A stretch of DNA of 64,000 nt, from positions 62,001 through 126,000 of the forward strand of contig NZ_STGI01000001.1 in NCBI RefSeq assembly GCF_004804275.1, given 5' to 3'. Positions 1 through 64,000 of the stretch are shown piece by piece. The first letter of the stretch is position 1, and every line of letters starts with the position of its first letter. The DNA comes from Herbaspirillum sp. ST 5-3 (GTDB taxonomy: Bacteria > Pseudomonadota > Gammaproteobacteria > Burkholderiales > Burkholderiaceae_D). The translations under genes and the position numbers were made by a program. The notes under the pieces are model-generated. The model ran no database searches and was not told the DNA's origin. It saw only the letters and a program-made list of their open reading frames with translations.

Positions 1-1103
1 CGTATATTCCCTGGCCATTCGCGGATCTGCCACTGCGCCATCCTGGCAGCACTCCATTGAGGGACGGGCCGCCGGTATCGCAGGGCCGCTCCCTGCACGA
101 AATGCGCGAGCAACAAGGGGATGTCGTCGCGGCGCTCGGCAAGCGTTGGCAGATCGATACTCACGACACCGATGCGGTAGTACAGGTCTTCCCGGAATTG
201 CCTCCGCGCGCTCAACGCCAATAGATCTGCCTTGCTGGCTGCAATCACCCGGCAGTCGATCTGGATCCGTTCGTTGCCGCCAAGCCGTTCCAGCTGCCGT
301 TCCTGCAATACGCGCAACAATTTCACCTGCAGCGCGAGAGGCATGGTCTCGATCTCGTCGAGAAAAATGGTGCCGCCATTGGCGTATTCCAGTTTTCCGA
401 TGCGCCTTTTCTGTGCACTGGTAAAGGCACCCGCTTCATGACCGAAGACTTCACTTTCGAACACGGACTCGGGCAAGGCACCGCAATTAATCGCCACAAA
501 CGGCCCCTTGCAGCCGCTGGCGGCGTGCAACTGACGCGCCACGACCTCCTTGCCGGTGCCCGTCTGGCCGTTGATCAGGATATCGACTGCGGCCGGGCCG
601 ACCGATCGGATCAAGGTCCGCACCCGTTCAATCGCCGGCGACTGCCCGATCAGGGCGGGCACGTCCGGATCCGCACTCCAGGCCGCCTTCAAGCGGCGAT
701 TCTCGATCACCAGCCGGCGCTTTTCCTGCGCCCGCCGGACCGTTTCCATCAATCGTTCCGCGGCGAACGGCTTCTCGATAAAGTCGTAGGCCCCGGCGCG
801 CATCGCGTCGACAGCCATGCCGACATCGCCATGACCCGTGACGACGATGACCGGCAAATCGGGATCCAGCGCGACTACCTGTGCCAGCAATTCCAGACCG
901 GAGCGCCCGGGAAGTCGTACATCGGTCACGATCACGCCGCCAAATTCCGCCTTCAGCCAAGGTTGCGCCTGTTCGACGCTGGCACAGGCTTGCACCTTGA
1001 ATCCGCCGAGTTCCAGCGTCTGCGCGGTCGCCATGCGCACCGTTTGTTCATCTTCAACAAGCACCGCTTCGAGCAATTCAGTCGCCGGCAAGTAATCCTC
1101 CAT
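1..1103 (-). CDS. dctD: DctD-type sigma-54 response regulator (3' part beyond window)
   Basis: Two-component activator of the NtrC family, most like DctD, the regulator of C4-dicarboxylate uptake. It would be phosphorylated by a DctB-like kinase and remodel sigma-54 RNA polymerase. About 367 residues are visible: a receiver domain (about 13-125, acidic pocket EDE at 17-19, phosphoacceptor Asp61, Lys in EKPF), then an AAA+ domain with Walker A GQTGTGKE (179-186). The loop that contacts sigma-54 reads GAFTSA (225-230, bases 414-431) instead of GAFTGA. Reading runs to REWPGN at the window edge, so the DNA-binding domain lies outside. The ATG at 1103 follows an in-frame stop. A TTG at 1091, preceded by GGAGG at good spacing, is an equally plausible start. 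No dctB-like kinase gene lies directly upstream. The DctD assignment is by resemblance; the family is certain. Confidence 0.85.
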   Translation of the reverse strand, partial: MEDYLPATELLEAVLVEDEQTVRMATAQTLELGGFKVQACASVEQAQPWLKAEFGGVIVTDVRLPGRSGLELLAQVVALDPDLPVIVVTGHGDVGMAVDAMRAGAYDFIEKPFAAERLMETVRRAQEKRRLVIENRRLKAAWSADPDVPALIGQSPAIERVRTLIRSVGPAAVDILINGQTGTGKEVVARQLHAASGCKGPFVAINCGALPESVFESEVFGHEAGAFTSAQKRRIGKLEYANGGTIFLDEIETMPLALQVKLLRVLQERQLERLGGNERIQIDCRVIAASKADLLALSARRQFREDLYYRIGVVSIDLPTLAERRDDIPLLLAHFVQGAALRYRRPVPQWSAARMAQWQIREWPGNI

Positions 1104-1501
1104 CAGGGCGGGTTAAGTTGGATGAGAGCGGCAGCCGGATCACGAACTCAGATCAGCGTCGGCCACGCAGCGTAGTCACGGACTTCAGCAAGAATCTCAT
1201 ATTACCCCCGGCAAATGCGCGACATGGACGAAAAACTTGCATTTCTCCAATGTCGCCTTCGCGTCCGGGTCACTTACCCAGCGTGCGATAAATATTTATT
1301 ACGCTCCCGAATTTCACGCTCCACCAGTGATGCGAGGCAGTTCGCCTCCAGTCAATCGCACGCATTGCGCCCGCTTTCCATATTTCCGCCAAATCGACCC
1401 GTGAGAGCGAGAGAAGCGACTGCATCGGGTAAAATGAGGCCTGTTCCCGATGCCTCATCCAGCAGCATCGTCCCACCCCATTTCTTGATATATCGTCACC
1501 C
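1104..1501. other. intergenic region between dctD-like gene and ffh
   Basis: About 400 bases between two divergent genes. I see no convincing gene in it: short open frames exist on both strands but have no recognisable protein and no good ribosome site. A TAAAAT hexamer at 1430-1435 could be the -10 element of the ffh promoter, but no -35 is evident. Confidence 0.5.
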
Positions 1502-2869
1502 ATGCTCGACAACCTGACTCAACGACTGGCCAAAGTCGTCAAAACGATGCGCGGCGAAGCGCGTCTGACCGAATCCAATACCGCCGAAATGCTGCGCGAA
1601 GTTCGCCTGGCGCTGCTTGAGGCTGACGTGGCACTGCCGGCTGTGCGCGAATTCGTCGCTCGCGTAAAGCAGAAGGCACTGGGCGAGGAAGTCATCGGTT
1701 CGCTCACTCCCGGCCAGGCCCTGGTCGGCGTAGTGCAGCGTGAGCTGGCCGCGATCATGGGTGCCGATCTCGGTCCGGACGCCTCGCAACTGAATTTCGC
1801 CACCCAGCCCCCCGCCGTCATCCTGATGGCCGGCCTGCAGGGCGCCGGCAAGACCACCACCGTGGGCAAGCTCGCCAAATACCTGCAGGAACAGAAAAAG
1901 AAGAAAGTGCTGACCGTCTCGACGGACGTGTATCGCCCTGCCGCCATCGGCCAGTTGCAGACAGTAACGACCCAGGTCGGCGCTGACTTTTTCCCGTCTT
2001 CACCGACCGACAAACCGGTCGATATCGCCCTGGCCGCGCTCGATTATGCGAAGAAGCATTATCACGACGTTCTGATCGTCGACACCGCCGGCCGGCTCGG
2101 CATCGACGAAGCGATGATGCAGGAAATCGCCGCCTTGCACACAGCGATCAAGCCGATCGAAACTCTGTTCGTGGTCGACGCCATGCTCGGCCAGGACGCA
2201 ATCAACACCGCCAAGGCATTCAACGACGCGCTGCCGCTGACCGGCATCGTGCTGACCAAGCTGGACGGCGACGCACGCGGCGGCGCAGCATTGTCGGTGC
2301 GCCACGTCACCGGCAAGCCCATCAAGTTTGCCGGCGTGGCCGAAAAGCTGGACGGACTGGAAGCCTTCGATCCTGACCGCATGGCCAGCCGCATCCTCGG
2401 CATGGGCGACATCCTTGCATTAGTCCAGGAGGCGCAAAAAGGCGTCGACGTTGCAGCCGCCAAGGACCTGGCAGAGAAAATCAAGGTCGGCGGCAAGTTC
2501 GACCTGAACGACTTCAAGGCGCAGCTGAGCCAGATGAAGAAAATGGGCGGCCTCTCCGGTCTGATCGATAAGCTGCCCGCACAGTTCCAGCAAGCCGCCG
2601 GCAATGCCGACATGAACCAGGCGGAGAAACAGGTACGCCGGATGGAAGGCATCATCAATTCAATGACACCGCAGGAGCGCGCCAAGCCGGAGCTCATCAA
2701 GGCGTCACGCAAGCGCCGCATCGCGGCGGGCGCCGGTGTGCAGGTGCAGGAAGTCAACCGCATGCTCGCGCAATTCGAGCAGATGCAATCGATGATGAAG
2801 AAGCTCAAGGGTGGCGGCCTGATGAAGATGATGCGCGGCATGAAAGGCATGCTGCCCGGCGCTCGCTGA
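1502..2869 (+). CDS. ffh: signal recognition particle protein Ffh
   Basis: SRP54 GTPase that binds 4.5S RNA and hydrophobic nascent signal sequences and hands ribosomes to the FtsY receptor at the membrane. The 455 residues show the full family layout: N-terminal helical bundle (1-90), G domain with P-loop GLQGAGKTT, DTAGRLG and the TKLDGDARGG specificity motif, then a methionine-rich M domain from about residue 300. The C-terminus (MMKKLKGGGLMKMMRGMKG) is the usual Met/Lys/Gly-rich tail. Length is normal. It stands alone, divergent from the regulator to its left, and is followed by a strong hairpin at 2895. Confidence 0.98.
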   Translation: MLDNLTQRLAKVVKTMRGEARLTESNTAEMLREVRLALLEADVALPAVREFVARVKQKALGEEVIGSLTPGQALVGVVQRELAAIMGADLGPDASQLNFATQPPAVILMAGLQGAGKTTTVGKLAKYLQEQKKKKVLTVSTDVYRPAAIGQLQTVTTQVGADFFPSSPTDKPVDIALAALDYAKKHYHDVLIVDTAGRLGIDEAMMQEIAALHTAIKPIETLFVVDAMLGQDAINTAKAFNDALPLTGIVLTKLDGDARGGAALSVRHVTGKPIKFAGVAEKLDGLEAFDPDRMASRILGMGDILALVQEAQKGVDVAAAKDLAEKIKVGGKFDLNDFKAQLSQMKKMGGLSGLIDKLPAQFQQAAGNADMNQAEKQVRRMEGIINSMTPQERAKPELIKASRKRRIAAGAGVQVQEVNRMLAQFEQMQSMMKKLKGGGLMKMMRGMKGMLPGAR

Positions 2870-2894
2870 CACCCTTCGTCGTCAGGCTACATAT

Positions 2895-2922
2895 TCCTGC
2901 CGTCCAGACGTGGACGGCAGGA
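2895..2922 (+). terminator. hairpin after ffh, probable terminator
   Basis: Perfect 12-bp inverted repeat (2895-2906 with 2911-2922) around a GACG tetraloop, 25 bases after the ffh stop. The sequence after it (GTAAAGCAAAATT) is not a U-run, so this is either a weak intrinsic terminator or a 3' end-protecting hairpin. Confidence 0.5.
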
Positions 2923-3473
2923 GTAAAGCAAAATTCCTCCGCGCTGGCGACCTGCCCGCCCTCCCCCGAACCTGCACTTCATCGAGCGAGAAATCGCCTC
3001 CTCACGCGTTCGTTCGGAGGCGCTCGCTGTCAGAGCGCGGGCGGGCCGCTCACGAGTAGCAAGTGGGCCGCCCCCCAAGCCATCTTGCGCTGCAGTGCGT
3101 GCAGTCCGATAGCGAGCAAGCGCCGAGTACTCGCAGGCGCTACGGCGCCACCAGCCGGAACGCTCACCTGCAGCAAACCCGCACCAGATAAGGCTTCCCG
3201 CCCGATCACACCATCCTCATCTCGAGTCATCGCGCCCCTCTGGAGGACAGAATAGTCCATCTCAGAGAGGGACTCGCGACAAGACGCTGGCACTCATCGA
3301 ACGATCACGTGACGCTTTTCCGGTTTTCTCCTATGAAGATCGCGTGGCATGAAGCACACAAATTCATGCGCATAGTTATAAAAAACACTTGCATCCCTAT
3401 GAAAAGCGCACCACTATTAGCGTTGCGTGATACGACGCATTTTCCCAACACATTTCGTGAAGGAGGCTTGAAG
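2923..3473. other. non-coding or unrecognised stretch before the SWIB gene
   Basis: About 550 bases with no gene that I can support. Open frames of 60-90 codons on the minus strand (2887-3293) give no recognisable protein. Several imperfect GC-rich repeats of the type AGCGAG/CGCTCG occur around 2980-3140. The last 150 bases turn AT-rich, with TATAAA at 3377-3382, and probably hold the promoter of the following gene. Confidence 0.4.
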
Positions 3474-3971
3474 ATGGCAACAGCCAAAAAACCCGCGGCC
3501 AAAACAGCCGCCAAGAAGCCCGCTGCGAAGAAAGCCGCAGCAAAACCCGCAGCAAAAAAAGCAGCTCCAGCCAAGAAAGCCGCCCCGGCCAAAAAGGCAG
3601 CAGCCAAGCCCGTAGCAAAGAAAGCGGCAGCAAAGCCGGCAGCGAAGAAAGCTGCTCCGGCAAAGAAGGTCGCAGCAAAGAAGCCCGCAGCAAAGAAAGT
3701 CGCAAAGCCGAAGACTCCCCGTAAGCCGAATGCAGCGTTCATGAAGCCGATGACGCCGTCCGCCACCTTGGGTGCAGTGATCGGTGCAAACCCGCTGCCG
3801 CGTACTGAAGTCACCAAGAAGGTTTGGGACTACATCAAGAAGAACAAGCTGCAAGATGAAGCCAACAAACGCATGATCAATGCGGATGACAAGCTCAAAG
3901 CTGTGTTTGGCGGGAAGAAGCAAGTGTCGATGTTCGAAATGACCAAACTCATTTCCAATCACCTGCAATAA
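3474..3971 (+). CDS. Lys/Ala-rich SWIB/MDM2-domain protein (histone H1-like)
   Basis: Small basic protein of 165 residues in two parts. Residues 1-85 are almost entirely Lys, Ala and Pro in irregular AAKK/PAKKA repeats, like the tails of eukaryotic H1 and bacterial AlgP/Hc1 nucleoid proteins. Residues 90-165 form a SWIB/MDM2 domain (TPSATLGAVIG, LPRTEVTKKVWDYIKKNKLQ, VSMFEMTKLISNHLQ), a fold known from chromatin remodelling factors, chlamydiae and many Burkholderiales. It probably binds DNA through the tail and associates with the nucleoid, but its function is not established. The start is fixed by AGGAGG at 3461-3466, eight bases before ATG; an open frame extends upstream to 3309 without a ribosome site. 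A strong terminator follows, so it is monocistronic. Confidence 0.88.
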   Translation: MATAKKPAAKTAAKKPAAKKAAAKPAAKKAAPAKKAAPAKKAAAKPVAKKAAAKPAAKKAAPAKKVAAKKPAAKKVAKPKTPRKPNAAFMKPMTPSATLGAVIGANPLPRTEVTKKVWDYIKKNKLQDEANKRMINADDKLKAVFGGKKQVSMFEMTKLISNHLQ

Positions 3972-3993
3972 TCTGTCTTTCCGAAGGCCAAAC

Positions 3994-4025
3994 AAAAACG
4001 CCCGCATCGCGCGGGCGTTTTTGTT
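3994..4025 (+). terminator. rho-independent terminator of the SWIB gene
   Basis: 12-bp stem (3994-4005 with 4011-4022) with an ATCGC loop, A-run on the left arm and T-run on the right, 22 bases after the stop codon. It could also act on the opposite strand for the gene ending at 4120. Confidence 0.9.
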
Positions 4026-4119
4026 GGTGCTGTCGGATACAAGTCGGCTCGGATAAATCGATTCGGTGCTGCCAAAACGGCTGCACGCGCCTTTGAACCC
4101 CCGTTGCTATTACTCGTCT

Positions 4120-4746
4120 CTACGGGCAGGTTGTGGTCACAAACGCCGCCCGCTCGTTCTCGTCAATCCCCGCACCCGGTTTGCGTCCAAGTGCGCAGTA
4201 CGTACTAGAAGGAGTCATTACCTTGGTGATTCGACGTCCGTCCGTCGTCGTCATTTCCTGGGTCGTCGTTCCGCGCGGCAAACCGGCCGCCGCGATGCCT
4301 TTTTCCAGCCTGGAGGAAGGCGACGCGGACTCGGTCGGCTGGAACCTTGGCCGCGTGGGAAAAGCCTGTCTCAAGTCCCGGTCTATCCGCCCGATATCGC
4401 GCTTGGCAGCTTCGATCATGGCATCGGCGCTGTTCGTCGTCGCCGCAACCGGTGTGGCGGACTTATCTTCAATCACATGCCCTTGACCTGGCCGATCCTG
4501 CAGGCCGCGTTTCTCCTGCACGACGGTCTCCTGGCGAGCGTGCGGCCTGCTGCTGAAAGCCTTTGGAGGAACAGGCAATGGCGAAGCTGGTTGTGTCAGA
4601 AGGCGGATCTCAAACGGGCTAGCCGGGCGTTGGAGATGAATGGCTGTGCCGTTCGAAGCAACACGCCAGCACCAGATCATTAGCAGATGCAAGGAGCCGG
4701 AGACAAAGGCGGCGCCCCATACCACCCTCCGGCGGTAATCGGTCAA
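4120..4746 (-). CDS. hypothetical membrane-anchored protein
   Basis: Protein of about 208 residues that I cannot assign to a characterised family. One hydrophobic segment lies near the N-terminus (VVWGAAFVSGSLHLLMIW). It is followed by a Pro/Ala/Ser/Thr-rich linker and a charged helical stretch (AMIEAAKRDIGRIDRDLRQ), then a C-terminal region ending in TTTCP. The layout (anchor plus periplasmic spacer) recalls TonB-like or other inner-membrane-anchored proteins, but no TonB C-terminal motif is present. The start chosen is TTG at 4746, which overlaps the stop of the upstream transglycosylase gene (TTGA) and has GGGAG eight bases before it. An in-frame ATG at 4770 has no such site. Translational coupling with the transglycosylase gene is likely. 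Confidence 0.6.
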   Translation of the reverse strand: MTDYRRRVVWGAAFVSGSLHLLMIWCWRVASNGTAIHLQRPASPFEIRLLTQPASPLPVPPKAFSSRPHARQETVVQEKRGLQDRPGQGHVIEDKSATPVAATTNSADAMIEAAKRDIGRIDRDLRQAFPTRPRFQPTESASPSSRLEKGIAAAGLPRGTTTQEMTTTDGRRITKVMTPSSTYCALGRKPGAGIDENERAAFVTTTCP

Positions 4747-5351
4747 CGGTTGTACTCCCAAAGCTTCCATGCCGCCAGCACGGCATTTGGATACTCCGGT
4801 CGTCCGCGACTGCCGTTATAACGTCCCAAGGCAAGAAACAGGTTGCCGCGTTCCATGTCGAGGTACAGGCGCAGGATGGAACATCCATAGCGCAGGTTCG
4901 TCTGCATGTTGAAGAGCTTCCTGCGGTCGCCGTCGCCGATGATGCGCGTCCAGAACGGCATCACCTGCATATAGCCGTGTGCGCCAACCGGCGATATTGC
5001 GTATTTGCGGAAAGCAGATTCAACCTGGATCAACCCAAGCACCAGGGCCGGATCGAGCCCGGCCCTCGTCGCTTCGTACCAGGTGGCCTCAAGAAATTCG
5101 CGCCTCACCTGCCAATCCGGCAGCCGCTTTTTCAGTCGCTCGGACATTTCGCCCAGCCAACGCAAATACTTGAGACGATCCTGGATGTTGGCGAAGTGAG
5201 GCTTGGGTGGACGCGCGTCGGCAATCGCGTTCGACAGCGCGAGTCGAACCGAATCCGCCAATGCCTCTTCCTGCTGATTGCCGGCCATGACTGCATTACA
5301 GAACAACAGGGCAGCAATCAGCGAAAGAATGCGCGCAAAGGGGTGAATCAA
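4743..5351 (-). CDS. lytic transglycosylase (SLT domain), exported
   Basis: Family GH23-like peptidoglycan-cleaving enzyme expected in the periplasm, producing 1,6-anhydromuramyl ends. After a signal peptide (hydrophobic core ILSLIAALLFCNAVMA) comes a helical region and a C-terminal SLT domain. The domain has the catalytic Glu in LIQVESAFRKYAISPVGAHG and the conserved YMQVMPFW and GRYNGS segments. The frame is open upstream into proS to 5456, but those residues look non-native. I place the start at TTG 5351, just after the proS stop at 5368, because this gives a standard signal peptide; no strong ribosome site is visible. It is co-transcribed with proS upstream and probably coupled to the hypothetical gene downstream. 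Confidence 0.85.
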   Translation of the reverse strand: MIHPFARILSLIAALLFCNAVMAGNQQEEALADSVRLALSNAIADARPPKPHFANIQDRLKYLRWLGEMSERLKKRLPDWQVRREFLEATWYEATRAGLDPALVLGLIQVESAFRKYAISPVGAHGYMQVMPFWTRIIGDGDRRKLFNMQTNLRYGCSILRLYLDMERGNLFLALGRYNGSRGRPEYPNAVLAAWKLWEYNR

Positions 5352-5367
5352 GGCCGTCCGCGAGGCT

Positions 5368-7095
5368 TCAGGATGCAAGCCTGGCCTTGACGAATTCAGC
5401 CATGTCCGCAGCCGCCACTGCAGTGGCCGCCGGGTCCCGACGCCCCTGGTACTCAAGCTTGCCTTCCTTCAGGCCGCGATCGCCGATCACAACACGGTGC
5501 GGTACGCCGATCAATTCCCAGTCCGCAAACATGACGCCCGGACGCTCGCCTCGATCGTCGAGGATGACGTCCATACCCGCGGCTTGCAGGGCGGCGTACA
5601 GCTTGTCGGTTTCCGCCTTGACCGCTTCGCTGCGATCGTAGCCCATCGGACACAGAACCACCTCGAACGGCGCAATCGCGGTCGGCCAGATGATGCCCTT
5701 GTCGTCGAAATTCTGCTCGATCGCCGCGCCCAGGATACGGGTGACGCCGATGCCGTAGCAGCCCATCTGCATCAATTGCGGCTTGCCTGTCTCGTCGAGG
5801 TAGGTCGCCTTCATGTCTTCCGAATAGCGCGTGCCGAGCTGGAACACATGGCCGACCTCGATGCCGCGCTGGATGGCCAGAAGACCTTTTCCATCCGGCG
5901 AGGGATCGCCTGCAACCACGTTGCGCAAGTCGGCGACCTCCGGTTCCGGCAGGTCACGGCCCCAGTTCGCGCCGGTATAGTGGAAATCCTCCTCGTTGGC
6001 GCCGCACACGAAATCGCTCATGACAGCGACGGTACGATCGGCAACAATCCTGACCGGCTTCCTGGTGCCGATCGGGCCAAGATAGCCCGGCGGCGTGCCG
6101 AACCATTCGACGATCTCGGCTTCGCTGGCGAAACGGTAAGTGGCGAGCCCTGGGATCTTGCTGGCCTTGACTTCATTCAGCTCGTGATCGCCGCGCAGAA
6201 GGAGCAGCCAGATTTCCTTGTCGGCCGGGGAGTCCTTGTCAACGGCGAGCACAATCGACTTGACGGTGTGCGTGAGCGAAATCCCGAGCAGCTTCGCAAC
6301 GTCCTCGCACTTGGCCTTGCCCGGTGTCGGCGTCTTGGTCAGCGGGTGCTTGGCAGCGCCATGCTCGGCCGCCGGTGCAACGGCTTCGGCGGCTTCGATA
6401 TTGGCCGCATAGTCCGAGTTCGGGCAATACACCAGCGCATCCTCGCCGGTGTCGGCGATCACATGGAATTCATGCGAGCCCGAACCGCCGATCGCGCCAT
6501 TGTCCGCCGCGACTGCACGGAACTGGAGGCCGAAGCGGTTGAAGATGTTGACGTAGGCGTCATACATGATCTGGTAAGACTTCTGCATACCGGCCACATC
6601 GCGGTCAAAAGAATACGCATCCTTCATCGTGAATTCGCGTCCGCGCATCAGGCCGAAACGCGGGCGGCGCTCGTCGCGGAATTTCGTCTGGATGTGGTAG
6701 AAGTTGATCGGCAGCTGACGATATGACTTGATGTCGGCGCGAACCACGTCGGTGATCACTTCCTCCGACGTAGGCTGGATCGCGTAGTCGCGACCATGAC
6801 GATCCTTGACGCGCATGAGTTCCGGCCCCATCTTTTCCCAGCGACCGGTTTCCTGCCATAGCTCGGCGGGCTGCACGACCGGCATCAACAGTTCGATGGC
6901 GCCTGCGCGGTTCATCTCTTCGCGGATGATGTTTTCCACCTTGCGAATCACGCGCAGGCCCATTGGCATGTACGTGTAGATGCCGGAACCGAGGCGTTTG
7001 ATCATCCCGGCACGCATCATCAGTTTGTGGCTGATGATCTCGGCGTCCGACGGGGCTTCTTTAAGGGTAGAAATAAAAAATCGAGATGCGCGCAT
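5368..7095 (-). CDS. proS: prolyl-tRNA synthetase
   Basis: Class II aminoacyl-tRNA synthetase charging tRNA-Pro. The 575 residues have the bacterial-type architecture: catalytic core with motif 1 ([15 protein letters not shown]), motif 2 ([23 protein letters not shown]) and motif 3 near 440-460 ([10 protein letters not shown]). A YbaK-like INS editing domain is inserted at about 225-405, and the anticodon-binding domain is C-terminal. The leader holds a perfect A/T palindrome (7105-7118) directly upstream and no obvious Shine-Dalgarno. proS is divergent from rppH, and the transglycosylase gene lies downstream in the same direction. Confidence 0.97.
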
Positions 7096-7293
7096 GGCGG
7101 TAATTCTTTTTAAAAAGAGAGAGTTATAATCAACCCAATTTTAAAGGATTAGCTGGCTGATGCATCCATTCCTCACATATTTGATTCACGCCGCCGCCCC
7201 AAGGGGGCTGGAGCATGACGCATGCGCCTCCGTGCGCGTGCAAAATTTGTAACGATGAGGATCGTCTAGCCGCAGAAAGTTTTGAGGTGCAAC

Positions 7294-7878
7294 ATGCTGG
7301 ATCGTGAAGGCTTCCGCCCGAACGTCGGCATTATCCTGCTCAACGCCCATAACGAGGTGTGGTGGGGGAAGCGGGTGCGCGAGCACTCGTGGCAATTTCC
7401 GCAAGGCGGAATCAAGTTCGGGGAAACGCCCGAAGAGGCAATGTTTCGGGAACTGGAAGAAGAAATCGGTCTGAGGTCGGAGCACGTCAGGATCATCGGT
7501 CGTACCCGCGACTGGCTGCGATATGAAGTTCCGGACCGTTTCATCAAGCGCGAAGTGCGCGGCCATTACAGGGGACAAAAGCAGATCTGGTTCCTGCTGC
7601 GCATGGTCGGTCGCGACTGCGATATCAATCTAAGAGGCACCGATCACCCGGAGTTCGATGCCTGGCGCTGGCACGACTACTGGGTTCCCCTGGATGTGGT
7701 TATCGAATTCAAGCGCGAGGTCTATCAGAAGGCCTTGCAGGAATTGTCGCGCTACCTGAACCGGGTGGCGCCGAGCAACCACAATCGGCATGGAGCACGT
7801 TATCTGCGCCAGAACCATCCTGGAAAGGCCGCGAGCGAAACCACATCGCCGACAGCCAAACCCAAGAATGAAGAATAA
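7294..7878 (+). CDS. rppH: RNA 5'-pyrophosphohydrolase RppH
   Basis: NUDIX hydrolase that removes pyrophosphate from triphosphorylated mRNA 5' ends and so triggers RNase E decay. The N-terminus [15 protein letters not shown] and the NUDIX box ([23 protein letters not shown], about residues 38-60) match the RppH family closely. The enzyme core ends near residue 160. The C-terminal 35 residues are a basic, low-complexity tail seen in several Burkholderiales. I chose the ATG at 7294, preceded by GAGGTG, over an in-frame ATG at 7282, because the family begins MLDREG. The stop overlaps a possible ATG (7868) of the next gene, suggesting an operon. Confidence 0.95.
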
Positions 7879-7888
7879 GGGCCTGCTC

Positions 7889-8482
7889 ATGTTGCCAAGC
7901 GTTTCATCGCCTGTTCTCCATCCTGTCTTGCCAAGAAAACAAAACAGGATGTCTCTTTTCCGCGCCTGCGTGGCGCTCTCGCTGCTGGCCGCAAGCGTTG
8001 CTGCCAGCGCGCGGGATCGCTTCGAAGAAGATTTCGACGACACGGACAAACCGTGGGAGGAAGTCGCCATCCAGTTGCCGGCGGCGCCCAAACCTGAAAA
8101 CCTGCTGCCATTCTATGTCAGTGCAACCGCAACGCAATCCTTCGCCATCGACGCCAACTCCTTGAGCGTGGGGCCGGATGGCGTCATCCGCTATACCTTG
8201 GTCGCGACCAGCGATTCGGGCGCCCGCAACATCAGCTACGAAGGCATCCGTTGCGCATCCTATGAGAAGAAGCTCTATGCATTCGGCCAGGCTGACGGCA
8301 CCTGGTCGCGTTCACGTCGAGACAAGTGGGAACGAATCAGCACCAATGCAGCCAACCGGCAGCATGCGGCCTTGTTCAAGGACTACTTTTGCGTGGAACT
8401 GACGGTCGCCGGCAGCGTGAAGGACATGATCAACAGGATTCGCTACAACAAGCCGCTGACGTCGCAAAATCAGATGAATTGA
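7889..8482 (+). CDS. CNP1-like family exported protein
   Basis: Secreted or periplasmic protein resembling the neisserial CNP1-like family, whose function is unknown. The visible parts are a signal sequence (hydrophobic LFRACVALSLLAASVAASA) and a mature domain beginning RDRFEEDFDDTDKPWEE. Conserved segments follow: FYVSATATQSFAIDANSLSVG, VRYTL-like strands and GIRCASYEKKLYAFG. The mature part has two cysteines (in GIRCASYE and DYFCVEL) that could pair. The start is uncertain: ATG 7889 has AAGGG seven bases upstream, ATG 7949 gives the shorter classic signal peptide, and ATG 7868 overlaps the rppH stop. It lies just behind rppH and convergent to proB. Confidence 0.8.
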   Translation: MLPSVSSPVLHPVLPRKQNRMSLFRACVALSLLAASVAASARDRFEEDFDDTDKPWEEVAIQLPAAPKPENLLPFYVSATATQSFAIDANSLSVGPDGVIRYTLVATSDSGARNISYEGIRCASYEKKLYAFGQADGTWSRSRRDKWERISTNAANRQHAALFKDYFCVELTVAGSVKDMINRIRYNKPLTSQNQMN

Positions 8483-8488
8483 CTGGTC

Positions 8489-8515
8489 TTTTGCCCGGAG
8501 TCAAACCGGGCAAAA
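8489..8515. repeat. inverted repeat between convergent genes
   Basis: 10-bp perfect inverted repeat (8489-8498 with 8506-8515, loop AGTCAAA) between the convergent CNP1-like gene and proB. Its T-run lies on the left arm and A-run on the right, the reverse of an intrinsic terminator on either strand, so it is a hairpin of uncertain role. Confidence 0.45.
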
Positions 8516-8524
8516 ACCCAATTC

Positions 8525-9643
8525 TCAGAGCAGGACCATATTGTCGCGGTGAATGAGCTCCGGCTCTTCCACGAAACCTAGTATGGTCTGTATTTCGGTC
8601 GATGGCCGACGCATGATGCGCCGTGCTTCGGAACTGGAGTAATTGCTGATTCCCCGGGCGATCGCATGCCCTTTCTCATCGATGCAGGTAATCACGTCGC
8701 CCCGGCCGAATTCGCCGGAGACTTCAACGACACCGATGGGTAACAGCGATTTGCCTTCAGCAGTGAGTTTTTGTACGGCACCGGCATCCAGCATCACCTT
8801 GCCGGCGGTCTGCAAATGATCCGCCATCCACTGCTTGCGGGCGGTCAATTGCGCGGTCTGCGCAACGAGCTGAGTGCCGATCGACTCTCCCGACGCAAGC
8901 CGCGTCAATACCTGATCTTCCCGGCCCCAGGCAATGACTGTGTGTGCGCCAGACGTTGCGGCACGCTTTGCCGCGAGGATCTTGGTCAACATGCCGCCAC
9001 GTCCAATACCCGTTCCGGCACCACCTGCCATCGCCTCCAGCTTGGGGTCTCCGGCCTTGGCATCATGCACGAACTCCGCCGCCGGATTTTTGCGCGGATC
9101 GGCCGTGTACAAGCCTTTCTGGTCGGTCAGAATAATGAGTGCATCACCCTCGATCAGGTTGGCGACCAGTGCACCGAGCGTATCGTTGTCGCCAAACTTG
9201 ATTTCGTCTGTGACCACGGTGTCATTCTCATTGATGATCGGAACGACACCGAGATGAAGCAGCGTGAAAAGGGTCGAGCGCGCATTCAGATAACGCTCGC
9301 GATCCGCCAGATCGGCGTGTGTCAGCAACACTTGCGCGGTACGCAGATTATGCTGGCGAAAACTCGTTTCGTAGATTTGCGCCAGCCCCATCTGGCCGAC
9401 GGCGGCACAGGCCTGGAGTTGGTGCACGGCGGTCGGCCGCTTGTCGAAACCAAGCCGCTGCATACCCTCGGCAATCGCGCCGGAGCTGACCAGAACGACT
9501 TCCTTGCCTAGCGAGCGCAGATGGGCGATTTGCTCAGCCCATTTCGCAATTGCAGATGTGTCCAGGCCTTTGCCGTCGTTGGTAACCAGCGATGAGCCGA
9601 CTTTGATGACGAGGCGTTTGGCTTTCTGAATGACGGAATTCAT
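8525..9643 (-). CDS. proB: glutamate 5-kinase
   Basis: First enzyme of proline synthesis, phosphorylating glutamate to gamma-glutamyl phosphate in the cytoplasm; it is normally feedback-inhibited by proline. The 372 residues comprise the amino-acid kinase domain (1-260; [45 protein letters not shown]) and a C-terminal PUA domain (about 280-360), as in the full-length bacterial enzyme. It lies downstream of obgE, the usual arrangement in Burkholderiales, with a 113-base gap. proA is not in the window. Confidence 0.97.
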
Positions 9644-9756
9644 GGTCTTCTGGATGCCGCCGCCATGCCGAAAGCGGCCGGCGGCTTGCTTGTAAGTTCA
9701 CCCCATTGACTCGGAAACGGCAAGCTTCAACACGAGGTCACGCGGGGTCTTTTCTC

Positions 9757-10911
<1,155 letters not shown>

Positions 10912-10916
10912 CTACA

Positions 10917-10950
10917 AACTAAAAAGGCCCTACCAACGGCAGAGCCCTTT
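10917..10950 (-). terminator. terminator between rpmA and obgE
   Basis: On the minus strand the arms 10950-10938 and 10933-10921 pair over about 11 bp with one bulged G, and the right arm ends in TTTTT. It lies 42 bases after the rpmA stop. Partial termination here would raise ribosomal-protein mRNA over obgE mRNA. Confidence 0.75.
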
Positions 10951-10991
10951 CGCGGATGGCTTTCGCCTGATGCTGCTTTGTCAGATCTGCG

Positions 10992-11249
10992 TCATGCAGG
11001 AACGACAATCACGGTATGACGCTGCAACGCGCCTTTGGTCGTGAACTGCACCTTGCCGTCGATCAGAGCGAACAAGGTGTGATCCTTGCCCATGCCAACG
11101 TTCTCGCCAGCGTGCATGCGGGTGCCGCGCTGACGCACGATGATGCCGCCTGCATTGATGGTTTGGCCGCCATAAACCTTGACGCCCAGTCGTTTCGACT
11201 CGGAATCGCGACCGTTGCGCGTAGTGCCGCCGCCTTTTTTGTGTGCCAT
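10992..11249 (-). CDS. rpmA: 50S ribosomal protein L27
   Basis: L27 lies next to the peptidyl-transferase centre and its N-terminus reaches toward the P-site tRNA. The 85-residue sequence starts [16 protein letters not shown], the standard form without the cleaved N-terminal extension found in Firmicutes. It contains the conserved [21 protein letters not shown] and [12 protein letters not shown] segments. Second gene of the rplU-rpmA unit. Confidence 0.98.
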
Positions 11250-11290
11250 TTCAGACTCCTTGGTATCCGGTAATTTCGTTCAACGATAAA

Positions 11291-11602
11291 TCAGGCGTTG
11301 ATCGAGATGATTTGCAATTCGGTGTAATTTTGGCGATGGCCTTGACGCTTCTGGTAGTGCTTGCGGCGGCGCATCTTGAAAATTTTGACCTTATCGTGGC
11401 GACCGTGCGCCACTACCGTAGCCTGGACCTTGGCACCTTCGACCAGCGGTGCACCGAATTTGATGGTGTCACCAGCGCCCACTGCGAGCACTTGATCAAG
11501 GGTGATTTCGGAACCAATGTCAGCCGGTATCTGTTCTACTTTGAGTTTTTCGCCAGCAGCAACCTTGTATTGTTTGCCGCCGGTTTTTATGACCGCGTAC
11601 AT
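11291..11602 (-). CDS. rplU: 50S ribosomal protein L21
   Basis: 103-residue L21, which binds 23S rRNA together with L20. It begins [18 protein letters not shown] and ends with the family motif [14 protein letters not shown]. The open frame extends upstream to 11743, but ATG 11602 gives the exact family start and length. It is transcribed from the promoter at 11685-11713 and leads into rpmA after a 41-base gap. Confidence 0.98.
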
Positions 11603-11684
11603 GTGAAACCTCATCGAATGTTGTAAATAAACGTTTTCCTCCAGAAACACGCCATCTAGCTCTGCGGAATCGGGAAAACCCCTG

Positions 11685-11713
11685 ATTATACATAGACTTA
11701 GGCGACCAGTCAA
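11685..11713 (-). promoter_or_regulatory. sigma-70 promoter of rplU-rpmA
   Basis: On the minus strand TTGACT (11713-11708) and TATAAT (11690-11685) are separated by exactly 17 bases, a near-consensus promoter 83 bases upstream of the rplU start codon. It is the best core promoter in the window, consistent with strong ribosomal-protein expression. Confidence 0.88.
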
Positions 11714-11830
11714 AAGCTCGTTTCGGCTTGCATTCAGGAGCATCTTCGATTTTTGTCAGTCTTTCCAATGATGGTTTGGCCAGCATGTCGTCGTATAATC
11801 CCTGAAATTCACGATTTCGCAGGTTTTATC

Positions 11831-12820
11831 TTGTCTGCCGCCCTTCAACCAGCCACTCAGAACAACATCATCCAGCCGATCAACTCCGACATGGATGCCG
11901 TCAATGCGGTCATCCGCCGCCAGTTGTATTCCGACGTTCCACTGGTTAACCAGATCGCCGAGTACATCATCAGCGCCGGTGGAAAACGGATACGTCCGGT
12001 CCTGGTCCTGCTGATGGCCAATGCTTACGGCTACCGCGGCACCCACCACCACGATCTTGCCGCCGTGGTTGAGTTTATTCATACCGCCACCCTGCTGCAT
12101 GATGACGTTGTCGACGAATCGTCGCTGAGGCGGGGTCGACAGACCGCCAACGCCATGTTTGGGAACGCAGCATCGGTGCTGGTAGGCGATTTCGTATATT
12201 CCCGTGCATTCCAGATCATGGTGTCGGTGGGCAATATGCGTGTCATGCAAATTCTCGCCGATGCAACCAACGTCATCGCCGAAGGCGAAGTGCTTCAACT
12301 GCTGAACATGCACGATCCGGATGTCACGGAGGAACGCTACTTGCAGGTGATTCGCTCCAAGACGGCAAAATTATTCGAAGCTGCCGCGCAATTGGGCGCA
12401 TTGATCGCAGGAGCGCCGGACGACGCGATCGACGCAGCAGCCGAATACGGACGTTCTCTAGGTACCGCTTTTCAGTTGATCGATGATGTGCTGGATTATT
12501 CCGGCAACGCATCGGATATCGGCAAGAATGTAGGTGATGACCTGCGAGAAGGCAAACCCACGCTGCCGTTGATTTATCTGATGCAGAATGGCACGGCTGA
12601 GCAGCGCCAGCTTGTTCGTACTTGCATCGAAAATGGAGACGAACAGCATTTCGATGAAATCCTCGCTGCAATCACCGGTTCGGGCGCACTCGATTACACA
12701 AAGTGCGAAGCAGAAAAAGCGGCGCAACGCGCGGCGGCCTCAATTTCTCAACTCACGAATAGCCAATTCAAGGATTCTCTGCTACAATTATGCGCTTTCG
12801 CAGTCGACCGTAATCATTGA
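11831..12820 (+). CDS. ispB: octaprenyl diphosphate synthase
   Basis: Trans-prenyltransferase making the ubiquinone side chain from farnesyl and isopentenyl diphosphates. Both Asp-rich motifs are present: FARM as LLHDDVVDESSLRRG and SARM as QLIDDVLDYSG, with GGKRIRP near the N-terminus. The start taken is TTG at 11831 (329 residues, the family size). The frame is open from 11753 but the extra residues do not resemble the family. A TATAAT at 11794-11799 lies upstream without a clear -35. Divergent from rplU and followed by tRNA-Pro, a classic Burkholderiales arrangement. Confidence 0.94.
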   Translation: MSAALQPATQNNIIQPINSDMDAVNAVIRRQLYSDVPLVNQIAEYIISAGGKRIRPVLVLLMANAYGYRGTHHHDLAAVVEFIHTATLLHDDVVDESSLRRGRQTANAMFGNAASVLVGDFVYSRAFQIMVSVGNMRVMQILADATNVIAEGEVLQLLNMHDPDVTEERYLQVIRSKTAKLFEAAAQLGALIAGAPDDAIDAAAEYGRSLGTAFQLIDDVLDYSGNASDIGKNVGDDLREGKPTLPLIYLMQNGTAEQRQLVRTCIENGDEQHFDEILAAITGSGALDYTKCEAEKAAQRAAASISQLTNSQFKDSLLQLCAFAVDRNH

Positions 12821-12848
12821 GCGGTATTGATCGCCCAATCACTGCAAT

Positions 12849-12925
12849 CGGGGTGTAGCTTAGCCTGGTAGAGCGCTACGTTCGGGACGTAGAGGCCGGA
12901 GGTTCGAATCCTCTCACCCCGACCA
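12849..12925 (+). tRNA. tRNA-Pro, anticodon CGG
   Basis: 77-base gene with acceptor stem CGGGGTG/CACCCCG, discriminator A and encoded CCA. The D-loop contains AGCCTGGTA and the T-arm contains GGTTCGAATCC. Anticodon stem CTACG/CGTAG holds loop TTCGGGA, so the anticodon is CGG (12883-12885), reading CCG. It matches the proK type of Escherichia coli in layout. Confidence 0.97.
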
Positions 12926-13177
12926 GAATTTCCACTTTCCCCTACCTCACGTTTCTTCACAGCGGCTGTCCGCGCCCATGAACGCGCATGCACGCTGTAG
13001 TATTAATTCAATCATCACTTTGGCGCCAATGCGGGCAAACTTGCCCAGCCACGCCCGGAGTGTTACCTTGACCCGTGATCATTGCTTCACTCACGTTATA
13101 CTGTGTAGCGTCATGCGACCGGTTGATGCAGTGATCAAATAAGCGCAATCAAATCCAATAAGCAGATCCTTCAGCAT

Positions 13178-13900
13178 ATGCCGACGATTCACGCATTCAT
13201 CATTTCCTGGCCCGGTCGGCATCACGATGCCATCTCGATAGCAAATCAAGTGCTGAACAAAGCGGATCAGGTCAGTATCGTTTATTCCGATTCGGATCCA
13301 GATCTCAGGCTTCAAGCTAACTGCAACCTAATCAGGCGCCCCAACGATCTGTTTTGGGCGGACAAGTTCAAGGCATGTCTAGACGCGTGCGACTCTGACT
13401 TGATGCTAGTAATTCACAGCGACTGCCAGTGTGATGATTGGGGCGATCTCATTCAAAAATGCCTGTCAGCAAATCGCGAGATTCCGAATATCGGCGTCTG
13501 GGCGCCAATGATCGACTACACTCCCTGGAGCCCCGCTAGAACCAATATTGCCGCCGTTAATTCGACTTCGCTCCAAATCGTCGCACAAACTGATGGAATA
13601 GTCTTTTGTCTATCGCAGCCGGTGCAAGAGAGAATGAGGTCGGCGAGTTATGACGAAAACCTGTATGGCTGGGGCATCGACTGGATGTTTATTTGTCACT
13701 CTTTTTCAACGGATAAGCTTGTTGTCGTAGATACGTCGATATTGGTAAACCACCCGAAGAGCAGCGGATATCAACGCGAGATTGCAGGCAATCAAATGAG
13801 TAAATTCCTGCACCAACTGAGCGCTGGAGAGCTAGTGCAGTACCAACTCTTGAACGCATACATACATGTGCGAACCATTAACTCCAGCAGCAGCAATTAA
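13178..13900 (+). CDS. glycosyltransferase-like protein (GT-A fold), probably acquired
   Basis: 240-residue protein with features of family-2-like glycosyltransferases. There is an N-terminal Rossmann-like strand (HAFIISWPGR), a possible metal site around DLMLVIHSDCQCDDW (about 73-87), and the GWGIDWMF segment near residue 165 that matches the GWGxDxxF acceptor region of GT2 enzymes. The donor and acceptor sugars cannot be told. It is shorter than most GT2 proteins. Base composition is clearly more AT-rich than its neighbours, and it sits 250 bases after tRNA-Pro, suggesting horizontal acquisition. A TATACT at 13097-13102 may be part of its promoter. No other sugar-metabolism gene is nearby. 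Confidence 0.6.
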   Translation: MPTIHAFIISWPGRHHDAISIANQVLNKADQVSIVYSDSDPDLRLQANCNLIRRPNDLFWADKFKACLDACDSDLMLVIHSDCQCDDWGDLIQKCLSANREIPNIGVWAPMIDYTPWSPARTNIAAVNSTSLQIVAQTDGIVFCLSQPVQERMRSASYDENLYGWGIDWMFICHSFSTDKLVVVDTSILVNHPKSSGYQREIAGNQMSKFLHQLSAGELVQYQLLNAYIHVRTINSSSSN

Positions 13901-13926
13901 TCCCCAAATTTCCATACGGTGACCCG

Positions 13927-15198
13927 GTGAATGCCGTACCTTTTTGGGCGCAGTTGCTCGCACTTTGCCTCTTGATACTCCTGTCGGCGTTTTTCGCGAT
14001 GGCTGAAACGGCGCTGATGGCCGCCAATCGACATCGTCTGCGGCACTTGGCGAAACGCGGCAACAAGTTGGCTGCGACGACTCTCTGGCTACTCGAGCGC
14101 ACTGACAAGGTGCTTTCCCTGATCCTGATTGTCAACACCTTGATCAACGCCTTGGCGACCGCATTGGTCACCGCAATAGCTATCTCGATGTTCGGGAACG
14201 AGGAAAGTGTCATCACGACTGCCACAGCAGCTGTTGCTTTCCTGCTCATCGTTTTTGCAGAAATTTCACCCAAGGTTATTGGCGCGACCTATCCGGAACG
14301 TATCGCACTTCCGATCAGTTTTATCCTGAAGCCCCTGATGAGCCTCGCGAAGCCGGCGATCTGGTTTGTCAATCTGTTCGTTTCCGGATTTCTCCGCATC
14401 CTGCATATAAAGACGGGCAGTGGATCGCACGAGCAACGTCTCTCGCAAGAAGAACTGCGTTCGATCGTGCTCGAGGGGGGAAATTTCATTCCACAAAAGC
14501 ACAAAAGCATTCTCCTGAACCTGTTCGACCTCGAAAAGATCTCGGTGGAAGATGTCATGACGCCCCGCGCACAGGTCGAGGCATTGAATCTGGCTACGCC
14601 GACGGAGGAAATCATTCACCAGCTCACGACCTGCTATCACAACAAGCTCCCGGTCTACGAAGGAGAAATCAACCATATCGTCGGCATCCTGCATGTACGC
14701 AAGGCCATTGCCCTCATCAATCAGGAAGAAGAACTGACGATCGCGCATTTCCGGCAACTGCTAACCGCGCCATATTTCGTCCCGGAAGACACCGATGTAT
14801 TTACACAATTGCAATATTTCCAGGAAAACCACGAGCGACTTGGCATTGTTGTTGATGAATACGGCGAGGTGCAAGGACTCGTTACCTTGGAAGACATCAT
14901 CGAAGAAATGATTGGCGAATTCACCACGTCTCTGCCGGGAGCTGCACGCGCGGATGGCTTTGCCTGGAACGAACAGGGAGAATGCCTGGTGGAGGGCGCG
15001 ACGACGCTGCGTGAAATCAACAAACACCTGGGTTTGAATCTTCCGCTGGATGGGCCGAAAACCTTAAATGGGCTGTTGCTCGAAGAATTGCGCGATATTC
15101 CGGAAGCGAACGTCAGCCTGAAGATGGGGAAATGCGTTGCCGAAATTGTCCAAGTGCAAAATCAAGCGATCAAAATCGTCAAGCTGATCAAAACCTGA
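13927..15198 (+). CDS. CorC/HlyC-family protein: DUF21 membrane domain plus CBS pair
   Basis: 423-residue inner-membrane protein of the CNNM/CorC superfamily, members of which are linked to magnesium or cobalt efflux. The N-terminal DUF21 domain (about 1-190) has several hydrophobic helices (LLALCLLILLSAFFAMAETALM, VITTATAAVAFLLIVFAEISPKV). A tandem CBS pair (about 205-325; VEDVMTPRAQVEAL, ERLGIVVDEYGEVQGLVTLEDIIEEMIGE) and a C-terminal CorC_HlyC domain (about 340-420) follow. The start is GTG at 13927. It precedes pilB in many Burkholderiales. Transport specificity is not evident from sequence. Confidence 0.9.
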   Translation: MNAVPFWAQLLALCLLILLSAFFAMAETALMAANRHRLRHLAKRGNKLAATTLWLLERTDKVLSLILIVNTLINALATALVTAIAISMFGNEESVITTATAAVAFLLIVFAEISPKVIGATYPERIALPISFILKPLMSLAKPAIWFVNLFVSGFLRILHIKTGSGSHEQRLSQEELRSIVLEGGNFIPQKHKSILLNLFDLEKISVEDVMTPRAQVEALNLATPTEEIIHQLTTCYHNKLPVYEGEINHIVGILHVRKAIALINQEEELTIAHFRQLLTAPYFVPEDTDVFTQLQYFQENHERLGIVVDEYGEVQGLVTLEDIIEEMIGEFTTSLPGAARADGFAWNEQGECLVEGATTLREINKHLGLNLPLDGPKTLNGLLLEELRDIPEANVSLKMGKCVAEIVQVQNQAIKIVKLIKT

Positions 15199-15277
15199 CT
15201 TCCAACCCCGTCACTCGAGAGCGTCCCCTGGATGTAACACTTCCACGCTCACAGTGATGTCTCTTTGTCACAATACC

Positions 15278-15306
15278 TTTACAAATCAGATGCCTATAGG
15301 CATTAT
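15278..15306 (+). promoter_or_regulatory. candidate pilB promoter with central palindrome
   Basis: TTTACA (15278-15283), 17-base spacer, CATTAT (15301-15306), 45 bases before the pilB ATG. The spacer and -10 carry a perfect 14-bp palindrome, ATGCCTATAGGCAT (15290-15303), well placed for a repressor. The protein that would bind it is unknown. Confidence 0.5.
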
Positions 15307-15350
15307 CTAATGCAACTTGGACGATTCTGACCAAATTTTCGGCTGAATTC

Positions 15351-17081
15351 ATGGCAGCGGTTCTCCCCAATCAAGCTTCAACTACGACGATGTCCGGCCT
15401 CGCACGTGCCTTGGTGCAAGCCGGGCGATTGTCCGCTCAGCAAGCAGATACATTGAACAAGCAAGCCATTGCCGACAAAGTTGCGTTTATCGATGTCCTG
15501 CTGGCTAGCGGAAACATCGACTCGCTCTCGCTCGCCACTTTCTGCTCGGAAACTTTCGGATATCCGATGCTGGATTTCTCGGCATTCAATTCGAGCTTCC
15601 TTCCGGAAAATATTATCGATGCACGCCTGATGCAAAAGCAGCGCGTCGTAGCGTTGGCAAAGCGCGGCAACAAAGTCTCGGTCGCGATTTCTGACCCGAC
15701 CAATACGCATACGCTGGACCAGATCAAGTTCCAGACAGAGTTGACCGTTGAACCGGTGATTGTTGAACACCCGGTGCTGTTGAAACTCGTCGAAAAACTC
15801 GGCCAAAGCACAGAGGAAAGTCTCACCGAGATGATTGGTGACGACTTGGATATTGATCTCAGCGACGAGGAAATGCCGGCAACCGGACCGAGCGAGGCAG
15901 CCACGGCAGAAATCGATGATGCGCCGGTTGTCAAATTCCTCCAAAAGATCTTGCTGGATGCAATCAATATGGGTGCATCCGATTTGCACTTCGAACCGTT
16001 CGAGAAGTTTTACCGCATCCGTTTCCGCGTTGACGGGATTTTGCGCGAGGTGGCACAACCTCCGCTTGCGATCAAGGAAAAGCTGGCGTCGCGCATCAAG
16101 GTGATTTCCAAGCTCGACATCTCGGAAAAGCGCGTGCCGCAAGACGGACGGATGAAGCTGGTCGTATCCAAGAATCGCGCGATCGATTTTCGCGTCAGCA
16201 CCCTGCCGACGCTGTTTGGCGAAAAGATCGTGATGCGTATTCTGGATCCCAGCCAGGCGCAAATGGGTATCGATGCGCTGGGATACGATCCGGACCAGAA
16301 GGAACTCTTGCTGAAAGCAATCGAGCGGCCATACGGCATGGTGCTGGTCACCGGACCGACGGGCTCAGGCAAGACCGTCTCTCTTTACACCTGCCTGAAC
16401 ATTCTGAACAAGCCTGGCATCAACATCTCCACGGCAGAAGATCCGGCGGAAATCAATTTGCCCGGCGTGAATCAGGTCAACGTCAACGACCGCGCCGGCC
16501 TGACATTCGCCGCAGCGCTGAAGGCATTTCTCCGGCAAGATCCGGACATCATCATGGTGGGTGAAATTCGCGACCTGGAAACTGCCGATATCGCGATCAA
16601 GGCTGCGCAAACCGGCCACATGGTGTTCTCCACGCTGCATACCAATGACGCGCCATCGACGTTGACCCGCCTGATGAACATGGGCGTGGCACCCTTCAAT
16701 ATCGCTTCATCGGTCATCATGATTACGGCGCAGCGTTTGGCGCGACGCCTTTGCACTTGCAAGCAACCCGTCGCCATTCCCGATGAAGCGCTGCTCGAGG
16801 CAGGATTCAAGGAGGAAGATCTGGATGGGACGTGGATGCCATACAAGGCGATTGGATGCGAGCGCTGCAGCGGCAGCGGCTACAAGGGCCGGGTCGGTAT
16901 CTACCAGATCATGCCGATCTCGGAAGAAATCGAGCGCATCATCCTTGCGCATGGCACAGCGCTCGAGATCGAAGAGCAAGCCAGGCAGGATGGCGTCAAA
17001 ACCTTGCGCGAAGCCGGACTTGTCAAGGTCAAACAGGGCATGACAAGCCTGGAAGAAGTGCTCGGCTGCACCAACGAATAA
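15351..17081 (+). CDS. pilB: type IV pilus assembly ATPase PilB
   Basis: Hexameric ATPase that drives pilin polymerisation at the inner membrane. The 576 residues start with an MshEN/T2SSE N-domain (about 15-160). The GSPII_E motor has Walker A GPTGSGKT (about 340-347), Asp box ISTAEDPAEINLPG, Walker B/catalytic Glu IIMVGEIRDLETADIA and His box TGHMVFSTLHTNDA. A zinc-binding tetracysteine (CTC, then CERC) lies at about 465-505. This is the assembly-ATPase (not PilT) pattern. It heads pilB-pilC-pilD; no pilin gene is nearby, so PilA must be encoded elsewhere. Confidence 0.97.
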   Translation: MAAVLPNQASTTTMSGLARALVQAGRLSAQQADTLNKQAIADKVAFIDVLLASGNIDSLSLATFCSETFGYPMLDFSAFNSSFLPENIIDARLMQKQRVVALAKRGNKVSVAISDPTNTHTLDQIKFQTELTVEPVIVEHPVLLKLVEKLGQSTEESLTEMIGDDLDIDLSDEEMPATGPSEAATAEIDDAPVVKFLQKILLDAINMGASDLHFEPFEKFYRIRFRVDGILREVAQPPLAIKEKLASRIKVISKLDISEKRVPQDGRMKLVVSKNRAIDFRVSTLPTLFGEKIVMRILDPSQAQMGIDALGYDPDQKELLLKAIERPYGMVLVTGPTGSGKTVSLYTCLNILNKPGINISTAEDPAEINLPGVNQVNVNDRAGLTFAAALKAFLRQDPDIIMVGEIRDLETADIAIKAAQTGHMVFSTLHTNDAPSTLTRLMNMGVAPFNIASSVIMITAQRLARRLCTCKQPVAIPDEALLEAGFKEEDLDGTWMPYKAIGCERCSGSGYKGRVGIYQIMPISEEIERIILAHGTALEIEEQARQDGVKTLREAGLVKVKQGMTSLEEVLGCTNE

Positions 17082-17094
17082 CGAGGGGACGAAC

Positions 17095-18321
17095 ATGGCA
17101 ACTGCCGCCAGCAAATCAACGGGTGCGGTTAAAGAATCAATTTTTGTATGGGAAGGCAGAGACAAGTCGGGGAAAACCGTCAAAGGCGAACTCCGCGCAG
17201 GCAGCGAAACGATCGTCAACGTGACCATGCGCAAACAAGGTATTCTTGTTACCAAGGTCAAAAAGAAGTCGTTTGCGAGCGGCAGGAAAATTACCGACAA
17301 AGACATCACGCTTTTTACGCGGCAATTGGCCACCATGATGAAGGCAGGCGTTCCGTTATTGCAGTCGTTCGATATCGTTGCGAAGGGGCACGCCAATCCA
17401 TCCGTTGCGAAGCTTGTTCAGGACATCCGCACAGACATCGAAACCGGCAGTAGTCTGAATCAGGCATTTCGCAAGTTTCCCTTATATTTTGATAATTTGT
17501 TCTGCAATCTGGTGGCCGCCGGCGAGCAAGCCGGTATTCTGGAAGATCTGCTGACTCGTTTGGCAATCTACAAGGAAAAAACCCAAGCAATCAAAGGCAA
17601 AATCAAGTCGGCATTGTTTTATCCGATTTCGATTCTGGTCGTCGCCTTCGTCGTAACATCGGTAATCATGATCTGGGTGATCCCGGCATTCAAGGAAGTC
17701 TTCAAGAGCTTCGGTGCCGACTTGCCAGCACCGACATTGATGGTCATGGCCATCTCGGATTTCTTTGTCGCTTACTGGTATCTCATTTTCGGTGGATTGT
17801 TTGCCAGCCTTTATCTTCTGTTCCAGTCGTGGCGCCGCTCGATCAAGGTTCAACGCTTCATGGACAAGACCTTGCTCCAAGCGCCCATTTTCGGCGCCGT
17901 AATACGCAAGGCAACGATCGCGCGCTGGACGCGGACGCTAGCGACAATGTTTGCCGCGGGCGTGCCGCTAGTTGAATCGCTGGATTCGGTGGGCGGCGCG
18001 TCCGGCAACGCGGTCTATATGGACGCAACCAGAAAGATTCAGACCGAAGTCAGTACCGGCACGAGCCTCACTACAGCCATGCAGAACTCCAATGTCTTCC
18101 CCAACATGGTTGTACAAATGGTGTCTATTGGCGAGGAATCGGGCGCGCTCGACCAGATGCTGAGTAAAGTCGCCGATTTCTACGAAGCGGAGGTCGACGA
18201 CGCGGTCGAATCTCTATCCAGCCTGATGGAACCGCTGATCATGGTGGTCCTTGGCGTGCTCATCGGCGGCATGGTTGTGGCAATGTATCTCCCGATCTTC
18301 AAGCTGGGAGCCGTCGTCTGA
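17095..18321 (+). CDS. pilC: type IV pilus inner-membrane platform protein PilC
   Basis: Polytopic GspF/PilC protein that couples the cytoplasmic motor to the growing pilus. The 408 residues contain two T2SF domains (about 70-195 and 275-395). Each has the family pattern TRQLATMMKAGVPLLQSFD / TRTLATMFAAGVPLVESLD, and three transmembrane helices are visible (near 180, 225 and 380). It starts 13 bases after pilB, and its stop overlaps the pilD start by one base, so it is in the same operon. Confidence 0.97.
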   Translation: MATAASKSTGAVKESIFVWEGRDKSGKTVKGELRAGSETIVNVTMRKQGILVTKVKKKSFASGRKITDKDITLFTRQLATMMKAGVPLLQSFDIVAKGHANPSVAKLVQDIRTDIETGSSLNQAFRKFPLYFDNLFCNLVAAGEQAGILEDLLTRLAIYKEKTQAIKGKIKSALFYPISILVVAFVVTSVIMIWVIPAFKEVFKSFGADLPAPTLMVMAISDFFVAYWYLIFGGLFASLYLLFQSWRRSIKVQRFMDKTLLQAPIFGAVIRKATIARWTRTLATMFAAGVPLVESLDSVGGASGNAVYMDATRKIQTEVSTGTSLTTAMQNSNVFPNMVVQMVSIGEESGALDQMLSKVADFYEAEVDDAVESLSSLMEPLIMVVLGVLIGGMVVAMYLPIFKLGAVV

Positions 18322-19187
18322 TGCTCGATCTGATTGTGTCGGCACCGCCCGCAAGCCTTATCCCGACGGTTTTCGCTACTGTCCTTGGTCTGCTGATCGG
18401 CAGCTTCCTGAATGTCGTTATTCATCGACTGCCGAAAATGATGCAGCGGGAATCGGACAACTACGTGGCACATGAGCGTGGCGAGCCTTTGCCGCATACC
18501 GACCGCTACAACCTCATGGTCCCCCGCTCGGCCTGCCCTCACTGCGGACATGCTATAAGCGCGCTCGAGAACATCCCCGTCCTGAGCTATCTTTTCCTGC
18601 GGGGGAAATGCATCGAATGCAAGACACCGATTTCGCCTCGCTATCCGATCGTCGAACTGCTGACCGGCATGCTTTCCGGCCTACTGATCTGGCGCTTCGG
18701 CAGCGGTCTGGCCGGATTGGCAACGCTGGCATTCGCGTATCTGCTGATTGCGATGACATTCATCGACGCGGATACCCAGTTGCTTCCCGATGACTTGACC
18801 CTGTTGCTGCTCTGGTGCGGGCTGTTGCTCAATCTGAATGGCACCTTCGTTCCGCTCCGCGACGCCGTGATCGGTGCGGCAGCCGGCTATGCAAGTCTTT
18901 GGAGCGTCTACTGGCTGTTCAAGCTCACCACTGGCAAGGAAGGCATGGGTTACGGCGATTTCAAACTGCTCGCGGCATTGGGCGCCTGGCTTGGCTGGAA
19001 GATGCTGCCCGTGATCATATTGTTGTCGTCCATTGTCGGCGCGGTGGTCGGCATCTCGCTTATCCTGTTCGCCAAGCACGGCCGCAACAACCCCATTCCT
19101 TTCGGCCCATACCTGGCTGCGGCCGGAATGATCGCTTTGCTCTACGGAAGACAAATGGTCGAAGCGTATATGGGAGTTCCCATCTGA
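18321..19187 (+). CDS. pilD: prepilin leader peptidase / N-methyltransferase
   Basis: Inner-membrane aspartic protease that cleaves prepilin leaders and methylates the new N-terminus. The 288 residues show the bifunctional form. The N-terminal methylase segment has a zinc tetracysteine (CPHCGH, then CIECKTP, about 73-102). The peptidase domain has its two catalytic aspartates in [15 protein letters not shown] and GYGDFKLL (GxGD motif), with seven to eight hydrophobic helices. The start overlaps the pilC stop, and coaE follows after one base. Confidence 0.97.
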
Positions 19188-19188
19188 C

Positions 19189-19821
19189 ATGCCTGAATCA
19201 AACGTGTCTGCGCGCAGATTTTCGGTCGGTCTTACCGGTGGTATCGGCAGTGGCAAGACGACCGTGGCGGATATGCTCCACGCAAGAGGCGCAGCCGTCA
19301 TTGACACGGACCTGCTTGCGCATCAGTTGACGGCACCGGACGGTCTGGCAATTCCCGAGATACGTGCGCAGTTCGGTGAGGCGTTTTTGACTGCCGACGG
19401 TGCGATGGATCGCACGAAGATGCGGGAATACGTATTTGCGGAACCGACAGCCAAAGCGCGCCTGGAAGCGATCCTGCATCCCTTGATTCGAATCGAGACC
19501 GAGCGGGCCGCAGCACAAGCGCAAGGCACTTACCTGGTGTTCGTCGTCCCTCTGCTGGTTGAGTCCGGATCATGGCGGCAACGGGTATCTCGCGTACTGG
19601 TTGTCGATTGCGCGGAGCAGACCCAGGTACGGCGCGTCATGAGCCGCAGCGGTTTATCGGAGCAGCAGGTCCGCGCCATCATGGCAGCGCAAGTGTCCCG
19701 ACAGCAGCGTCTCGCCGCAGCGGACGATGTCATCGATAACGATGGCGATGCAGTCGCACTGGTACCGCAGGTCGACCGGCTCCATGCGTCCTATGTCTCG
19801 CTCGCGGCGAAGTGTAACTAG
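19189..19821 (+). CDS. coaE: dephospho-CoA kinase
   Basis: Last step of coenzyme A synthesis, phosphorylating dephospho-CoA on the ribose. The 210-residue P-loop kinase has [15 protein letters not shown] (about 12-26), the DTDLLAHQL substrate segment and the HPLIR lid motif. Tight linkage to pilD and zapD is typical of beta- and gammaproteobacteria and does not imply a pilus role. Confidence 0.96.
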
Positions 19822-19957
19822 TGTGTAAATCGTCGGCTCTACATCCGGCAGCAAAATCATTGATATCTTGCCCGACAATATTTGTATTTTTTCATGGCTT
19901 CGTTCAGAATCACATAATTATTGCCAGCACGAGCTTTACAGCTAAAGGGACGCCATT

Positions 19958-20713
19958 TTGATCATCTACGAATACCCTTTCAACGAGCGTATTCGCACTT
20001 TGCTGCGGCTGGAAGATCTTTACGAAAAATTCATCTTTTTCCTTCATCAAGACCACCCTCAGCAGCATCACATTGCGCTGTCGACAATTTTCGAAATGCT
20101 GGAAGTCGCCGGCCGCGCCGATCTCAAGTCGGATTTGCTGCAGGAACTGGAGCGCCAGAAGCAAACGCTCATCGGATTCAAGTCCAATCCCAATGTATTG
20201 CCGGAGCGCCTGAACGAAGTCCTTGCGGATGTTGACCGCAGCAGTGCGGCCTTGATGGCTGCGCAAGGCAAGACTGGACAAAATATTCGCGATAACGAGT
20301 GGCTCATGAGCATCCGCGGCAGGACCATCATTCCGGGCGGCGCTTGTGAATTCGACCTTCCGTCCTACTACGCCTGGCAGCATCGTTCAGCACAGCAGCG
20401 TTTCAACGATATTTCCACCTGGTTTGCGCCGCTTGTGCCGCTGTTCGATGCGATCGGCGTCGTGCTGCGCCTGTTACGCGAATCCGGTCGTTCCGCAAAG
20501 ACGATCGCGCAGGCCGGCAGCTATCAGCAAATGCTACAAGGCAAGGTCTATCAGATGTTGCGGCTGAGTATTGATGAGACTCTGGGCGCGATCCCTGAAA
20601 TTTCCGCCAACAAGTATATGCTTTGGGTACGTTTTACCTCGCAGGACGGCGACATGAAGCCACGATCCTTCGAGAACGATGTCCCCTTTGAGTTGACCCT
20701 GTGTAATTTCTGA
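19958..20713 (+). CDS. zapD: cell division protein ZapD
   Basis: Cytoplasmic protein (formerly YacF, DUF1342) that crosslinks FtsZ protofilaments at the Z ring. 251 residues, with the characteristic start [23 protein letters not shown] and C-terminal segment [16 protein letters not shown]. The start is TTG at 19958, preceded by AAAGGGA (19944-19950). It is separated from coaE by 136 bases of AT-rich DNA, which probably contain its own promoter (TTGATA near 19859; CATAAT at 19913-19918), and continues into yacG. Confidence 0.95.
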
Positions 20714-20721
20714 GGTGTATT

Positions 20722-20910
20722 ATGGCGACCGTCGTTGATTGCCCGACTTGTGGCAAGAAGGTCGAATGGACCGAGAAGAGCAAGTATCGGCCGTTTTGCT
20801 CCGAGCGCTGCAAACAGATCGATCTGGGCGCTTGGGCGGAAGAAAAATACGCGATCCCTGCTGTTACGCCGCCCAAAGAGGCGGATGACGACAGCCTTCC
20901 ACCGCATTGA
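20722..20910 (+). CDS. yacG: DNA gyrase inhibitor YacG
   Basis: 62-residue zinc-finger protein whose E. coli homologue binds GyrB and blocks DNA binding by gyrase. The zinc ligands are visible as CPTCGKK and [14 protein letters not shown]. It sits eight bases after zapD, as in most proteobacteria, and ends convergent to the TyrR-like gene. Confidence 0.95.
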
Positions 20911-20922
20911 ACTGCACCTGAT

Positions 20923-22476
20923 TCACCGATCCGATCCGGGAATTCCGTATTTGCGAAGCTTGTTCGCAATCATCGAATGCGATGTCTTGAGCCGGGATGC
21001 GAGCTTGCGGCTCGAGGGGTACTGCGGATAGAGCCTCTCGAGAACGGCGCGCTCAAACAGGGCGACCGTTTTGTCCCAATCTTCCGCTTCCTGGAAATGC
21101 GATGAAACTTCCATCGACATGCTGCCTTCGGCAAGGTCGAAGTCTGAAGCATCCAGAATGCGTTGGTCCGTCATCGTGATGGCGCGGAAGACGACATTTT
21201 GCAACTGTCTCACGTTGCCCGGCCAGCCATTGGCGACCAGCGCCGCGCAGGCTTGTGCATTGAGCCGACAAATCGGCTTTTGTGCCTGCGCACAGGCGCG
21301 TTCAATGAAATGGCGCGCCAGCAGCAGAATGTCATCCGGGCGCTCGCGCAGCGACGGTACTTCGAGCTGCAGCACATTCAGCCGGTAGAACAGGTCTTCA
21401 CGAAAACTTCCCTCCGCGACCATTTTCCGCAAGTTGCGATGCGTGGCACTGATGATGCGCACATTCACCTTGGTTTCGCGTTCGCTGCCGATTCGGCGGA
21501 ATTTTCCGTCGTTTAAAAAGCGTAACAGCTTGGCCTGCAGATAGAGAGACATTTCGCCGATTTCATCGAGAAAAACGGTCCCGCCTTCCGCCATTTCGAT
21601 CAAGCCGGGCTTGCCGCCGCGTTGCGCGCCCGTAAAGGCGCCGGACATATAGCCGAACAATTCGCTCTCGGCCAGATTCTCCGGCAGCGAGGCACAATTC
21701 AGCGCAAGAAAAGGAGCGCTTCCACGCGGGCTCGCTGCATGGCAGGCTTGCGCAACGAGCTCCTTGCCGGTGCCTGTTTCACCGACGATCAGCAATGGCG
21801 CGTCCACCATTGCCACACGGGCCGCGCGCGCCTTCAGCGCACGAATCGGCTCGGATTCACCGATGATGGAATCGAATCCGCCACTGGTATGCTGCAGGGC
21901 GTGAAGCCTGCCGCCCAGGCGACGCGGTGCATGCAAGGTAATCACACCGCCGACCGTCTGTCCCAATGCGGAATCAAGCGGCTCCGAAACCGGTGTCACT
22001 TCCAGCAGGAAGGGTTGGCCGTGCAGTCTCACCTCGCGTGCGGGCGCACGAAACCCGCTGCCCAGCAATTCCGTCTGCAGGCCGGCCTCGCCGAACAGTT
22101 CTCGTAGCGTACTGTGATGCAATTGACTCTCATCCAATTCCGCCACGACGGCGGCTGCAGCATTCGCCGCCACAATGCGGCCTTCGGCATCAACCGCCAT
22201 CACCGGATCGGCCATCGCCGCCAACAGGGCATCGAGATGCAAGCGGCGGCGCGCGCCCGGCAGCACGTCGACAACTTTGACCTCCTGCACGCCGGCGACG
22301 CCCATGAAGTCCTCACGCAAGAGCGGCAACATGCTTTCACCGAGTTCAGGAATATCGATGAACACGTCGGAGGAATCGACCTCGACCGCGATCACGTTCA
22401 TGTTCCGACGTGCCAGCACAGCCAGAATCTCATGTGCGATGCCGACGCGGTCGGCGAACTGGACGTCTATCCGCAT
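20923..22476 (-). CDS. TyrR/PhhR-type transcriptional regulator, GAFTGA retained
   Basis: 517-residue regulator with the TyrR layout: N-terminal ACT domain (1-75, DRVGIAHEILAVLARRNMNVIAVEVD), PAS domain (about 80-190), AAA+ domain (about 205-430) with Walker A GETGTGKE and Walker B GGTVFLDEIGEM, and a C-terminal TyrR-type helix-turn-helix (YPSSRKLASRLKTSHSMIANKLRKYG). GAFTGA is intact (SGAFTGAQRGGKPG), as in Pseudomonas PhhR and unlike E. coli TyrR, so it should activate sigma-54 polymerase. Known relatives respond to aromatic amino acids through ACT and PAS. Two genes away, ald carries an exact sigma-54 promoter, making ald a likely target (inference). The ATG at 22476 begins exactly at the ACT domain. 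Confidence 0.9.
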   Translation of the reverse strand: MRIDVQFADRVGIAHEILAVLARRNMNVIAVEVDSSDVFIDIPELGESMLPLLREDFMGVAGVQEVKVVDVLPGARRRLHLDALLAAMADPVMAVDAEGRIVAANAAAAVVAELDESQLHHSTLRELFGEAGLQTELLGSGFRAPAREVRLHGQPFLLEVTPVSEPLDSALGQTVGGVITLHAPRRLGGRLHALQHTSGGFDSIIGESEPIRALKARAARVAMVDAPLLIVGETGTGKELVAQACHAASPRGSAPFLALNCASLPENLAESELFGYMSGAFTGAQRGGKPGLIEMAEGGTVFLDEIGEMSLYLQAKLLRFLNDGKFRRIGSERETKVNVRIISATHRNLRKMVAEGSFREDLFYRLNVLQLEVPSLRERPDDILLLARHFIERACAQAQKPICRLNAQACAALVANGWPGNVRQLQNVVFRAITMTDQRILDASDFDLAEGSMSMEVSSHFQEAEDWDKTVALFERAVLERLYPQYPSSRKLASRLKTSHSMIANKLRKYGIPGSDR

Positions 22477-22613
22477 GGTGTCAGGGTTTCTTCAGATTGG
22501 TTGGGCTGAGTAAGTGCCGGGACTCATCGTCACTTTACCCGCGCACCGGGAAGGCGACAATAGCGTGCGGGAGGCGCGTATGAAAATCACAGTGAACGCG
22601 CTGTCGCGGATTT

Positions 22614-23171
22614 TCAAGCCAGCTCTTGCGCCGGCTCCGGAATATAGGGCCGTGGACCGGAACTGAAACCACGGACCGAACTGGACGAGCCAAGCGCCTT
22701 GAGCCGCCCCAGATCGAAGGCCTGAAGATGCTGCAATACGACCTGGTTGATTTCCATCGTGGCTTGCATCAGCAGGAGGTCGACGTTTTGCTGCGCGACG
22801 CTGCGCTGCTCGTCTGCAGTGGGCTCGGATCTTTTCTTGCGTGACGACGACGGCTCCGGCATGCCGCTGGCGACGCTTCGGAAGATGTCCGCGAGCGTTA
22901 TCGTTCCCAGCATCGAGGAGCAATACCAGGCGTCCTTGTTGTTGTCGTCCTGATGGAGCAATCCGGAACGGTGCAAGTCAGTCAGCAGGCTGCGTATTGC
23001 GCGCGACGATTGTCCAAGTGCGTCTGATAAAGCTGCGGTTGCCACCGGGCGTGGATTGGCAATCACGATGCGGGCCAGCACCTCGATTGCCGTGGAAAAT
23101 CGCGCGTGCAGCTGGCGATCGCCGAGAATAAATTCGTTCATCGCGCCTGGCTCTACCGTGCGTCCGTTCAT
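22614..23171 (-). CDS. Rrf2-like winged-helix regulator without cluster cysteines
   Basis: Transcription factor of about 185 residues. Its first 80 show an Rrf2-type winged helix (RFSTAIEVLARIVIANPRPVATAALSDALGQSSRAIRSLLTDLHRSGLL). The C-terminal half is helical with a basic Ser/Lys stretch and a final Pro/Gly-rich tail. Only one cysteine is present, so it cannot hold an Rrf2 Fe-S cluster as IscR or NsrR do. I took ATG 23171, with AAGG seven bases before it; ATG 23141 is an alternative, and the frame is open to 23330. It lies between the TyrR-like gene and ald on the same strand. Target unknown. Confidence 0.7.
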   Translation of the reverse strand: MNGRTVEPGAMNEFILGDRQLHARFSTAIEVLARIVIANPRPVATAALSDALGQSSRAIRSLLTDLHRSGLLHQDDNNKDAWYCSSMLGTITLADIFRSVASGMPEPSSSRKKRSEPTADEQRSVAQQNVDLLLMQATMEINQVVLQHLQAFDLGRLKALGSSSSVRGFSSGPRPYIPEPAQELA

Positions 23172-23353
23172 GCCAGCGCCTTGTGAAAAGGAAGAATCGA
23201 AAGCTTGATGTTGCGGTGACGTTCCATTTGCAATCCCTTCAAATCGATTACCGGGCAATTCCCTGACTTCGGGGTGTGGACTCAGGACGTGATAATCGCA
23301 AACTCCGGAGAGACGGAAGATGGACGCCACTCCTCGACTGGCGCTTGAGGAAG

Positions 23354-23379
23354 CGGCCAGCCGGTTTCCGGGCTGGCCG
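23354..23379 (-). terminator. hairpin just after ald
   Basis: 9-bp perfect arms (23354-23362 with 23371-23379), 12 bases beyond the ald stop codon. It has no U-run, so it is either a factor-assisted terminator or an mRNA-stabilising hairpin. Confidence 0.4.
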
Positions 23380-23390
23380 TCCTGGATGGC

Positions 23391-24506
23391 TTATTGCAGG
23401 AAATAGTCCGCAGGAACGTATTCGTATCCCAGGTCATGTGCGACCGCTTCGTAGCTGACCTTGCCCTGGCAAACATTCAGGCCATTCTTGAGATGCGGAT
23501 TGTCCTTCAGCGCTTGCCTCCATCCCTTGTCCGCCAGCGCAACGGCGTGGCCGATGGTGGCATTGTTCAGCGCGAAGGTCGAAGTGCGCGCTACCGCACC
23601 CGGCATGTTGGCCACGCAATAATGGACCACGCCGTCGACGAGGTAGGTTGGTTCGGCATGCGTCGTGGCGTGCGAGGTTTCGAAGCATCCACCCTGATCG
23701 ATTGCGACATCGACCACGACCGCGCCCTGCTTCATGCGTGAAATCATGTCGCGGGTAACCAGCTTCGGCGCTGCGGCGCCCGGCACGAGCACGCCACCTA
23801 CGACGAGATCTGCCGAGAGCACCGATTCCTCGACTGTATGGGCGTTCGAATACAGCGTCGAAATGCGATTTCCAAACACCAGGTCCAACTGCCGCAGGCG
23901 ATCGACGTTCTTGTCCAGCACCGTGACGCGCGCACCGATACCGACGGCCATTTGCAGGGCATTGGCGCCCACTACGCCGGCACCGATGATCACCACATGG
24001 CCTGCTTCCACGCCGGGCACTCCGCCCAGCAGCAATCCCATGCCGCCCTTTGATTTTTCGAGATGTGCTGCGCCGGCCTGAATCGACATGCGACCGGCCA
24101 CTTCGCTCATCGGCGCGAGCAGCGGCAGGCCCCCGCCGGGACCGGTAATGGTTTCATAGGCAATGCAGGTCGCGCCGGATTTGACCAGCGCCGCAGTTTG
24201 CTGTGGATCGGGTGCGAGGTGCAGATAGGTGTAGAGGATCTGCCCTTCACGCAACATGGCGCATTCTTGCGGCTGCGGCTCTTTGACTTTGACGATCATT
24301 TGCGCTCGGTCGAAGATTTCCTTCGCCGTGTCGACCAGAGACGCTCCCGCGGCTGCGTACTGCTCGTCGGACAGGCCGATCGCGGTTCCGGCATTTTTCT
24401 GAACGATCACCTGATGACCGCGCGAGGTCAATTCGCGTACGCTGGCCGGGGTCAGTCCGACACGATATTCATGGTTTTTGATCTCTTTTGGCACGCCGAC
24501 TAGCAT
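23391..24506 (-). CDS. ald: alanine dehydrogenase
   Basis: NAD-dependent enzyme interconverting L-alanine and pyruvate plus ammonia; usually catabolic. 371 residues, the family length. The N-terminal AlaDh_PNT domain starts [20 protein letters not shown]. The Rossmann domain has [30 protein letters not shown] (about 170-200), and the C-terminal signature [14 protein letters not shown] is present. The catalytic Lys (VKVKEP) and His (TYLHLAPD) regions are present. A sigma-54 promoter (24618-24633) precedes it, with a 100-base leader. It is in the same direction as the two regulator genes downstream, separated from them by a hairpin. Confidence 0.97.
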
Positions 24507-24617
24507 GTGAACTCTCCTGTTATATGGTGCGCAATAACGCGCTCTGGATTGACTCCACGAAATGCCTTGCCGTATTCGGGCGGAAAGCCGGTTCCGTGGA
24601 TGGCTAAAGTGATATGT

Positions 24618-24633
24618 AGCAACGTGCGTGCCA
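24618..24633 (-). promoter_or_regulatory. sigma-54 (-24/-12) promoter of ald
   Basis: On the minus strand the sequence reads TGGCACG-CACG-TTGCT, a full match to the consensus TGGCACG-N4-TTGCW. GG (24632-24631) and GC (24620-24619) have the obligatory 10-base separation. Transcription would begin near 24606, about 100 bases before the ald ATG. A sigma-54 promoter needs an enhancer-binding protein; the TyrR/PhhR-type protein encoded at 20923-22476 is the obvious candidate. Confidence 0.85.
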
Positions 24634-24907
24634 CATAAATAAGAGCCATTAAATCAATCACTTAGAAATTTGCACGCTGATTCACCGAAGCGAACTGTCC
24701 ACAAATTAATACAGAGTGCCGAACTCCTCCTGATGGAGTCGGCCGAAACTCCTCTGCAGCCCAAGCCCAGGACCGTATGTACAGAATAGAGTACGGTGTA
24801 TTTAATTCAATACAGATGTATTGAAAGGGGAAATGTAATGGAAATGTTCCGCCCGGGAGTGCCCGGAAAGATTGCCAATGCCAGACAGTCGCGCGTCGCG
24901 GTATTCG
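24634..24907. promoter_or_regulatory. ald upstream region with palindrome and TACAGA repeats
   Basis: AT-rich non-coding stretch upstream of the sigma-54 promoter. It holds a perfect palindrome, TTCAATACA-GA-TGTATTGAA (24806-24825), about 200 bases from the predicted start site, a usual enhancer distance. The hexamer TACAGA occurs at 24710, 24780 and 24811. A weaker inverted repeat, ACCGTA/TACGGT, flanks 24772-24797. These are candidate binding sites for the enhancer-binding protein. The A+G-rich GAAAGGGGAAATGTAATG at 24823-24840 resembles a ribosome site but leads into no convincing gene. Confidence 0.55.
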
Positions 24908-25318
24908 CTAGGAACGAAACCGCAATTGATTCAGCCACTCCAGGAGTGGAATGGTGGCAGGCAGCAAGGGCTCGACTTCGAAGCTTCCTTGCCATGCAAA
25001 TGCCTGGCCTTCAAGGCTTTGCGGTTCACCCTGCCAATGCCGACTGATGTAGAAATGGAGCCGGACGTGAGCATGGGGATAAACATACTCAACGCCGCAC
25101 CACGGCTCCGCGGAGAGGACTTGCACGCCGAGTTCTTCGAGAAATTCGCGCTTGAGCGCTTCGAGAATCGACTCACCCTGCTCGACCTTGCCACCGGGGA
25201 ACTCCCAGTACCCCGCATAGGGCTTGCCCTCAGGGCGCTGACCAAGGAGAACGTCGCCATTCGGCTTCATCAAAATGCCAACGGCGACGTCGATTGGTGA
25301 TGCTGGAGAGGAGGACAT
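24908..25318 (-). CDS. NUDIX hydrolase, MutT-like
   Basis: 136-residue NUDIX enzyme, probably an 8-oxo-dGTP or related nucleoside triphosphate pyrophosphatase. The NUDIX box GGKVEQGESILEALKREFLEELGV is complete (about 42-65), and the short single-domain length matches MutT. ATG 25318 lies seven bases after the stop of the ATPase gene; the frame is open further upstream but those residues are the antisense of the ATPase. In Burkholderiales this gene regularly follows the DUF815 ATPase gene. Exact substrate is not readable from the sequence. Confidence 0.9.
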   Translation of the reverse strand: MSSSPASPIDVAVGILMKPNGDVLLGQRPEGKPYAGYWEFPGGKVEQGESILEALKREFLEELGVQVLSAEPWCGVEYVYPHAHVRLHFYISRHWQGEPQSLEGQAFAWQGSFEVEPLLPATIPLLEWLNQLRFRS

Positions 25319-25325
25319 GCGGAAA

Positions 25326-26201
25326 CTATCTGTCGGCTTTGCCCGCATAGTCGCGTGCAAATTGCCATGCCACCCGTCCGGAGCGAGACCCTCGTTGCAA
25401 GGCCCAGCGCAGCGCATCGGCACGTGCGTCTTCGATGTGCTGGTCGCCGCAGCCGAAATGCCGCAGCCAATGCGCGACGATGTCGAGATAGTCGTCCTGC
25501 TTGAATGGATAGAACGATACCCACAGACCGAAGCGCTCTGACAAGGAAATCTTCTCCTCGACCGTTTCTCCCGGATGCAAATCGCCGTCTTCCGTATGCA
25601 CATAGGTCGCGTTGTCGGACATCCTCTCGGGCATCAGGTGCCGGCGGTTGGAGGTTGCGTAGATCAGTACGTTGTCGGACTGTGCTGCGATGCTGCCGTC
25701 GAGCGCCACCTTCAGCGCCTTGTAGCCGCTTTCACCTTCTTCGAAAGACAGGTCATCGCAAAAAATGATGAAGCGTTCCGGCCGCCCGGCGATCATGTCC
25801 ACGATGTCGGGCAAATCGCACAAGTCGTCCTTGTCGACTTCGATCAGGCGCAATCCCTGTGATGCGTACTGGTTCAGGCAGGCCTTGATCAGTGAAGACT
25901 TGCCGGTGCCACGCGCGCCGGTCAGCAATACATTGTTGGCCGGCTTGCCATTCACAAACTGCCGCGTGTTCTGGTCGATCTGCTGCTTTTGTACTTCGAT
26001 GTTGTGCAAGTCGGACAAGGCAATGCGCGCGACGTGCGCGACTGGCTGCAAATGGCCGCGACTGCCTTTTCCGCCTTGCTTGCGCCAGCGGAATGCAGTT
26101 CCGGTATTCCAATCAGGAGTGGGACTTGATTGCGGCAAAATCGATTCAAGGCGCATCAACAGCGCTTCGGCGCGGTCGAGGAACTGGTCGAGTTGCGTCA
26201 T
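25326..26201 (-). CDS. DUF815-family AAA ATPase
   Basis: 291-residue cytoplasmic P-loop ATPase of the widespread but uncharacterised DUF815 family. Walker A is GARGTGKSSLIK (about 93-104) and Walker B is FIIFCDDLSFEEGE (about 143-156). An ATSNRRHL sensor-1-like segment and a C-terminal lid (SGRVAWQFARDYAG) are also present. It begins one base after argJ and ends seven bases before the NUDIX gene, so the three are one operon. No biochemical role is established. Confidence 0.9.
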   Translation of the reverse strand: MTQLDQFLDRAEALLMRLESILPQSSPTPDWNTGTAFRWRKQGGKGSRGHLQPVAHVARIALSDLHNIEVQKQQIDQNTRQFVNGKPANNVLLTGARGTGKSSLIKACLNQYASQGLRLIEVDKDDLCDLPDIVDMIAGRPERFIIFCDDLSFEEGESGYKALKVALDGSIAAQSDNVLIYATSNRRHLMPERMSDNATYVHTEDGDLHPGETVEEKISLSERFGLWVSFYPFKQDDYLDIVAHWLRHFGCGDQHIEDARADALRWALQRGSRSGRVAWQFARDYAGKADR

Positions 26202-26202
26202 G

Positions 26203-27441
26203 TCAGGAACGGTAGTCGGCGTTGATGCTCACGTACTCGTGAGAGAAATCGCAGGTCCAGATCGTCGCCGCCGCGTTGCCGCGGGCGAGTTTCACGCGCA
26301 CGGTGATTTCGCTTTGCTTCATCACGCGCTGACCGTCCTCTTCCTTGTAGTCGGGATTGCGTCCGCCATTCCTCGCGACCCAGACATCATCGAGATAGAG
26401 GTTCAGCTTGCCCACGTCGAGGTCGTCAACGCCGGCATAACCAATGGCGGCGAGAATCCGGCCCAGATTGGGATCTGACGCATAGAACGCGGTCTTGACC
26501 AATGGCGAGTGGCCGATCGAATAAGCGATCTTGCGGCATTCCTCAACACTCGCGCCCTCTTCGACCGTAATGGTGATGAACTTGGTCGCCCCTTCACCGT
26601 CGCGCACGATCATTTGCGCCAGCTCCTGGGAGAGCGAGGTGACTGCGGCCGACAAGGCTGCATACTCCGGCGAGCCGATCTCGTTGACCTCGAGCTGACC
26701 GGCGCCAGTCGCGATCAACATGAAGGAATCGTTGGTCGACGTGTCGCCGTCAATCGTGATGCAATTGAAGGATTTGTCCGCCGCTTCCTTCACCATGTGC
26801 TCGAGAACCGGCTGCGCAACCTTCGCGTCCATCGCCAGGAAACCCAGCATGGTCGCCATGTTCGGCTTGATCATGCCGGCCCCTTTGCTGATGCCGGTGA
26901 GGGTCACCGTCTTGCCGTCGACCGTCACCGTCCGCGATGCCGCTTTCGGCTGGGTGTCCGTTGTCATGATCGCTTCGGCGGCGTTGTACCAGTTATCCGC
27001 TTTCAGGTTGCTGATCGCCTGCGGCAAACCAGCCTTGATGCGATCCACCGGCAACTGTTCCAGAATGACGCCGGTTGAAAAGGGGAGAATTTGCGCCGGG
27101 TCGCATCCCAGCAAGTCAGCCAGTGCAACGCAAGTCAGATTGGCGTTTGCCAGACCCGTGTCGCCGGTACCGGCGTTGGCGTTCCCGGTATTAATCACCA
27201 GCGCGCGAATCGGGCCACCGGCCATTCGCAATCCTTCCAGGTGCGCCTTGCAAACTTGCACCGGGGCCGCGCAAAAACGATTCTTGGTAAACACGCCTGC
27301 GACGCTTGCCGTCGGTGCAAGCTTCATGACCAGCAAGTCCTTGCGGTTGGCTTTACGCACGCCTGCTTCGGCGTGGCCAAGTTCGATGCCGGCGACGGGT
27401 TTCAGGTTGGCGGCGATGGGGAGTGGAAGATTGACGGCCAT
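26203..27441 (-). CDS. argJ: bifunctional ornithine acetyltransferase / N-acetylglutamate synthase
   Basis: Arginine pathway enzyme that recycles the acetyl group from N-acetylornithine to glutamate. The 412-residue precursor contains the self-cleavage site in [16 protein letters not shown] (about 190-205), where Thr of ATML becomes the N-terminal nucleophile of the beta chain. The oxyanion region [14 protein letters not shown] is present. Whether it also uses acetyl-CoA (bifunctional) cannot be told. It heads the argJ-ATPase-NUDIX unit and is isolated from secA by a terminator. Confidence 0.97.
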
Positions 27442-27550
27442 ATGGTTTTATTGCGTGGGTGACAGATCGGTAAGATCGATATTGTAAACGTATCGGGACG
27501 ACGATGCGTTCGGGATGCGGGTATTCACGGCCTGCGAAGCTTCAGGATAT

Positions 27551-27588
27551 CCGCAAAAGACAAAGGGCAGGTTACCCTGCCCTTTGTC
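27551..27588 (-). terminator. rho-independent terminator of secA
   Basis: 13-bp perfect stem (27559-27571 with 27576-27588, loop TTAC). Read on the minus strand, the stem is followed by TTTTGC. It lies 22 bases after the secA stop, separating secA from argJ. Confidence 0.85.
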
Positions 27589-27610
27589 ATGTCGCGCTGC
27601 TTTCCCGGTG

Positions 27611-30376
27611 TCAGGCCAGCTTGCCGTGGCACTGCTTGTATTTCTTGCCGCTGCCGCATGGGCATGGATCGTTGCGCCCGACCTTCGGCAATGCATTGAC
27701 CATCGGTTGCTGACGGTCGTCATCCGCGGTCGCGGTAGGCGCCAGCAATTCTTCCGGTGCGGCATTCGGGTTGAAATCAGCATGCTGATAATGCACGTTC
27801 TCGACATGCGACTGCGCCAGCTGTTCCTCGGCGGCGTCGATCTCTTCACGCGACTGGATACGCACGGTCATGACGATGCGCACCACCTCGTTCTTGATCA
27901 TGTCCAGCATCTGCCCGAACAGTTCGAACGCCTCGCGCTTGTACTCCTGTTTCGGATTCTTCTGCGCATAGCCGCGCAGGTGAATACCTTGACGCAGGTG
28001 GTCCAGCGCGGCCAGATGCTCGCGCCAGTGGGTGTCGATACTCTGCAACATGACGCTTCGTTCGAAACCGGCGAATGCCTCTTTGCCGATGATATCGATC
28101 TTGGCGTTGTACGAATCGTCAGCCGCTTTCAGCACGCGTTCCAGCAGATCATCGTCGGTCAGGTTCGGCTCGGCTTCCAGCATTCCGGAGAGCGGCACAT
28201 TCAGCTGCCACTCGTTGGCCAGCGCCGCTTCCAGCGATTTGATGTCCCACTGTTCTTCCATCGATTCTGCCGGCACGAAGCTGCGGAACAGGTCGCTGAA
28301 TACGCCATGGCGCAAGGACGCGATCAATTCGGAGATGTCGGCGGCTTCCAGCAATTCGTTGCGCTGCTGGTAAATCACTTTGCGCTGATCGTTTGCGACA
28401 TCGTCATACTCAAGCAGCTGCTTGCGGATATCGAAGTTGCGTGCTTCCACCTTGCGCTGTGCCGATTCGATCGAGCGAGACACGATGCCTGCTTCGATCG
28501 GTTCGCCTTCCGGCATCTTCAACCGGTCCATGATCGCACGGACGCGATCGCCGGCGAAAATGCGCAGCAATGGGTCGTCCAGCGACAGGTAGAAACGGGA
28601 TGAACCGGGATCGCCCTGGCGTCCGGCACGTCCGCGCAACTGATTGTCGACGCGGCGCGATTCGTGACGCTCGGTGCCGATGATGTGCAAGCCACCTGCC
28701 GCCACCACGTGGTCATGCAGCGATTGCCACTCGCTGCGCAGTTTTTGCGATCGTTCCTGCTTCTCCGCGTCTCCCAGGTTGGAATCTGCCTCGATGAGCT
28801 GGATCTGCTTTTCGACGTTGCCACCCAAAACAATATCCGTACCGCGTCCGGCCATGTTGGTGGCGATGGTGATCATTTTCGGGCGGCCGGCCTGTGCAAT
28901 GATTTCCGCTTCGCGGGCGTGCTGCTTCGCATTCAGCACGTTGTGCGGCAGCTTGTGCTGGGTCAGGATATTCGACAGCAGCTCGGAGTTCTCAATCGAG
29001 GTCGTGCCGACCAGGACCGGCTGGCCGCGCTCATAGCAATCCTTGATGTCCATGAGCATCGCGTTGTACTTCTCCTGCGCGCTCTTGTACACCTGATCCT
29101 GGCGATCCTTGCGCTGGCTCGGCTTGTTCGGCGGAATCACCACGGTTTCCAAACCGTAGATTTCCTGGAACTCGTAGGCTTCGGTATCGGCGGTGCCCGT
29201 CATGCCGGCGAGCTTGCCGTACATGCGGAAGTAATTCTGGAAAGTGATCGATGCCAGAGTCTGGTTTTCATTCTGGATCCGCGCGCCTTCCTTGGCTTCG
29301 ACGGCCTGATGCAGACCATCGGACCAGCGGCGGCCCGTCATCAGACGGCCGGTGAACTCGTCGACGATAATGACTTCGCCGTTCTGCACCACGTAGTGCT
29401 GATCCTTGTGATACAGCGTGTGTGCGCGCAACGCGGCATACAAATGGTGAATCAGGGTGATGTTGGCTGCATCGTACAGTGATGCGCCTTCCGGAAGCAG
29501 TCCCATGCTGGTGAGGATTTGCTCCGCCTTTTCATGTCCTGCTTCGGTCAGCAACACCTGGTGGGATTTTTCATCCTTGGTGTAATCGCCGGACACTTCG
29601 ATCTTGCCCTTGCCGTCCGGAGTTTCCTCACCGATTTGCAAGGTCAGCAAGGGCGGCACCGCATTCATCTTCATGTACAGGTCGGTATGGTCTTCCGCCT
29701 GGCCCGAAATGATCAGCGGGGTTCGCGCTTCGTCGATCAGGATCGAGTCAACTTCATCGACAATGGCGAAATTCAGTCCACGCTGCACGCGGTCGCCGGC
29801 CTCGTACACCATGTTGTCGCGCAGATAGTCGAAACCGAACTCGTTATTGGTTCCGTAAGTGATGTCGGCACCATAGGCTGCCTGCTTGGTGTCATGCTCC
29901 ATCTGCGACAGGTTGACGCCGGTGGTCAGTCCCAGCCAGCCGTACAGCTTGCCCATCCATTCCGCGTCACGTTGCGCCAGGTAATCGTTGACCGTCACCA
30001 CATGCACGCCCTTGCCGGAAAGTGCATTGAGATAGGCGGCGAGTGTCGCCATCAGCGTCTTGCCCTCGCCGGTGCCCATTTCGGCGATCTTGCCATAGTG
30101 AAGGACCATGCCCCCGATCAACTGGACATCGAAATGACGCATCTTCAGGACACGTTTGCTCGCCTCGCGGCACACCGCGAACGCTTCGGCAAGGATATCG
30201 TCCAGCTTGGCGCCTTTGGCAATGCGGTCCTTGAATTCAGGAGTCTTCGCCTGCAGTTCGGCGTCGGAAAGCTTTTCCATCGCCGGCTCGAGCGCATTGA
30301 TTTCGCGGACAGTTTTTTGATATTGCTTGATCAGTCGCTGATTGCGACTGCCGAAAATCTGGGTCAGTAATGACAT
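27611..30376 (-). CDS. secA: protein translocase ATPase SecA
   Basis: Motor of the Sec export pathway, pushing preproteins through SecYEG. 921 residues with the DEAD-like NBD1 ([20 protein letters not shown], Walker A near 107; [19 protein letters not shown]), the preprotein-crosslinking domain, NBD2 ([16 protein letters not shown]), the helical scaffold/wing, and a C-terminal zinc finger [14 protein letters not shown] (about 905-918) that binds SecB. Length is typical. It is flanked by the M23 peptidase gene upstream and a terminator downstream. No secM-like leader is seen. Confidence 0.98.
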
Positions 30377-30682
30377 GCTTGATTTCTAAGAATAGCGCCA
30401 CGACAACGACACGCCACAAGGCTGGTGTCCTTCTCGATGGCCGGACTTTGGCTAAATTGCAGATTTTATCATGCGCCTCGAACCGGACTGACTCTGTCCG
30501 GAACGGATGCGCAAAATGGTTGAGCGAGCACAGAATTGTCAATGAACGGCTGTCGCTTTCTGCAACACCGATAACTCGATCACGCACTTAGGTGGGGGCG
30601 TATGACGAAGAAACAATATCTGCCGCGCAGATATTCAAACAGCCCCTGAGTAAGACAGGGAGATCGTGCGGATCGATCCTTG
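30377..30682 (-). other. intergenic region upstream of secA
   Basis: About 300 bases without a gene. On the minus strand a TAAAAT hexamer near 30473 is a plausible -10 element for secA. A 6-bp hairpin CCGGAC/GTCCGG (30483-30501) lies just beyond it. The terminator-like hairpin at 30615-30635 closes the M23 peptidase gene. Confidence 0.5.
30615..30635 (-). terminator. hairpin after the M23 peptidase gene
   Basis: 9-bp stem (30615-30623 with 30627-30635) with a three-base loop, followed on the minus strand by GTTTCTTC. It lies 48 bases after the peptidase stop. Probable, not strong, intrinsic terminator. Confidence 0.55.
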
Positions 30683-31630
30683 TTATTTGACGACCAGGGC
30701 AGCCATTTTTGCCTGGTCGGCGCCTGCGGCAAGGAATTTGTGCGGATCTTGCTGCACACCTTTGACGAGCACCTCGAAATGGAGGTGCGAACCGGTGGAC
30801 CGCCCGGTGGAGCCGATGTCGGCGATGCGCTGCCCGCGCCGGACTATGTCGCCTACCTTCACATATACACGTGAGGTATGGGCGTAGCGGGTGACGATAT
30901 CGTTTCCATGGTCAATATCGATCATGTTTCCGTACTGATGATGGTATTCCGCCGAAATAACCACGCCGCCAGCCGCGGCGACGATCGGCGTGCCCACCGC
31001 CGCGGCAAAATCGATGCCTTCATGAAAAGCGTTTTTCCCGGTAAAGGGGTCGATTCGCCAGCCGAAGCCGGATGCGTTGTAGCTCACATTGACCGGCTGT
31101 ATCGTTGGCAGCAGTCTGGAGCGGATCTTGTAGCTCATCAACGTGGTCTCGACGACGTTCATGTAGTCGGCGCGCTGCTCGACATCCTTGGCCGTGGCAT
31201 CGAGTGCTTTCTGAAACTCCGACATGCTGAGCGGCTTGTCATTTGCCGAGGGGGCCGGACCACCGCGGCCCGGCGGTTCCCTGAAGTTAAACTCCTGCGG
31301 CTTAACCCCCGCAAGGCCCTGCACCCGCTCGCCCAAGGCATCGAGGCGCATCAGTTGGGCCTGCATCTCGCCCAGCTTCATCGCCATTGCGGCGAGATTT
31401 TCCTTGACGTACTTGTCTTTCCGGAAGCTGTCTTCCTGGGTAGCTGAGGCGACTACGTCGCGAACCAGGGGAATGTTGAAGTCCGTTGCGTGACGGAAGG
31501 TGAGGTAATACAACAAAAATGCGGCCACGAGTACCGACATGACGAAAAACAGCGCCAGCGCCAATAAATGCCAATGTCTCAGGGTGATCGTTCTTGCGCT
31601 GAAGCGTGGGTGCAGCAGAATAATTTGCAT
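30683..31630 (-). CDS. membrane-anchored M23 metallopeptidase
   Basis: 315-residue LytM-type endopeptidase of the cell wall. A transmembrane anchor lies at about 20-45 (HLLALALFFVMSVLVAAFLLYYL), followed by a short predicted coiled coil (VKENLAAMAMKLGEMQAQLMRLDALG). The C-terminal M23 domain (about 195-300) has zinc ligands in HEGIDFAA and HLHFEV and the active-site YAHTSRV. The metal-binding motif is complete, so it should be catalytic, unlike the degenerate EnvC group. It is divergent from the DciA-like gene and stands upstream of secA, a common Burkholderiales order. Confidence 0.92.
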   Translation of the reverse strand: MQIILLHPRFSARTITLRHWHLLALALFFVMSVLVAAFLLYYLTFRHATDFNIPLVRDVVASATQEDSFRKDKYVKENLAAMAMKLGEMQAQLMRLDALGERVQGLAGVKPQEFNFREPPGRGGPAPSANDKPLSMSEFQKALDATAKDVEQRADYMNVVETTLMSYKIRSRLLPTIQPVNVSYNASGFGWRIDPFTGKNAFHEGIDFAAAVGTPIVAAAGGVVISAEYHHQYGNMIDIDHGNDIVTRYAHTSRVYVKVGDIVRRGQRIADIGSTGRSTGSHLHFEVLVKGVQQDPHKFLAAGADQAKMAALVVK

Positions 31631-31681
31631 GACAACTCCTACGACTCGTCTATCGCGGGCGCTCTGTGATAAGGTTTGAGC

Positions 31682-32200
31682 ATGATTCGCTCATCCTCAT
31701 TTATTTCTTATAAGCAAGGCTTTCAGTCTACACGCCGAGCCGGAAAGACCACGAGCACTGTTACAGGTGTTACAGATTTCCTGCGCGCAAACGACAAGAT
31801 GGCCAAGCTCTTGCCGGCCATTTCGCGCATTAATGCACTTCAAAAGGAATGTGCTGCGATTCTTCCCGCGCTGTTTGATGCATGTTCCGTCATCCAGTTC
31901 GAAGTGGGCAATCTGGTGCTCGCCACGCCGAACGCTGCACTTGCAACAAAGCTGAAACAGCAACTGCCCAAGCTGCAGGACGGACTGCTGAAGCGGGGAT
32001 GGCAGGTTAACGCAATACGGATTAAAGTGCAAGTAAGCAATATTGCTGAAAAGATAATCCCGCCAAAGCAGCTGGCGCTGCCTGCGAAAGCCGTTTCCGC
32101 GCTCGCATCCTTGAACGACGCCTTGGAAAATTCCCCGCAAAACGAAGCACTGAAGGCAGCGATCAGCGCGATGCTGAAACGCCACCGGAAGGACAAATAA
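31682..32200 (+). CDS. DciA-like protein (DUF721)
   Basis: 172-residue protein with a DUF721 domain (about 30-115; VTDFLRANDKMAKLLPAISRINALQ, FEVGNLVLATPNAALATKLKQQLP). In species without DnaC, DciA loads the replicative helicase DnaB, so this gene may encode the helicase loader. Evidence here is family resemblance only. A positively charged C-terminal tail follows (ISAMLKRHRKDK). ATG 31682 is preceded by AAGG at seven bases; a TTG six bases upstream is also in frame. It is divergent from the M23 gene and convergent to lpxC. Confidence 0.85.
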   Translation: MIRSSSFISYKQGFQSTRRAGKTTSTVTGVTDFLRANDKMAKLLPAISRINALQKECAAILPALFDACSVIQFEVGNLVLATPNAALATKLKQQLPKLQDGLLKRGWQVNAIRIKVQVSNIAEKIIPPKQLALPAKAVSALASLNDALENSPQNEALKAAISAMLKRHRKDK

Positions 32201-32234
32201 AGAGCGGAGAATTGAGGCCGGGTGAAGAAAGGGC

Positions 32235-33170
32235 TTAGTTAAATGCCCATTCCTGGCCGGCCTGCCGGACGTAGGCGCCGGGTGCCGTATCGAGTGAATC
32301 GAAGCTGACGATCTCGTAGGCTTCGGGCTGTGCCAGCAGTTCGCGCAACAGCAGATTGTTGAGCGTGTGGCCGGACTTGTGCGCCACGTAGCTGGCGAGC
32401 AGAGGATGGCCGATCAGATAAAGGTCGCCGATGGCGTCGAGAATCTTGTGCCGCACGAACTCATTGTCATAGCGAAGACCGTCGGCGTTCAGGATGCGGT
32501 ATTCGTCCATCACGATGGCGTTTTCCAGCGATCCGCCGCGAGCGAGCCCCATGCCCCGCAGCGTCTCGACATCCTGCATGAAGCCGAACGTACGAGCCCG
32601 AGCGATTTCCTTCACATAGGATTCGGACGCGAAATCGACTTCTGCGACCTGACCGGTGCCATCAACCGCCGGATGATTGAATTCGATAAAGAATTTCAGC
32701 TTGAAGCCATTGTAGGGCTCAAGCCTGGCCCATTTTTCCTGCGCGCCCTTGCCTTCGCGGATTTCAACGGGTTTCTTGATACGAATGAATTTTTTCGGCG
32801 CGTTCTGTTCCTGAAGGCCGGCCTGCTGCAGGAGAAATACAAAAGATGATGCCGAGCCGTCCATGATCGGAATTTCTTCCGCCGTGACGTCGACATACAG
32901 GTTATCGATGCCAAGTCCGGCGCATGCGGACATCAGGTGTTCGACTGTCGATACCCGCACGCCGTCCTTTTCCAGGACCGAGGCCATGCGCGTATCGCCA
33001 ACGCCGGTCGCGGTCGCAGGCAAATCCACCGGCGGAGTCTGATCCACGCGGCGAAATATGATGCCTGTGTCCGCTGCGGCCGGGCGCAGGGTAAGTTCGA
33101 CCTTGGTACCGGAATGCAATCCGACGCCGACAGTCTTGACGAGCTGTTTGACGGTACGTTGTTTGAGCAT
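32235..33170 (-). CDS. lpxC: UDP-3-O-acyl-N-acetylglucosamine deacetylase
   Basis: Zinc amidase committing UDP-GlcNAc precursors to lipid A. 311 residues with the two-domain LpxC fold. The zinc ligands are in EHLMSA (His near 77) and [17 protein letters not shown] (His near 235, Asp near 239); the catalytic His is in [10 protein letters not shown] (near 261). It begins [21 protein letters not shown] as the family does. In relatives lpxC follows ftsZ and a peroxiredoxin; here the glpKD/glpR/mscL block lies between. Confidence 0.98.
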
Positions 33171-33214
33171 TGTGGAATTATAGCAACTAACCCGCGAGTC
33201 AGTTGTTTTGAAAT

Positions 33215-33234
33215 GTAACGCCTGTTGGCGTTAC
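33215..33234 (-). terminator. hairpin between glpK and lpxC
   Basis: 8-bp stem GTAACGCC/GGCGTTAC (33215-33222 with 33227-33234, loop TGTT), 46 bases after the glpK stop. On the minus strand it is followed by ATTTCAAAAC. Likely ends glpK transcription. Confidence 0.5.
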
Positions 33235-33279
33235 GCCACGCAAAACAGCGCATTTTCCGCCTTCGCCAAGCCGAGGCGG

Positions 33280-34764
<1,485 letters not shown>

Positions 34765-34901
34765 TGAAACGTCTCCAAAGCGAAGGCCGCAGCAAATGCA
34801 AAATCCGGATGAGTCATGTCAAGTACGGCCAGGTACGTCGATGCCGGTATTGATTCTAGCGAAGAAACTAAGGCGCAGCGCGACGCACGCAAGCCCCGAT
34901 C

Positions 34902-36458
34902 CTATGCGCGCAGCCGCCGTGTCTCTGCCTCAGATCGCCTCACCCGCATCCAGGCGTCGAGTTTCGCCGCGGCCCCGACGGGCAGACGCAAGCCCAGTTT
35001 GGAACGACGCCACAATATGTCTTCCGCATTGACGGCCCATTCGCGCTGCATCAAATAATTGACTTCCACTTCAAAGAGGCCGGGCGCGATCTCGTCGCCC
35101 ATGTCGCCCATCCTTCGACAGCCGGACAGAAGCACATGGGTACGCGTGCCGTAGGCTCGGGCGTAGCGGGCAATCAAGGCTGGCGGCAGCCATGCGAATT
35201 TCTGTTGCAACTGGCTCAGGTAGCCCTCGAATTCGAGTACCGAACGCTTGTCCGGCCTTGCTCCGAACAGGTCGCCGCCCGGCAGGCAGGCATCAGCTGT
35301 CCAGGCACCGTTACGCGTTGGCAGCGATGCTGCGATCAAGTCCACCGCCTCTTCCGCGAGCTTGCGGAAAGTGGTGATCTTGCCCCCGAATACCGACAGC
35401 ATCGGCGCCCCCTCCCCGTCGAGTTCAAGACGGTAATCACGAGTGACGGCGGATGCATCGGACGATTCGTCCTCGACCAACGGACGCACGCCGGAATAGG
35501 CGCACACCACGTCAGCGGGAACGATCTTCTTGCGAAAATAGCGGCTGGCCAGGTCGCACAAGTAGAAGATTTCGCCATCGTCGATCGCAACCTCGCCTGG
35601 GTCGCCGTGATATTCGATATCGGTGGTTCCGATCAGCGTGAAGTCCTGCTGGAAAGGGATGGCGAACACAATGCGTCCGTCGGGGTGCTGGAAGATATAG
35701 GCGTACGGGTGATCGAATACCCGTCGAACGACGATGTGGCTGCCCTTGATCAGACGGAGCGACTTTGCGGCAGGACGATGCACGGCCGTCTGAAGGAAGC
35801 GGGCGGCCCAGGGACCGGCCGCGTTAACCAGGCAGCGCGCATTGACAGTGATCGCGGCACCCACATCGGTACGGAGTTCGGCAATCCAGTGGTCGCCGCG
35901 GCGTCGCACGGATTCGCAACGCGTACGCGTCAGGATCCTGGCTCCTCGTTCGGACGCGTCGACTGCGTTCAATACAACAAGACGCGCGTCGTCGACCCAG
36001 CCGTCGGAGTAGACAAAGCCGCGTGTGAATTCCGGCTTGAGCGGTTTGCCGGCCACATGCCGGCGCAGGTCAACGCCCCGCGAACCGGGCAGCAGCTCGC
36101 GCCTGGCAAGGCCGTCATACAGGAACAGGCCCGCACGGATCATCCATCCCGGGCGCTGCCCCTTGTCGTGGGGCAGGACGAAGCGCAGCGGCGACATGAT
36201 ATGCGGTGCCGCGCGCAGCAATACTTCGCGCTCGATCAGCGCTTTGCGCACCAGTCCGAATTCATAGTGCTCGAGATAGCGCAATCCGCCGTGGATCAGC
36301 TTGGAGGAAGCCGAGGAGGTGTGCGCGGCCAGATCGTCCTTTTCGCACAGCACTACCGAGAGGCCCCGGCCCGCTGCGTCGCGCGCAATCCCTGCACCAT
36401 TGATGCCGCCGCCGACGATAAGCAGGTCGCAGGTGATTTTTTTCTGGCCGTGTTCCAT
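34902..36458 (-). CDS. glpD: aerobic glycerol-3-phosphate dehydrogenase
   Basis: FAD-dependent membrane-associated enzyme oxidising glycerol 3-phosphate to dihydroxyacetone phosphate and passing electrons to quinone. About 518 residues. The dinucleotide-binding GGGINGAGIARDAAGRGLSVVLCEKDDLAAHTSSASSKLIHGG opens the protein, and a C-terminal DAO_C helical domain closes it. ATG 36458 (MEHGQKKITCDLLIVGG) is preferred to the upstream in-frame ATG at 36503, whose residues do not belong to the family. It is divergent from glpR across a 140-base AT-rich region with repeated TTCGTTT motifs. Confidence 0.96.
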   Translation of the reverse strand: MEHGQKKITCDLLIVGGGINGAGIARDAAGRGLSVVLCEKDDLAAHTSSASSKLIHGGLRYLEHYEFGLVRKALIEREVLLRAAPHIMSPLRFVLPHDKGQRPGWMIRAGLFLYDGLARRELLPGSRGVDLRRHVAGKPLKPEFTRGFVYSDGWVDDARLVVLNAVDASERGARILTRTRCESVRRRGDHWIAELRTDVGAAITVNARCLVNAAGPWAARFLQTAVHRPAAKSLRLIKGSHIVVRRVFDHPYAYIFQHPDGRIVFAIPFQQDFTLIGTTDIEYHGDPGEVAIDDGEIFYLCDLASRYFRKKIVPADVVCAYSGVRPLVEDESSDASAVTRDYRLELDGEGAPMLSVFGGKITTFRKLAEEAVDLIAASLPTRNGAWTADACLPGGDLFGARPDKRSVLEFEGYLSQLQQKFAWLPPALIARYARAYGTRTHVLLSGCRRMGDMGDEIAPGLFEVEVNYLMQREWAVNAEDILWRRSKLGLRLPVGAAAKLDAWMRVRRSEAETRRLRA

Positions 36459-36514
36459 CGAATACCCGAAAATGAATGCTTGAATGAAGACAAGCAATAA
36501 CAATACGACAGCAT

Positions 36515-36566
36515 ACGAAACAAATTCAACAATGTTTTTAGAATTTTTGTTCGTTTAGTTTCGTTT
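36515..36566. promoter_or_regulatory. candidate GlpR operator repeats
   Basis: The glpD-glpR intergenic DNA carries TTCGTTT at 36550-36556 and 36560-36566, exactly one helical turn apart, and a related ACGAAACAAA on the opposite orientation near 36515. DeoR-type GlpR repressors bind arrays of short AT-rich repeats. Assignment as GlpR sites is inference. Confidence 0.45.
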
Positions 36567-36598
36567 GGAATTATTTTGAGATCGAAAGGGAGGGAGCG

Positions 36599-37360
36599 AT
36601 GACGCTTAATCCACGGCAGCGCCGGCTGCTTGAAGTGGTTCGGCAACACATCACGATGTCTGTGGAAGAGCTGGCGCAGCAACTGGATGTGACGCCGCAG
36701 ACGGTGCGCCGCGACGTCAAGCAAATGGAGGAAGCAAAGCTGCTGGCGCGCTATCACGGCGGCGTCGGCTTGCCGTCTTCGGTTGAAAATATCGACTACA
36801 GCCAGCGCCAGGTCTTGAACAGCGAGGCCAAGCGGCGTATCGCCAAGGCGGTCGCGGCGCAGGTGCCGTCGGGATGTTCGTTATTGATCAATATCGGCAC
36901 GACGACGGAGGAAGTGGCGCGCGCGCTCTCCCATCATCGCGGCCTGCATGTGGTGACCAATAACCTGAACGTGGCGGCGATTCTTGCCGACAATCCGCAT
37001 TCCGAGGTAATTGTGGCCGGCGGTGTCGTGCGCGGACGGGATCGCGGCATCATCGGCGAGGCAACGATCGACTTCATCCGCCAGTTCAAGGTCGACATCG
37101 GCATCATCGGGATTTCCAGCATCGAGCCGGATGGAACCCTGCGTGACTTCGACCCGCGCGAAGTCAAGGTCGCGCAAGCCATCATTGAGCAGTCACGGGA
37201 AGTCTGGCTGGTCGCCGATCACGACAAGTTCGGCCGGCAGGCCCTGGTGCGCATGGCGCATGTGTCGCAGATCGATGTTCTCTTTACCGACGCGCGACCG
37301 CCGGAAGCACTGTCCAAAGCTTTGAAGGAAGCGCACGTCAAGGTCGTGGTCGCTCCCTGA
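36599..37360 (+). CDS. glpR: DeoR-family glycerol-3-phosphate repressor GlpR
   Basis: 253-residue regulator: N-terminal DeoR helix-turn-helix (PRQRRLLEVVRQHITMSVEELAQQLDVTPQTVRRDVKQMEE) and a sugar-phosphate-binding DeoRC domain (about 75-235, with SGCSLLINIGTTTEEVARAL). Divergence from glpD and similarity to GlpR point to control by glycerol 3-phosphate. A GGGAGGGAG purine run just upstream of ATG 36599 is a strong ribosome site. It is convergent to mscL. Confidence 0.93.
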   Translation: MTLNPRQRRLLEVVRQHITMSVEELAQQLDVTPQTVRRDVKQMEEAKLLARYHGGVGLPSSVENIDYSQRQVLNSEAKRRIAKAVAAQVPSGCSLLINIGTTTEEVARALSHHRGLHVVTNNLNVAAILADNPHSEVIVAGGVVRGRDRGIIGEATIDFIRQFKVDIGIIGISSIEPDGTLRDFDPREVKVAQAIIEQSREVWLVADHDKFGRQALVRMAHVSQIDVLFTDARPPEALSKALKEAHVKVVVAP

Positions 37361-37404
37361 ACGAAGCAGCGCCTTGGACAGGAAGCGATCGCCGGCGATA
37401 TCAC

Positions 37405-37821
37405 TTATCGTTTCAAGCTGTCGCGGATCTCTCGCAAAAGAACAACCTCTTCCGGCGGTGCCGCGGGTGCTGGCGGAGCAGCGGGCGCTTCCCGCTTGAT
37501 GCGGTTCATCTGCCTGACCATCAGGAAAATGATGAAGGCCAGGATGACAAAGTTCAGAGCGACGGTGACAAAATTCCCGTACGCGAGTACGGCGCCGGCC
37601 TTTTTTGCCTCGGCCAAGGTCGTTGCTGTTTGGCCCGAAAGCGGGATAAAGTAATTGCTGAAGTCCAGGCCGCCCGACACTTTGCCCACCACCGGCATGA
37701 TGATGTCGCCGACCAGGGAATCGACGATTTTCCCGAACGCGGCGCCGATGATGACGCCGACTGCCAGGTCCATTACATTACCCTTGAGGGCAAATTCCTT
37801 GAATTCGCTCAGCATGCTCAT
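37405..37821 (-). CDS. mscL: large-conductance mechanosensitive channel MscL
   Basis: Homopentameric inner-membrane channel that opens under osmotic downshock. 138 residues with the pore helix [35 protein letters not shown], a periplasmic loop, a second helix ([19 protein letters not shown]) and the C-terminal bundle ([15 protein letters not shown]) after an Ala/Pro linker. I chose ATG 37821 ([10 protein letters not shown]), the family start, over ATG 37839. Confidence 0.97.
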
Positions 37822-38026
37822 TACTCGACCTTTCAACATAAGGTAAAAGAAAAACCAGGCGGTGCTGAAGTTGCCTGTTTAGCATAGTACAAGATGTGGA
37901 TTTCGGGCAGCAGGCTTTAAGCACATCGCGCAAGAAAAATTCATCATTCAGGCCATGTCATGACCTGGCGCGGATTCGCATGCCAGAGACAGGCGGCCGA
38001 CCGCCGTCGTGCGCTCGACTTCACAT

Positions 38027-38057
38027 AAAAAATACGGCGCCGGAGCGCCGCATTTTT
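38027..38057 (-). terminator. rho-independent terminator of the peroxiredoxin gene
   Basis: Stem CGGCGC/GCGCCG (38035-38040 with 38045-38050, loop CGGA), followed on the minus strand by TATTTTTTATG, 24 bases after the stop codon. Confidence 0.85.
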
Positions 38058-38073
38058 CTTCCGCCTGCGCGGT

Positions 38074-38580
38074 TCATCCCAGTTGCGCGAGCAGTGTTTC
38101 AGCGTTCGATACCTCGAACTTTCCCGGCTGTTCGACGTTCAGCTGCTTCACGACACCGTCATCGACCAGCATCGAATACCGTTGCGAGCGAACACCCATG
38201 CCCTTTGCCGTCAGGTCGAATTCCAGGCCGAGCGCCTTGGTGAACATGGCGCTGCCATCGGCCATCATGCGCACCACGCCGGTCGCTTTCTGGTCGCGGC
38301 CCCAGGCACCCATCACGAATGCATCATTGACCGACACGCACCAGATTTCATCGACACCCTTGGCTTTGAATTTGTCGGCGAGGGCAACATAACCCGGCAC
38401 ATGCTGGGCCGAGCAGGTCGGCGTGAAAGCACCGGGCAAACCGAAGATCGCGATCTTCTTGCCCTTGGTCAGATCGCTGACCTTGAATGCATTGGGGCCG
38501 AGGGAACAGCCTTCCGATGCAACTTCGATGAACTCCTGAAGAGTGCCTTCAGGCACGCGATCGCCGATTTTGATGGTCAT
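38074..38580 (-). CDS. peroxiredoxin (Prx5/AhpE-like)
   Basis: 168-residue thiol peroxidase reducing H2O2 and organic peroxides. The peroxidatic cysteine lies in GLPGAFTPTCSAQHVPGY (about 43-60), the Prx5-type active site. The remainder (KGVDEIWCVSVNDAFVMGAWG) follows that subfamily and contributes a second cysteine that could be resolving. It lies directly downstream of ftsZ but is separated from it by a terminator, a standard position in Burkholderiales. Confidence 0.95.
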   Translation of the reverse strand: MTIKIGDRVPEGTLQEFIEVASEGCSLGPNAFKVSDLTKGKKIAIFGLPGAFTPTCSAQHVPGYVALADKFKAKGVDEIWCVSVNDAFVMGAWGRDQKATGVVRMMADGSAMFTKALGLEFDLTAKGMGVRSQRYSMLVDDGVVKQLNVEQPGKFEVSNAETLLAQLG

Positions 38581-38615
38581 GGTGGTGTCCTTTTTACTTT
38601 ATAGGTTTGTGAGTG

Positions 38616-38648
38616 CCAATAAAAACGCCGCGCCGTGGGGCGCGGCGT
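38616..38648 (-). terminator. rho-independent terminator of the dcw cluster (after ftsZ)
   Basis: 10-bp GC-rich stem (38625-38634 with 38639-38648, loop GTGG), followed on the minus strand by TTTTATTGG. It ends the mraZ-ftsZ transcription unit about 75 bases after the ftsZ stop. Confidence 0.9.
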
Positions 38649-38723
38649 ACAAACCGCAGTATGCCTTGTTCTTGCCATTCTTGCAGCGCGCCCACCCAGC
38701 CTCGCTGCAAGGCAAGGAAAAGG

Positions 38724-39908
38724 TCAGTCAGCCTGCTTGCGCAGGAATGCCGGGATGTCGTAGGTTTCCATGCCATTCTTTTCCAGCGCGCGCACGGTTT
38801 CGGACGCGGATTCGCGACGCCACACGGCCGGCTTGCTGAGGTTCTCGAATGCCGGCGCTTGCGGCGCGGTTCCGCCGTTGAAGCCGGTGTGCTGCATGAC
38901 CGGCTCATTGTGCGTGCCGGTGCGCAGGACCGGGGTCTGCACCAGTTGCACGTTCTTGCGGGCACGGCCCAGGCCGGTTGCGACCACAGTGACGCGAATG
39001 TCGTCGCCCATGGTGTCGTCGTAAGCGATACCCTGTGCGATCGATGCATCCGGTGCCGCGAATGCACGCACGGTTGCCATGACTTCCTTGATTTCCTTGC
39101 CCTTCAGGCTGCGGCTTGCCGTCACATTGACCAGTACGCCACGCGCGCCGGACAGATCGATGCCGTCCAGCAGCGGCGATGCGACTGCCTGCTCCGCAGC
39201 AATGCGTGCACGATCGACACCCGAGGCCGTCGCCGTACCCATCATCGCCTTGCCCTGCTCGCCCATGATGGTCTTGACGTCGTTGAAGTCGACATTGATA
39301 TGGCCAGGCACGTTGATGATTTCGGCGATGCCGGCCACTGCATTGTTCAGCACATCGTCGGCATGCTGCAGCCATTCGATCATGCTGTCGTCTTCGTAGA
39401 TCTCTTCCAGCTTTTCGTTCAGGATCACGATCAGGGAGTCGACATGCGCGCTCAAGGCTTCCAGGCCTTCGTCGGCGATTTCCATGCACTTCGCGCCTTC
39501 GTAGGAGAAAGGCTTGGAGACGACCGCCACGGTCAGTGCACCAAGTTCCTTCGCCACTTGCGCGACGATCGGCGCTGCGCCGGTGCCGGTGCCGCCGCCC
39601 ATTCCTGCAGCGATGAAGACCATGTGCGCGCCGCGCAGCGCATCCTCGATGCGTGAACGCGAATCTTCAGCCAGCTTGCGGCCGACGTCCGGCTTCATGC
39701 CGGCGCCCAGGCCCGATTCACCGATCTGGATGACGTTGTCCGCCTTCGATTGTGCGAGCGCCTGCGCATCGGTGTTGGCTGCGATGAATTCGACGCCGGA
39801 CACGCCTTTGTTGATCATGTGCTGAACCGCATTTCCCCCTGCTCCGCCAACACCAACAACCTTGATCACCGTCCCCAGATTTGCATTATCAATCATATCG
39901 ATTTCCAT
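38724..39908 (-). CDS. ftsZ: cell division protein FtsZ
   Basis: Tubulin-like GTPase forming the Z ring. 394 residues: GTPase domain with KVVGVGGAGGNAVQHM and the tubulin signature GGGTGTGAAP (about 105-114), the T7 synergy segment NVDFNDVKTIM, a variable linker (about 320-380), and the conserved C-terminal peptide YDIPAFLRKQAD that binds FtsA and ZapD. Last gene of the cluster; a 98-base gap from ftsA may carry an extra promoter. Met5 is an alternative start. Confidence 0.99.
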   Translation of the reverse strand: MEIDMIDNANLGTVIKVVGVGGAGGNAVQHMINKGVSGVEFIAANTDAQALAQSKADNVIQIGESGLGAGMKPDVGRKLAEDSRSRIEDALRGAHMVFIAAGMGGGTGTGAAPIVAQVAKELGALTVAVVSKPFSYEGAKCMEIADEGLEALSAHVDSLIVILNEKLEEIYEDDSMIEWLQHADDVLNNAVAGIAEIINVPGHINVDFNDVKTIMGEQGKAMMGTATASGVDRARIAAEQAVASPLLDGIDLSGARGVLVNVTASRSLKGKEIKEVMATVRAFAAPDASIAQGIAYDDTMGDDIRVTVVATGLGRARKNVQLVQTPVLRTGTHNEPVMQHTGFNGGTAPQAPAFENLSKPAVWRRESASETVRALEKNGMETYDIPAFLRKQAD

Positions 39909-40006
39909 GATGACTCCCTTAGATGATGCAGTTTTCAGTCGTTAATCACCACGCGGTGTGGCGACTAGCAACTGCAAACTGCGGTTAATACACAAGATTA
40001 TTACTA

Positions 40007-41239
40007 TTAAAAATTCCCCAAAAACCACTCTTTCATGCGTTGCCAGACCGCCTTCACCGAACCATCCTGGCGAGTGACGATATGACCGCGCAAATACTGC
40101 TTTTTCGCTTCCAATAACAAACCCAATACTGTCGAATACCGCGGGCTGCGCACGACGTCGGCGAGCTGGCCGCTGTACTCAGGCACGCCGAGGCGGGCCG
40201 GCTTCAGGAAGATGTCTTCCGCCAGTTCCACCATGCCCGGCATCATTGCGGAGCCGCCGGTCAGTACCAGTCCCGACGACAAGACTTCTTCGTAGCCCGA
40301 TTCGCGCACCACTTGATGTACCAGCGCGAACAGTTCTTCCACGCGTGGTTCGATGACTGCAGCCAGCGCCTGACGCGACAAGGTGCGCGGACCGCGGTCG
40401 CCGAGGCCCGGCACTTCCAGCGTCTCGTTCGGGTCGGCCAGCACCTGCTTGGCGACGCCATAGCGCAACTTGATTTCTTCGGCTTCCGCCGTCGGCGTGC
40501 GCACCGCCATCGCGATGTCGTTCGTGATCTGATCGCCGGCGATCGGGATCACCGCCGTGTGGCGAATCGCGCCTTCGGTGAAGATCGCGACGTCGGTCGT
40601 TCCGCCGCCGATGTCGATCAGCACCACGCCAAGCTCTTTTTCGTCAGGCGTGAGCACTGCATCGGCCGATGCCATCGGCTGCAGGATCAGGTCGGAGACT
40701 TCCAGGCCGCAACGGCGTACGCATTTGACGATGTTCTGCACCGCCGACACCGCACCGGTAACGATATGCACCTTCACCTCGAGGCGGATGCCGCTCATGC
40801 CGATCGGCTCGCGCACGTCTTCCTGGCTGTCGACGATGAATTCCTGCGGTACGGTATGCAGCAACTGCTGGTCGGTCGGGATATTGACCGCCTTCGCCGT
40901 CTCGATGACACGTGCCACGTCGGCTGCAGTCACTTCCTTGTCCTTGATCGCCACCATGCCGCTCGAATTGAAGCTGCGGATATGGCTGCCGGCGATGCCG
41001 GTGTAGACGTTCTTGATCTTGCAGTCGGCCATCAGCTCGGCTTCTTCCAGCGCGCGCTGGATCGATTCAACCGTCGCTTCGATGTTGACCACGACCCCCT
41101 TCTTCAGCCCCTTGGACTCGTGCTGTCCCAGCCCGATGACCTCATGCCTCCCGTTAGGCATGACCTCGGCAACCACCGCCACCACTTTGGAAGTGCCGAT
41201 GTCGAGGCCGACGATCAGATTTTTCGCGTCTTTTGTCAT
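40007..41239 (-). CDS. ftsA: cell division protein FtsA
   Basis: Actin-like ATPase tethering FtsZ to the membrane. 410 residues with phosphate-1 motif VGLDIGTSKVVAVVAE, phosphate-2 VVLIDIGGGTTDVAIF, adenosine motif SGLVLTGGSAMMPG, and a C-terminal amphipathic helix (AVWQRMKEWFLGNF) that inserts in the membrane. It begins nine bases after ftsQ. Confidence 0.98.
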   Translation of the reverse strand: MTKDAKNLIVGLDIGTSKVVAVVAEVMPNGRHEVIGLGQHESKGLKKGVVVNIEATVESIQRALEEAELMADCKIKNVYTGIAGSHIRSFNSSGMVAIKDKEVTAADVARVIETAKAVNIPTDQQLLHTVPQEFIVDSQEDVREPIGMSGIRLEVKVHIVTGAVSAVQNIVKCVRRCGLEVSDLILQPMASADAVLTPDEKELGVVLIDIGGGTTDVAIFTEGAIRHTAVIPIAGDQITNDIAMAVRTPTAEAEEIKLRYGVAKQVLADPNETLEVPGLGDRGPRTLSRQALAAVIEPRVEELFALVHQVVRESGYEEVLSSGLVLTGGSAMMPGMVELAEDIFLKPARLGVPEYSGQLADVVRSPRYSTVLGLLLEAKKQYLRGHIVTRQDGSVKAVWQRMKEWFLGNF

Positions 41240-41248
41240 ATTGTCTGC

Positions 41249-42016
41249 TTACTTTTTCCTGCCGTTCACGCCGAACGCTAGTCCTTGGGCTTTCAATGCC
41301 AAGCCGTTCGGATAACGCATGTCCACACTTTCAATCTTGTCCTGCAAGCGCATCACCAACTGCGGATAGATCGCGATCAGTCGATCGACGCGGTCCTTCA
41401 ATGTCGTCTTGCTCTGTTCCCGTCCGAGTTCAACCACCATGCCGTTGTTGAGCCGCACCGTCCATGCATAACGGCCGGACAGCTGCACCGCGTCCGGCGC
41501 CAGGCTGATCGCCTTGAACCAGTCCTGCAGTTCGCGATAGCGCGCCACCACTTCCTTTTCGCTTCCCTCCGGCCCGGCGAATTCCGCCAGTTCACCGTCT
41601 TCCTCGGCCTCGGCCAGGTTGGCGGTAAATACGTCGCCCTTCACCGATACCAGCCGGCCGTCTTCACCCCAGGTTCCCAGCGCCTCGTGCTCGTCGATCG
41701 TCACGATCAGCTTGTTCGGCCATTCGCGCCGCACGGTCGCCTTGCGCACCCATGGCACCGCCTCGAAGGCCTGGCGCACCGCATCCAGATTGGCGGTAAA
41801 AAAATTGCCCTTGATGCGCGGTATTGCCGTTGTCCGCACTGTCGACGGATTAACGTGGCGAAGGTGGATTTCGCCGACACCTTCGATGCGAATTGTCTTC
41901 AGCGTAAACATCGGCCGCTGCGCCACCCACCATAAACCGGACGCGACCAGGCTCAACACCAACAGGCCCAGCAGGGCGTTGGTGGTTGCGTTGAGCATTC
42001 GGACGTCGTGCCACAT
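41249..42016 (-). CDS. ftsQ: cell division protein FtsQ
   Basis: Bitopic divisome protein linking early and late division proteins. 255 residues: short cytoplasmic tail, transmembrane helix at about 12-32 (ALLGLLVLSLVASGLWWVA), POTRA domain (FTLKTIRIEGVGEIHL, VPWVRKATVRREWPNKLIVTIDEHEALGTW) and a beta domain to about 240. It sits 16 bases after ddl and nine before ftsA. Confidence 0.96.
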   Translation of the reverse strand: MWHDVRMLNATTNALLGLLVLSLVASGLWWVAQRPMFTLKTIRIEGVGEIHLRHVNPSTVRTTAIPRIKGNFFTANLDAVRQAFEAVPWVRKATVRREWPNKLIVTIDEHEALGTWGEDGRLVSVKGDVFTANLAEAEEDGELAEFAGPEGSEKEVVARYRELQDWFKAISLAPDAVQLSGRYAWTVRLNNGMVVELGREQSKTTLKDRVDRLIAIYPQLVMRLQDKIESVDMRYPNGLALKAQGLAFGVNGRKK

Positions 42017-42032
42017 GGTCGTCTATATATCC

Positions 42033-43019
42033 TCAGGTCGGGTGCCAGTCTTTCGACGGTTTCAGTTCCAGGTCCGCGGAACGCAAAATCTCCACGCACA
42101 AGTCCTCGTAGCTGATTCCCGCTGCCTTGGCCGACATCGGCACCAAGGAATGCCCGGTCATTCCCGGAGAGGTGTTAATCTCCAGCAGGAACGGCTCGTT
42201 GTCCGCTGCGCGCAGCATGAAATCGACACGCGCCCAACCCGCGCTGCCGAGCGCATTGAAGGCGCGTACGGCGATCGACTGGATGCGCTTGGTCAACTCT
42301 TCATCGAGCGGCGCCGGGCAGAGGTACTGCGTGTCGTCGCTGAAATACTTGTTCTGGTAATCGTAATTGCCCTGCGGCGCGCGGATCTCGACGATCGGCA
42401 AGGCGCGCGCGTTACGGCCTTTTCCGAGCACCGGCACCGTCAGTTCACGCCCGCTCACGAACTCCTCGGCAAGTACCACGTCGTCGTATTTCGCGCAGTG
42501 CGCATAGGCTTCCTGCATGTCGGAGTAGCCGGCCACCTTGCTGATGCCGATGGTGGAACCTTCGTGCGGCGCCTTCAGCATCAGCGGCAATCCGAGTTCG
42601 TCCGGCACCTTGCGCAACTCCTCGTTATTGGCGTTCTTCGAGTCCAGCACGATGAAGCGCGGCGTCGGCAGACTGTGGCTCAACCAGATGCGCTTGGTCA
42701 TCACCTTGTCCATGCCGATGGAGGACGCCATGACACCGGATCCGGTGTAGGGAATGCCCAGTTGCTCCAGCGCGCCTTGCAGCGTGCCGTCTTCGCCGTA
42801 GCGTCCGTGCAGCGCGATGAACACGCGGTTGAATTTCTCTGCTGCCAGTTCCGCCAGGCTGCGTTCGGCCGGGTCGAACCCGTGCGCATCGACACCCTTG
42901 CTCTGCAGCGCCTTCAACACGCCCTGCCCCGACATCAGCGACACCTCGCGCTCGGCGGAGCGACCGCCGTACAGCACGCCGACTTTTCCAAATTCTTTCT
43001 TCAAATCCGTTGCACTCAT
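42033..43019 (-). CDS. ddl: D-alanine--D-alanine ligase
   Basis: ATP-grasp enzyme making the D-Ala-D-Ala dipeptide for the MurF substrate. 328 residues, DdlB-like. It shows [17 protein letters not shown] at the N-terminus, the HGRYGEDG motif, [10 protein letters not shown], an omega loop with YDYQNKY, and the metal-binding [18 protein letters not shown] near the C-terminus. It lies 20 bases behind murC in the dcw operon. Confidence 0.98.
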
Positions 43020-43039
43020 GATTGATCCTGCTTCAATGC

Positions 43040-44425
43040 TCAGATTCCCTGAGCCAGTTTGCCGGGCACGCCGCTGATCGAACCGGCGCCCATGGTGATC
43101 ACCACATCGCCATCTTTTGCCATGTTCATGATCGTCGCCGGCATGTCGGCGATGTCTTCCACAAATATCGGTTCCACCTTGCCCAGCACGCGCAGCGCGT
43201 GTGCCAGCGCGCGACCGTCCGCGGCGACGATAGGCTGTTCACCAGCCGGGTAGACGTCGGCCAGCACCAGCGCGTCCACCGAGGACATGACTTTCACGAA
43301 GTCCTCGAACAGGTCGCGCGTGCGCGTGTAACGGTGCGGCTGGAAAGCCAGCACGATGCGGCGCCCCGGGAAGGCGCCGCGCGCGGCGCCCAGTGTCGCA
43401 GCCATTTCCACCGGATGGTGGCCGTAGTCGTCGACCAGCGTGAACGCGCCGCCTGCCGGCAGCTTGATCTCGCCGTAGCGCGTAAAGCGGCGTCCAACGC
43501 CGTTGAACTCGCGCAACGCCTTCTGTGTGGCGACATCCTTGACGCCCACCTCGCGCGCAATGGCGATGGCCGCGCAGGCATTCTGCACATTGTGCATGCC
43601 GGGCTGGTTCAAACGGACGACCAGCGGCGCGTAGCCGTCCTGGATCACGGTGAATTCCATGTGGGTGTCAACCGCCTTCGCGTCAATTGCCCTGACCTGC
43701 GCATCTTCATGAAAGCCATAGGTGAGGATAGGCTTGGCGATGAAGGGCATGATTTCGCGCACGTTGGGGTCGTCGATGCACAGCATCACGACGCCATAAA
43801 ACGGCAGGCGCTGCGTGAATTCGACGAAGGCCTGCTTCAGCTTTGCGAAGCTGTGGTCGTAGGTCTCCATGTGGTCGGCATCGATGTTGGTGATGACTTC
43901 GATGCAGGGCGACAGGTTCAGGAAGGATGCGTCGGACTCGTCCGCTTCGGCAACGATGAAGTCGCCGGCGCCCAGCTTGGCGTTGGCGCCGGCGCTGTTC
44001 AGGCGGCCGCCAATCACGAAGGTCGGGTCCAGGCCGCCCTCGGCCAGCACGCTGGCAACCAGGCTGGTGGTAGTGGTCTTGCCATGGGTGCCGGCAATCG
44101 CAATGCCCTGCTTCAGGCGCATCAATTCGGCCAGCATGACAGCACGCGGCACGATCGGAATGCGTTTGGCTCGTCCCGCGACCACTTCGGGGTTGTCGCC
44201 CTTGACGGCGGTGGAGGTCACGATCGCGTCGGCATGCTCGATGTTTTCCGCTGCGTGACCCAGGCTCACCTTCGCACCCAGTTCCGACAGACGCTGGGTG
44301 GCTGCATTGCTGCCCAGGTCCGATCCGGACACGGTGTATCCCAGGTTCAGCAACACCTCCGCAATGCCGCTCATCCCTGAGCCGCCGATGCCGACGAAGT
44401 GAATGTTTTTGACTTTATGTTTCAT
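43040..44425 (-). CDS. murC: UDP-N-acetylmuramate--L-alanine ligase
   Basis: Mur ligase adding the first stem-peptide residue, L-Ala, to UDP-MurNAc. About 461 residues with the three Mur domains: Rossmann [19 protein letters not shown], central ATPase [21 protein letters not shown], and the C-terminal domain with DDYGHHPVE. The start at ATG 44425 ([15 protein letters not shown]) overlaps the murG stop in an ATGA; the open frame upstream of it is antisense-like residue from murG. Confidence 0.98.
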
Positions 44426-45498
44426 GCTTGTGTGGCTAATTCTTCCAGTACATTTGCGATCGTTTCGTTCGCCTGGCGCCTGCCTATGGCATGCGCCGCC
44501 TCTGCCATCGTCTTGCATGCATCACGCGGGAGCGACTGCAGCAGCTGCGACAAACGCTCCGGGTTCAATTCAGTTTGCGGCAGATGGATTGCCGCTTTTT
44601 GGCTCGCCATCCATTGCGCGTTGTCGCGCTGATGCGAGGTGGTCGAGGCCACCAGGGGTACCAGCACGCTGGCGACGCCCGCCGCCGTCAGTTCCGATAC
44701 GGTGATCGCGCCGGCGCGGCAGATCACCAAATCCGCCTCGGCGTAACGGCGGGGCATGTCGTCGATGAAATCCACCACTTCCGCTTGCACCTGTGCGTTC
44801 GCATAGGCGCTGCGCAGCGCGTCGATGTGCTGCTTGCCCGATTGATGGGTGACGGTCGGCCTGGCGGCGACAGGAATTCGAGCGAGAGCCGCCGGCAGAC
44901 ACTCGTTCAGCGCTTTTGCGCCCAGGCTGCCGCCCACGACCAGCAAGCGCAACGGGCCGGTGCGGCCGGCAAAGCGTTGTGCGGGCAGCGGCACGTCCAT
45001 GATTTCCTTGCGCACCGGATTGCCGGTCACCATCGCCTTGCTCGCGGCAGCGCCGAAGTCGGCGGGAAATCCGAACAACACGCGTTTGGCCATTGGCGCG
45101 AGCGTCTTGTTCGACAGCAGCAAGGCTGCATCGGCATTGACCAGCGCCAGCGGAACGCCGCGCAGTTTCGCCATCATGCCGCCGGGAACAGTCACGTAAC
45201 CGCCCATGCCAAGGACCACGTCCGGCTTGCGGCGTCCGATGATGTTGAAGCACGAGGCAAACGCGCCGGCCAGTTTGAACATGCCGCGCACGGTATGTGC
45301 GAGTCCCTTGCCGCGCACGCCGGCGAAGTCGATCGAATCCATCTCGATCCTGTGCTTCGGAACGATGTCGCGCTCCATGCCGTGCATGGTGCCCAGCCAG
45401 GAAACCTGCCAGCCGCGCGCCTGCATCGTTTGCGCGATCGCAAGACCAGGAAAAATATGACCGCCGGTTCCCGCTGCCATGATCAAAAGGCGTTTCAT
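44422..45498 (-). CDS. murG: lipid II synthase MurG
   Basis: Peripheral membrane GT28 glycosyltransferase transferring GlcNAc from UDP-GlcNAc to lipid I on the cytoplasmic face. About 358 residues. It contains the [16 protein letters not shown] diphosphate loop, [11 protein letters not shown], the second glycine loop [13 protein letters not shown], and the UDP-binding [16 protein letters not shown]. The start at ATG 45498 overlaps the ftsW stop (ATGA). Confidence 0.98.
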
Positions 45499-46703
45499 AT
45501 GCGTCCTCCCCGCATCAGGACACGATTCTCGTAGTCGATGCGCAGCAGGATGGCGAGACCGATGCAATTGATCAGTACGCCGGAGCCGCCATAACTCATC
45601 AGCGGCAAAGTCAAACCCTTGGTCGGCAACAAGCCGAGATTCACACCCATGTTAATAAACGCCTGTACACCAATCCAGATTCCAATTCCCTTTGCCGCCA
45701 GACCTGCGAAGGTCAGGTCCATCGCAATCGCCTGCCGGCCGATTTCAAACGCGCGCTTGACGATCCAGTAGAACAGCATCACGACCACCAGCACGCCCAC
45801 GAAACCGAGTTCCTCGCCAATGACTGCCAGCAGGAAGTCGGTGTGCGCTTCGGGCAGGTAATGCAGTTTTTCCACGCTGCCGCCGAGTCCCACGCCGAAC
45901 AACTCGCCGCGACCGAATGCAATCAGCGAGTGGGAAAGCTGGTAAGCCTTGCCCAATGCATTCTCTTCCGTCCACGGATTCAGGTACGCGAAAATCCGCT
46001 CGCGCCGCCAGGGTGACAACACGATCACCAAACTGAAAATACCGACCAGTGTCGCGCCGATGCCGCCGAACCAGATGCCGTTGATCCCGCCGAGGAACAA
46101 GATGCCCATCGCGATGCAGACGATCACACCGAATGCGCCGAGATCCGGCTCCAGCAGCAGCAACAGACCGACAAACCCGATCGCCACCGTCATCGGCATG
46201 AAGCCTTTGGTCAGCTTGTGCATCACTTCCTGCTTGCGCACCGTGTAGTTGGCCGCATACAGCACGACAAACAGCTTCATCAGTTCCGATGGCTGCAGGT
46301 TGAACACCTTGAACGGCAGCCAGCGCTTGGCGCCGTTGACGCCTTTGCCGATGCCGGGAATCAGCACCAGCACGAGCAGTGCGAGCGTCCCCACGAACAG
46401 GTAAGGAGCAAGGCGCTGCCAGGTCTCGACCCGCACGCGAAAAGTGAGCAAGCCGGCCAGCATGGAAATCGCAATGAAGCTTGCCTGCCTGACCAGGAAA
46501 TGCGAATTCTTGTAGCTTGCGTATTTCGGCGAGTCGGGCAACGAAATCGACGCGGAGTACACCATCACCATCCCGAACAGCATCAGAAGCACGACCACCC
46601 ACACCAGCGGCTGGTCATACTCCATCATCTTCGAACGCTGCACGACGCCGGGCAGCGGCGCCTGCGCGGACGGAGACGAAAAGGATGGCATCGCAAATTT
46701 CAT
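45495..46703 (-). CDS. ftsW: SEDS glycosyltransferase FtsW
   Basis: Divisome SEDS peptidoglycan polymerase acting with FtsI. 402 residues with about ten membrane segments. The conserved [38 protein letters not shown] (catalytic Asp) and [25 protein letters not shown] regions are present. Both ends overlap neighbours by four bases (murD and murG), indicating translational coupling. Confidence 0.98.
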
Positions 46704-48193
46704 GAGAGCACCTCGCCCCGCGACAGCGCCACTTCACGTACCGCATCGACAAACACCTGCGCGCGATGCGCGTAATTCCTGAACATGTCCAGGCTCGCGC
46801 AGGCCGGCGACAGCAGCACCGCGTCGCCGGCTTGCGCCAGTTCGGAGGCCTTTTGCACTGCGCCTTCCAAGGTCTCGCAATCGATCAGATCCACGCCCGT
46901 TTGCGCGGCCGCGCTTCGGATGGCTTGCGCATCCTTGCCGATCAGCAGCACGGCGCGCACATATTTGGCAATGGGTTCCGCCAATGGTGCAAAATCCTGG
47001 CCTTTGCCGTCACCGCCGGCGATCAGGACCAGTCGACCCGATCCGCCCTGCGACAAGCCGAGACCATTCAGCGCCGCGACAGTGGCGCCGACGTTGGTTC
47101 CCTTGCTGTCATCGTAGTAATCGACGCCACCGACGTTGGCAATCAGTTCAACCCGGTGCGGTTCGCCGCGATAGTCGCGCAAGCCATGCAGGAGCGGCGC
47201 CAGGGGCAGCCCGATCGCACGGCATAGAGCCAGTGCCGCGAGCGCATTGACCGCGTTATGCTGCCCGCGGATCTTGAGCGCGTCAGCCGGCATCAGGCGA
47301 TTGAGGATGATGGGCAGTTCGACGCTGTCTTTCTTGCGGCGGCGTTTTTCGCCATCTTCCGACGCAATCGCCGTGGACAGCCACTGCATGCCGTTGTCCT
47401 CGACCAGGCCGAAACACTCCGGACGGTCGGGTTCGTCTGCACCAAAACTGATGTTGGTGGCAAGCGGCGATGCCATCTGCATCACGCGCGGGTCGTCGCG
47501 GTTGAGCAAGCGAATGGTTTGGCTGCCAAAGATGCGCGCCTTGTCCGCCGCATAGGCGTCCATGTCGCCATGCCAGTCGAGATGATCCTGTGTGACATTG
47601 AGCACGGTCGCGACATCCGCCTGCAAGCTGTAGGTGGTATGCAACTGGAAGCTCGACAGCTCGAGCACCCAGACCTGCGGCAGATCGTCGGCGTCCAGCG
47701 CCGCGCGCAGCACATCGAGTGCGGCCGGGCTGATATTGCCGGCGACTTGCGTTTTCAGGCCGGCGCGGCGGCAAAGCAGGCCGGTCAGGCTGGTGACGGT
47801 GGTCTTGCCGTTGGTGCCGGTGATCGCAATCACTTTCGGTGCGTACTCGCGTTCCGTACGGAGTGCGGCGAGCGCCTGCGCGAACAATTCGATCTCGCCC
47901 CACAAGGGGATATTCTTTTCCTGCGCTGCCGGCACGATCTCGACCAGCTCCCGACCGGGTGCAAGCCCCGGGCTGACAGCAACGAAGTCGATACCATCCA
48001 GCAGGCCAGCGGTGAACGGGCCGCTGACGAATTCCACCTCCGGCACCGCCTCGCGCAACGCAGGCAAGCGTTCCGGCTCCGGGCGCGTGTCGGCCACGCG
48101 CAGCGTCGCGCCGCAGCGCGCGAGCCATTGCGCCATCGCCAGACCGGATTCGCCCAGTCCGAGTACGAGTACGTGTTTGCCTTGGTAGTCCAT
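46700..48193 (-). CDS. murD: UDP-N-acetylmuramoylalanine--D-glutamate ligase
   Basis: Adds D-Glu to UDP-MurNAc-L-Ala. 497 residues, somewhat long because of an insertion around residues 285-300 ([13 protein letters not shown]). Motifs: [42 protein letters not shown], and the C-terminal domain with [18 protein letters not shown] and [12 protein letters not shown]. It overlaps mraY by one base and ftsW by four. Confidence 0.97.
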
Positions 48194-49362
48194 CAGCGCA
48201 GTTTCAAGGTCGAGAGTCCGAACAACACCAGCATCATCGTGATGATCCAGAAGCGCACCACGACTTTCGTTTCTTTCCAGCCCTTTTGTTCAAAATGGTG
48301 ATGCAGCGGCGCCATCAGCAGGATGCGACGGCCAACGCCGAAACGCTTTTTCGTGTATTTGAAATAAGCGACCTGCATCATCACCGACAGCGTCTCCACC
48401 ACGAAGATGCCGCCCATGATGAACAGTACGACTTCCTGGCGCACGATCACGGCGACGGTGCCGAGTGCTCCACCCAGCGCCAGTGCGCCGACGTCGCCCA
48501 TGAAGACCTGCGCGGGATGCGCGTTATACCAGAGGAAGGCCAGGCCCGCGCCTGACATCGCGCCGCAGAAGATCAGCAATTCGGCCGCGCCGGGAATGTG
48601 CGGAATGAACAGGTATTTCGCATACACCGCGCTGCCCGTCAGGTAAGCAATCAGGCCGAGCGCGGAACCGACCATCACGGTCGGCATGATCGCCAGGCCG
48701 TCGAGGCCGTCCGTCAGGTTGACCGCGTTACTGGTGCCGACGATCACGAAGTAGGTCAGCGCCATGAAGCCCCATACGCCCAGCGGATAACTGATGGTCT
48801 TGAAGAAGGGGACGATCAGGTCGGCTTTCGGCGGCAGGTCGAGGTTGAAGCCGGACTGCACCCACGCAATGAACAGTTGCCAGACCTTGGTGTTGGTCGG
48901 CGCAGAAACGGAGAACGCCAGGTAGATCGCCGCAACGATACCGATCAGCGACTGCCAGAAATACTTCTCCTTCGAGGACATGCCTTCCGGGTTCTTGTAC
49001 ACCACCTTGCGATAGTCATCGACCCAGCCGATGGCGCCATAGCCGAGCGTCACGACCAGCACCACCCAGACGAAACGGTTGCTCCAGTCGGACCACAACA
49101 GGGTCGAAATGCCGATCGCGAGCAGGATCAGGGCACCGCCCATGGTCGGCGTGCCGGATTTGATCAGGTGGGTCTGCGGACCATCGGTGCGCACGGCCTG
49201 CCCGACCTTCAGGCGGGTCAGCATGCGAATCATCGCCGGGCCGGCGAGCAGGCCGATCGCCAGCGCCGTCAGCGTGGCGAACACCGCGCGGAAGGTAATG
49301 AAGTTGAAGACCCGCAGCGGGCCGAGGTCTTGTTGAAAATATTGTGCTAGCCAGAGCAGCAT
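48193..49362 (-). CDS. mraY: phospho-N-acetylmuramoyl-pentapeptide transferase
   Basis: Integral membrane enzyme making lipid I from UDP-MurNAc-pentapeptide and undecaprenyl phosphate. 389 residues, ten helices. Signatures include [15 protein letters not shown], the Asp-rich GWVDDYRKV and [11 protein letters not shown], and [14 protein letters not shown]. It ends with the [20 protein letters not shown] segment. One base separates it from murF. Confidence 0.98.
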
Positions 49363-49363
49363 G

Positions 49364-50749
49364 TCAGTGAGATCCCTGTCCTTGATCGATTTGATTGACG
49401 AGGTGCTGGACTACACGCTCCATCTTCATGAAACGCGAGCCCTTCACCAGCGCCGTCGTGCCGGCGGAAACAAGACTCTCGGCTGCCTGGTTGATCGATT
49501 CGATATTGTCGAAATGCCTTGCTGCCGAGCCGAACGCCGCGCTTGCATGGCACGCCAATTCGCCCAGTGTCAGCAAATGCTCGATCCCCTTGTCACGCGC
49601 ATAAGCGCCGATCTCGACATGGAACTGCGGGCCTTCGTCGCCCACTTCGCCCATGTCGCCCAGCACCAGCACCCGCGGTCCGGCGGCGTGCGACAACACA
49701 TCGATTGCCGCGCGTACCGAATCCGGGTTGGCGTTGTAGGTATCGTCGATCACCAAGGCACCACTCTTTGCCGTCTTGCGCTGCAAGCGGCCATTGACCG
49801 GCGCGAATGCCTCAAGGCCGCGGACTACCGCATCCTGAGACACGCCGATCGCGAGCGCGCATGCCGTCGCTGCCAGGGCATTTCGCACGTTGTGCACGCC
49901 TGCGGCAGAGAGCTTTACCTGGAAATGTTTCCCACCGGCAGTAATGGACAGGTCACTGCCGAAATCGTTCACCTGAAATGTACAGCTCACATCCGCGTCC
50001 TGCGACAGACCGAATGTCAATGCCTTGCGTTGGCCGGCGTACGCGCGCCACAAGGATGTATAGGTGTCATCGGCCGGGAATACCGCGACACCATCCGCCG
50101 GCAGCCCCATGATCACGCCGCCGTTTTCCTTCGCGACCGCTTCCACGCTTTCCATGAATTCCTGGTGTTCGCGTTGTGCGTTGTTCACCAGGCCGACGGT
50201 CGGCAATGCTATTCCGGTAATCGTGGCGATTTCGCCCGGATGATTCATGCCGAGCTCGATCACCGCCGCCTTGTACGAGGCGTTCAGACGGAACACGGTG
50301 AGCGGCACGCCGATGTCATTGTTCAGATTGCCGCGCGTGGCGAGGATCTGGTCCGCGCCGAATGCCGCTGCGAGGACAGAAGCGATCATTTCCTTGACCG
50401 TCGTCTTGCCGTTGCTGCCGGTAACCCCGATGACCGGCAAGGTAAACTGGCGGCGCCAGTGACGTGCAATTTCGCCAAGCGCGACACGCGTATCCGGCAC
50501 CACCAGCGCCGGTACCGTCAGGCCTTCCGGCACTCGCTCCACCACAACCGCGGCCGCGCCCTTGGCCGCGACCTCGTTCAAAAAATCATGCGCGTCAAAG
50601 CGTTCGCCGCGCAAGGCGACGAACAAACACCCAACGGATACCTGACGGCTGTCGGTCGACACGCCGTCGAATGCTGCATCGGTCGCGGTGTTGTTCACCA
50701 CGACGGCACTCGAAATCCATGGCTGCAATTCAGCCAATGATGATTTCAT
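49364..50749 (-). CDS. murF: UDP-MurNAc-tripeptide--D-alanyl-D-alanine ligase
   Basis: Adds the D-Ala-D-Ala dipeptide to complete the stem peptide. 461 residues with [24 protein letters not shown], the ATPase loop [24 protein letters not shown], and C-terminal [20 protein letters not shown]. It starts on the last base of the murE stop (TAATG), so murE and murF are separate but coupled proteins, not a fusion as in some betaproteobacteria. Confidence 0.98.
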
Positions 50750-52290
50750 TAATTCATCCCCTTCATTGTTGCTCTTGCAGCCAATGCCAGTGCGGCATGG
50801 TCTGCATCCAGAAACGGCAATTTTTTGCCTTTGATCTCTTGATACGGTTCATGGCCTTTACCGGCCAGCAGAACCACATCGTTTTTCCCTGCATGCCGGA
50901 TTGCCCAAAGGATGGCGGCTGCCCGGTCTTCGATCACGTGCGGTGCATCGTGTGCGAGTCGCCCGGCATCGATGCCCTCCACGATCTGCGTCAGAATCGC
51001 GGCCGGATCTTCAGAGCGCGGGTTATCGCTGGTGACAACGATATGGTCCGCCGACTGCGATACCTTGCCCATCTGCGGACGCTTGCCCGGATCACGGTCG
51101 CCGCCGCAGCCGAACACGCACCAGAGTTCGCCACTGCGCTGCTGCGCCACCTGATGCAGGGTCGTCAAGGTCTTTTCCAGCGCGTCCGGCGTGTGCGCAT
51201 AGTCGATGACAACCAAGGGCGCATCCTGCCCGCCCAGTTGCTGCATGCGGCCCGGCACTGCCGTCAGCGTTTCAGCCGCTTCGATGGCGGCCTTGAAGTC
51301 GATGCCCTTTGCCAGCAGCACGCCCAGGATGCCGAGAGCATTACTGACATTGAACTGGCCGACAAGTTGCGTCCTGACCTGCGCCGAGCCGAACGCCGAA
51401 TCGAGTCGAAATACGGTACCGCCATGACTGGTGCGAATCTCGCTGGCGCGCAGAGTCGGCACATCCGACACGGCGCACTCGGTAATCGAGTAGGCGATGA
51501 GCGGCACGGAGGGATGCGTGTCTTTCATGTGCCGGATCAGCCGCAGACCCATATCGTCGTCCAGATTGATCACCGCATGCCGCAAGCCCGCCCAGTCGAA
51601 CAGCTTCCTCTTGGCGACTTCATATGCGTCCATGCTGCCGTGATAATCCAGGTGGTCGCGCGTGAAATTGGTAAACAAAGCGACATCGAAATGCATGCCC
51701 TCCAGGCGGCCTTGTTCCAGGCCGATCGATGATGCCTCGATGGCAAGCGCCTGCGCGCCCGCGCCGTTCAATTGCGCCAGCTTGCGCTGCAGGAGCACTG
51801 CGTCCGGCGTCGTGTAACCGGTGGTGCTGAAGCCGCCATGTTCTCCGCGCTGGTAGAAGCCGACGCCGAGCGTGCCGATGACCGCCGTCGCCTGGCCGAG
51901 ACGCGACAGTGCCTGGCCGAGCCAGTTCGTGCAGGAAGTCTTGCCGTTGGTGCCGGTGACGGCAACGCTGAACATGGCGGCGTCCGGATGCCCGTAATAC
52001 GCACTGGCGATCTGGCCGCTGAGTACCTTCAAATTCGGCACCGCAAGGTGGGGCATGGTCCACGCATTGTTCCAGTCGAAGCCGGCCGCCTCGTAGACGA
52101 CGGCCTTTGCGCCGGCTTCCATCGCGCGTTCGATGTAGTCGCGGCCGTCGGCGGTTTCGCCGGGAAATGCAAAGAAAACGTCGCCGGCCTTGATGCTGCG
52201 GGAATCGGACGACAGGTCCGCCTTCGGCGCCGTCGCGTGCAGCCAGGCCAGGGCTTCCGTCAATGTCGATCTCGGCGCCGCAGTCATCAC
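50749..52290 (-). CDS. murE: UDP-MurNAc-L-Ala-D-Glu--meso-diaminopimelate ligase
   Basis: Adds the third stem residue. 513 residues with DSRSIKAGDVFFAFPGETADGRDY, ATPase loop VTGTNGKTSCTNWLGQAL, and the DNPR motif (VVTSDNPRSEDP) that selects meso-diaminopimelate over lysine, as expected for a Gram-negative. The start overlaps the ftsI stop by four bases. Confidence 0.98.
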   Translation of the reverse strand: MMTAAPRSTLTEALAWLHATAPKADLSSDSRSIKAGDVFFAFPGETADGRDYIERAMEAGAKAVVYEAAGFDWNNAWTMPHLAVPNLKVLSGQIASAYYGHPDAAMFSVAVTGTNGKTSCTNWLGQALSRLGQATAVIGTLGVGFYQRGEHGGFSTTGYTTPDAVLLQRKLAQLNGAGAQALAIEASSIGLEQGRLEGMHFDVALFTNFTRDHLDYHGSMDAYEVAKRKLFDWAGLRHAVINLDDDMGLRLIRHMKDTHPSVPLIAYSITECAVSDVPTLRASEIRTSHGGTVFRLDSAFGSAQVRTQLVGQFNVSNALGILGVLLAKGIDFKAAIEAAETLTAVPGRMQQLGGQDAPLVVIDYAHTPDALEKTLTTLHQVAQQRSGELWCVFGCGGDRDPGKRPQMGKVSQSADHIVVTSDNPRSEDPAAILTQIVEGIDAGRLAHDAPHVIEDRAAAILWAIRHAGKNDVVLLAGKGHEPYQEIKGKKLPFLDADHAALALAARATMKGMN

Positions 52291-54035
52291 ATGCTCTCCT
52301 TCACGCCGTCGGCCGGAATGATGATGTCGGTCACCGGTGAATCCGGAGCAACGTTCAGCGCGCGCAAGGCATTGGCCGTGACCGAGGCGAACACCGGCGC
52401 GGCGACATCGCCACCATAGTGCGAGCCGTTCGACGGTTCATCGACCATCACGGCGACAATGATGCGCGGATTGGATACCGGCGCGAATCCGACGAAGGAC
52501 GCCACATACTTGTTGACATACTGTCCACCGGCCAGCTTGTGTGCCGTGCCGGTCTTGCCGGCGACGCGGTAGCCCGGAATCTGCGCCTTGGGCGCGGTGC
52601 CGGCAGGGCTGACGACCGTTTCCATCATCGCGCGCACGTCGCGAGCCGTTTTTTCCGAAATAACGCGACGGCTGATCGGTTGATCGCCGGCCTTCTGGAA
52701 AGTGAGCGGAATCGTGTCGCCGTCACGCGCGAAGATCATGTACGACTGCGCCATCTGAATCAGGGATACCGAAATGCCGTGGCCGTAGCTCATGGTCGCC
52801 TGCTCGATCGGGCGCCACGACTTGAACGGCCGCACCCTTCCGGCAACCGCACCGGGGAAGCCCAGCTTGGGCGGCTGGCCGAAGCCGACCGTGGTGAACA
52901 TTTCCCACATCTGCTGCGGCTGCAGTTGCAGCGCGATCTTCGTTGTTCCGACGTTGGATGATTTTTCAATGACTTCCGAGACCGTCAGCGGGCCGTGCAC
53001 GTGCGCGTCGTGGATGGTCGCCTTGCCAATGGTCAGATATCCAGGCGCGGTCTGGATGACGGTGTTCGGCGTGACCAGCTTGTTTTCCAGCGCAAGCGCG
53101 ATCGTGAACGGCTTCATGATCGAGCCCGGCTCGAAGGTGTCGGTCAATACCCGGTTGCGCAGCTGCGCACCGGTCAGGTGGACGCGGTCGTTCGGGTTAT
53201 AGGTCGGCAGATTGGCCAGCGCCAGCACTTCACCGGTCTGCACATCCACTACGACGACGCCGGCGGCCTTCGCCTTGTGCTTCTCGACGGCTTCCTTCAA
53301 TTGAGAGAAGGCGATGTACTGGATCTTGCTGTCAATCGACAAGGCGAGATTCTTGCCGTCGTGCGGCATGCGCACCGATTCGATGTCCTCGACGATGCGG
53401 CCGAGGCGGTCCTTGATGACGCGTCGGCTGCCGTTGGTGCCGGCCAGATTCTTCTGCGACGCCAGCTCCATGCCCTCCTGTCCGGCGTCTTCGACGTTGG
53501 TGAAGCCAACAATGTGCGCCATCACCTCGCCTTCCGGGTAATAGCGCTTGTATTCCTTGCGCGCTTCAATGCCGGGAATGCCGAGCTTGGCGATCTTGTC
53601 TGCCACTTCCTGCTCCACCTGCCGCTTCAGGTAGACAAAGCTGCGGTCCGAGTCGAGCTTCTTGTTCAGGTCGCGCTCGCTCATGTCGAGCAGCCTTGCC
53701 AGCTCACGCAGTTTTTCCTTGGGCGCGCCCTGCACGTCTTCCGGAATTGCCCAGATTGCCTTCACCGGCAAGGAAGAGGCCAGCACCTGCCCGTTGCGAT
53801 CCGTGATCTTGCCGCGCGTGGCCGGCAGCTCAAGCGTGCGCGCATAGCGTGATTCGCCCTGCTTCTGCAGGAAATCGGTGGAGATGCCTTGCAGCCAGAG
53901 CGCGCGGCCGGCAAGCGCGGCGAAGGCGGCGAACATGCCAAACAGGACCACGCGCGAACGCCAAACGGGCAGTTTCACCGCGAGCACGGGGCTCGCGCTG
54001 AATTGCACTCCCTTGGCGGCGGCGGTACGCGACAT
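52287..54035 (-). CDS. ftsI: peptidoglycan transpeptidase FtsI (PBP3)
   Basis: Divisome class B penicillin-binding protein crosslinking septal wall. 582 residues: transmembrane helix at about 30-48, pedestal domain, and transpeptidase domain with SxxK as GSIMKPFTIAL, SxN as SSNVGTTKIAL and KTG as AGKTGTAHKLAGG. It starts on the last base of the ftsL gene and overlaps murE by four bases. Confidence 0.98.
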   Translation of the reverse strand: MSRTAAAKGVQFSASPVLAVKLPVWRSRVVLFGMFAAFAALAGRALWLQGISTDFLQKQGESRYARTLELPATRGKITDRNGQVLASSLPVKAIWAIPEDVQGAPKEKLRELARLLDMSERDLNKKLDSDRSFVYLKRQVEQEVADKIAKLGIPGIEARKEYKRYYPEGEVMAHIVGFTNVEDAGQEGMELASQKNLAGTNGSRRVIKDRLGRIVEDIESVRMPHDGKNLALSIDSKIQYIAFSQLKEAVEKHKAKAAGVVVVDVQTGEVLALANLPTYNPNDRVHLTGAQLRNRVLTDTFEPGSIMKPFTIALALENKLVTPNTVIQTAPGYLTIGKATIHDAHVHGPLTVSEVIEKSSNVGTTKIALQLQPQQMWEMFTTVGFGQPPKLGFPGAVAGRVRPFKSWRPIEQATMSYGHGISVSLIQMAQSYMIFARDGDTIPLTFQKAGDQPISRRVISEKTARDVRAMMETVVSPAGTAPKAQIPGYRVAGKTGTAHKLAGGQYVNKYVASFVGFAPVSNPRIIVAVMVDEPSNGSHYGGDVAAPVFASVTANALRALNVAPDSPVTDIIIPADGVKESM

Positions 54036-54307
54036 CAGTTCGCCCCCAGCGTCAGGTATTGCGTGCGGGCGGGCGTGACCTGGACCATGTTCAGGTCGCG
54101 TCGTGCGTTGGCTTCAATGCGTGCGTTCTTGCCGAGGGTCGATTGGTCGAGCTGCAGCTGAGCCCACTCGATGTCGAGCTGCTTGGCAGCGGCCTGGGCG
54201 CGTTCGAGTTCGATGAACAGGCTGCGTGCCTGATACTGCGCGTTGACGACCGAGAGCGCGCACAAGACGAGGGCGGCGGCGAGGACCATGCTGATGCGGC
54301 CGCTCAT
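54035..54307 (-). CDS. ftsL: cell division protein FtsL
   Basis: 90-residue bitopic protein that forms a coiled-coil complex with FtsB and FtsQ. N-terminal membrane helix ([21 protein letters not shown]) and a leucine-zipper-like segment ([26 protein letters not shown]). Identified mainly from position between rsmH and ftsI, overlapping both, plus size and topology. Confidence 0.93.
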
Positions 54308-55272
54308 TGCGCTGCCCCGATGACGGTGGTGCGCTCGGCCACGCGCATGATCGCCGAACGTGCGCGCGGATTGGCGGCGACTTCGGCGTCGGAGGGTTTC
54401 ATTCTTGCCAGCAGTTTGAGTTCCGGCTGCGGCAGGTCGATTGCACGAATCGGCAGGCGACGATCGGGCTGCGGCGCGTTGGCTTTGGATGCCATGAAGC
54501 GCTTGACGATGCGATCTTCCAGCGAATGAAAGCTGATCACAGCCAATCTCCCGTGCGGGGCCAGTTTTTTTAATGCGGCATTCAGCCCTATTTCAAGTTC
54601 TTCAAGCTCTTTATTGATGTAAATCCGGATAGCTTGAAATGTGCGAGTGGCCGGATCCTTGCCTTTCTCGCGGGTTTTGACGGCGTGTGCCACGATCTCG
54701 GCAAGCTGTCGTGTGCCTGAAATTGGCTGGACTGCCCGGCGAGCAACAATCGCCTTTGCAATCTGAAAAGCAAACCGTTCTTCCCCATAATCTCGTATCA
54801 CCTTTCCTATCGTCTGTTCAGACTCGGTTGCGAGCCATTCCGCCGCCGACATGCCGCGCGTGGTGTCCATGCGCATGTCGAGAGGTCCGTCGAGTCGAAA
54901 ACTGAAACCCCGCGCCGCTTCATCCACTTGCGGCGACGAGATACCCAGGTCCAGCAAAATTCCATCCGCCAGCGTCACGCCACGCGACGCCAGCGCTTCA
55001 TCCATCGTGGCGAAACTGTCATGCACGATCTCGAAACGTGCATCGGCAATCGCCTGGGCGGTCGCAATCGCTTGCGGATCCTTGTCGAAAGCGATCAGGC
55101 GGCCGCGCGGGCCGAGTCGTTCGAGGATCCGGCGGCTGTGACCGCCGCGACCGAAGGTGCCGTCGACGTACACGCCATTGGCGCGCTCGCCGTCGATCGC
55201 CAGCGCATCGACCGCTTCTTCCAGCAGCACCGTTCGGTGCTGCAATTCGGGCACCGCATTTTTGTTCATCAC
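54304..55272 (-). CDS. rsmH: 16S rRNA (cytosine-1402-N4)-methyltransferase RsmH
   Basis: SAM-dependent enzyme (formerly MraW) methylating C1402 in the ribosomal P site. 322 residues with the SAM-binding [21 protein letters not shown] (about 33-53), [20 protein letters not shown], and [16 protein letters not shown]. It lies six bases after mraZ and overlaps ftsL by four bases (ATGA). Confidence 0.98.
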
Positions 55273-55278
55273 GGGCCG

Positions 55279-55707
55279 CTAAAACGAAAAGTTACTCAAG
55301 ACATCAGGCATGCCGTTCGCCACGGCCTGCGCCTCGTCCTGGGCAAGTTTTTCGGCATCCCAGATCTCGAAATGGCTGCCCATGCCAAGCAACATCACGT
55401 CGCGCGTCAATCCGACTGCGGAACGCAGTTCTGGCGCGATGAGAATGCGGCCGGCCGTGTCCATTTCGACATCGGATGCATTGCCGAGAAAAATGCGCTG
55501 CCAGGCGCGCGCCGACATGGGCCACGCGGCGATCTGCTCGCGATGGTTTTCCCAGACCGGGCGCGGAAAAAACAGCAGACAACCATGCGGGTGCCGTGTC
55601 AGCGTGACGCGTCCTTCGCATTGAAGCGACAAGGCGTCGCGATGCTTGGCCGGAATCGTCATCCGCCCTTTTGCATCGAGACTCAATGCTGACGCGCCTT
55701 GAAACAC
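55279..55707 (-). CDS. mraZ: transcriptional regulator MraZ
   Basis: First gene of the dcw cluster. MraZ is a ring-forming AbrB-like protein that represses its own operon in E. coli. 142 residues with two MraZ half-domains ([16 protein letters not shown] at about 10-25 and [16 protein letters not shown] at about 80-95). The start is GTG at 55707, preceded by GAGGG. A promoter with four phased GTG boxes lies 75-135 bases upstream. Confidence 0.97.
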
Positions 55708-55781
55708 CCTGATTACCCTCGTGGTTGTTGTTTTTAGTCGTTTTCGTGAACCGTGATTTCCGTACGGCTACAGTTTTTTGC

Positions 55782-55843
55782 CCCACAAAAATACACTTTT
55801 TCACACTGTTGCCCACTTTAGAGGATGCTTTATTTGCGGTCAA
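55782..55843 (-). promoter_or_regulatory. mraZ promoter with four MraZ-type boxes
   Basis: On the minus strand TTGACC (55843-55838) and TAAAGT (55820-55815) are 17 bases apart. From the end of the -10 element run four boxes in exact 10-base steps: GTGGG (55816), GTGTG (55806), GTGTA (55796) and GTGGG (55786), each followed by a five-base spacer. MraZ proteins are known to bind such phased G-rich repeats, so this is a very likely autoregulatory operator, overlapping the initiation region. Confidence 0.85.
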
Positions 55844-56635
55844 GTAATATTCGGAAACAAAAATGCGATTTTTTCCAATGAACTCAATGACTTAGCGCGT
55901 TTCGTTGAGGCAACGCATTGAATGAATCCTCAAGATAATTAAGGACTTATCGAAGATAGTGAAGGTGACATCTCAGCTATATACATGTGTTTAAGTGGCC
56001 ACAAAGCTGTTGCGGCAAGCGAGAATCACGCGGAATGGCGCGCGCAGACTGGCTCTCCGGGACGCACGCGACGAGTCCATCGGGAAATTTCCTTACGTCA
56101 TTTAGGCGCCTGCCGCGGCACTTAGTTCAACGCGCGCCAGCATTGCGGCGAGAAGCTTGGCAGATGTTCGACTGCGCATCAGCGACCCCGGACAAGTTCG
56201 GCGCGAAACACGGCCATTCAAGGTTACTTCGACAAGTTCGAGATTCCGCGGCCGGCGGCTCCGGATATTGCCTCCATCCCGTCGACGAACAGGCGTTCCG
56301 ATGCCAGCATCGTGCATTCCTGGCAACCATCGCATCTCACATCGCGTGATAGAAGACAGCGTCACCTGCGTGCCGGACCGGCGCTTCATCATCCGGGCAT
56401 TGACTTCCGCTGTCGATCAATCGCATCAGCCAGGTCGCCTGACCAAAGCAAGTTCATGCAGCCCGCGAAAGCCCCGACCATGCGACCCACATCCTGTTTG
56501 CGTCGCGCAGCCCTCTCCATTGTCGACTGACTTGACGCAGACCTCGCGTTGCAAAGTTCATCGATGCGCATCGCACGTTAGCGTCATTTCTTCCCTTCTC
56601 CATACAACACTGTACGTCGGCAAAGAAATATCCCT
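55844..56635. other. long intergenic region between dcw and nor operons
   Basis: About 800 bases with no gene I can support. The part nearest mraZ (55850-55990) is AT-rich. The middle (56000-56530) is GC-rich, with open frames of 60-170 codons on both strands but no recognisable protein, low-quality composition and no ribosome sites. It may be a decayed gene or plain non-coding DNA. The right end contains the norC control region. Confidence 0.45.
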
Positions 56636-56665
56636 TTGCTTAAAGATGTATTTTTAATGTATCAT
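56636..56665 (+). promoter_or_regulatory. norC promoter with NsrR-like operator
   Basis: TTGCTT (56636-56641), 18-base spacer and TATCAT (56660-56665) form a possible promoter. Over it lies AAGATGTATTT-T-TAATGTATCATT (56643-56666 region). Its left half is an exact NsrR half-site, GATGTATTT; the right half, TAATGTATC, matches seven of nine positions of AAATRCATC. NsrR is an NO-sensing Fe-S repressor of NO-detoxification genes. No FNR/Dnr-type TTGAT-N4-ATCAA box was found here. Confidence 0.65.
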
Positions 56666-56761
56666 TTAAAAAAGCGCAGCGAAGAGGATGGGAAAACGAT
56701 TCGCACATCGTCAAGCCTCCTGCAAGCAGCACGGTTTTCGACTGAAAGGACCTTAGCAACC

Positions 56762-57187
56762 ATGAGTGCATCATTTACCAAATCCACAGCCAGAAACATC
56801 TTTTACGGGGGTGCGGTTTTTTTCTTCCTCCTGTTTCTGGCCATGACTTTTGACACCATGCAGACACTGCCCAAGCGTGACAACCGAGCGAACCTGACGG
56901 AGTCCGTGGCGCGCGGCAAGCATATCTGGGAGACGCGCAATTGCATCGGTTGCCACACCCTGATGGGCGAAGGCGCCTACTTCGCACCGGAGCTGGGCAA
57001 CGTCTATACCCGCCGCGGCCCTGACTTCATCAAGGCATGGATCAAGGGACAGCCGACCGGCGCACCCGGCCGCCGCCAGATGCCGCAGTTCCACCTGACC
57101 GATCAACAGCTCAACGACCTCGTCGACTTCCTCAAGTACTCCTCTGAAGTCAACACATCCAAATGGCCGCCGAACATCGAGGGCTGA
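56762..57187 (+). CDS. norC: nitric oxide reductase subunit C (cytochrome c)
   Basis: Membrane-anchored cytochrome c that feeds electrons to NorB. 141 residues: one N-terminal membrane helix (IFYGGAVFFFLLFLAMTF, about 13-30), heme-binding CIGCH (about 60-64), and a distal Met in RQMPQFHLTDQQ. The start is ATG 56762 with AAAGGA upstream; the frame is open from 56636 across the NsrR-like site. First gene of the nor operon, which spans seven genes on one strand. Confidence 0.97.
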   Translation: MSASFTKSTARNIFYGGAVFFFLLFLAMTFDTMQTLPKRDNRANLTESVARGKHIWETRNCIGCHTLMGEGAYFAPELGNVYTRRGPDFIKAWIKGQPTGAPGRRQMPQFHLTDQQLNDLVDFLKYSSEVNTSKWPPNIEG

Positions 57188-57225
57188 TACAGGCACACAG
57201 ATCATTGCAATCATCGGAGAAATAA

Positions 57226-58602
<1,377 letters not shown>

Positions 58603-58627
58603 TCCTTGACAACCTGTCACTGAGTCA

Positions 58628-58649
58628 CCCGCCCGGTCCGCCGGGCGGG
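58628..58649 (+). repeat. GC-rich hairpin between norB and norE
   Basis: Perfect 9-bp inverted repeat CCCGCCCGG/CCGGGCGGG (58628-58636 with 58641-58649, loop TCCG), 26 bases after the norB stop. Purines without a T-run follow, so it is better explained as an mRNA-stabilising or processing hairpin, allowing more norCB than norEFQD message, than as an intrinsic terminator. Confidence 0.6.
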
Positions 58650-58662
58650 CAAAGAAAACAAC

Positions 58663-59256
58663 GTGGACGCTACGCTCTCCCCCTTCGCATCACAGCCCGC
58701 ACGTCGCGAGCTTCCCGGCGACCTCGCCATGTGGTGCTTTATCCTTGCCGAACTGCTGGTGTTCGGCATTTTTTTTCTGGCTTACGCATTTGCGCGTGCG
58801 CGCAATGTGGAACTGTTTAATGCCTCGCAACTCGAACTGAACCGGGTCAGCGGGCTGATCAATACCTTGCTGCTGGTGACCAGCAGCTATTTCGTGGTGC
58901 GCGCCGTCGAGGCGATCCGGCGCGACCGTCACCAGATCTGCGCGCGCTGGCTTGCCGCCGCGATGACCCTGGGCGGCGCATTCATGGTCCTCAAGCTCAT
59001 CGAATTCGGTGCCAAGGTCGGCGCCGGCATCAGCATGTCGACCAACACTTTTTACATGTTTTACCTGTTCCTCGGCTTCTTTCATTTCATGCACGTCCTG
59101 CTCGGCATGGTGATCCTCGGCGCGGTGGCATTGAAGGCCCGACGCGGCGAATACAGCGCCGCGGAGCATGCCGGCGTCGAGACCGGGGCATCCTACTGGC
59201 ACATGGTCGACCTCGTGTGGATCGTGCTCTTCCCTCTGATTTACGTATTGCATTAA
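58663..59256 (+). CDS. norE: NorE, cytochrome c oxidase subunit III family
   Basis: 197-residue membrane protein with five hydrophobic helices of the COX3 type (MWCFILAELLVFGIFFLAYAFARAR, NTFYMFYLFLGFFHFMHVLLGMVILG, YWHMVDLVWIVLFPLIYVL). NorE is needed for full NO reductase activity in some denitrifiers, with unclear mechanism. The GTG start at 58663 is taken because it begins the family domain; norF follows with no gap. Confidence 0.93.
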   Translation: MDATLSPFASQPARRELPGDLAMWCFILAELLVFGIFFLAYAFARARNVELFNASQLELNRVSGLINTLLLVTSSYFVVRAVEAIRRDRHQICARWLAAAMTLGGAFMVLKLIEFGAKVGAGISMSTNTFYMFYLFLGFFHFMHVLLGMVILGAVALKARRGEYSAAEHAGVETGASYWHMVDLVWIVLFPLIYVLH

Positions 59257-59514
59257 ATGATTACCGCATCGACACGCCAATGGCTCATGCTGCTCGCACT
59301 CACCGTGCTGAGCTTCAGCATGACGGAAACCGCCTGGTCGGGGAACGCTGTCCTCATCCCCGTGCTGCTCGCGACGCTCATCAAGGGACGCGTCGTCATC
59401 GACCGCTTCATGGCGCTGAGGCACGTCGCCGCCTTCTGGCGCTGGCTCGTGCTCGGCTGGCTGTTCGTCGTGCTCGGTGCCATCGCCTACGCATTCCATA
59501 TTTCCCTGCATTGA
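59257..59514 (+). CDS. norF: NorF-like small membrane protein
   Basis: 85-residue protein with two to three hydrophobic helices (QWLMLLALTVLSFSMTE, AVLIPVLLATLIKGRVVIDRFM, WLVLGWLFVVLGAIAYAF). It resembles the cytochrome oxidase subunit IV-like proteins called NorF. Assignment rests on size, topology, the KGRVVIDRFM segment and position immediately after norE. It likely helps assemble or stabilise the NO reductase. Confidence 0.75.
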   Translation: MITASTRQWLMLLALTVLSFSMTETAWSGNAVLIPVLLATLIKGRVVIDRFMALRHVAAFWRWLVLGWLFVVLGAIAYAFHISLH

Positions 59515-59526
59515 AAGATCGACATC

Positions 59527-60342
59527 ATGAACGACATTGCTGCTCCAGGCCTGATGGCCGCGCTGAATATCCCGTTCTATCAACCCGTCGGCAATGAGTG
59601 CGAGCTGTTCGACTACGCATTCCGCAATCGCCTGCCGCTGCTCATCAAAGGTCCGACCGGCTGCGGCAAGACGCGCTTCGTCGCGCACATGGCCGCACGC
59701 CTGGCTCGCCCGCTGATTACGGTGGCCTGCCATGACGACCTCACTGCGGCGGACCTCGTCGGCCGTCACCTGATCGGCGACGGACAGACCATCTGGTCCG
59801 ACGGACCGCTGACGCGCGCAGTGCGCCAGGGCGGCATCTGCTATCTCGACGAAGTGGTCGAGGCGCGCAAGGACACCACCGTCGTGCTGCATCCGCTGAC
59901 CGACGATCGTCGCATCCTGCCGATCGAGCGTACCGGCGAAGAGTTGCAGGCACCCGATGACTTCATGCTCGTGGTGTCGTACAACCCGGGCTACCAGAAT
60001 CTGCTGAAGAGTCTCAAGCCTTCGACGCGTCAGCGTTTCGTGGCAATCAATTTCGGCTTTCCGCCAGCCGAGCTGGAACAGAAAATCGTCATCGCGGAAA
60101 CCGGCGTCGAAGCGATGCAGGCAACGCAACTGGTGACCCTCGCCGGCCATTTCCGCCAGTTGAAGGATCACGATCTTGAAGAAGCCGTGTCCACTCGCCT
60201 GCTGGTTTATGCAGGCAGCCTCATCCGTTCCGGCTGCAATCCGGTGGATGCCTGCGAAGCCGCGCTGGTGGAGCCGCTCACCGACGATGCCGATACCGCC
60301 GCAGCGCTGCTTGAGGTGATCAAAGCCACCTTCGGGCGATAA
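59527..60342 (+). CDS. norQ: MoxR-type AAA ATPase NorQ
   Basis: 271-residue ATPase of the CbbQ/NirQ/NorQ group, which together with NorD activates NO reductase by inserting the non-heme iron. Walker A is IKGPTGCGKTRF (about 37-48), Walker B is ICYLDEVVEARKD, sensor 1 is MLVVSYNPGYQNL, and a CbbQ_C-like C-terminal region is present. It follows norF by 12 bases. Confidence 0.96.
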   Translation: MNDIAAPGLMAALNIPFYQPVGNECELFDYAFRNRLPLLIKGPTGCGKTRFVAHMAARLARPLITVACHDDLTAADLVGRHLIGDGQTIWSDGPLTRAVRQGGICYLDEVVEARKDTTVVLHPLTDDRRILPIERTGEELQAPDDFMLVVSYNPGYQNLLKSLKPSTRQRFVAINFGFPPAELEQKIVIAETGVEAMQATQLVTLAGHFRQLKDHDLEEAVSTRLLVYAGSLIRSGCNPVDACEAALVEPLTDDADTAAALLEVIKATFGR

Positions 60343-60376
60343 CAGCCGCAAACGCATTCGCTGATGGAGGTGGTAA

Positions 60377-61429
60377 ATGGCAATCCCGCAACCCCAGTCA
60401 CTGACTGGGCCACGCGTCGCGCCCTCGACCGGGGGCAAGGCGGCCGGCCTGTTCGGCATACGCGTGCAGCGCTGGCGGCAACTGACGCAGACCGCGTTCT
60501 TCCTGTTGTTCATTTTCTCGCCGGTATTCGATATTTTCCGGCTCGACCTGAACGTCAAGCATTTCATTTTCTTCGGCCTTGACTGGACGCTTGGGCTGGA
60601 CGATTTCCTGGCCGGCCGTGCATCGGCCACACAGGCATCGCTGAATATCGTGCTGCGCGGATTCCTCCCGCTGGTCGGAATCGGCGGCACGCTCATCTAC
60701 GTAAGCTGGAAGTGGGGCCGTCTGTACTGCGGCTGGCTCTGCCCGCATTTTTCCGTGGTCGAAACCATCAATCAAACGCTGCGCCGCGCCATCGGCAAGC
60801 AAAGCCTGTGGGACAAGAAGCGACTGCCTGCACGCAATCCGAACGGCACGCAGACACCACACGATGCGATCTGGTGGTTCGCGGTCATTCCCCTGGTGAT
60901 CTGCTGCGCGATGTTGTGGGCGGTGGTCCTGCTGACCTACCTGCTGCCTCCCGCCGAGATATACGGCAACATCTGGCACGGCACCTTGACGCGCAACCAG
61001 ACGATTTTCCTCACGGCCGGCAGCATCGCCTTCTTCATCGAGTTCATGTTCGCGCGGCATCTGTTCTGCCGCTACGCTTGCGCGATTGGCTTCTTCCAGA
61101 GCCTGGCCTGGATGGCGAACGACAAGGCGATGGTGGTCGGCTTCAAGCGCGAGCGCGCAAAGGATTGCTCCACCTGCTTCTCCGCCTGCGACCACGTGTG
61201 CCCGATGCGGCTGAATCCGCGCAACGTCAAGCGCATGATGTTCGCCTGCGTGCAGTGCGGCCAGTGCGTCGATGCCTGCGAACAGACGCAGGAAGACAAT
61301 CCGAACGGCCAGCTGCTCAACTGGGTGCATGACCTGCGCGCCGAGTCGGAGGCTGCATTCAACGTCAGCGCAGCGCGCGTCATCATGATGAAGCGTACGC
61401 CTGACGAACAAAAGCGAAAGGAAGCCTGA
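60377..61429 (+). CDS. membrane 4Fe-4S polyferredoxin (CcoG/NapH/NosR-like)
   Basis: 350-residue inner-membrane protein with about five helices. Two membrane-border cysteine motifs (CGWLCP at 118-123, CRYACA at 231-236) and two ferredoxin-type clusters (Cys264/267/271/275 and Cys291/294/297/301) are present. Architecture matches the CcoG/RdxA, NapH and NosR C-terminal groups, which move electrons from the quinone pool or reduce metal centres. It is set between norQ and norD, 34 bases after norQ and one base before norD. It may supply electrons for NO reductase maturation or turnover. That role is inference; it is not part of the classical norCBQDEF set. Confidence 0.88.
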   Translation: MAIPQPQSLTGPRVAPSTGGKAAGLFGIRVQRWRQLTQTAFFLLFIFSPVFDIFRLDLNVKHFIFFGLDWTLGLDDFLAGRASATQASLNIVLRGFLPLVGIGGTLIYVSWKWGRLYCGWLCPHFSVVETINQTLRRAIGKQSLWDKKRLPARNPNGTQTPHDAIWWFAVIPLVICCAMLWAVVLLTYLLPPAEIYGNIWHGTLTRNQTIFLTAGSIAFFIEFMFARHLFCRYACAIGFFQSLAWMANDKAMVVGFKRERAKDCSTCFSACDHVCPMRLNPRNVKRMMFACVQCGQCVDACEQTQEDNPNGQLLNWVHDLRAESEAAFNVSAARVIMMKRTPDEQKRKEA

Positions 61430-61430
61430 C

Positions 61431-63275
61431 ATGGAAGAATTCGTCGGCGGCTTGTGGGACAAGCTGATTACGCGGACGGCCTATCGCGGCTTTCCGAAGG
61501 CACGTGTCGACCTGAAGGACATGGAAAAGATCGCACCGATCTTCTTTCGCGCGCTGGGCGGCGACGCCGGCCTGAACGTCCGTGCCGGCACCGCCACGGA
61601 ACACGGCGCGCGGCGCGGATGGCTGGAACGCGTGGCCGGTGTCGGCGAAAAAATCGAACTGGCCTGGAGCGACGAGAACACGCTGCACTTGCCGTCATCG
61701 ATCGACATCTATCCGGAGCGCGAACAGAATCGCGAACTCTATCTGTGGCTGATCGCGCTCGCCGCGCATGACGTCGCACCCGACGAGAGCTGGATCGTCC
61801 GCAACCAGAAGGCGACCCAGGCGACCCTGCTGGCCTTGCCCGGGATGGTCTCGCGCTACATGAAGCTGACCGCCGCCGAAATCGCCCGGCGTCCGTCCCC
61901 CGCTTCGCTGCCGCCTGCGGACGCCGCGGCGGAAGCGGCGATTCAGGCCGCGCTGTGCGATCCCGGTTCAGTGAATGAATATGTGCCGGGGCGTCGTCCG
62001 CCAGCGCCGGTGCCGCTCTGGCTGCATCCCGAACCACCGACGGCAGCAGGCGAAAGCCGCAAGGCGGGCAGCGCCGAGCCGGAGCAGCCCGAGGGCGGCA
62101 AGGTGGAGCGCGACGCCGACGCACGCAAGCGCCGCGCCGAGAACGTCGAGATGCCGAAACCCGACAGTCCGTTCATCCTGCTGTTCCGCGCCGAGAGCCT
62201 GTTCTCGTGGGCCGAGTATGTGAAGGTCAATCGCGACCTGGATGAGGACGACAACGAGAATGCGGCGAAGGCGGCCGAGGACCTCGAAGTCATGAGCGTC
62301 GCGCAGGATGGCAAGACGACCGCCAGCCGGGTCCGCTTCGATCTCGATCTGCCGGCAGAAGCCGACGATGACCTGGTGCTCGCCGACGGCATCCTGCTTC
62401 CGGAGTGGCACTATCGCAAGCAAATCTTGCAAGCGAAGCACTGCCGCCTGCAGATGCTGCTGGCACGCGACGCCGAACCTTGTGAACTGCCGGTCGCCTT
62501 GCGCGCCAACGCGAAGCGCCTGCGCAACCAGTTCCAGGCACTCGCACCGCAGCGCGCCCGCCTGCGCGCGCAAACCTCGGGCAGCGACCTCGACCTCGAT
62601 GCCTGCGTGCGCTACCAGGCGGAGAAAGCCAGCGGTGCGCCGGTATCCGAGCCGGGCCTGTACATCGACAGCCGCAACCAGTTGCGCGATCTGTCCTGCC
62701 TTCTGCTGGCGGACCTGTCCTTGTCGACCGATGCATGGGTGAATAATTCGGCGCGCGTCATCGATGTCATTCGCGACAGCCTGATGCTGTTCGGCGAGGC
62801 ATTGGCGGCGACCGGCGACCGCTTTGCGCTGTACGGCTTTTCATCGGTGCGCCGCGAGAACGTGCGCTACCACCTCCTGAAAGGCTTCGACGAACGCTAC
62901 GACGACACGATCCGCGGACGGCTGGCGGCGCTCAAGCCCGGCTTCTATACGCGGATGGGAGCGGCGATCCGTCACTCGGCGGCGATCCTGTCCAAGCAGA
63001 AATCCGCACGGCGTTTGTTGCTGATCCTCACCGACGGCAAGCCGAACGATCTCGACAAATATGAAGGCCGCTACGGCATCGAAGACACGCGCATGGCGAT
63101 CCACGAGGCGCGACGGCTCGGGCTCACGCCGTTTTGCGTGACCATCGATGAAGAAGCGGGGGATTACCTTCCGCATCTGTTCGGCGCGGGCGGGTATGTC
63201 GTGGTGCGGGACGCTGCGATGCTGCCGCAGGTGTTACCGAAACTGTATGTGCAACTGACCGGGAATGGTCATTGA
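61431..63275 (+). CDS. norD: NorD, VWA-domain NO reductase activation protein
   Basis: 614-residue cytoplasmic protein partnering NorQ. The N-terminal half is variable, with a Pro/Ala/Lys/Glu-rich linker (about 160-245). The C-terminal von Willebrand A domain (about 420-610) has the MIDAS motif DLSLSTD and LTDGKPNDLDKYEGRYGIEDTRMA. This layout is specific to NorD/CbbO proteins. Last gene of the operon; a hairpin terminator follows. Confidence 0.95.
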   Translation: MEEFVGGLWDKLITRTAYRGFPKARVDLKDMEKIAPIFFRALGGDAGLNVRAGTATEHGARRGWLERVAGVGEKIELAWSDENTLHLPSSIDIYPEREQNRELYLWLIALAAHDVAPDESWIVRNQKATQATLLALPGMVSRYMKLTAAEIARRPSPASLPPADAAAEAAIQAALCDPGSVNEYVPGRRPPAPVPLWLHPEPPTAAGESRKAGSAEPEQPEGGKVERDADARKRRAENVEMPKPDSPFILLFRAESLFSWAEYVKVNRDLDEDDNENAAKAAEDLEVMSVAQDGKTTASRVRFDLDLPAEADDDLVLADGILLPEWHYRKQILQAKHCRLQMLLARDAEPCELPVALRANAKRLRNQFQALAPQRARLRAQTSGSDLDLDACVRYQAEKASGAPVSEPGLYIDSRNQLRDLSCLLLADLSLSTDAWVNNSARVIDVIRDSLMLFGEALAATGDRFALYGFSSVRRENVRYHLLKGFDERYDDTIRGRLAALKPGFYTRMGAAIRHSAAILSKQKSARRLLLILTDGKPNDLDKYEGRYGIEDTRMAIHEARRLGLTPFCVTIDEEAGDYLPHLFGAGGYVVVRDAAMLPQVLPKLYVQLTGNGH

Positions 63276-63282
63276 AGAGATT

Positions 63283-63318
63283 GCGCGTCCGTTACCCGGA
63301 CGCGCTTCAGTCTTTCTC
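63283..63318 (+). terminator. terminator of the nor operon
   Basis: 9-bp stem GCGCGTCCG/CGGACGCGC (63283-63291 with 63297-63305), followed by TTCAGTCTTTCTCC, eight bases after the norD stop. It lies between convergent norD and frdD. Confidence 0.7.
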
Positions 63319-63332
63319 CGCCAGGCGTTCGT

Positions 63333-63692
63333 TCAGAAGCCGACTGCCAGCACTGCGTAAATCGCCAGCACACTGCCGATGAATGCCGTGCCATAGCATG
63401 CCATCTTCGATGCCGGGCTCGGATGAATCCCGACGTCGTGCAGGCTCTTGAAGATGCGATGCGCGGCGTGCCACAGGTACAGGATGATCACCGCCAGGAT
63501 GCAGAGCTTGCCGATGATGTTCTGGCTGAAGGCCAGCATGCGCGGATAGCTCATCAGCTCATGCGGGAGCAGGAAACCGAGCGGAGCCGCGATGCCGGTG
63601 ATGAAAATCAGCACCGGGCCGGTCAATGCGGACAGCATGCCGCCGCCGCCGAACAGTGCCCAAAAAATCGGCGCGTTGGATCTTTTTTTCAT
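63333..63692 (-). CDS. frdD: fumarate reductase membrane subunit FrdD
   Basis: 13-kDa membrane anchor of quinol:fumarate reductase, helping bind quinone. 119 residues, three helices; the start KRSNAPIFWALFGGGGMLSALTGPVLIFITG and the segment AHRIFKSLHDVGIH align closely with E. coli FrdD. The ATG overlaps the frdC stop (ATGA). Confidence 0.95.
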   Translation of the reverse strand: MKKRSNAPIFWALFGGGGMLSALTGPVLIFITGIAAPLGFLLPHELMSYPRMLAFSQNIIGKLCILAVIILYLWHAAHRIFKSLHDVGIHPSPASKMACYGTAFIGSVLAIYAVLAVGF

Positions 63693-64000
63693 GGCTTCAC
63701 ACTCCAGACCAGCAGGAAAATCACCAGCGTGACGACCACCGCGACCACCACGCCGACGGTCGTGATCACACTACCTTCAACCCGCTTGCCGTTGGAATAC
63801 ATCGGCGGCATGGTCTTGGGCATGATCTCGAACCAGCTCCATGTGTGGTACACCATCCCCACGAGCCCGAGCAGGTGCAGCACGATCGAGACCGGATGCG
63901 TGAGCACCCCCAGCCAGGTGTTGAAGGCGGCTTCGCCGCGCGCCAGACTGAGCAGTCCGATCAGCAGCATGATCGCGTACGCCGCTACCACGAAGGCCGT
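63689..64000 (-). CDS. frdC: fumarate reductase membrane subunit FrdC (5' part beyond window)
   Basis: C-terminal about 103 residues of FrdC, the other membrane anchor. The HPVSIVLHLLGLVGMVYHTWSWFEIMPKTM segment and a last hydrophobic helix (VVVAVVVTLVIFLLVWSV) match E. coli FrdC. The frame is open to the window edge, so the start and presumably frdA and frdB lie to the right. It is translationally coupled to frdD. Confidence 0.93.
   Translation of the reverse strand, partial: TAFVVAAYAIMLLIGLLSLARGEAAFNTWLGVLTHPVSIVLHLLGLVGMVYHTWSWFEIMPKTMPPMYSNGKRVEGSVITTVGVVVAVVVTLVIFLLVWSVKP

Follow-up and report, generated by a model that had tools for sequence, protein, structure and literature searches.

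The closest described systems link alanine breakdown to sigma-54 or to a TyrR-like activator. In Azospirillum brasilense, dadA mRNA and growth on D-alanine as a carbon source depend on TyrR, according to the portion of the report available to us (PMC6375630), and in Desulfovibrio vulgaris, sigma-54 control of ald (DVU0571) by the activator DVU0569 has been predicted, as far as the accessible text of that study goes (PMC4641369). We analyzed a 64-kb stretch of DNA from Herbaspirillum sp. ST 5-3, here called the window, in which ald follows a sigma-54 promoter and a gene for a TyrR-like protein lies downstream. The features of this locus, in the order in which the minus strand is read, are as follows:

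24797..24814, minus strand: TyrR-type enhancer box 1, TGTATTGAATTAAATACA, at -181; matrix score 30.4, the best in the window
24778..24795, minus strand: TyrR-type enhancer box 2, CGTACTCTATTCTGTACA, at -162; score 13.4, third in the window
24696..24713, minus strand: TyrR-type enhancer box 3, TGTATTAATTTGTGGACA, 80 bp upstream of the -24 element; score 14.9, second in the window
24652..24664, minus strand: IHF-like site, TAAGTGATTGATT, between box 3 and the promoter; exact match to the IHF consensus, WATCAANNNNTTR
24618..24633, minus strand: sigma-54 promoter (-24/-12) of ald, TGGCACG-CACG-TTGCT (TGGCACGCACGTTGCT); exact consensus
23391..24506, minus strand: ald, alanine dehydrogenase, 371 aa; TIGR00518, 539.2 bits; fills the slot of dadX-dadA or dadA in most relatives
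23348..23383, minus strand: strong hairpin directly 3' of ald, without a clear T run; fold of 23320-23400, -36 kcal/mol, z -3.4
23171..23266, minus strand: probable remnant of the dadA 3' end, 32 codons; 40.6% identity to DadA residues 400-430
22614..23171, minus strand: Rrf2-like protein, 185 aa with the proposed start; PF02082, 26.8 bits, under the cut-off of 30
20923..22476, minus strand: TyrR-like sigma-54 enhancer-binding protein (ACT-PAS-AAA+-HTH by Pfam), the proposed ald activator

The preliminary description had claimed an exact sigma-54 promoter before ald with GG-N10-GC spacing, and an intact GAFTGA loop in the activator, and all of these points were borne out by our analysis. TGGCACG-N4-TTGCT is matched exactly nowhere in the window except at 24633-24618 of the minus strand (shuffle mean, 0.02), the GG and GC of this site are 10 nucleotides apart, and GAFTGA was found at 21642-21625. 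The ATG of ald lies 127 bp downstream of the first base of the site, and its transcription start is predicted near 24607. The ald product scored above the curated alanine dehydrogenase cut-off (539.2 versus 391.85 bits). In the activator, the Pfam domains PAS, Sigma54_activat, lid, and HTH_50 were found in this order above cut-off, with an ACT match just under it (26.2 versus 27 bits). Besides, residues 1-188 match the solved N-terminal part of TyrR and residues 463-512 match the HTH of a TyrR homologue, and the score against the enterobacterial TyrR equivalog model NF008085 was 489.8 bits, under its cut-off of 576.

The exactness of the sigma-54 match is by itself weak evidence, because four of the seven exact TGGCACG-N4-TTGCW sites in the whole 5.8-Mb genome lie inside ORFs and three outside, by a crude ORF call. 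With up to two mismatches allowed, 581 and 595 matches were obtained on the genome, compared with 481 and 482 for the reversed control. One of the exact sites outside ORFs, at C5:151543, lies near two divergent activator genes (C5:152375 and C5:154727). The genome contains one match to RpoN. Chance occurrence of the match, with ald transcribed from an ordinary promoter, would fit the share of exact sites inside ORFs; we consider this exceedingly unlikely, since the site and its distance to the enhancer boxes are conserved across relatives, and since a crude sigma-70 consensus scan of 20700-25400 revealed no promoter-like site. It is the comparison with relatives, described below, that makes a convincing case for a real sigma-54 site before ald.

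For this comparison, we searched 392 genomes, an even draw from the family, with the first 200 residues of the activator. Matches at an E value of 0.001 or better were found in 62 genomes, of which the 55 with an E value below 1e-40 were counted, the other 7 being weak partial matches. All 55 activator loci were inspected with crudely called ORFs; DadX and DadA of one genome (G312) were identified by curated models, and the others by similarity to these. In 50 of the 55 loci, dadA is situated just upstream of the activator gene, and dadX comes first in 42 of these. A further locus, G106, has dadX-dadA downstream of the activator, and only three have ald nearby, i.e., the window genome (G000), its congener G014, and G035 from another genus, in which 3.7 kb with opposite-strand ORFs separate ald from the activator and the upstream region is partly unread. 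Thus, the neighbor of the activator is dadA or ald in 54 of the 55 family loci, the exception being G038. Furthermore, 50 of the 55 stretches have zapD after the activator, and 28 of these 50 contain mutT as well; this company implies that many of the loci occupy the same chromosomal slot as that of the window (argJ - AAA protein - mutT - X - activator - zapD).

In 49 of the 55 activator loci, the 400 bp preceding the first gene contain a sigma-54 site with at most two mismatches (20 exact, 26 with one mismatch, and 3 with two). As for the remaining six, the loci of G012 and G358 are cut off within dadA by the end of a contig, the upstream half of G005 (mutT, box, site, and dadX start) is found elsewhere on the same contig, that of G317 is probably on contig C311, and G106 carries its site and boxes before the displaced dadX-dadA genes. 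G023, with neither a sigma-54 site nor the box pattern, is the sole such case among loci with a readable upstream region. The GAFTGA motif is exact in 48 of the 55 orthologues.

Some individual loci deserve mention on their own. In G038 (stretch L194, 5587-5792), a sigma-54 site and boxes immediately precede the Rrf2-like gene and the activator, as if the enzyme genes had been lost and the switch kept. Two box-like sites directly before the activator gene of G106 (stretch L307, 4674-4710) suggest that this activator may regulate itself. GAFTSA replaces GAFTGA in the activator of G010 (stretch L196), where dadX, dadA, and the promoter are kept, and six other orthologues have GAFSGA (five) or GSFSGA (one).

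Inspection of the 49 upstream regions, that of the window included, led us to the box consensus TGTATT-N6-AATACA, and a matrix was then built from 46 promoters, leaving out those of G000, G014, and G035. When the whole window was scanned with this matrix, the top three scores all fell before ald, the fourth being 9.8. Box 1 is the sole exact TGTATT-N6-AATACA in the 5.8-Mb genome, with four other places at one mismatch; the other two boxes of the ald promoter are imperfect. The palindrome TGTA-N10-TACA occurs in 46 of the 49 upstream regions against an expected 0.17. In the relatives, the boxes lie at approximately -182, -163, and -80 relative to the -24 element, with an outward shift of about ten bases in some promoters, and the ald promoter has the same layout of 18-bp boxes at the same distances. 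A three-box layout (two or more boxes from -206 to -145 plus one from -105 to -68) was detected in 45 of the 49 promoters by the matrix, which had been trained on most of these; G008, G010, G035, and G307 do not show it in full.

The IHF-like site was found in the same orientation in 46 of the 49 promoters (14 exact and 32 with one mismatch), in the opposite orientation in one, and in neither in two, compared with 1% exact and 19% at one mismatch or fewer in shuffles. A strict pattern combining box 3 with the promoter matched at 45 places, in 44 of the 392 genomes, compared with 3 for the reversed control. Judged by their coordinates, 38 of these places are part of dad or ald operons of the same kind, the one on contig C311 of G317 probably is as well, and six lie elsewhere (G028, G341, G117, G300, and one each in G180 and G335); the window is absent from these matches because its box 3 has one mismatch.

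With 22 strong sigma-54 activator domains encoded in the genome, another enhancer-binding protein, e.g., NtrC, might be thought to drive the ald promoter and the TyrR-like protein to be a bystander. We regard this as very unlikely, since the three boxes are of the TyrR type, stand at conserved distances, and lie next to the activator gene. The preliminary description had proposed a sigma-54 circuit controlling alanine deamination, with the ACT/PAS protein as the enhancer-binding protein, and the comparison (54 of 55 loci and a common layout) supports this proposal. The TyrR-like protein would bind as dimers at the three boxes, approximately 90 to 207 bp upstream of the predicted start, and an IHF-type bend would bring its AAA+ ring to the sigma-54 RNA polymerase at 24633-24618. 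The ACT/PAS part would sense an amino-acid signal, most likely alanine, whereupon the promoter would be opened and ald made. Alanine appears to be the likeliest signal because its breakdown is common to nearly all of the loci.

The family of the activator and the type of its boxes (TGTAAA-N6-TTTACA) are shared with E. coli TyrR and Pseudomonas PhhR, as described in the available parts of three papers (PMC6375630, PMC5343134, and PMC4894688). These two regulators differ in acting on aromatic amino acid targets, and E. coli TyrR, unlike the activator in the window, is without the sigma-54 loop according to the accessible text of one of them (PMC6375630). The activator might, by its family, be a PhhR-type regulator of aromatic amino acid metabolism that responds to phenylalanine or tyrosine, the alanine genes being part of a wider regulon. 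In the order outside the family (389 genomes), we found three more strong orthologues of the activator. One of them, G689 (stretch L357, 5602-5873), lends some weight to an aromatic role: three boxes and a sigma-54 site lie between its activator and a divergent gene of 1,197 aa, which by eye we read as an indolepyruvate oxidoreductase. In G499, from another family, dadA is divergent from the activator and has a sigma-54 site and three boxes, and in G662 a sigma-54 site is present, with no box and no alanine gene. An aromatic regulator in the window is unlikely in our judgment, given that dadA or ald is the neighbor in all but one of the family loci and that the sole exact box in the genome is the one before ald. 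Our preferred reading is thus a switch for alanine catabolism, and these outlying loci suggest that TyrR-like proteins of this class can serve other pathways as well.

In most relatives, the switch stands before dadX-dadA or dadA, whose products convert L-alanine to D-alanine and then, in a quinone-linked reaction, to pyruvate and ammonia. In the line leading to the window genome and G014, an NAD-linked alanine dehydrogenase would have replaced these enzymes, the control region staying the same. We consider it highly probable that this locus is an alanine-catabolism switch in which control by a TyrR-like activator and sigma-54 was inherited and ald stands in place of dadX-dadA or dadA. Most likely, the replacement occurred in place under the inherited circuit.

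A probable trace of the former enzyme gene is found between ald and the Rrf2-like gene, where 32 codons resemble the 3' end of dadA and end in a TGA overlapping the Rrf2-like ATG. The profile score was modest in its unanchored form: 2 of 200 shuffles reached it for the window, and for G014 the best unanchored match fell on the opposite, incorrect strand (3 of 200). Anchored at the junction, in tests made after the unanchored score was seen, the score was 39.6 for the window versus 8.6 +/- 3.1 in shuffles (0 of 1,000) and, more weakly, 27.3 for G014 versus 7.9 +/- 3.3 (1 of 1,000), and three genuine dadA tails scored 94 to 107 in the same way. In 2,000 shuffles for the window, a C-terminal match as good was never obtained, and any match as good was obtained 19 times. 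The strong hairpin directly after ald, at which a consensus scan for T-run terminators listed none, is possibly a partial terminator.

The direction of the replacement was probably from dadA, with or without dadX, to ald. Alternatively, ald might have been older in the slot or under sigma-54 control before the genus arose, or several exchanges might have taken place. In the ald protein tree, G000, G014, and G035 are placed among Oxalobacteraceae sequences and group together, in favor of such a history, with a support of 80, which is not firm. We find this history quite improbable, since dadA is present in 51 of the 55 loci and also beside the similar activator of G499 in another family, and since probable dadA remnants lie beside ald. 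The replacement of dadA(X) by ald is the reading that we retain.

The preliminary description had suggested that relatives be scanned for the same promoter next to ald, and we examined other ald loci in a species-level genome collection. Among the best 80 of at least 581 confirmed ald relatives, none had a sigma-54 site (up to two mismatches, the GG and GC being obligatory) in the upstream 500 bp, and none had a match to the Rrf2-like protein; two had a partial activator match, confined to the AAA+ part, and 13 had a divergent regulator read as AsnC/Lrp type beside ald, the neighbors otherwise varying. A promoter common to the ald genes of relatives was thus rejected as an explanation, and the promoter does not travel with ald; this negative result turned the comparison to the regulators.

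Within the genus, full-length ald was found in 2 of the 15 genomes. Operon-type DadA (at least 59% identity) was found in 11 and DadX in 6, neither ald genome being among them, and a distant alanine racemase is present in all 15. The mutual exclusion of ald and DadA is suggestive, with only two ald genomes, and the slot comparison is the stronger argument. G004 has dadA and dadX without the activator, and G007 and G009 are without ald, operon-type DadA, and the activator. Two DadA-like paralogues (43-45% identity) are retained in the window genome, which implies that DadA activity may not be lost. A DadA-like paralogue of this genome, at C6:19678-21155, has a sigma-54 site with one mismatch nearby, on the other strand.

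For the Rrf2-like gene, ATG 23171 is the better start, giving an ATGA overlap as in six relatives inspected. The preliminary description had regarded its product as a possible modulator of the circuit. We recovered the gene in 35 of the 55 activator loci; the layout of the circuit therefore does not require it, and the Rrf2-like protein as a constant partner of the activator was rejected. Fe-S members of the Rrf2 family have three cysteines for the cofactor. The protein in the window has one cysteine, and the other 34 recovered have two to four; most relatives in genus g32 show a C-x2-C-x11-C pattern. It may be that the protein in the window has lost a metal or Fe-S site.

Somewhat more tentatively, we lean toward a broader reading of these sequence comparisons, in which the activators would form an alanine-specific branch of the TyrR-like proteins with a regulon of about one promoter. 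The promoter would then be an exchangeable module, under which, in one lineage, the quinone-linked racemase/dehydrogenase pair gave way in place to the NAD-linked alanine dehydrogenase, while the three enhancers, the IHF-like site, and the sigma-54 site stayed in register and a piece of dadA was left as a fossil. If this is true, an enzyme has been exchanged for an unrelated one that serves the same function in the pathway, with the control region retained, and what a sigma-54 activator senses (presumably alanine) is separable from what it switches on. Besides, the switch would now govern NAD-linked instead of quinone-linked chemistry, a change relevant to energy yield and reversibility, and a branch otherwise annotated as aromatic amino acid regulators would gain a testable motif and target.

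The preliminary description knew of no account of the pairing of ald with such an activator, and this holds in part. Neither ald under a TyrR-like activator nor the swap was found in full-text literature searches, which covered few subscription papers; in a survey of proteobacterial TyrR regulons, neither "alanine" nor "Ald" occurs as a whole word in the main text (PMC5343134), and the accessible portions of sigma-54 literature on Bacillus thuringiensis and Clostridiales and of a 2025 survey revealed no sigma-54 control of ald. The pairing is nevertheless partly precedented by the systems of Azospirillum and Desulfovibrio. The TyrR-dadA system of Azospirillum resembles our locus in its TyrR-like activator with the sigma-54 loop, three TyrR boxes, and -12/-24 promoter, whereas it is found in an alphaproteobacterium, its boxes and promoter lie in an intergenic region shared with the divergent tyrR, and the available text mentions no ald and no swap (PMC6375630). 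In Desulfovibrio, a sigma-54 promoter and an activator gene are likewise beside ald, whereas the control by DVU0569 is a prediction only, the loop is GAFTGG, and in the main text as available TyrR is not named and no replacement of dadA is described (PMC4641369). Pseudomonas GcsR is also a TyrR-like activator for a non-aromatic amino acid, with three 18-bp boxes and a sigma-54 promoter, but its target is the glycine cleavage operon and its boxes read TGTAACG-N4-CGTTCCG, according to the accessible part of that report (PMC4894688). Since relatives of the window genome have dadX-dadA in the slot of ald, what sets this locus apart from these systems is not a new circuit, but the probable replacement of an enzyme under one that already existed.
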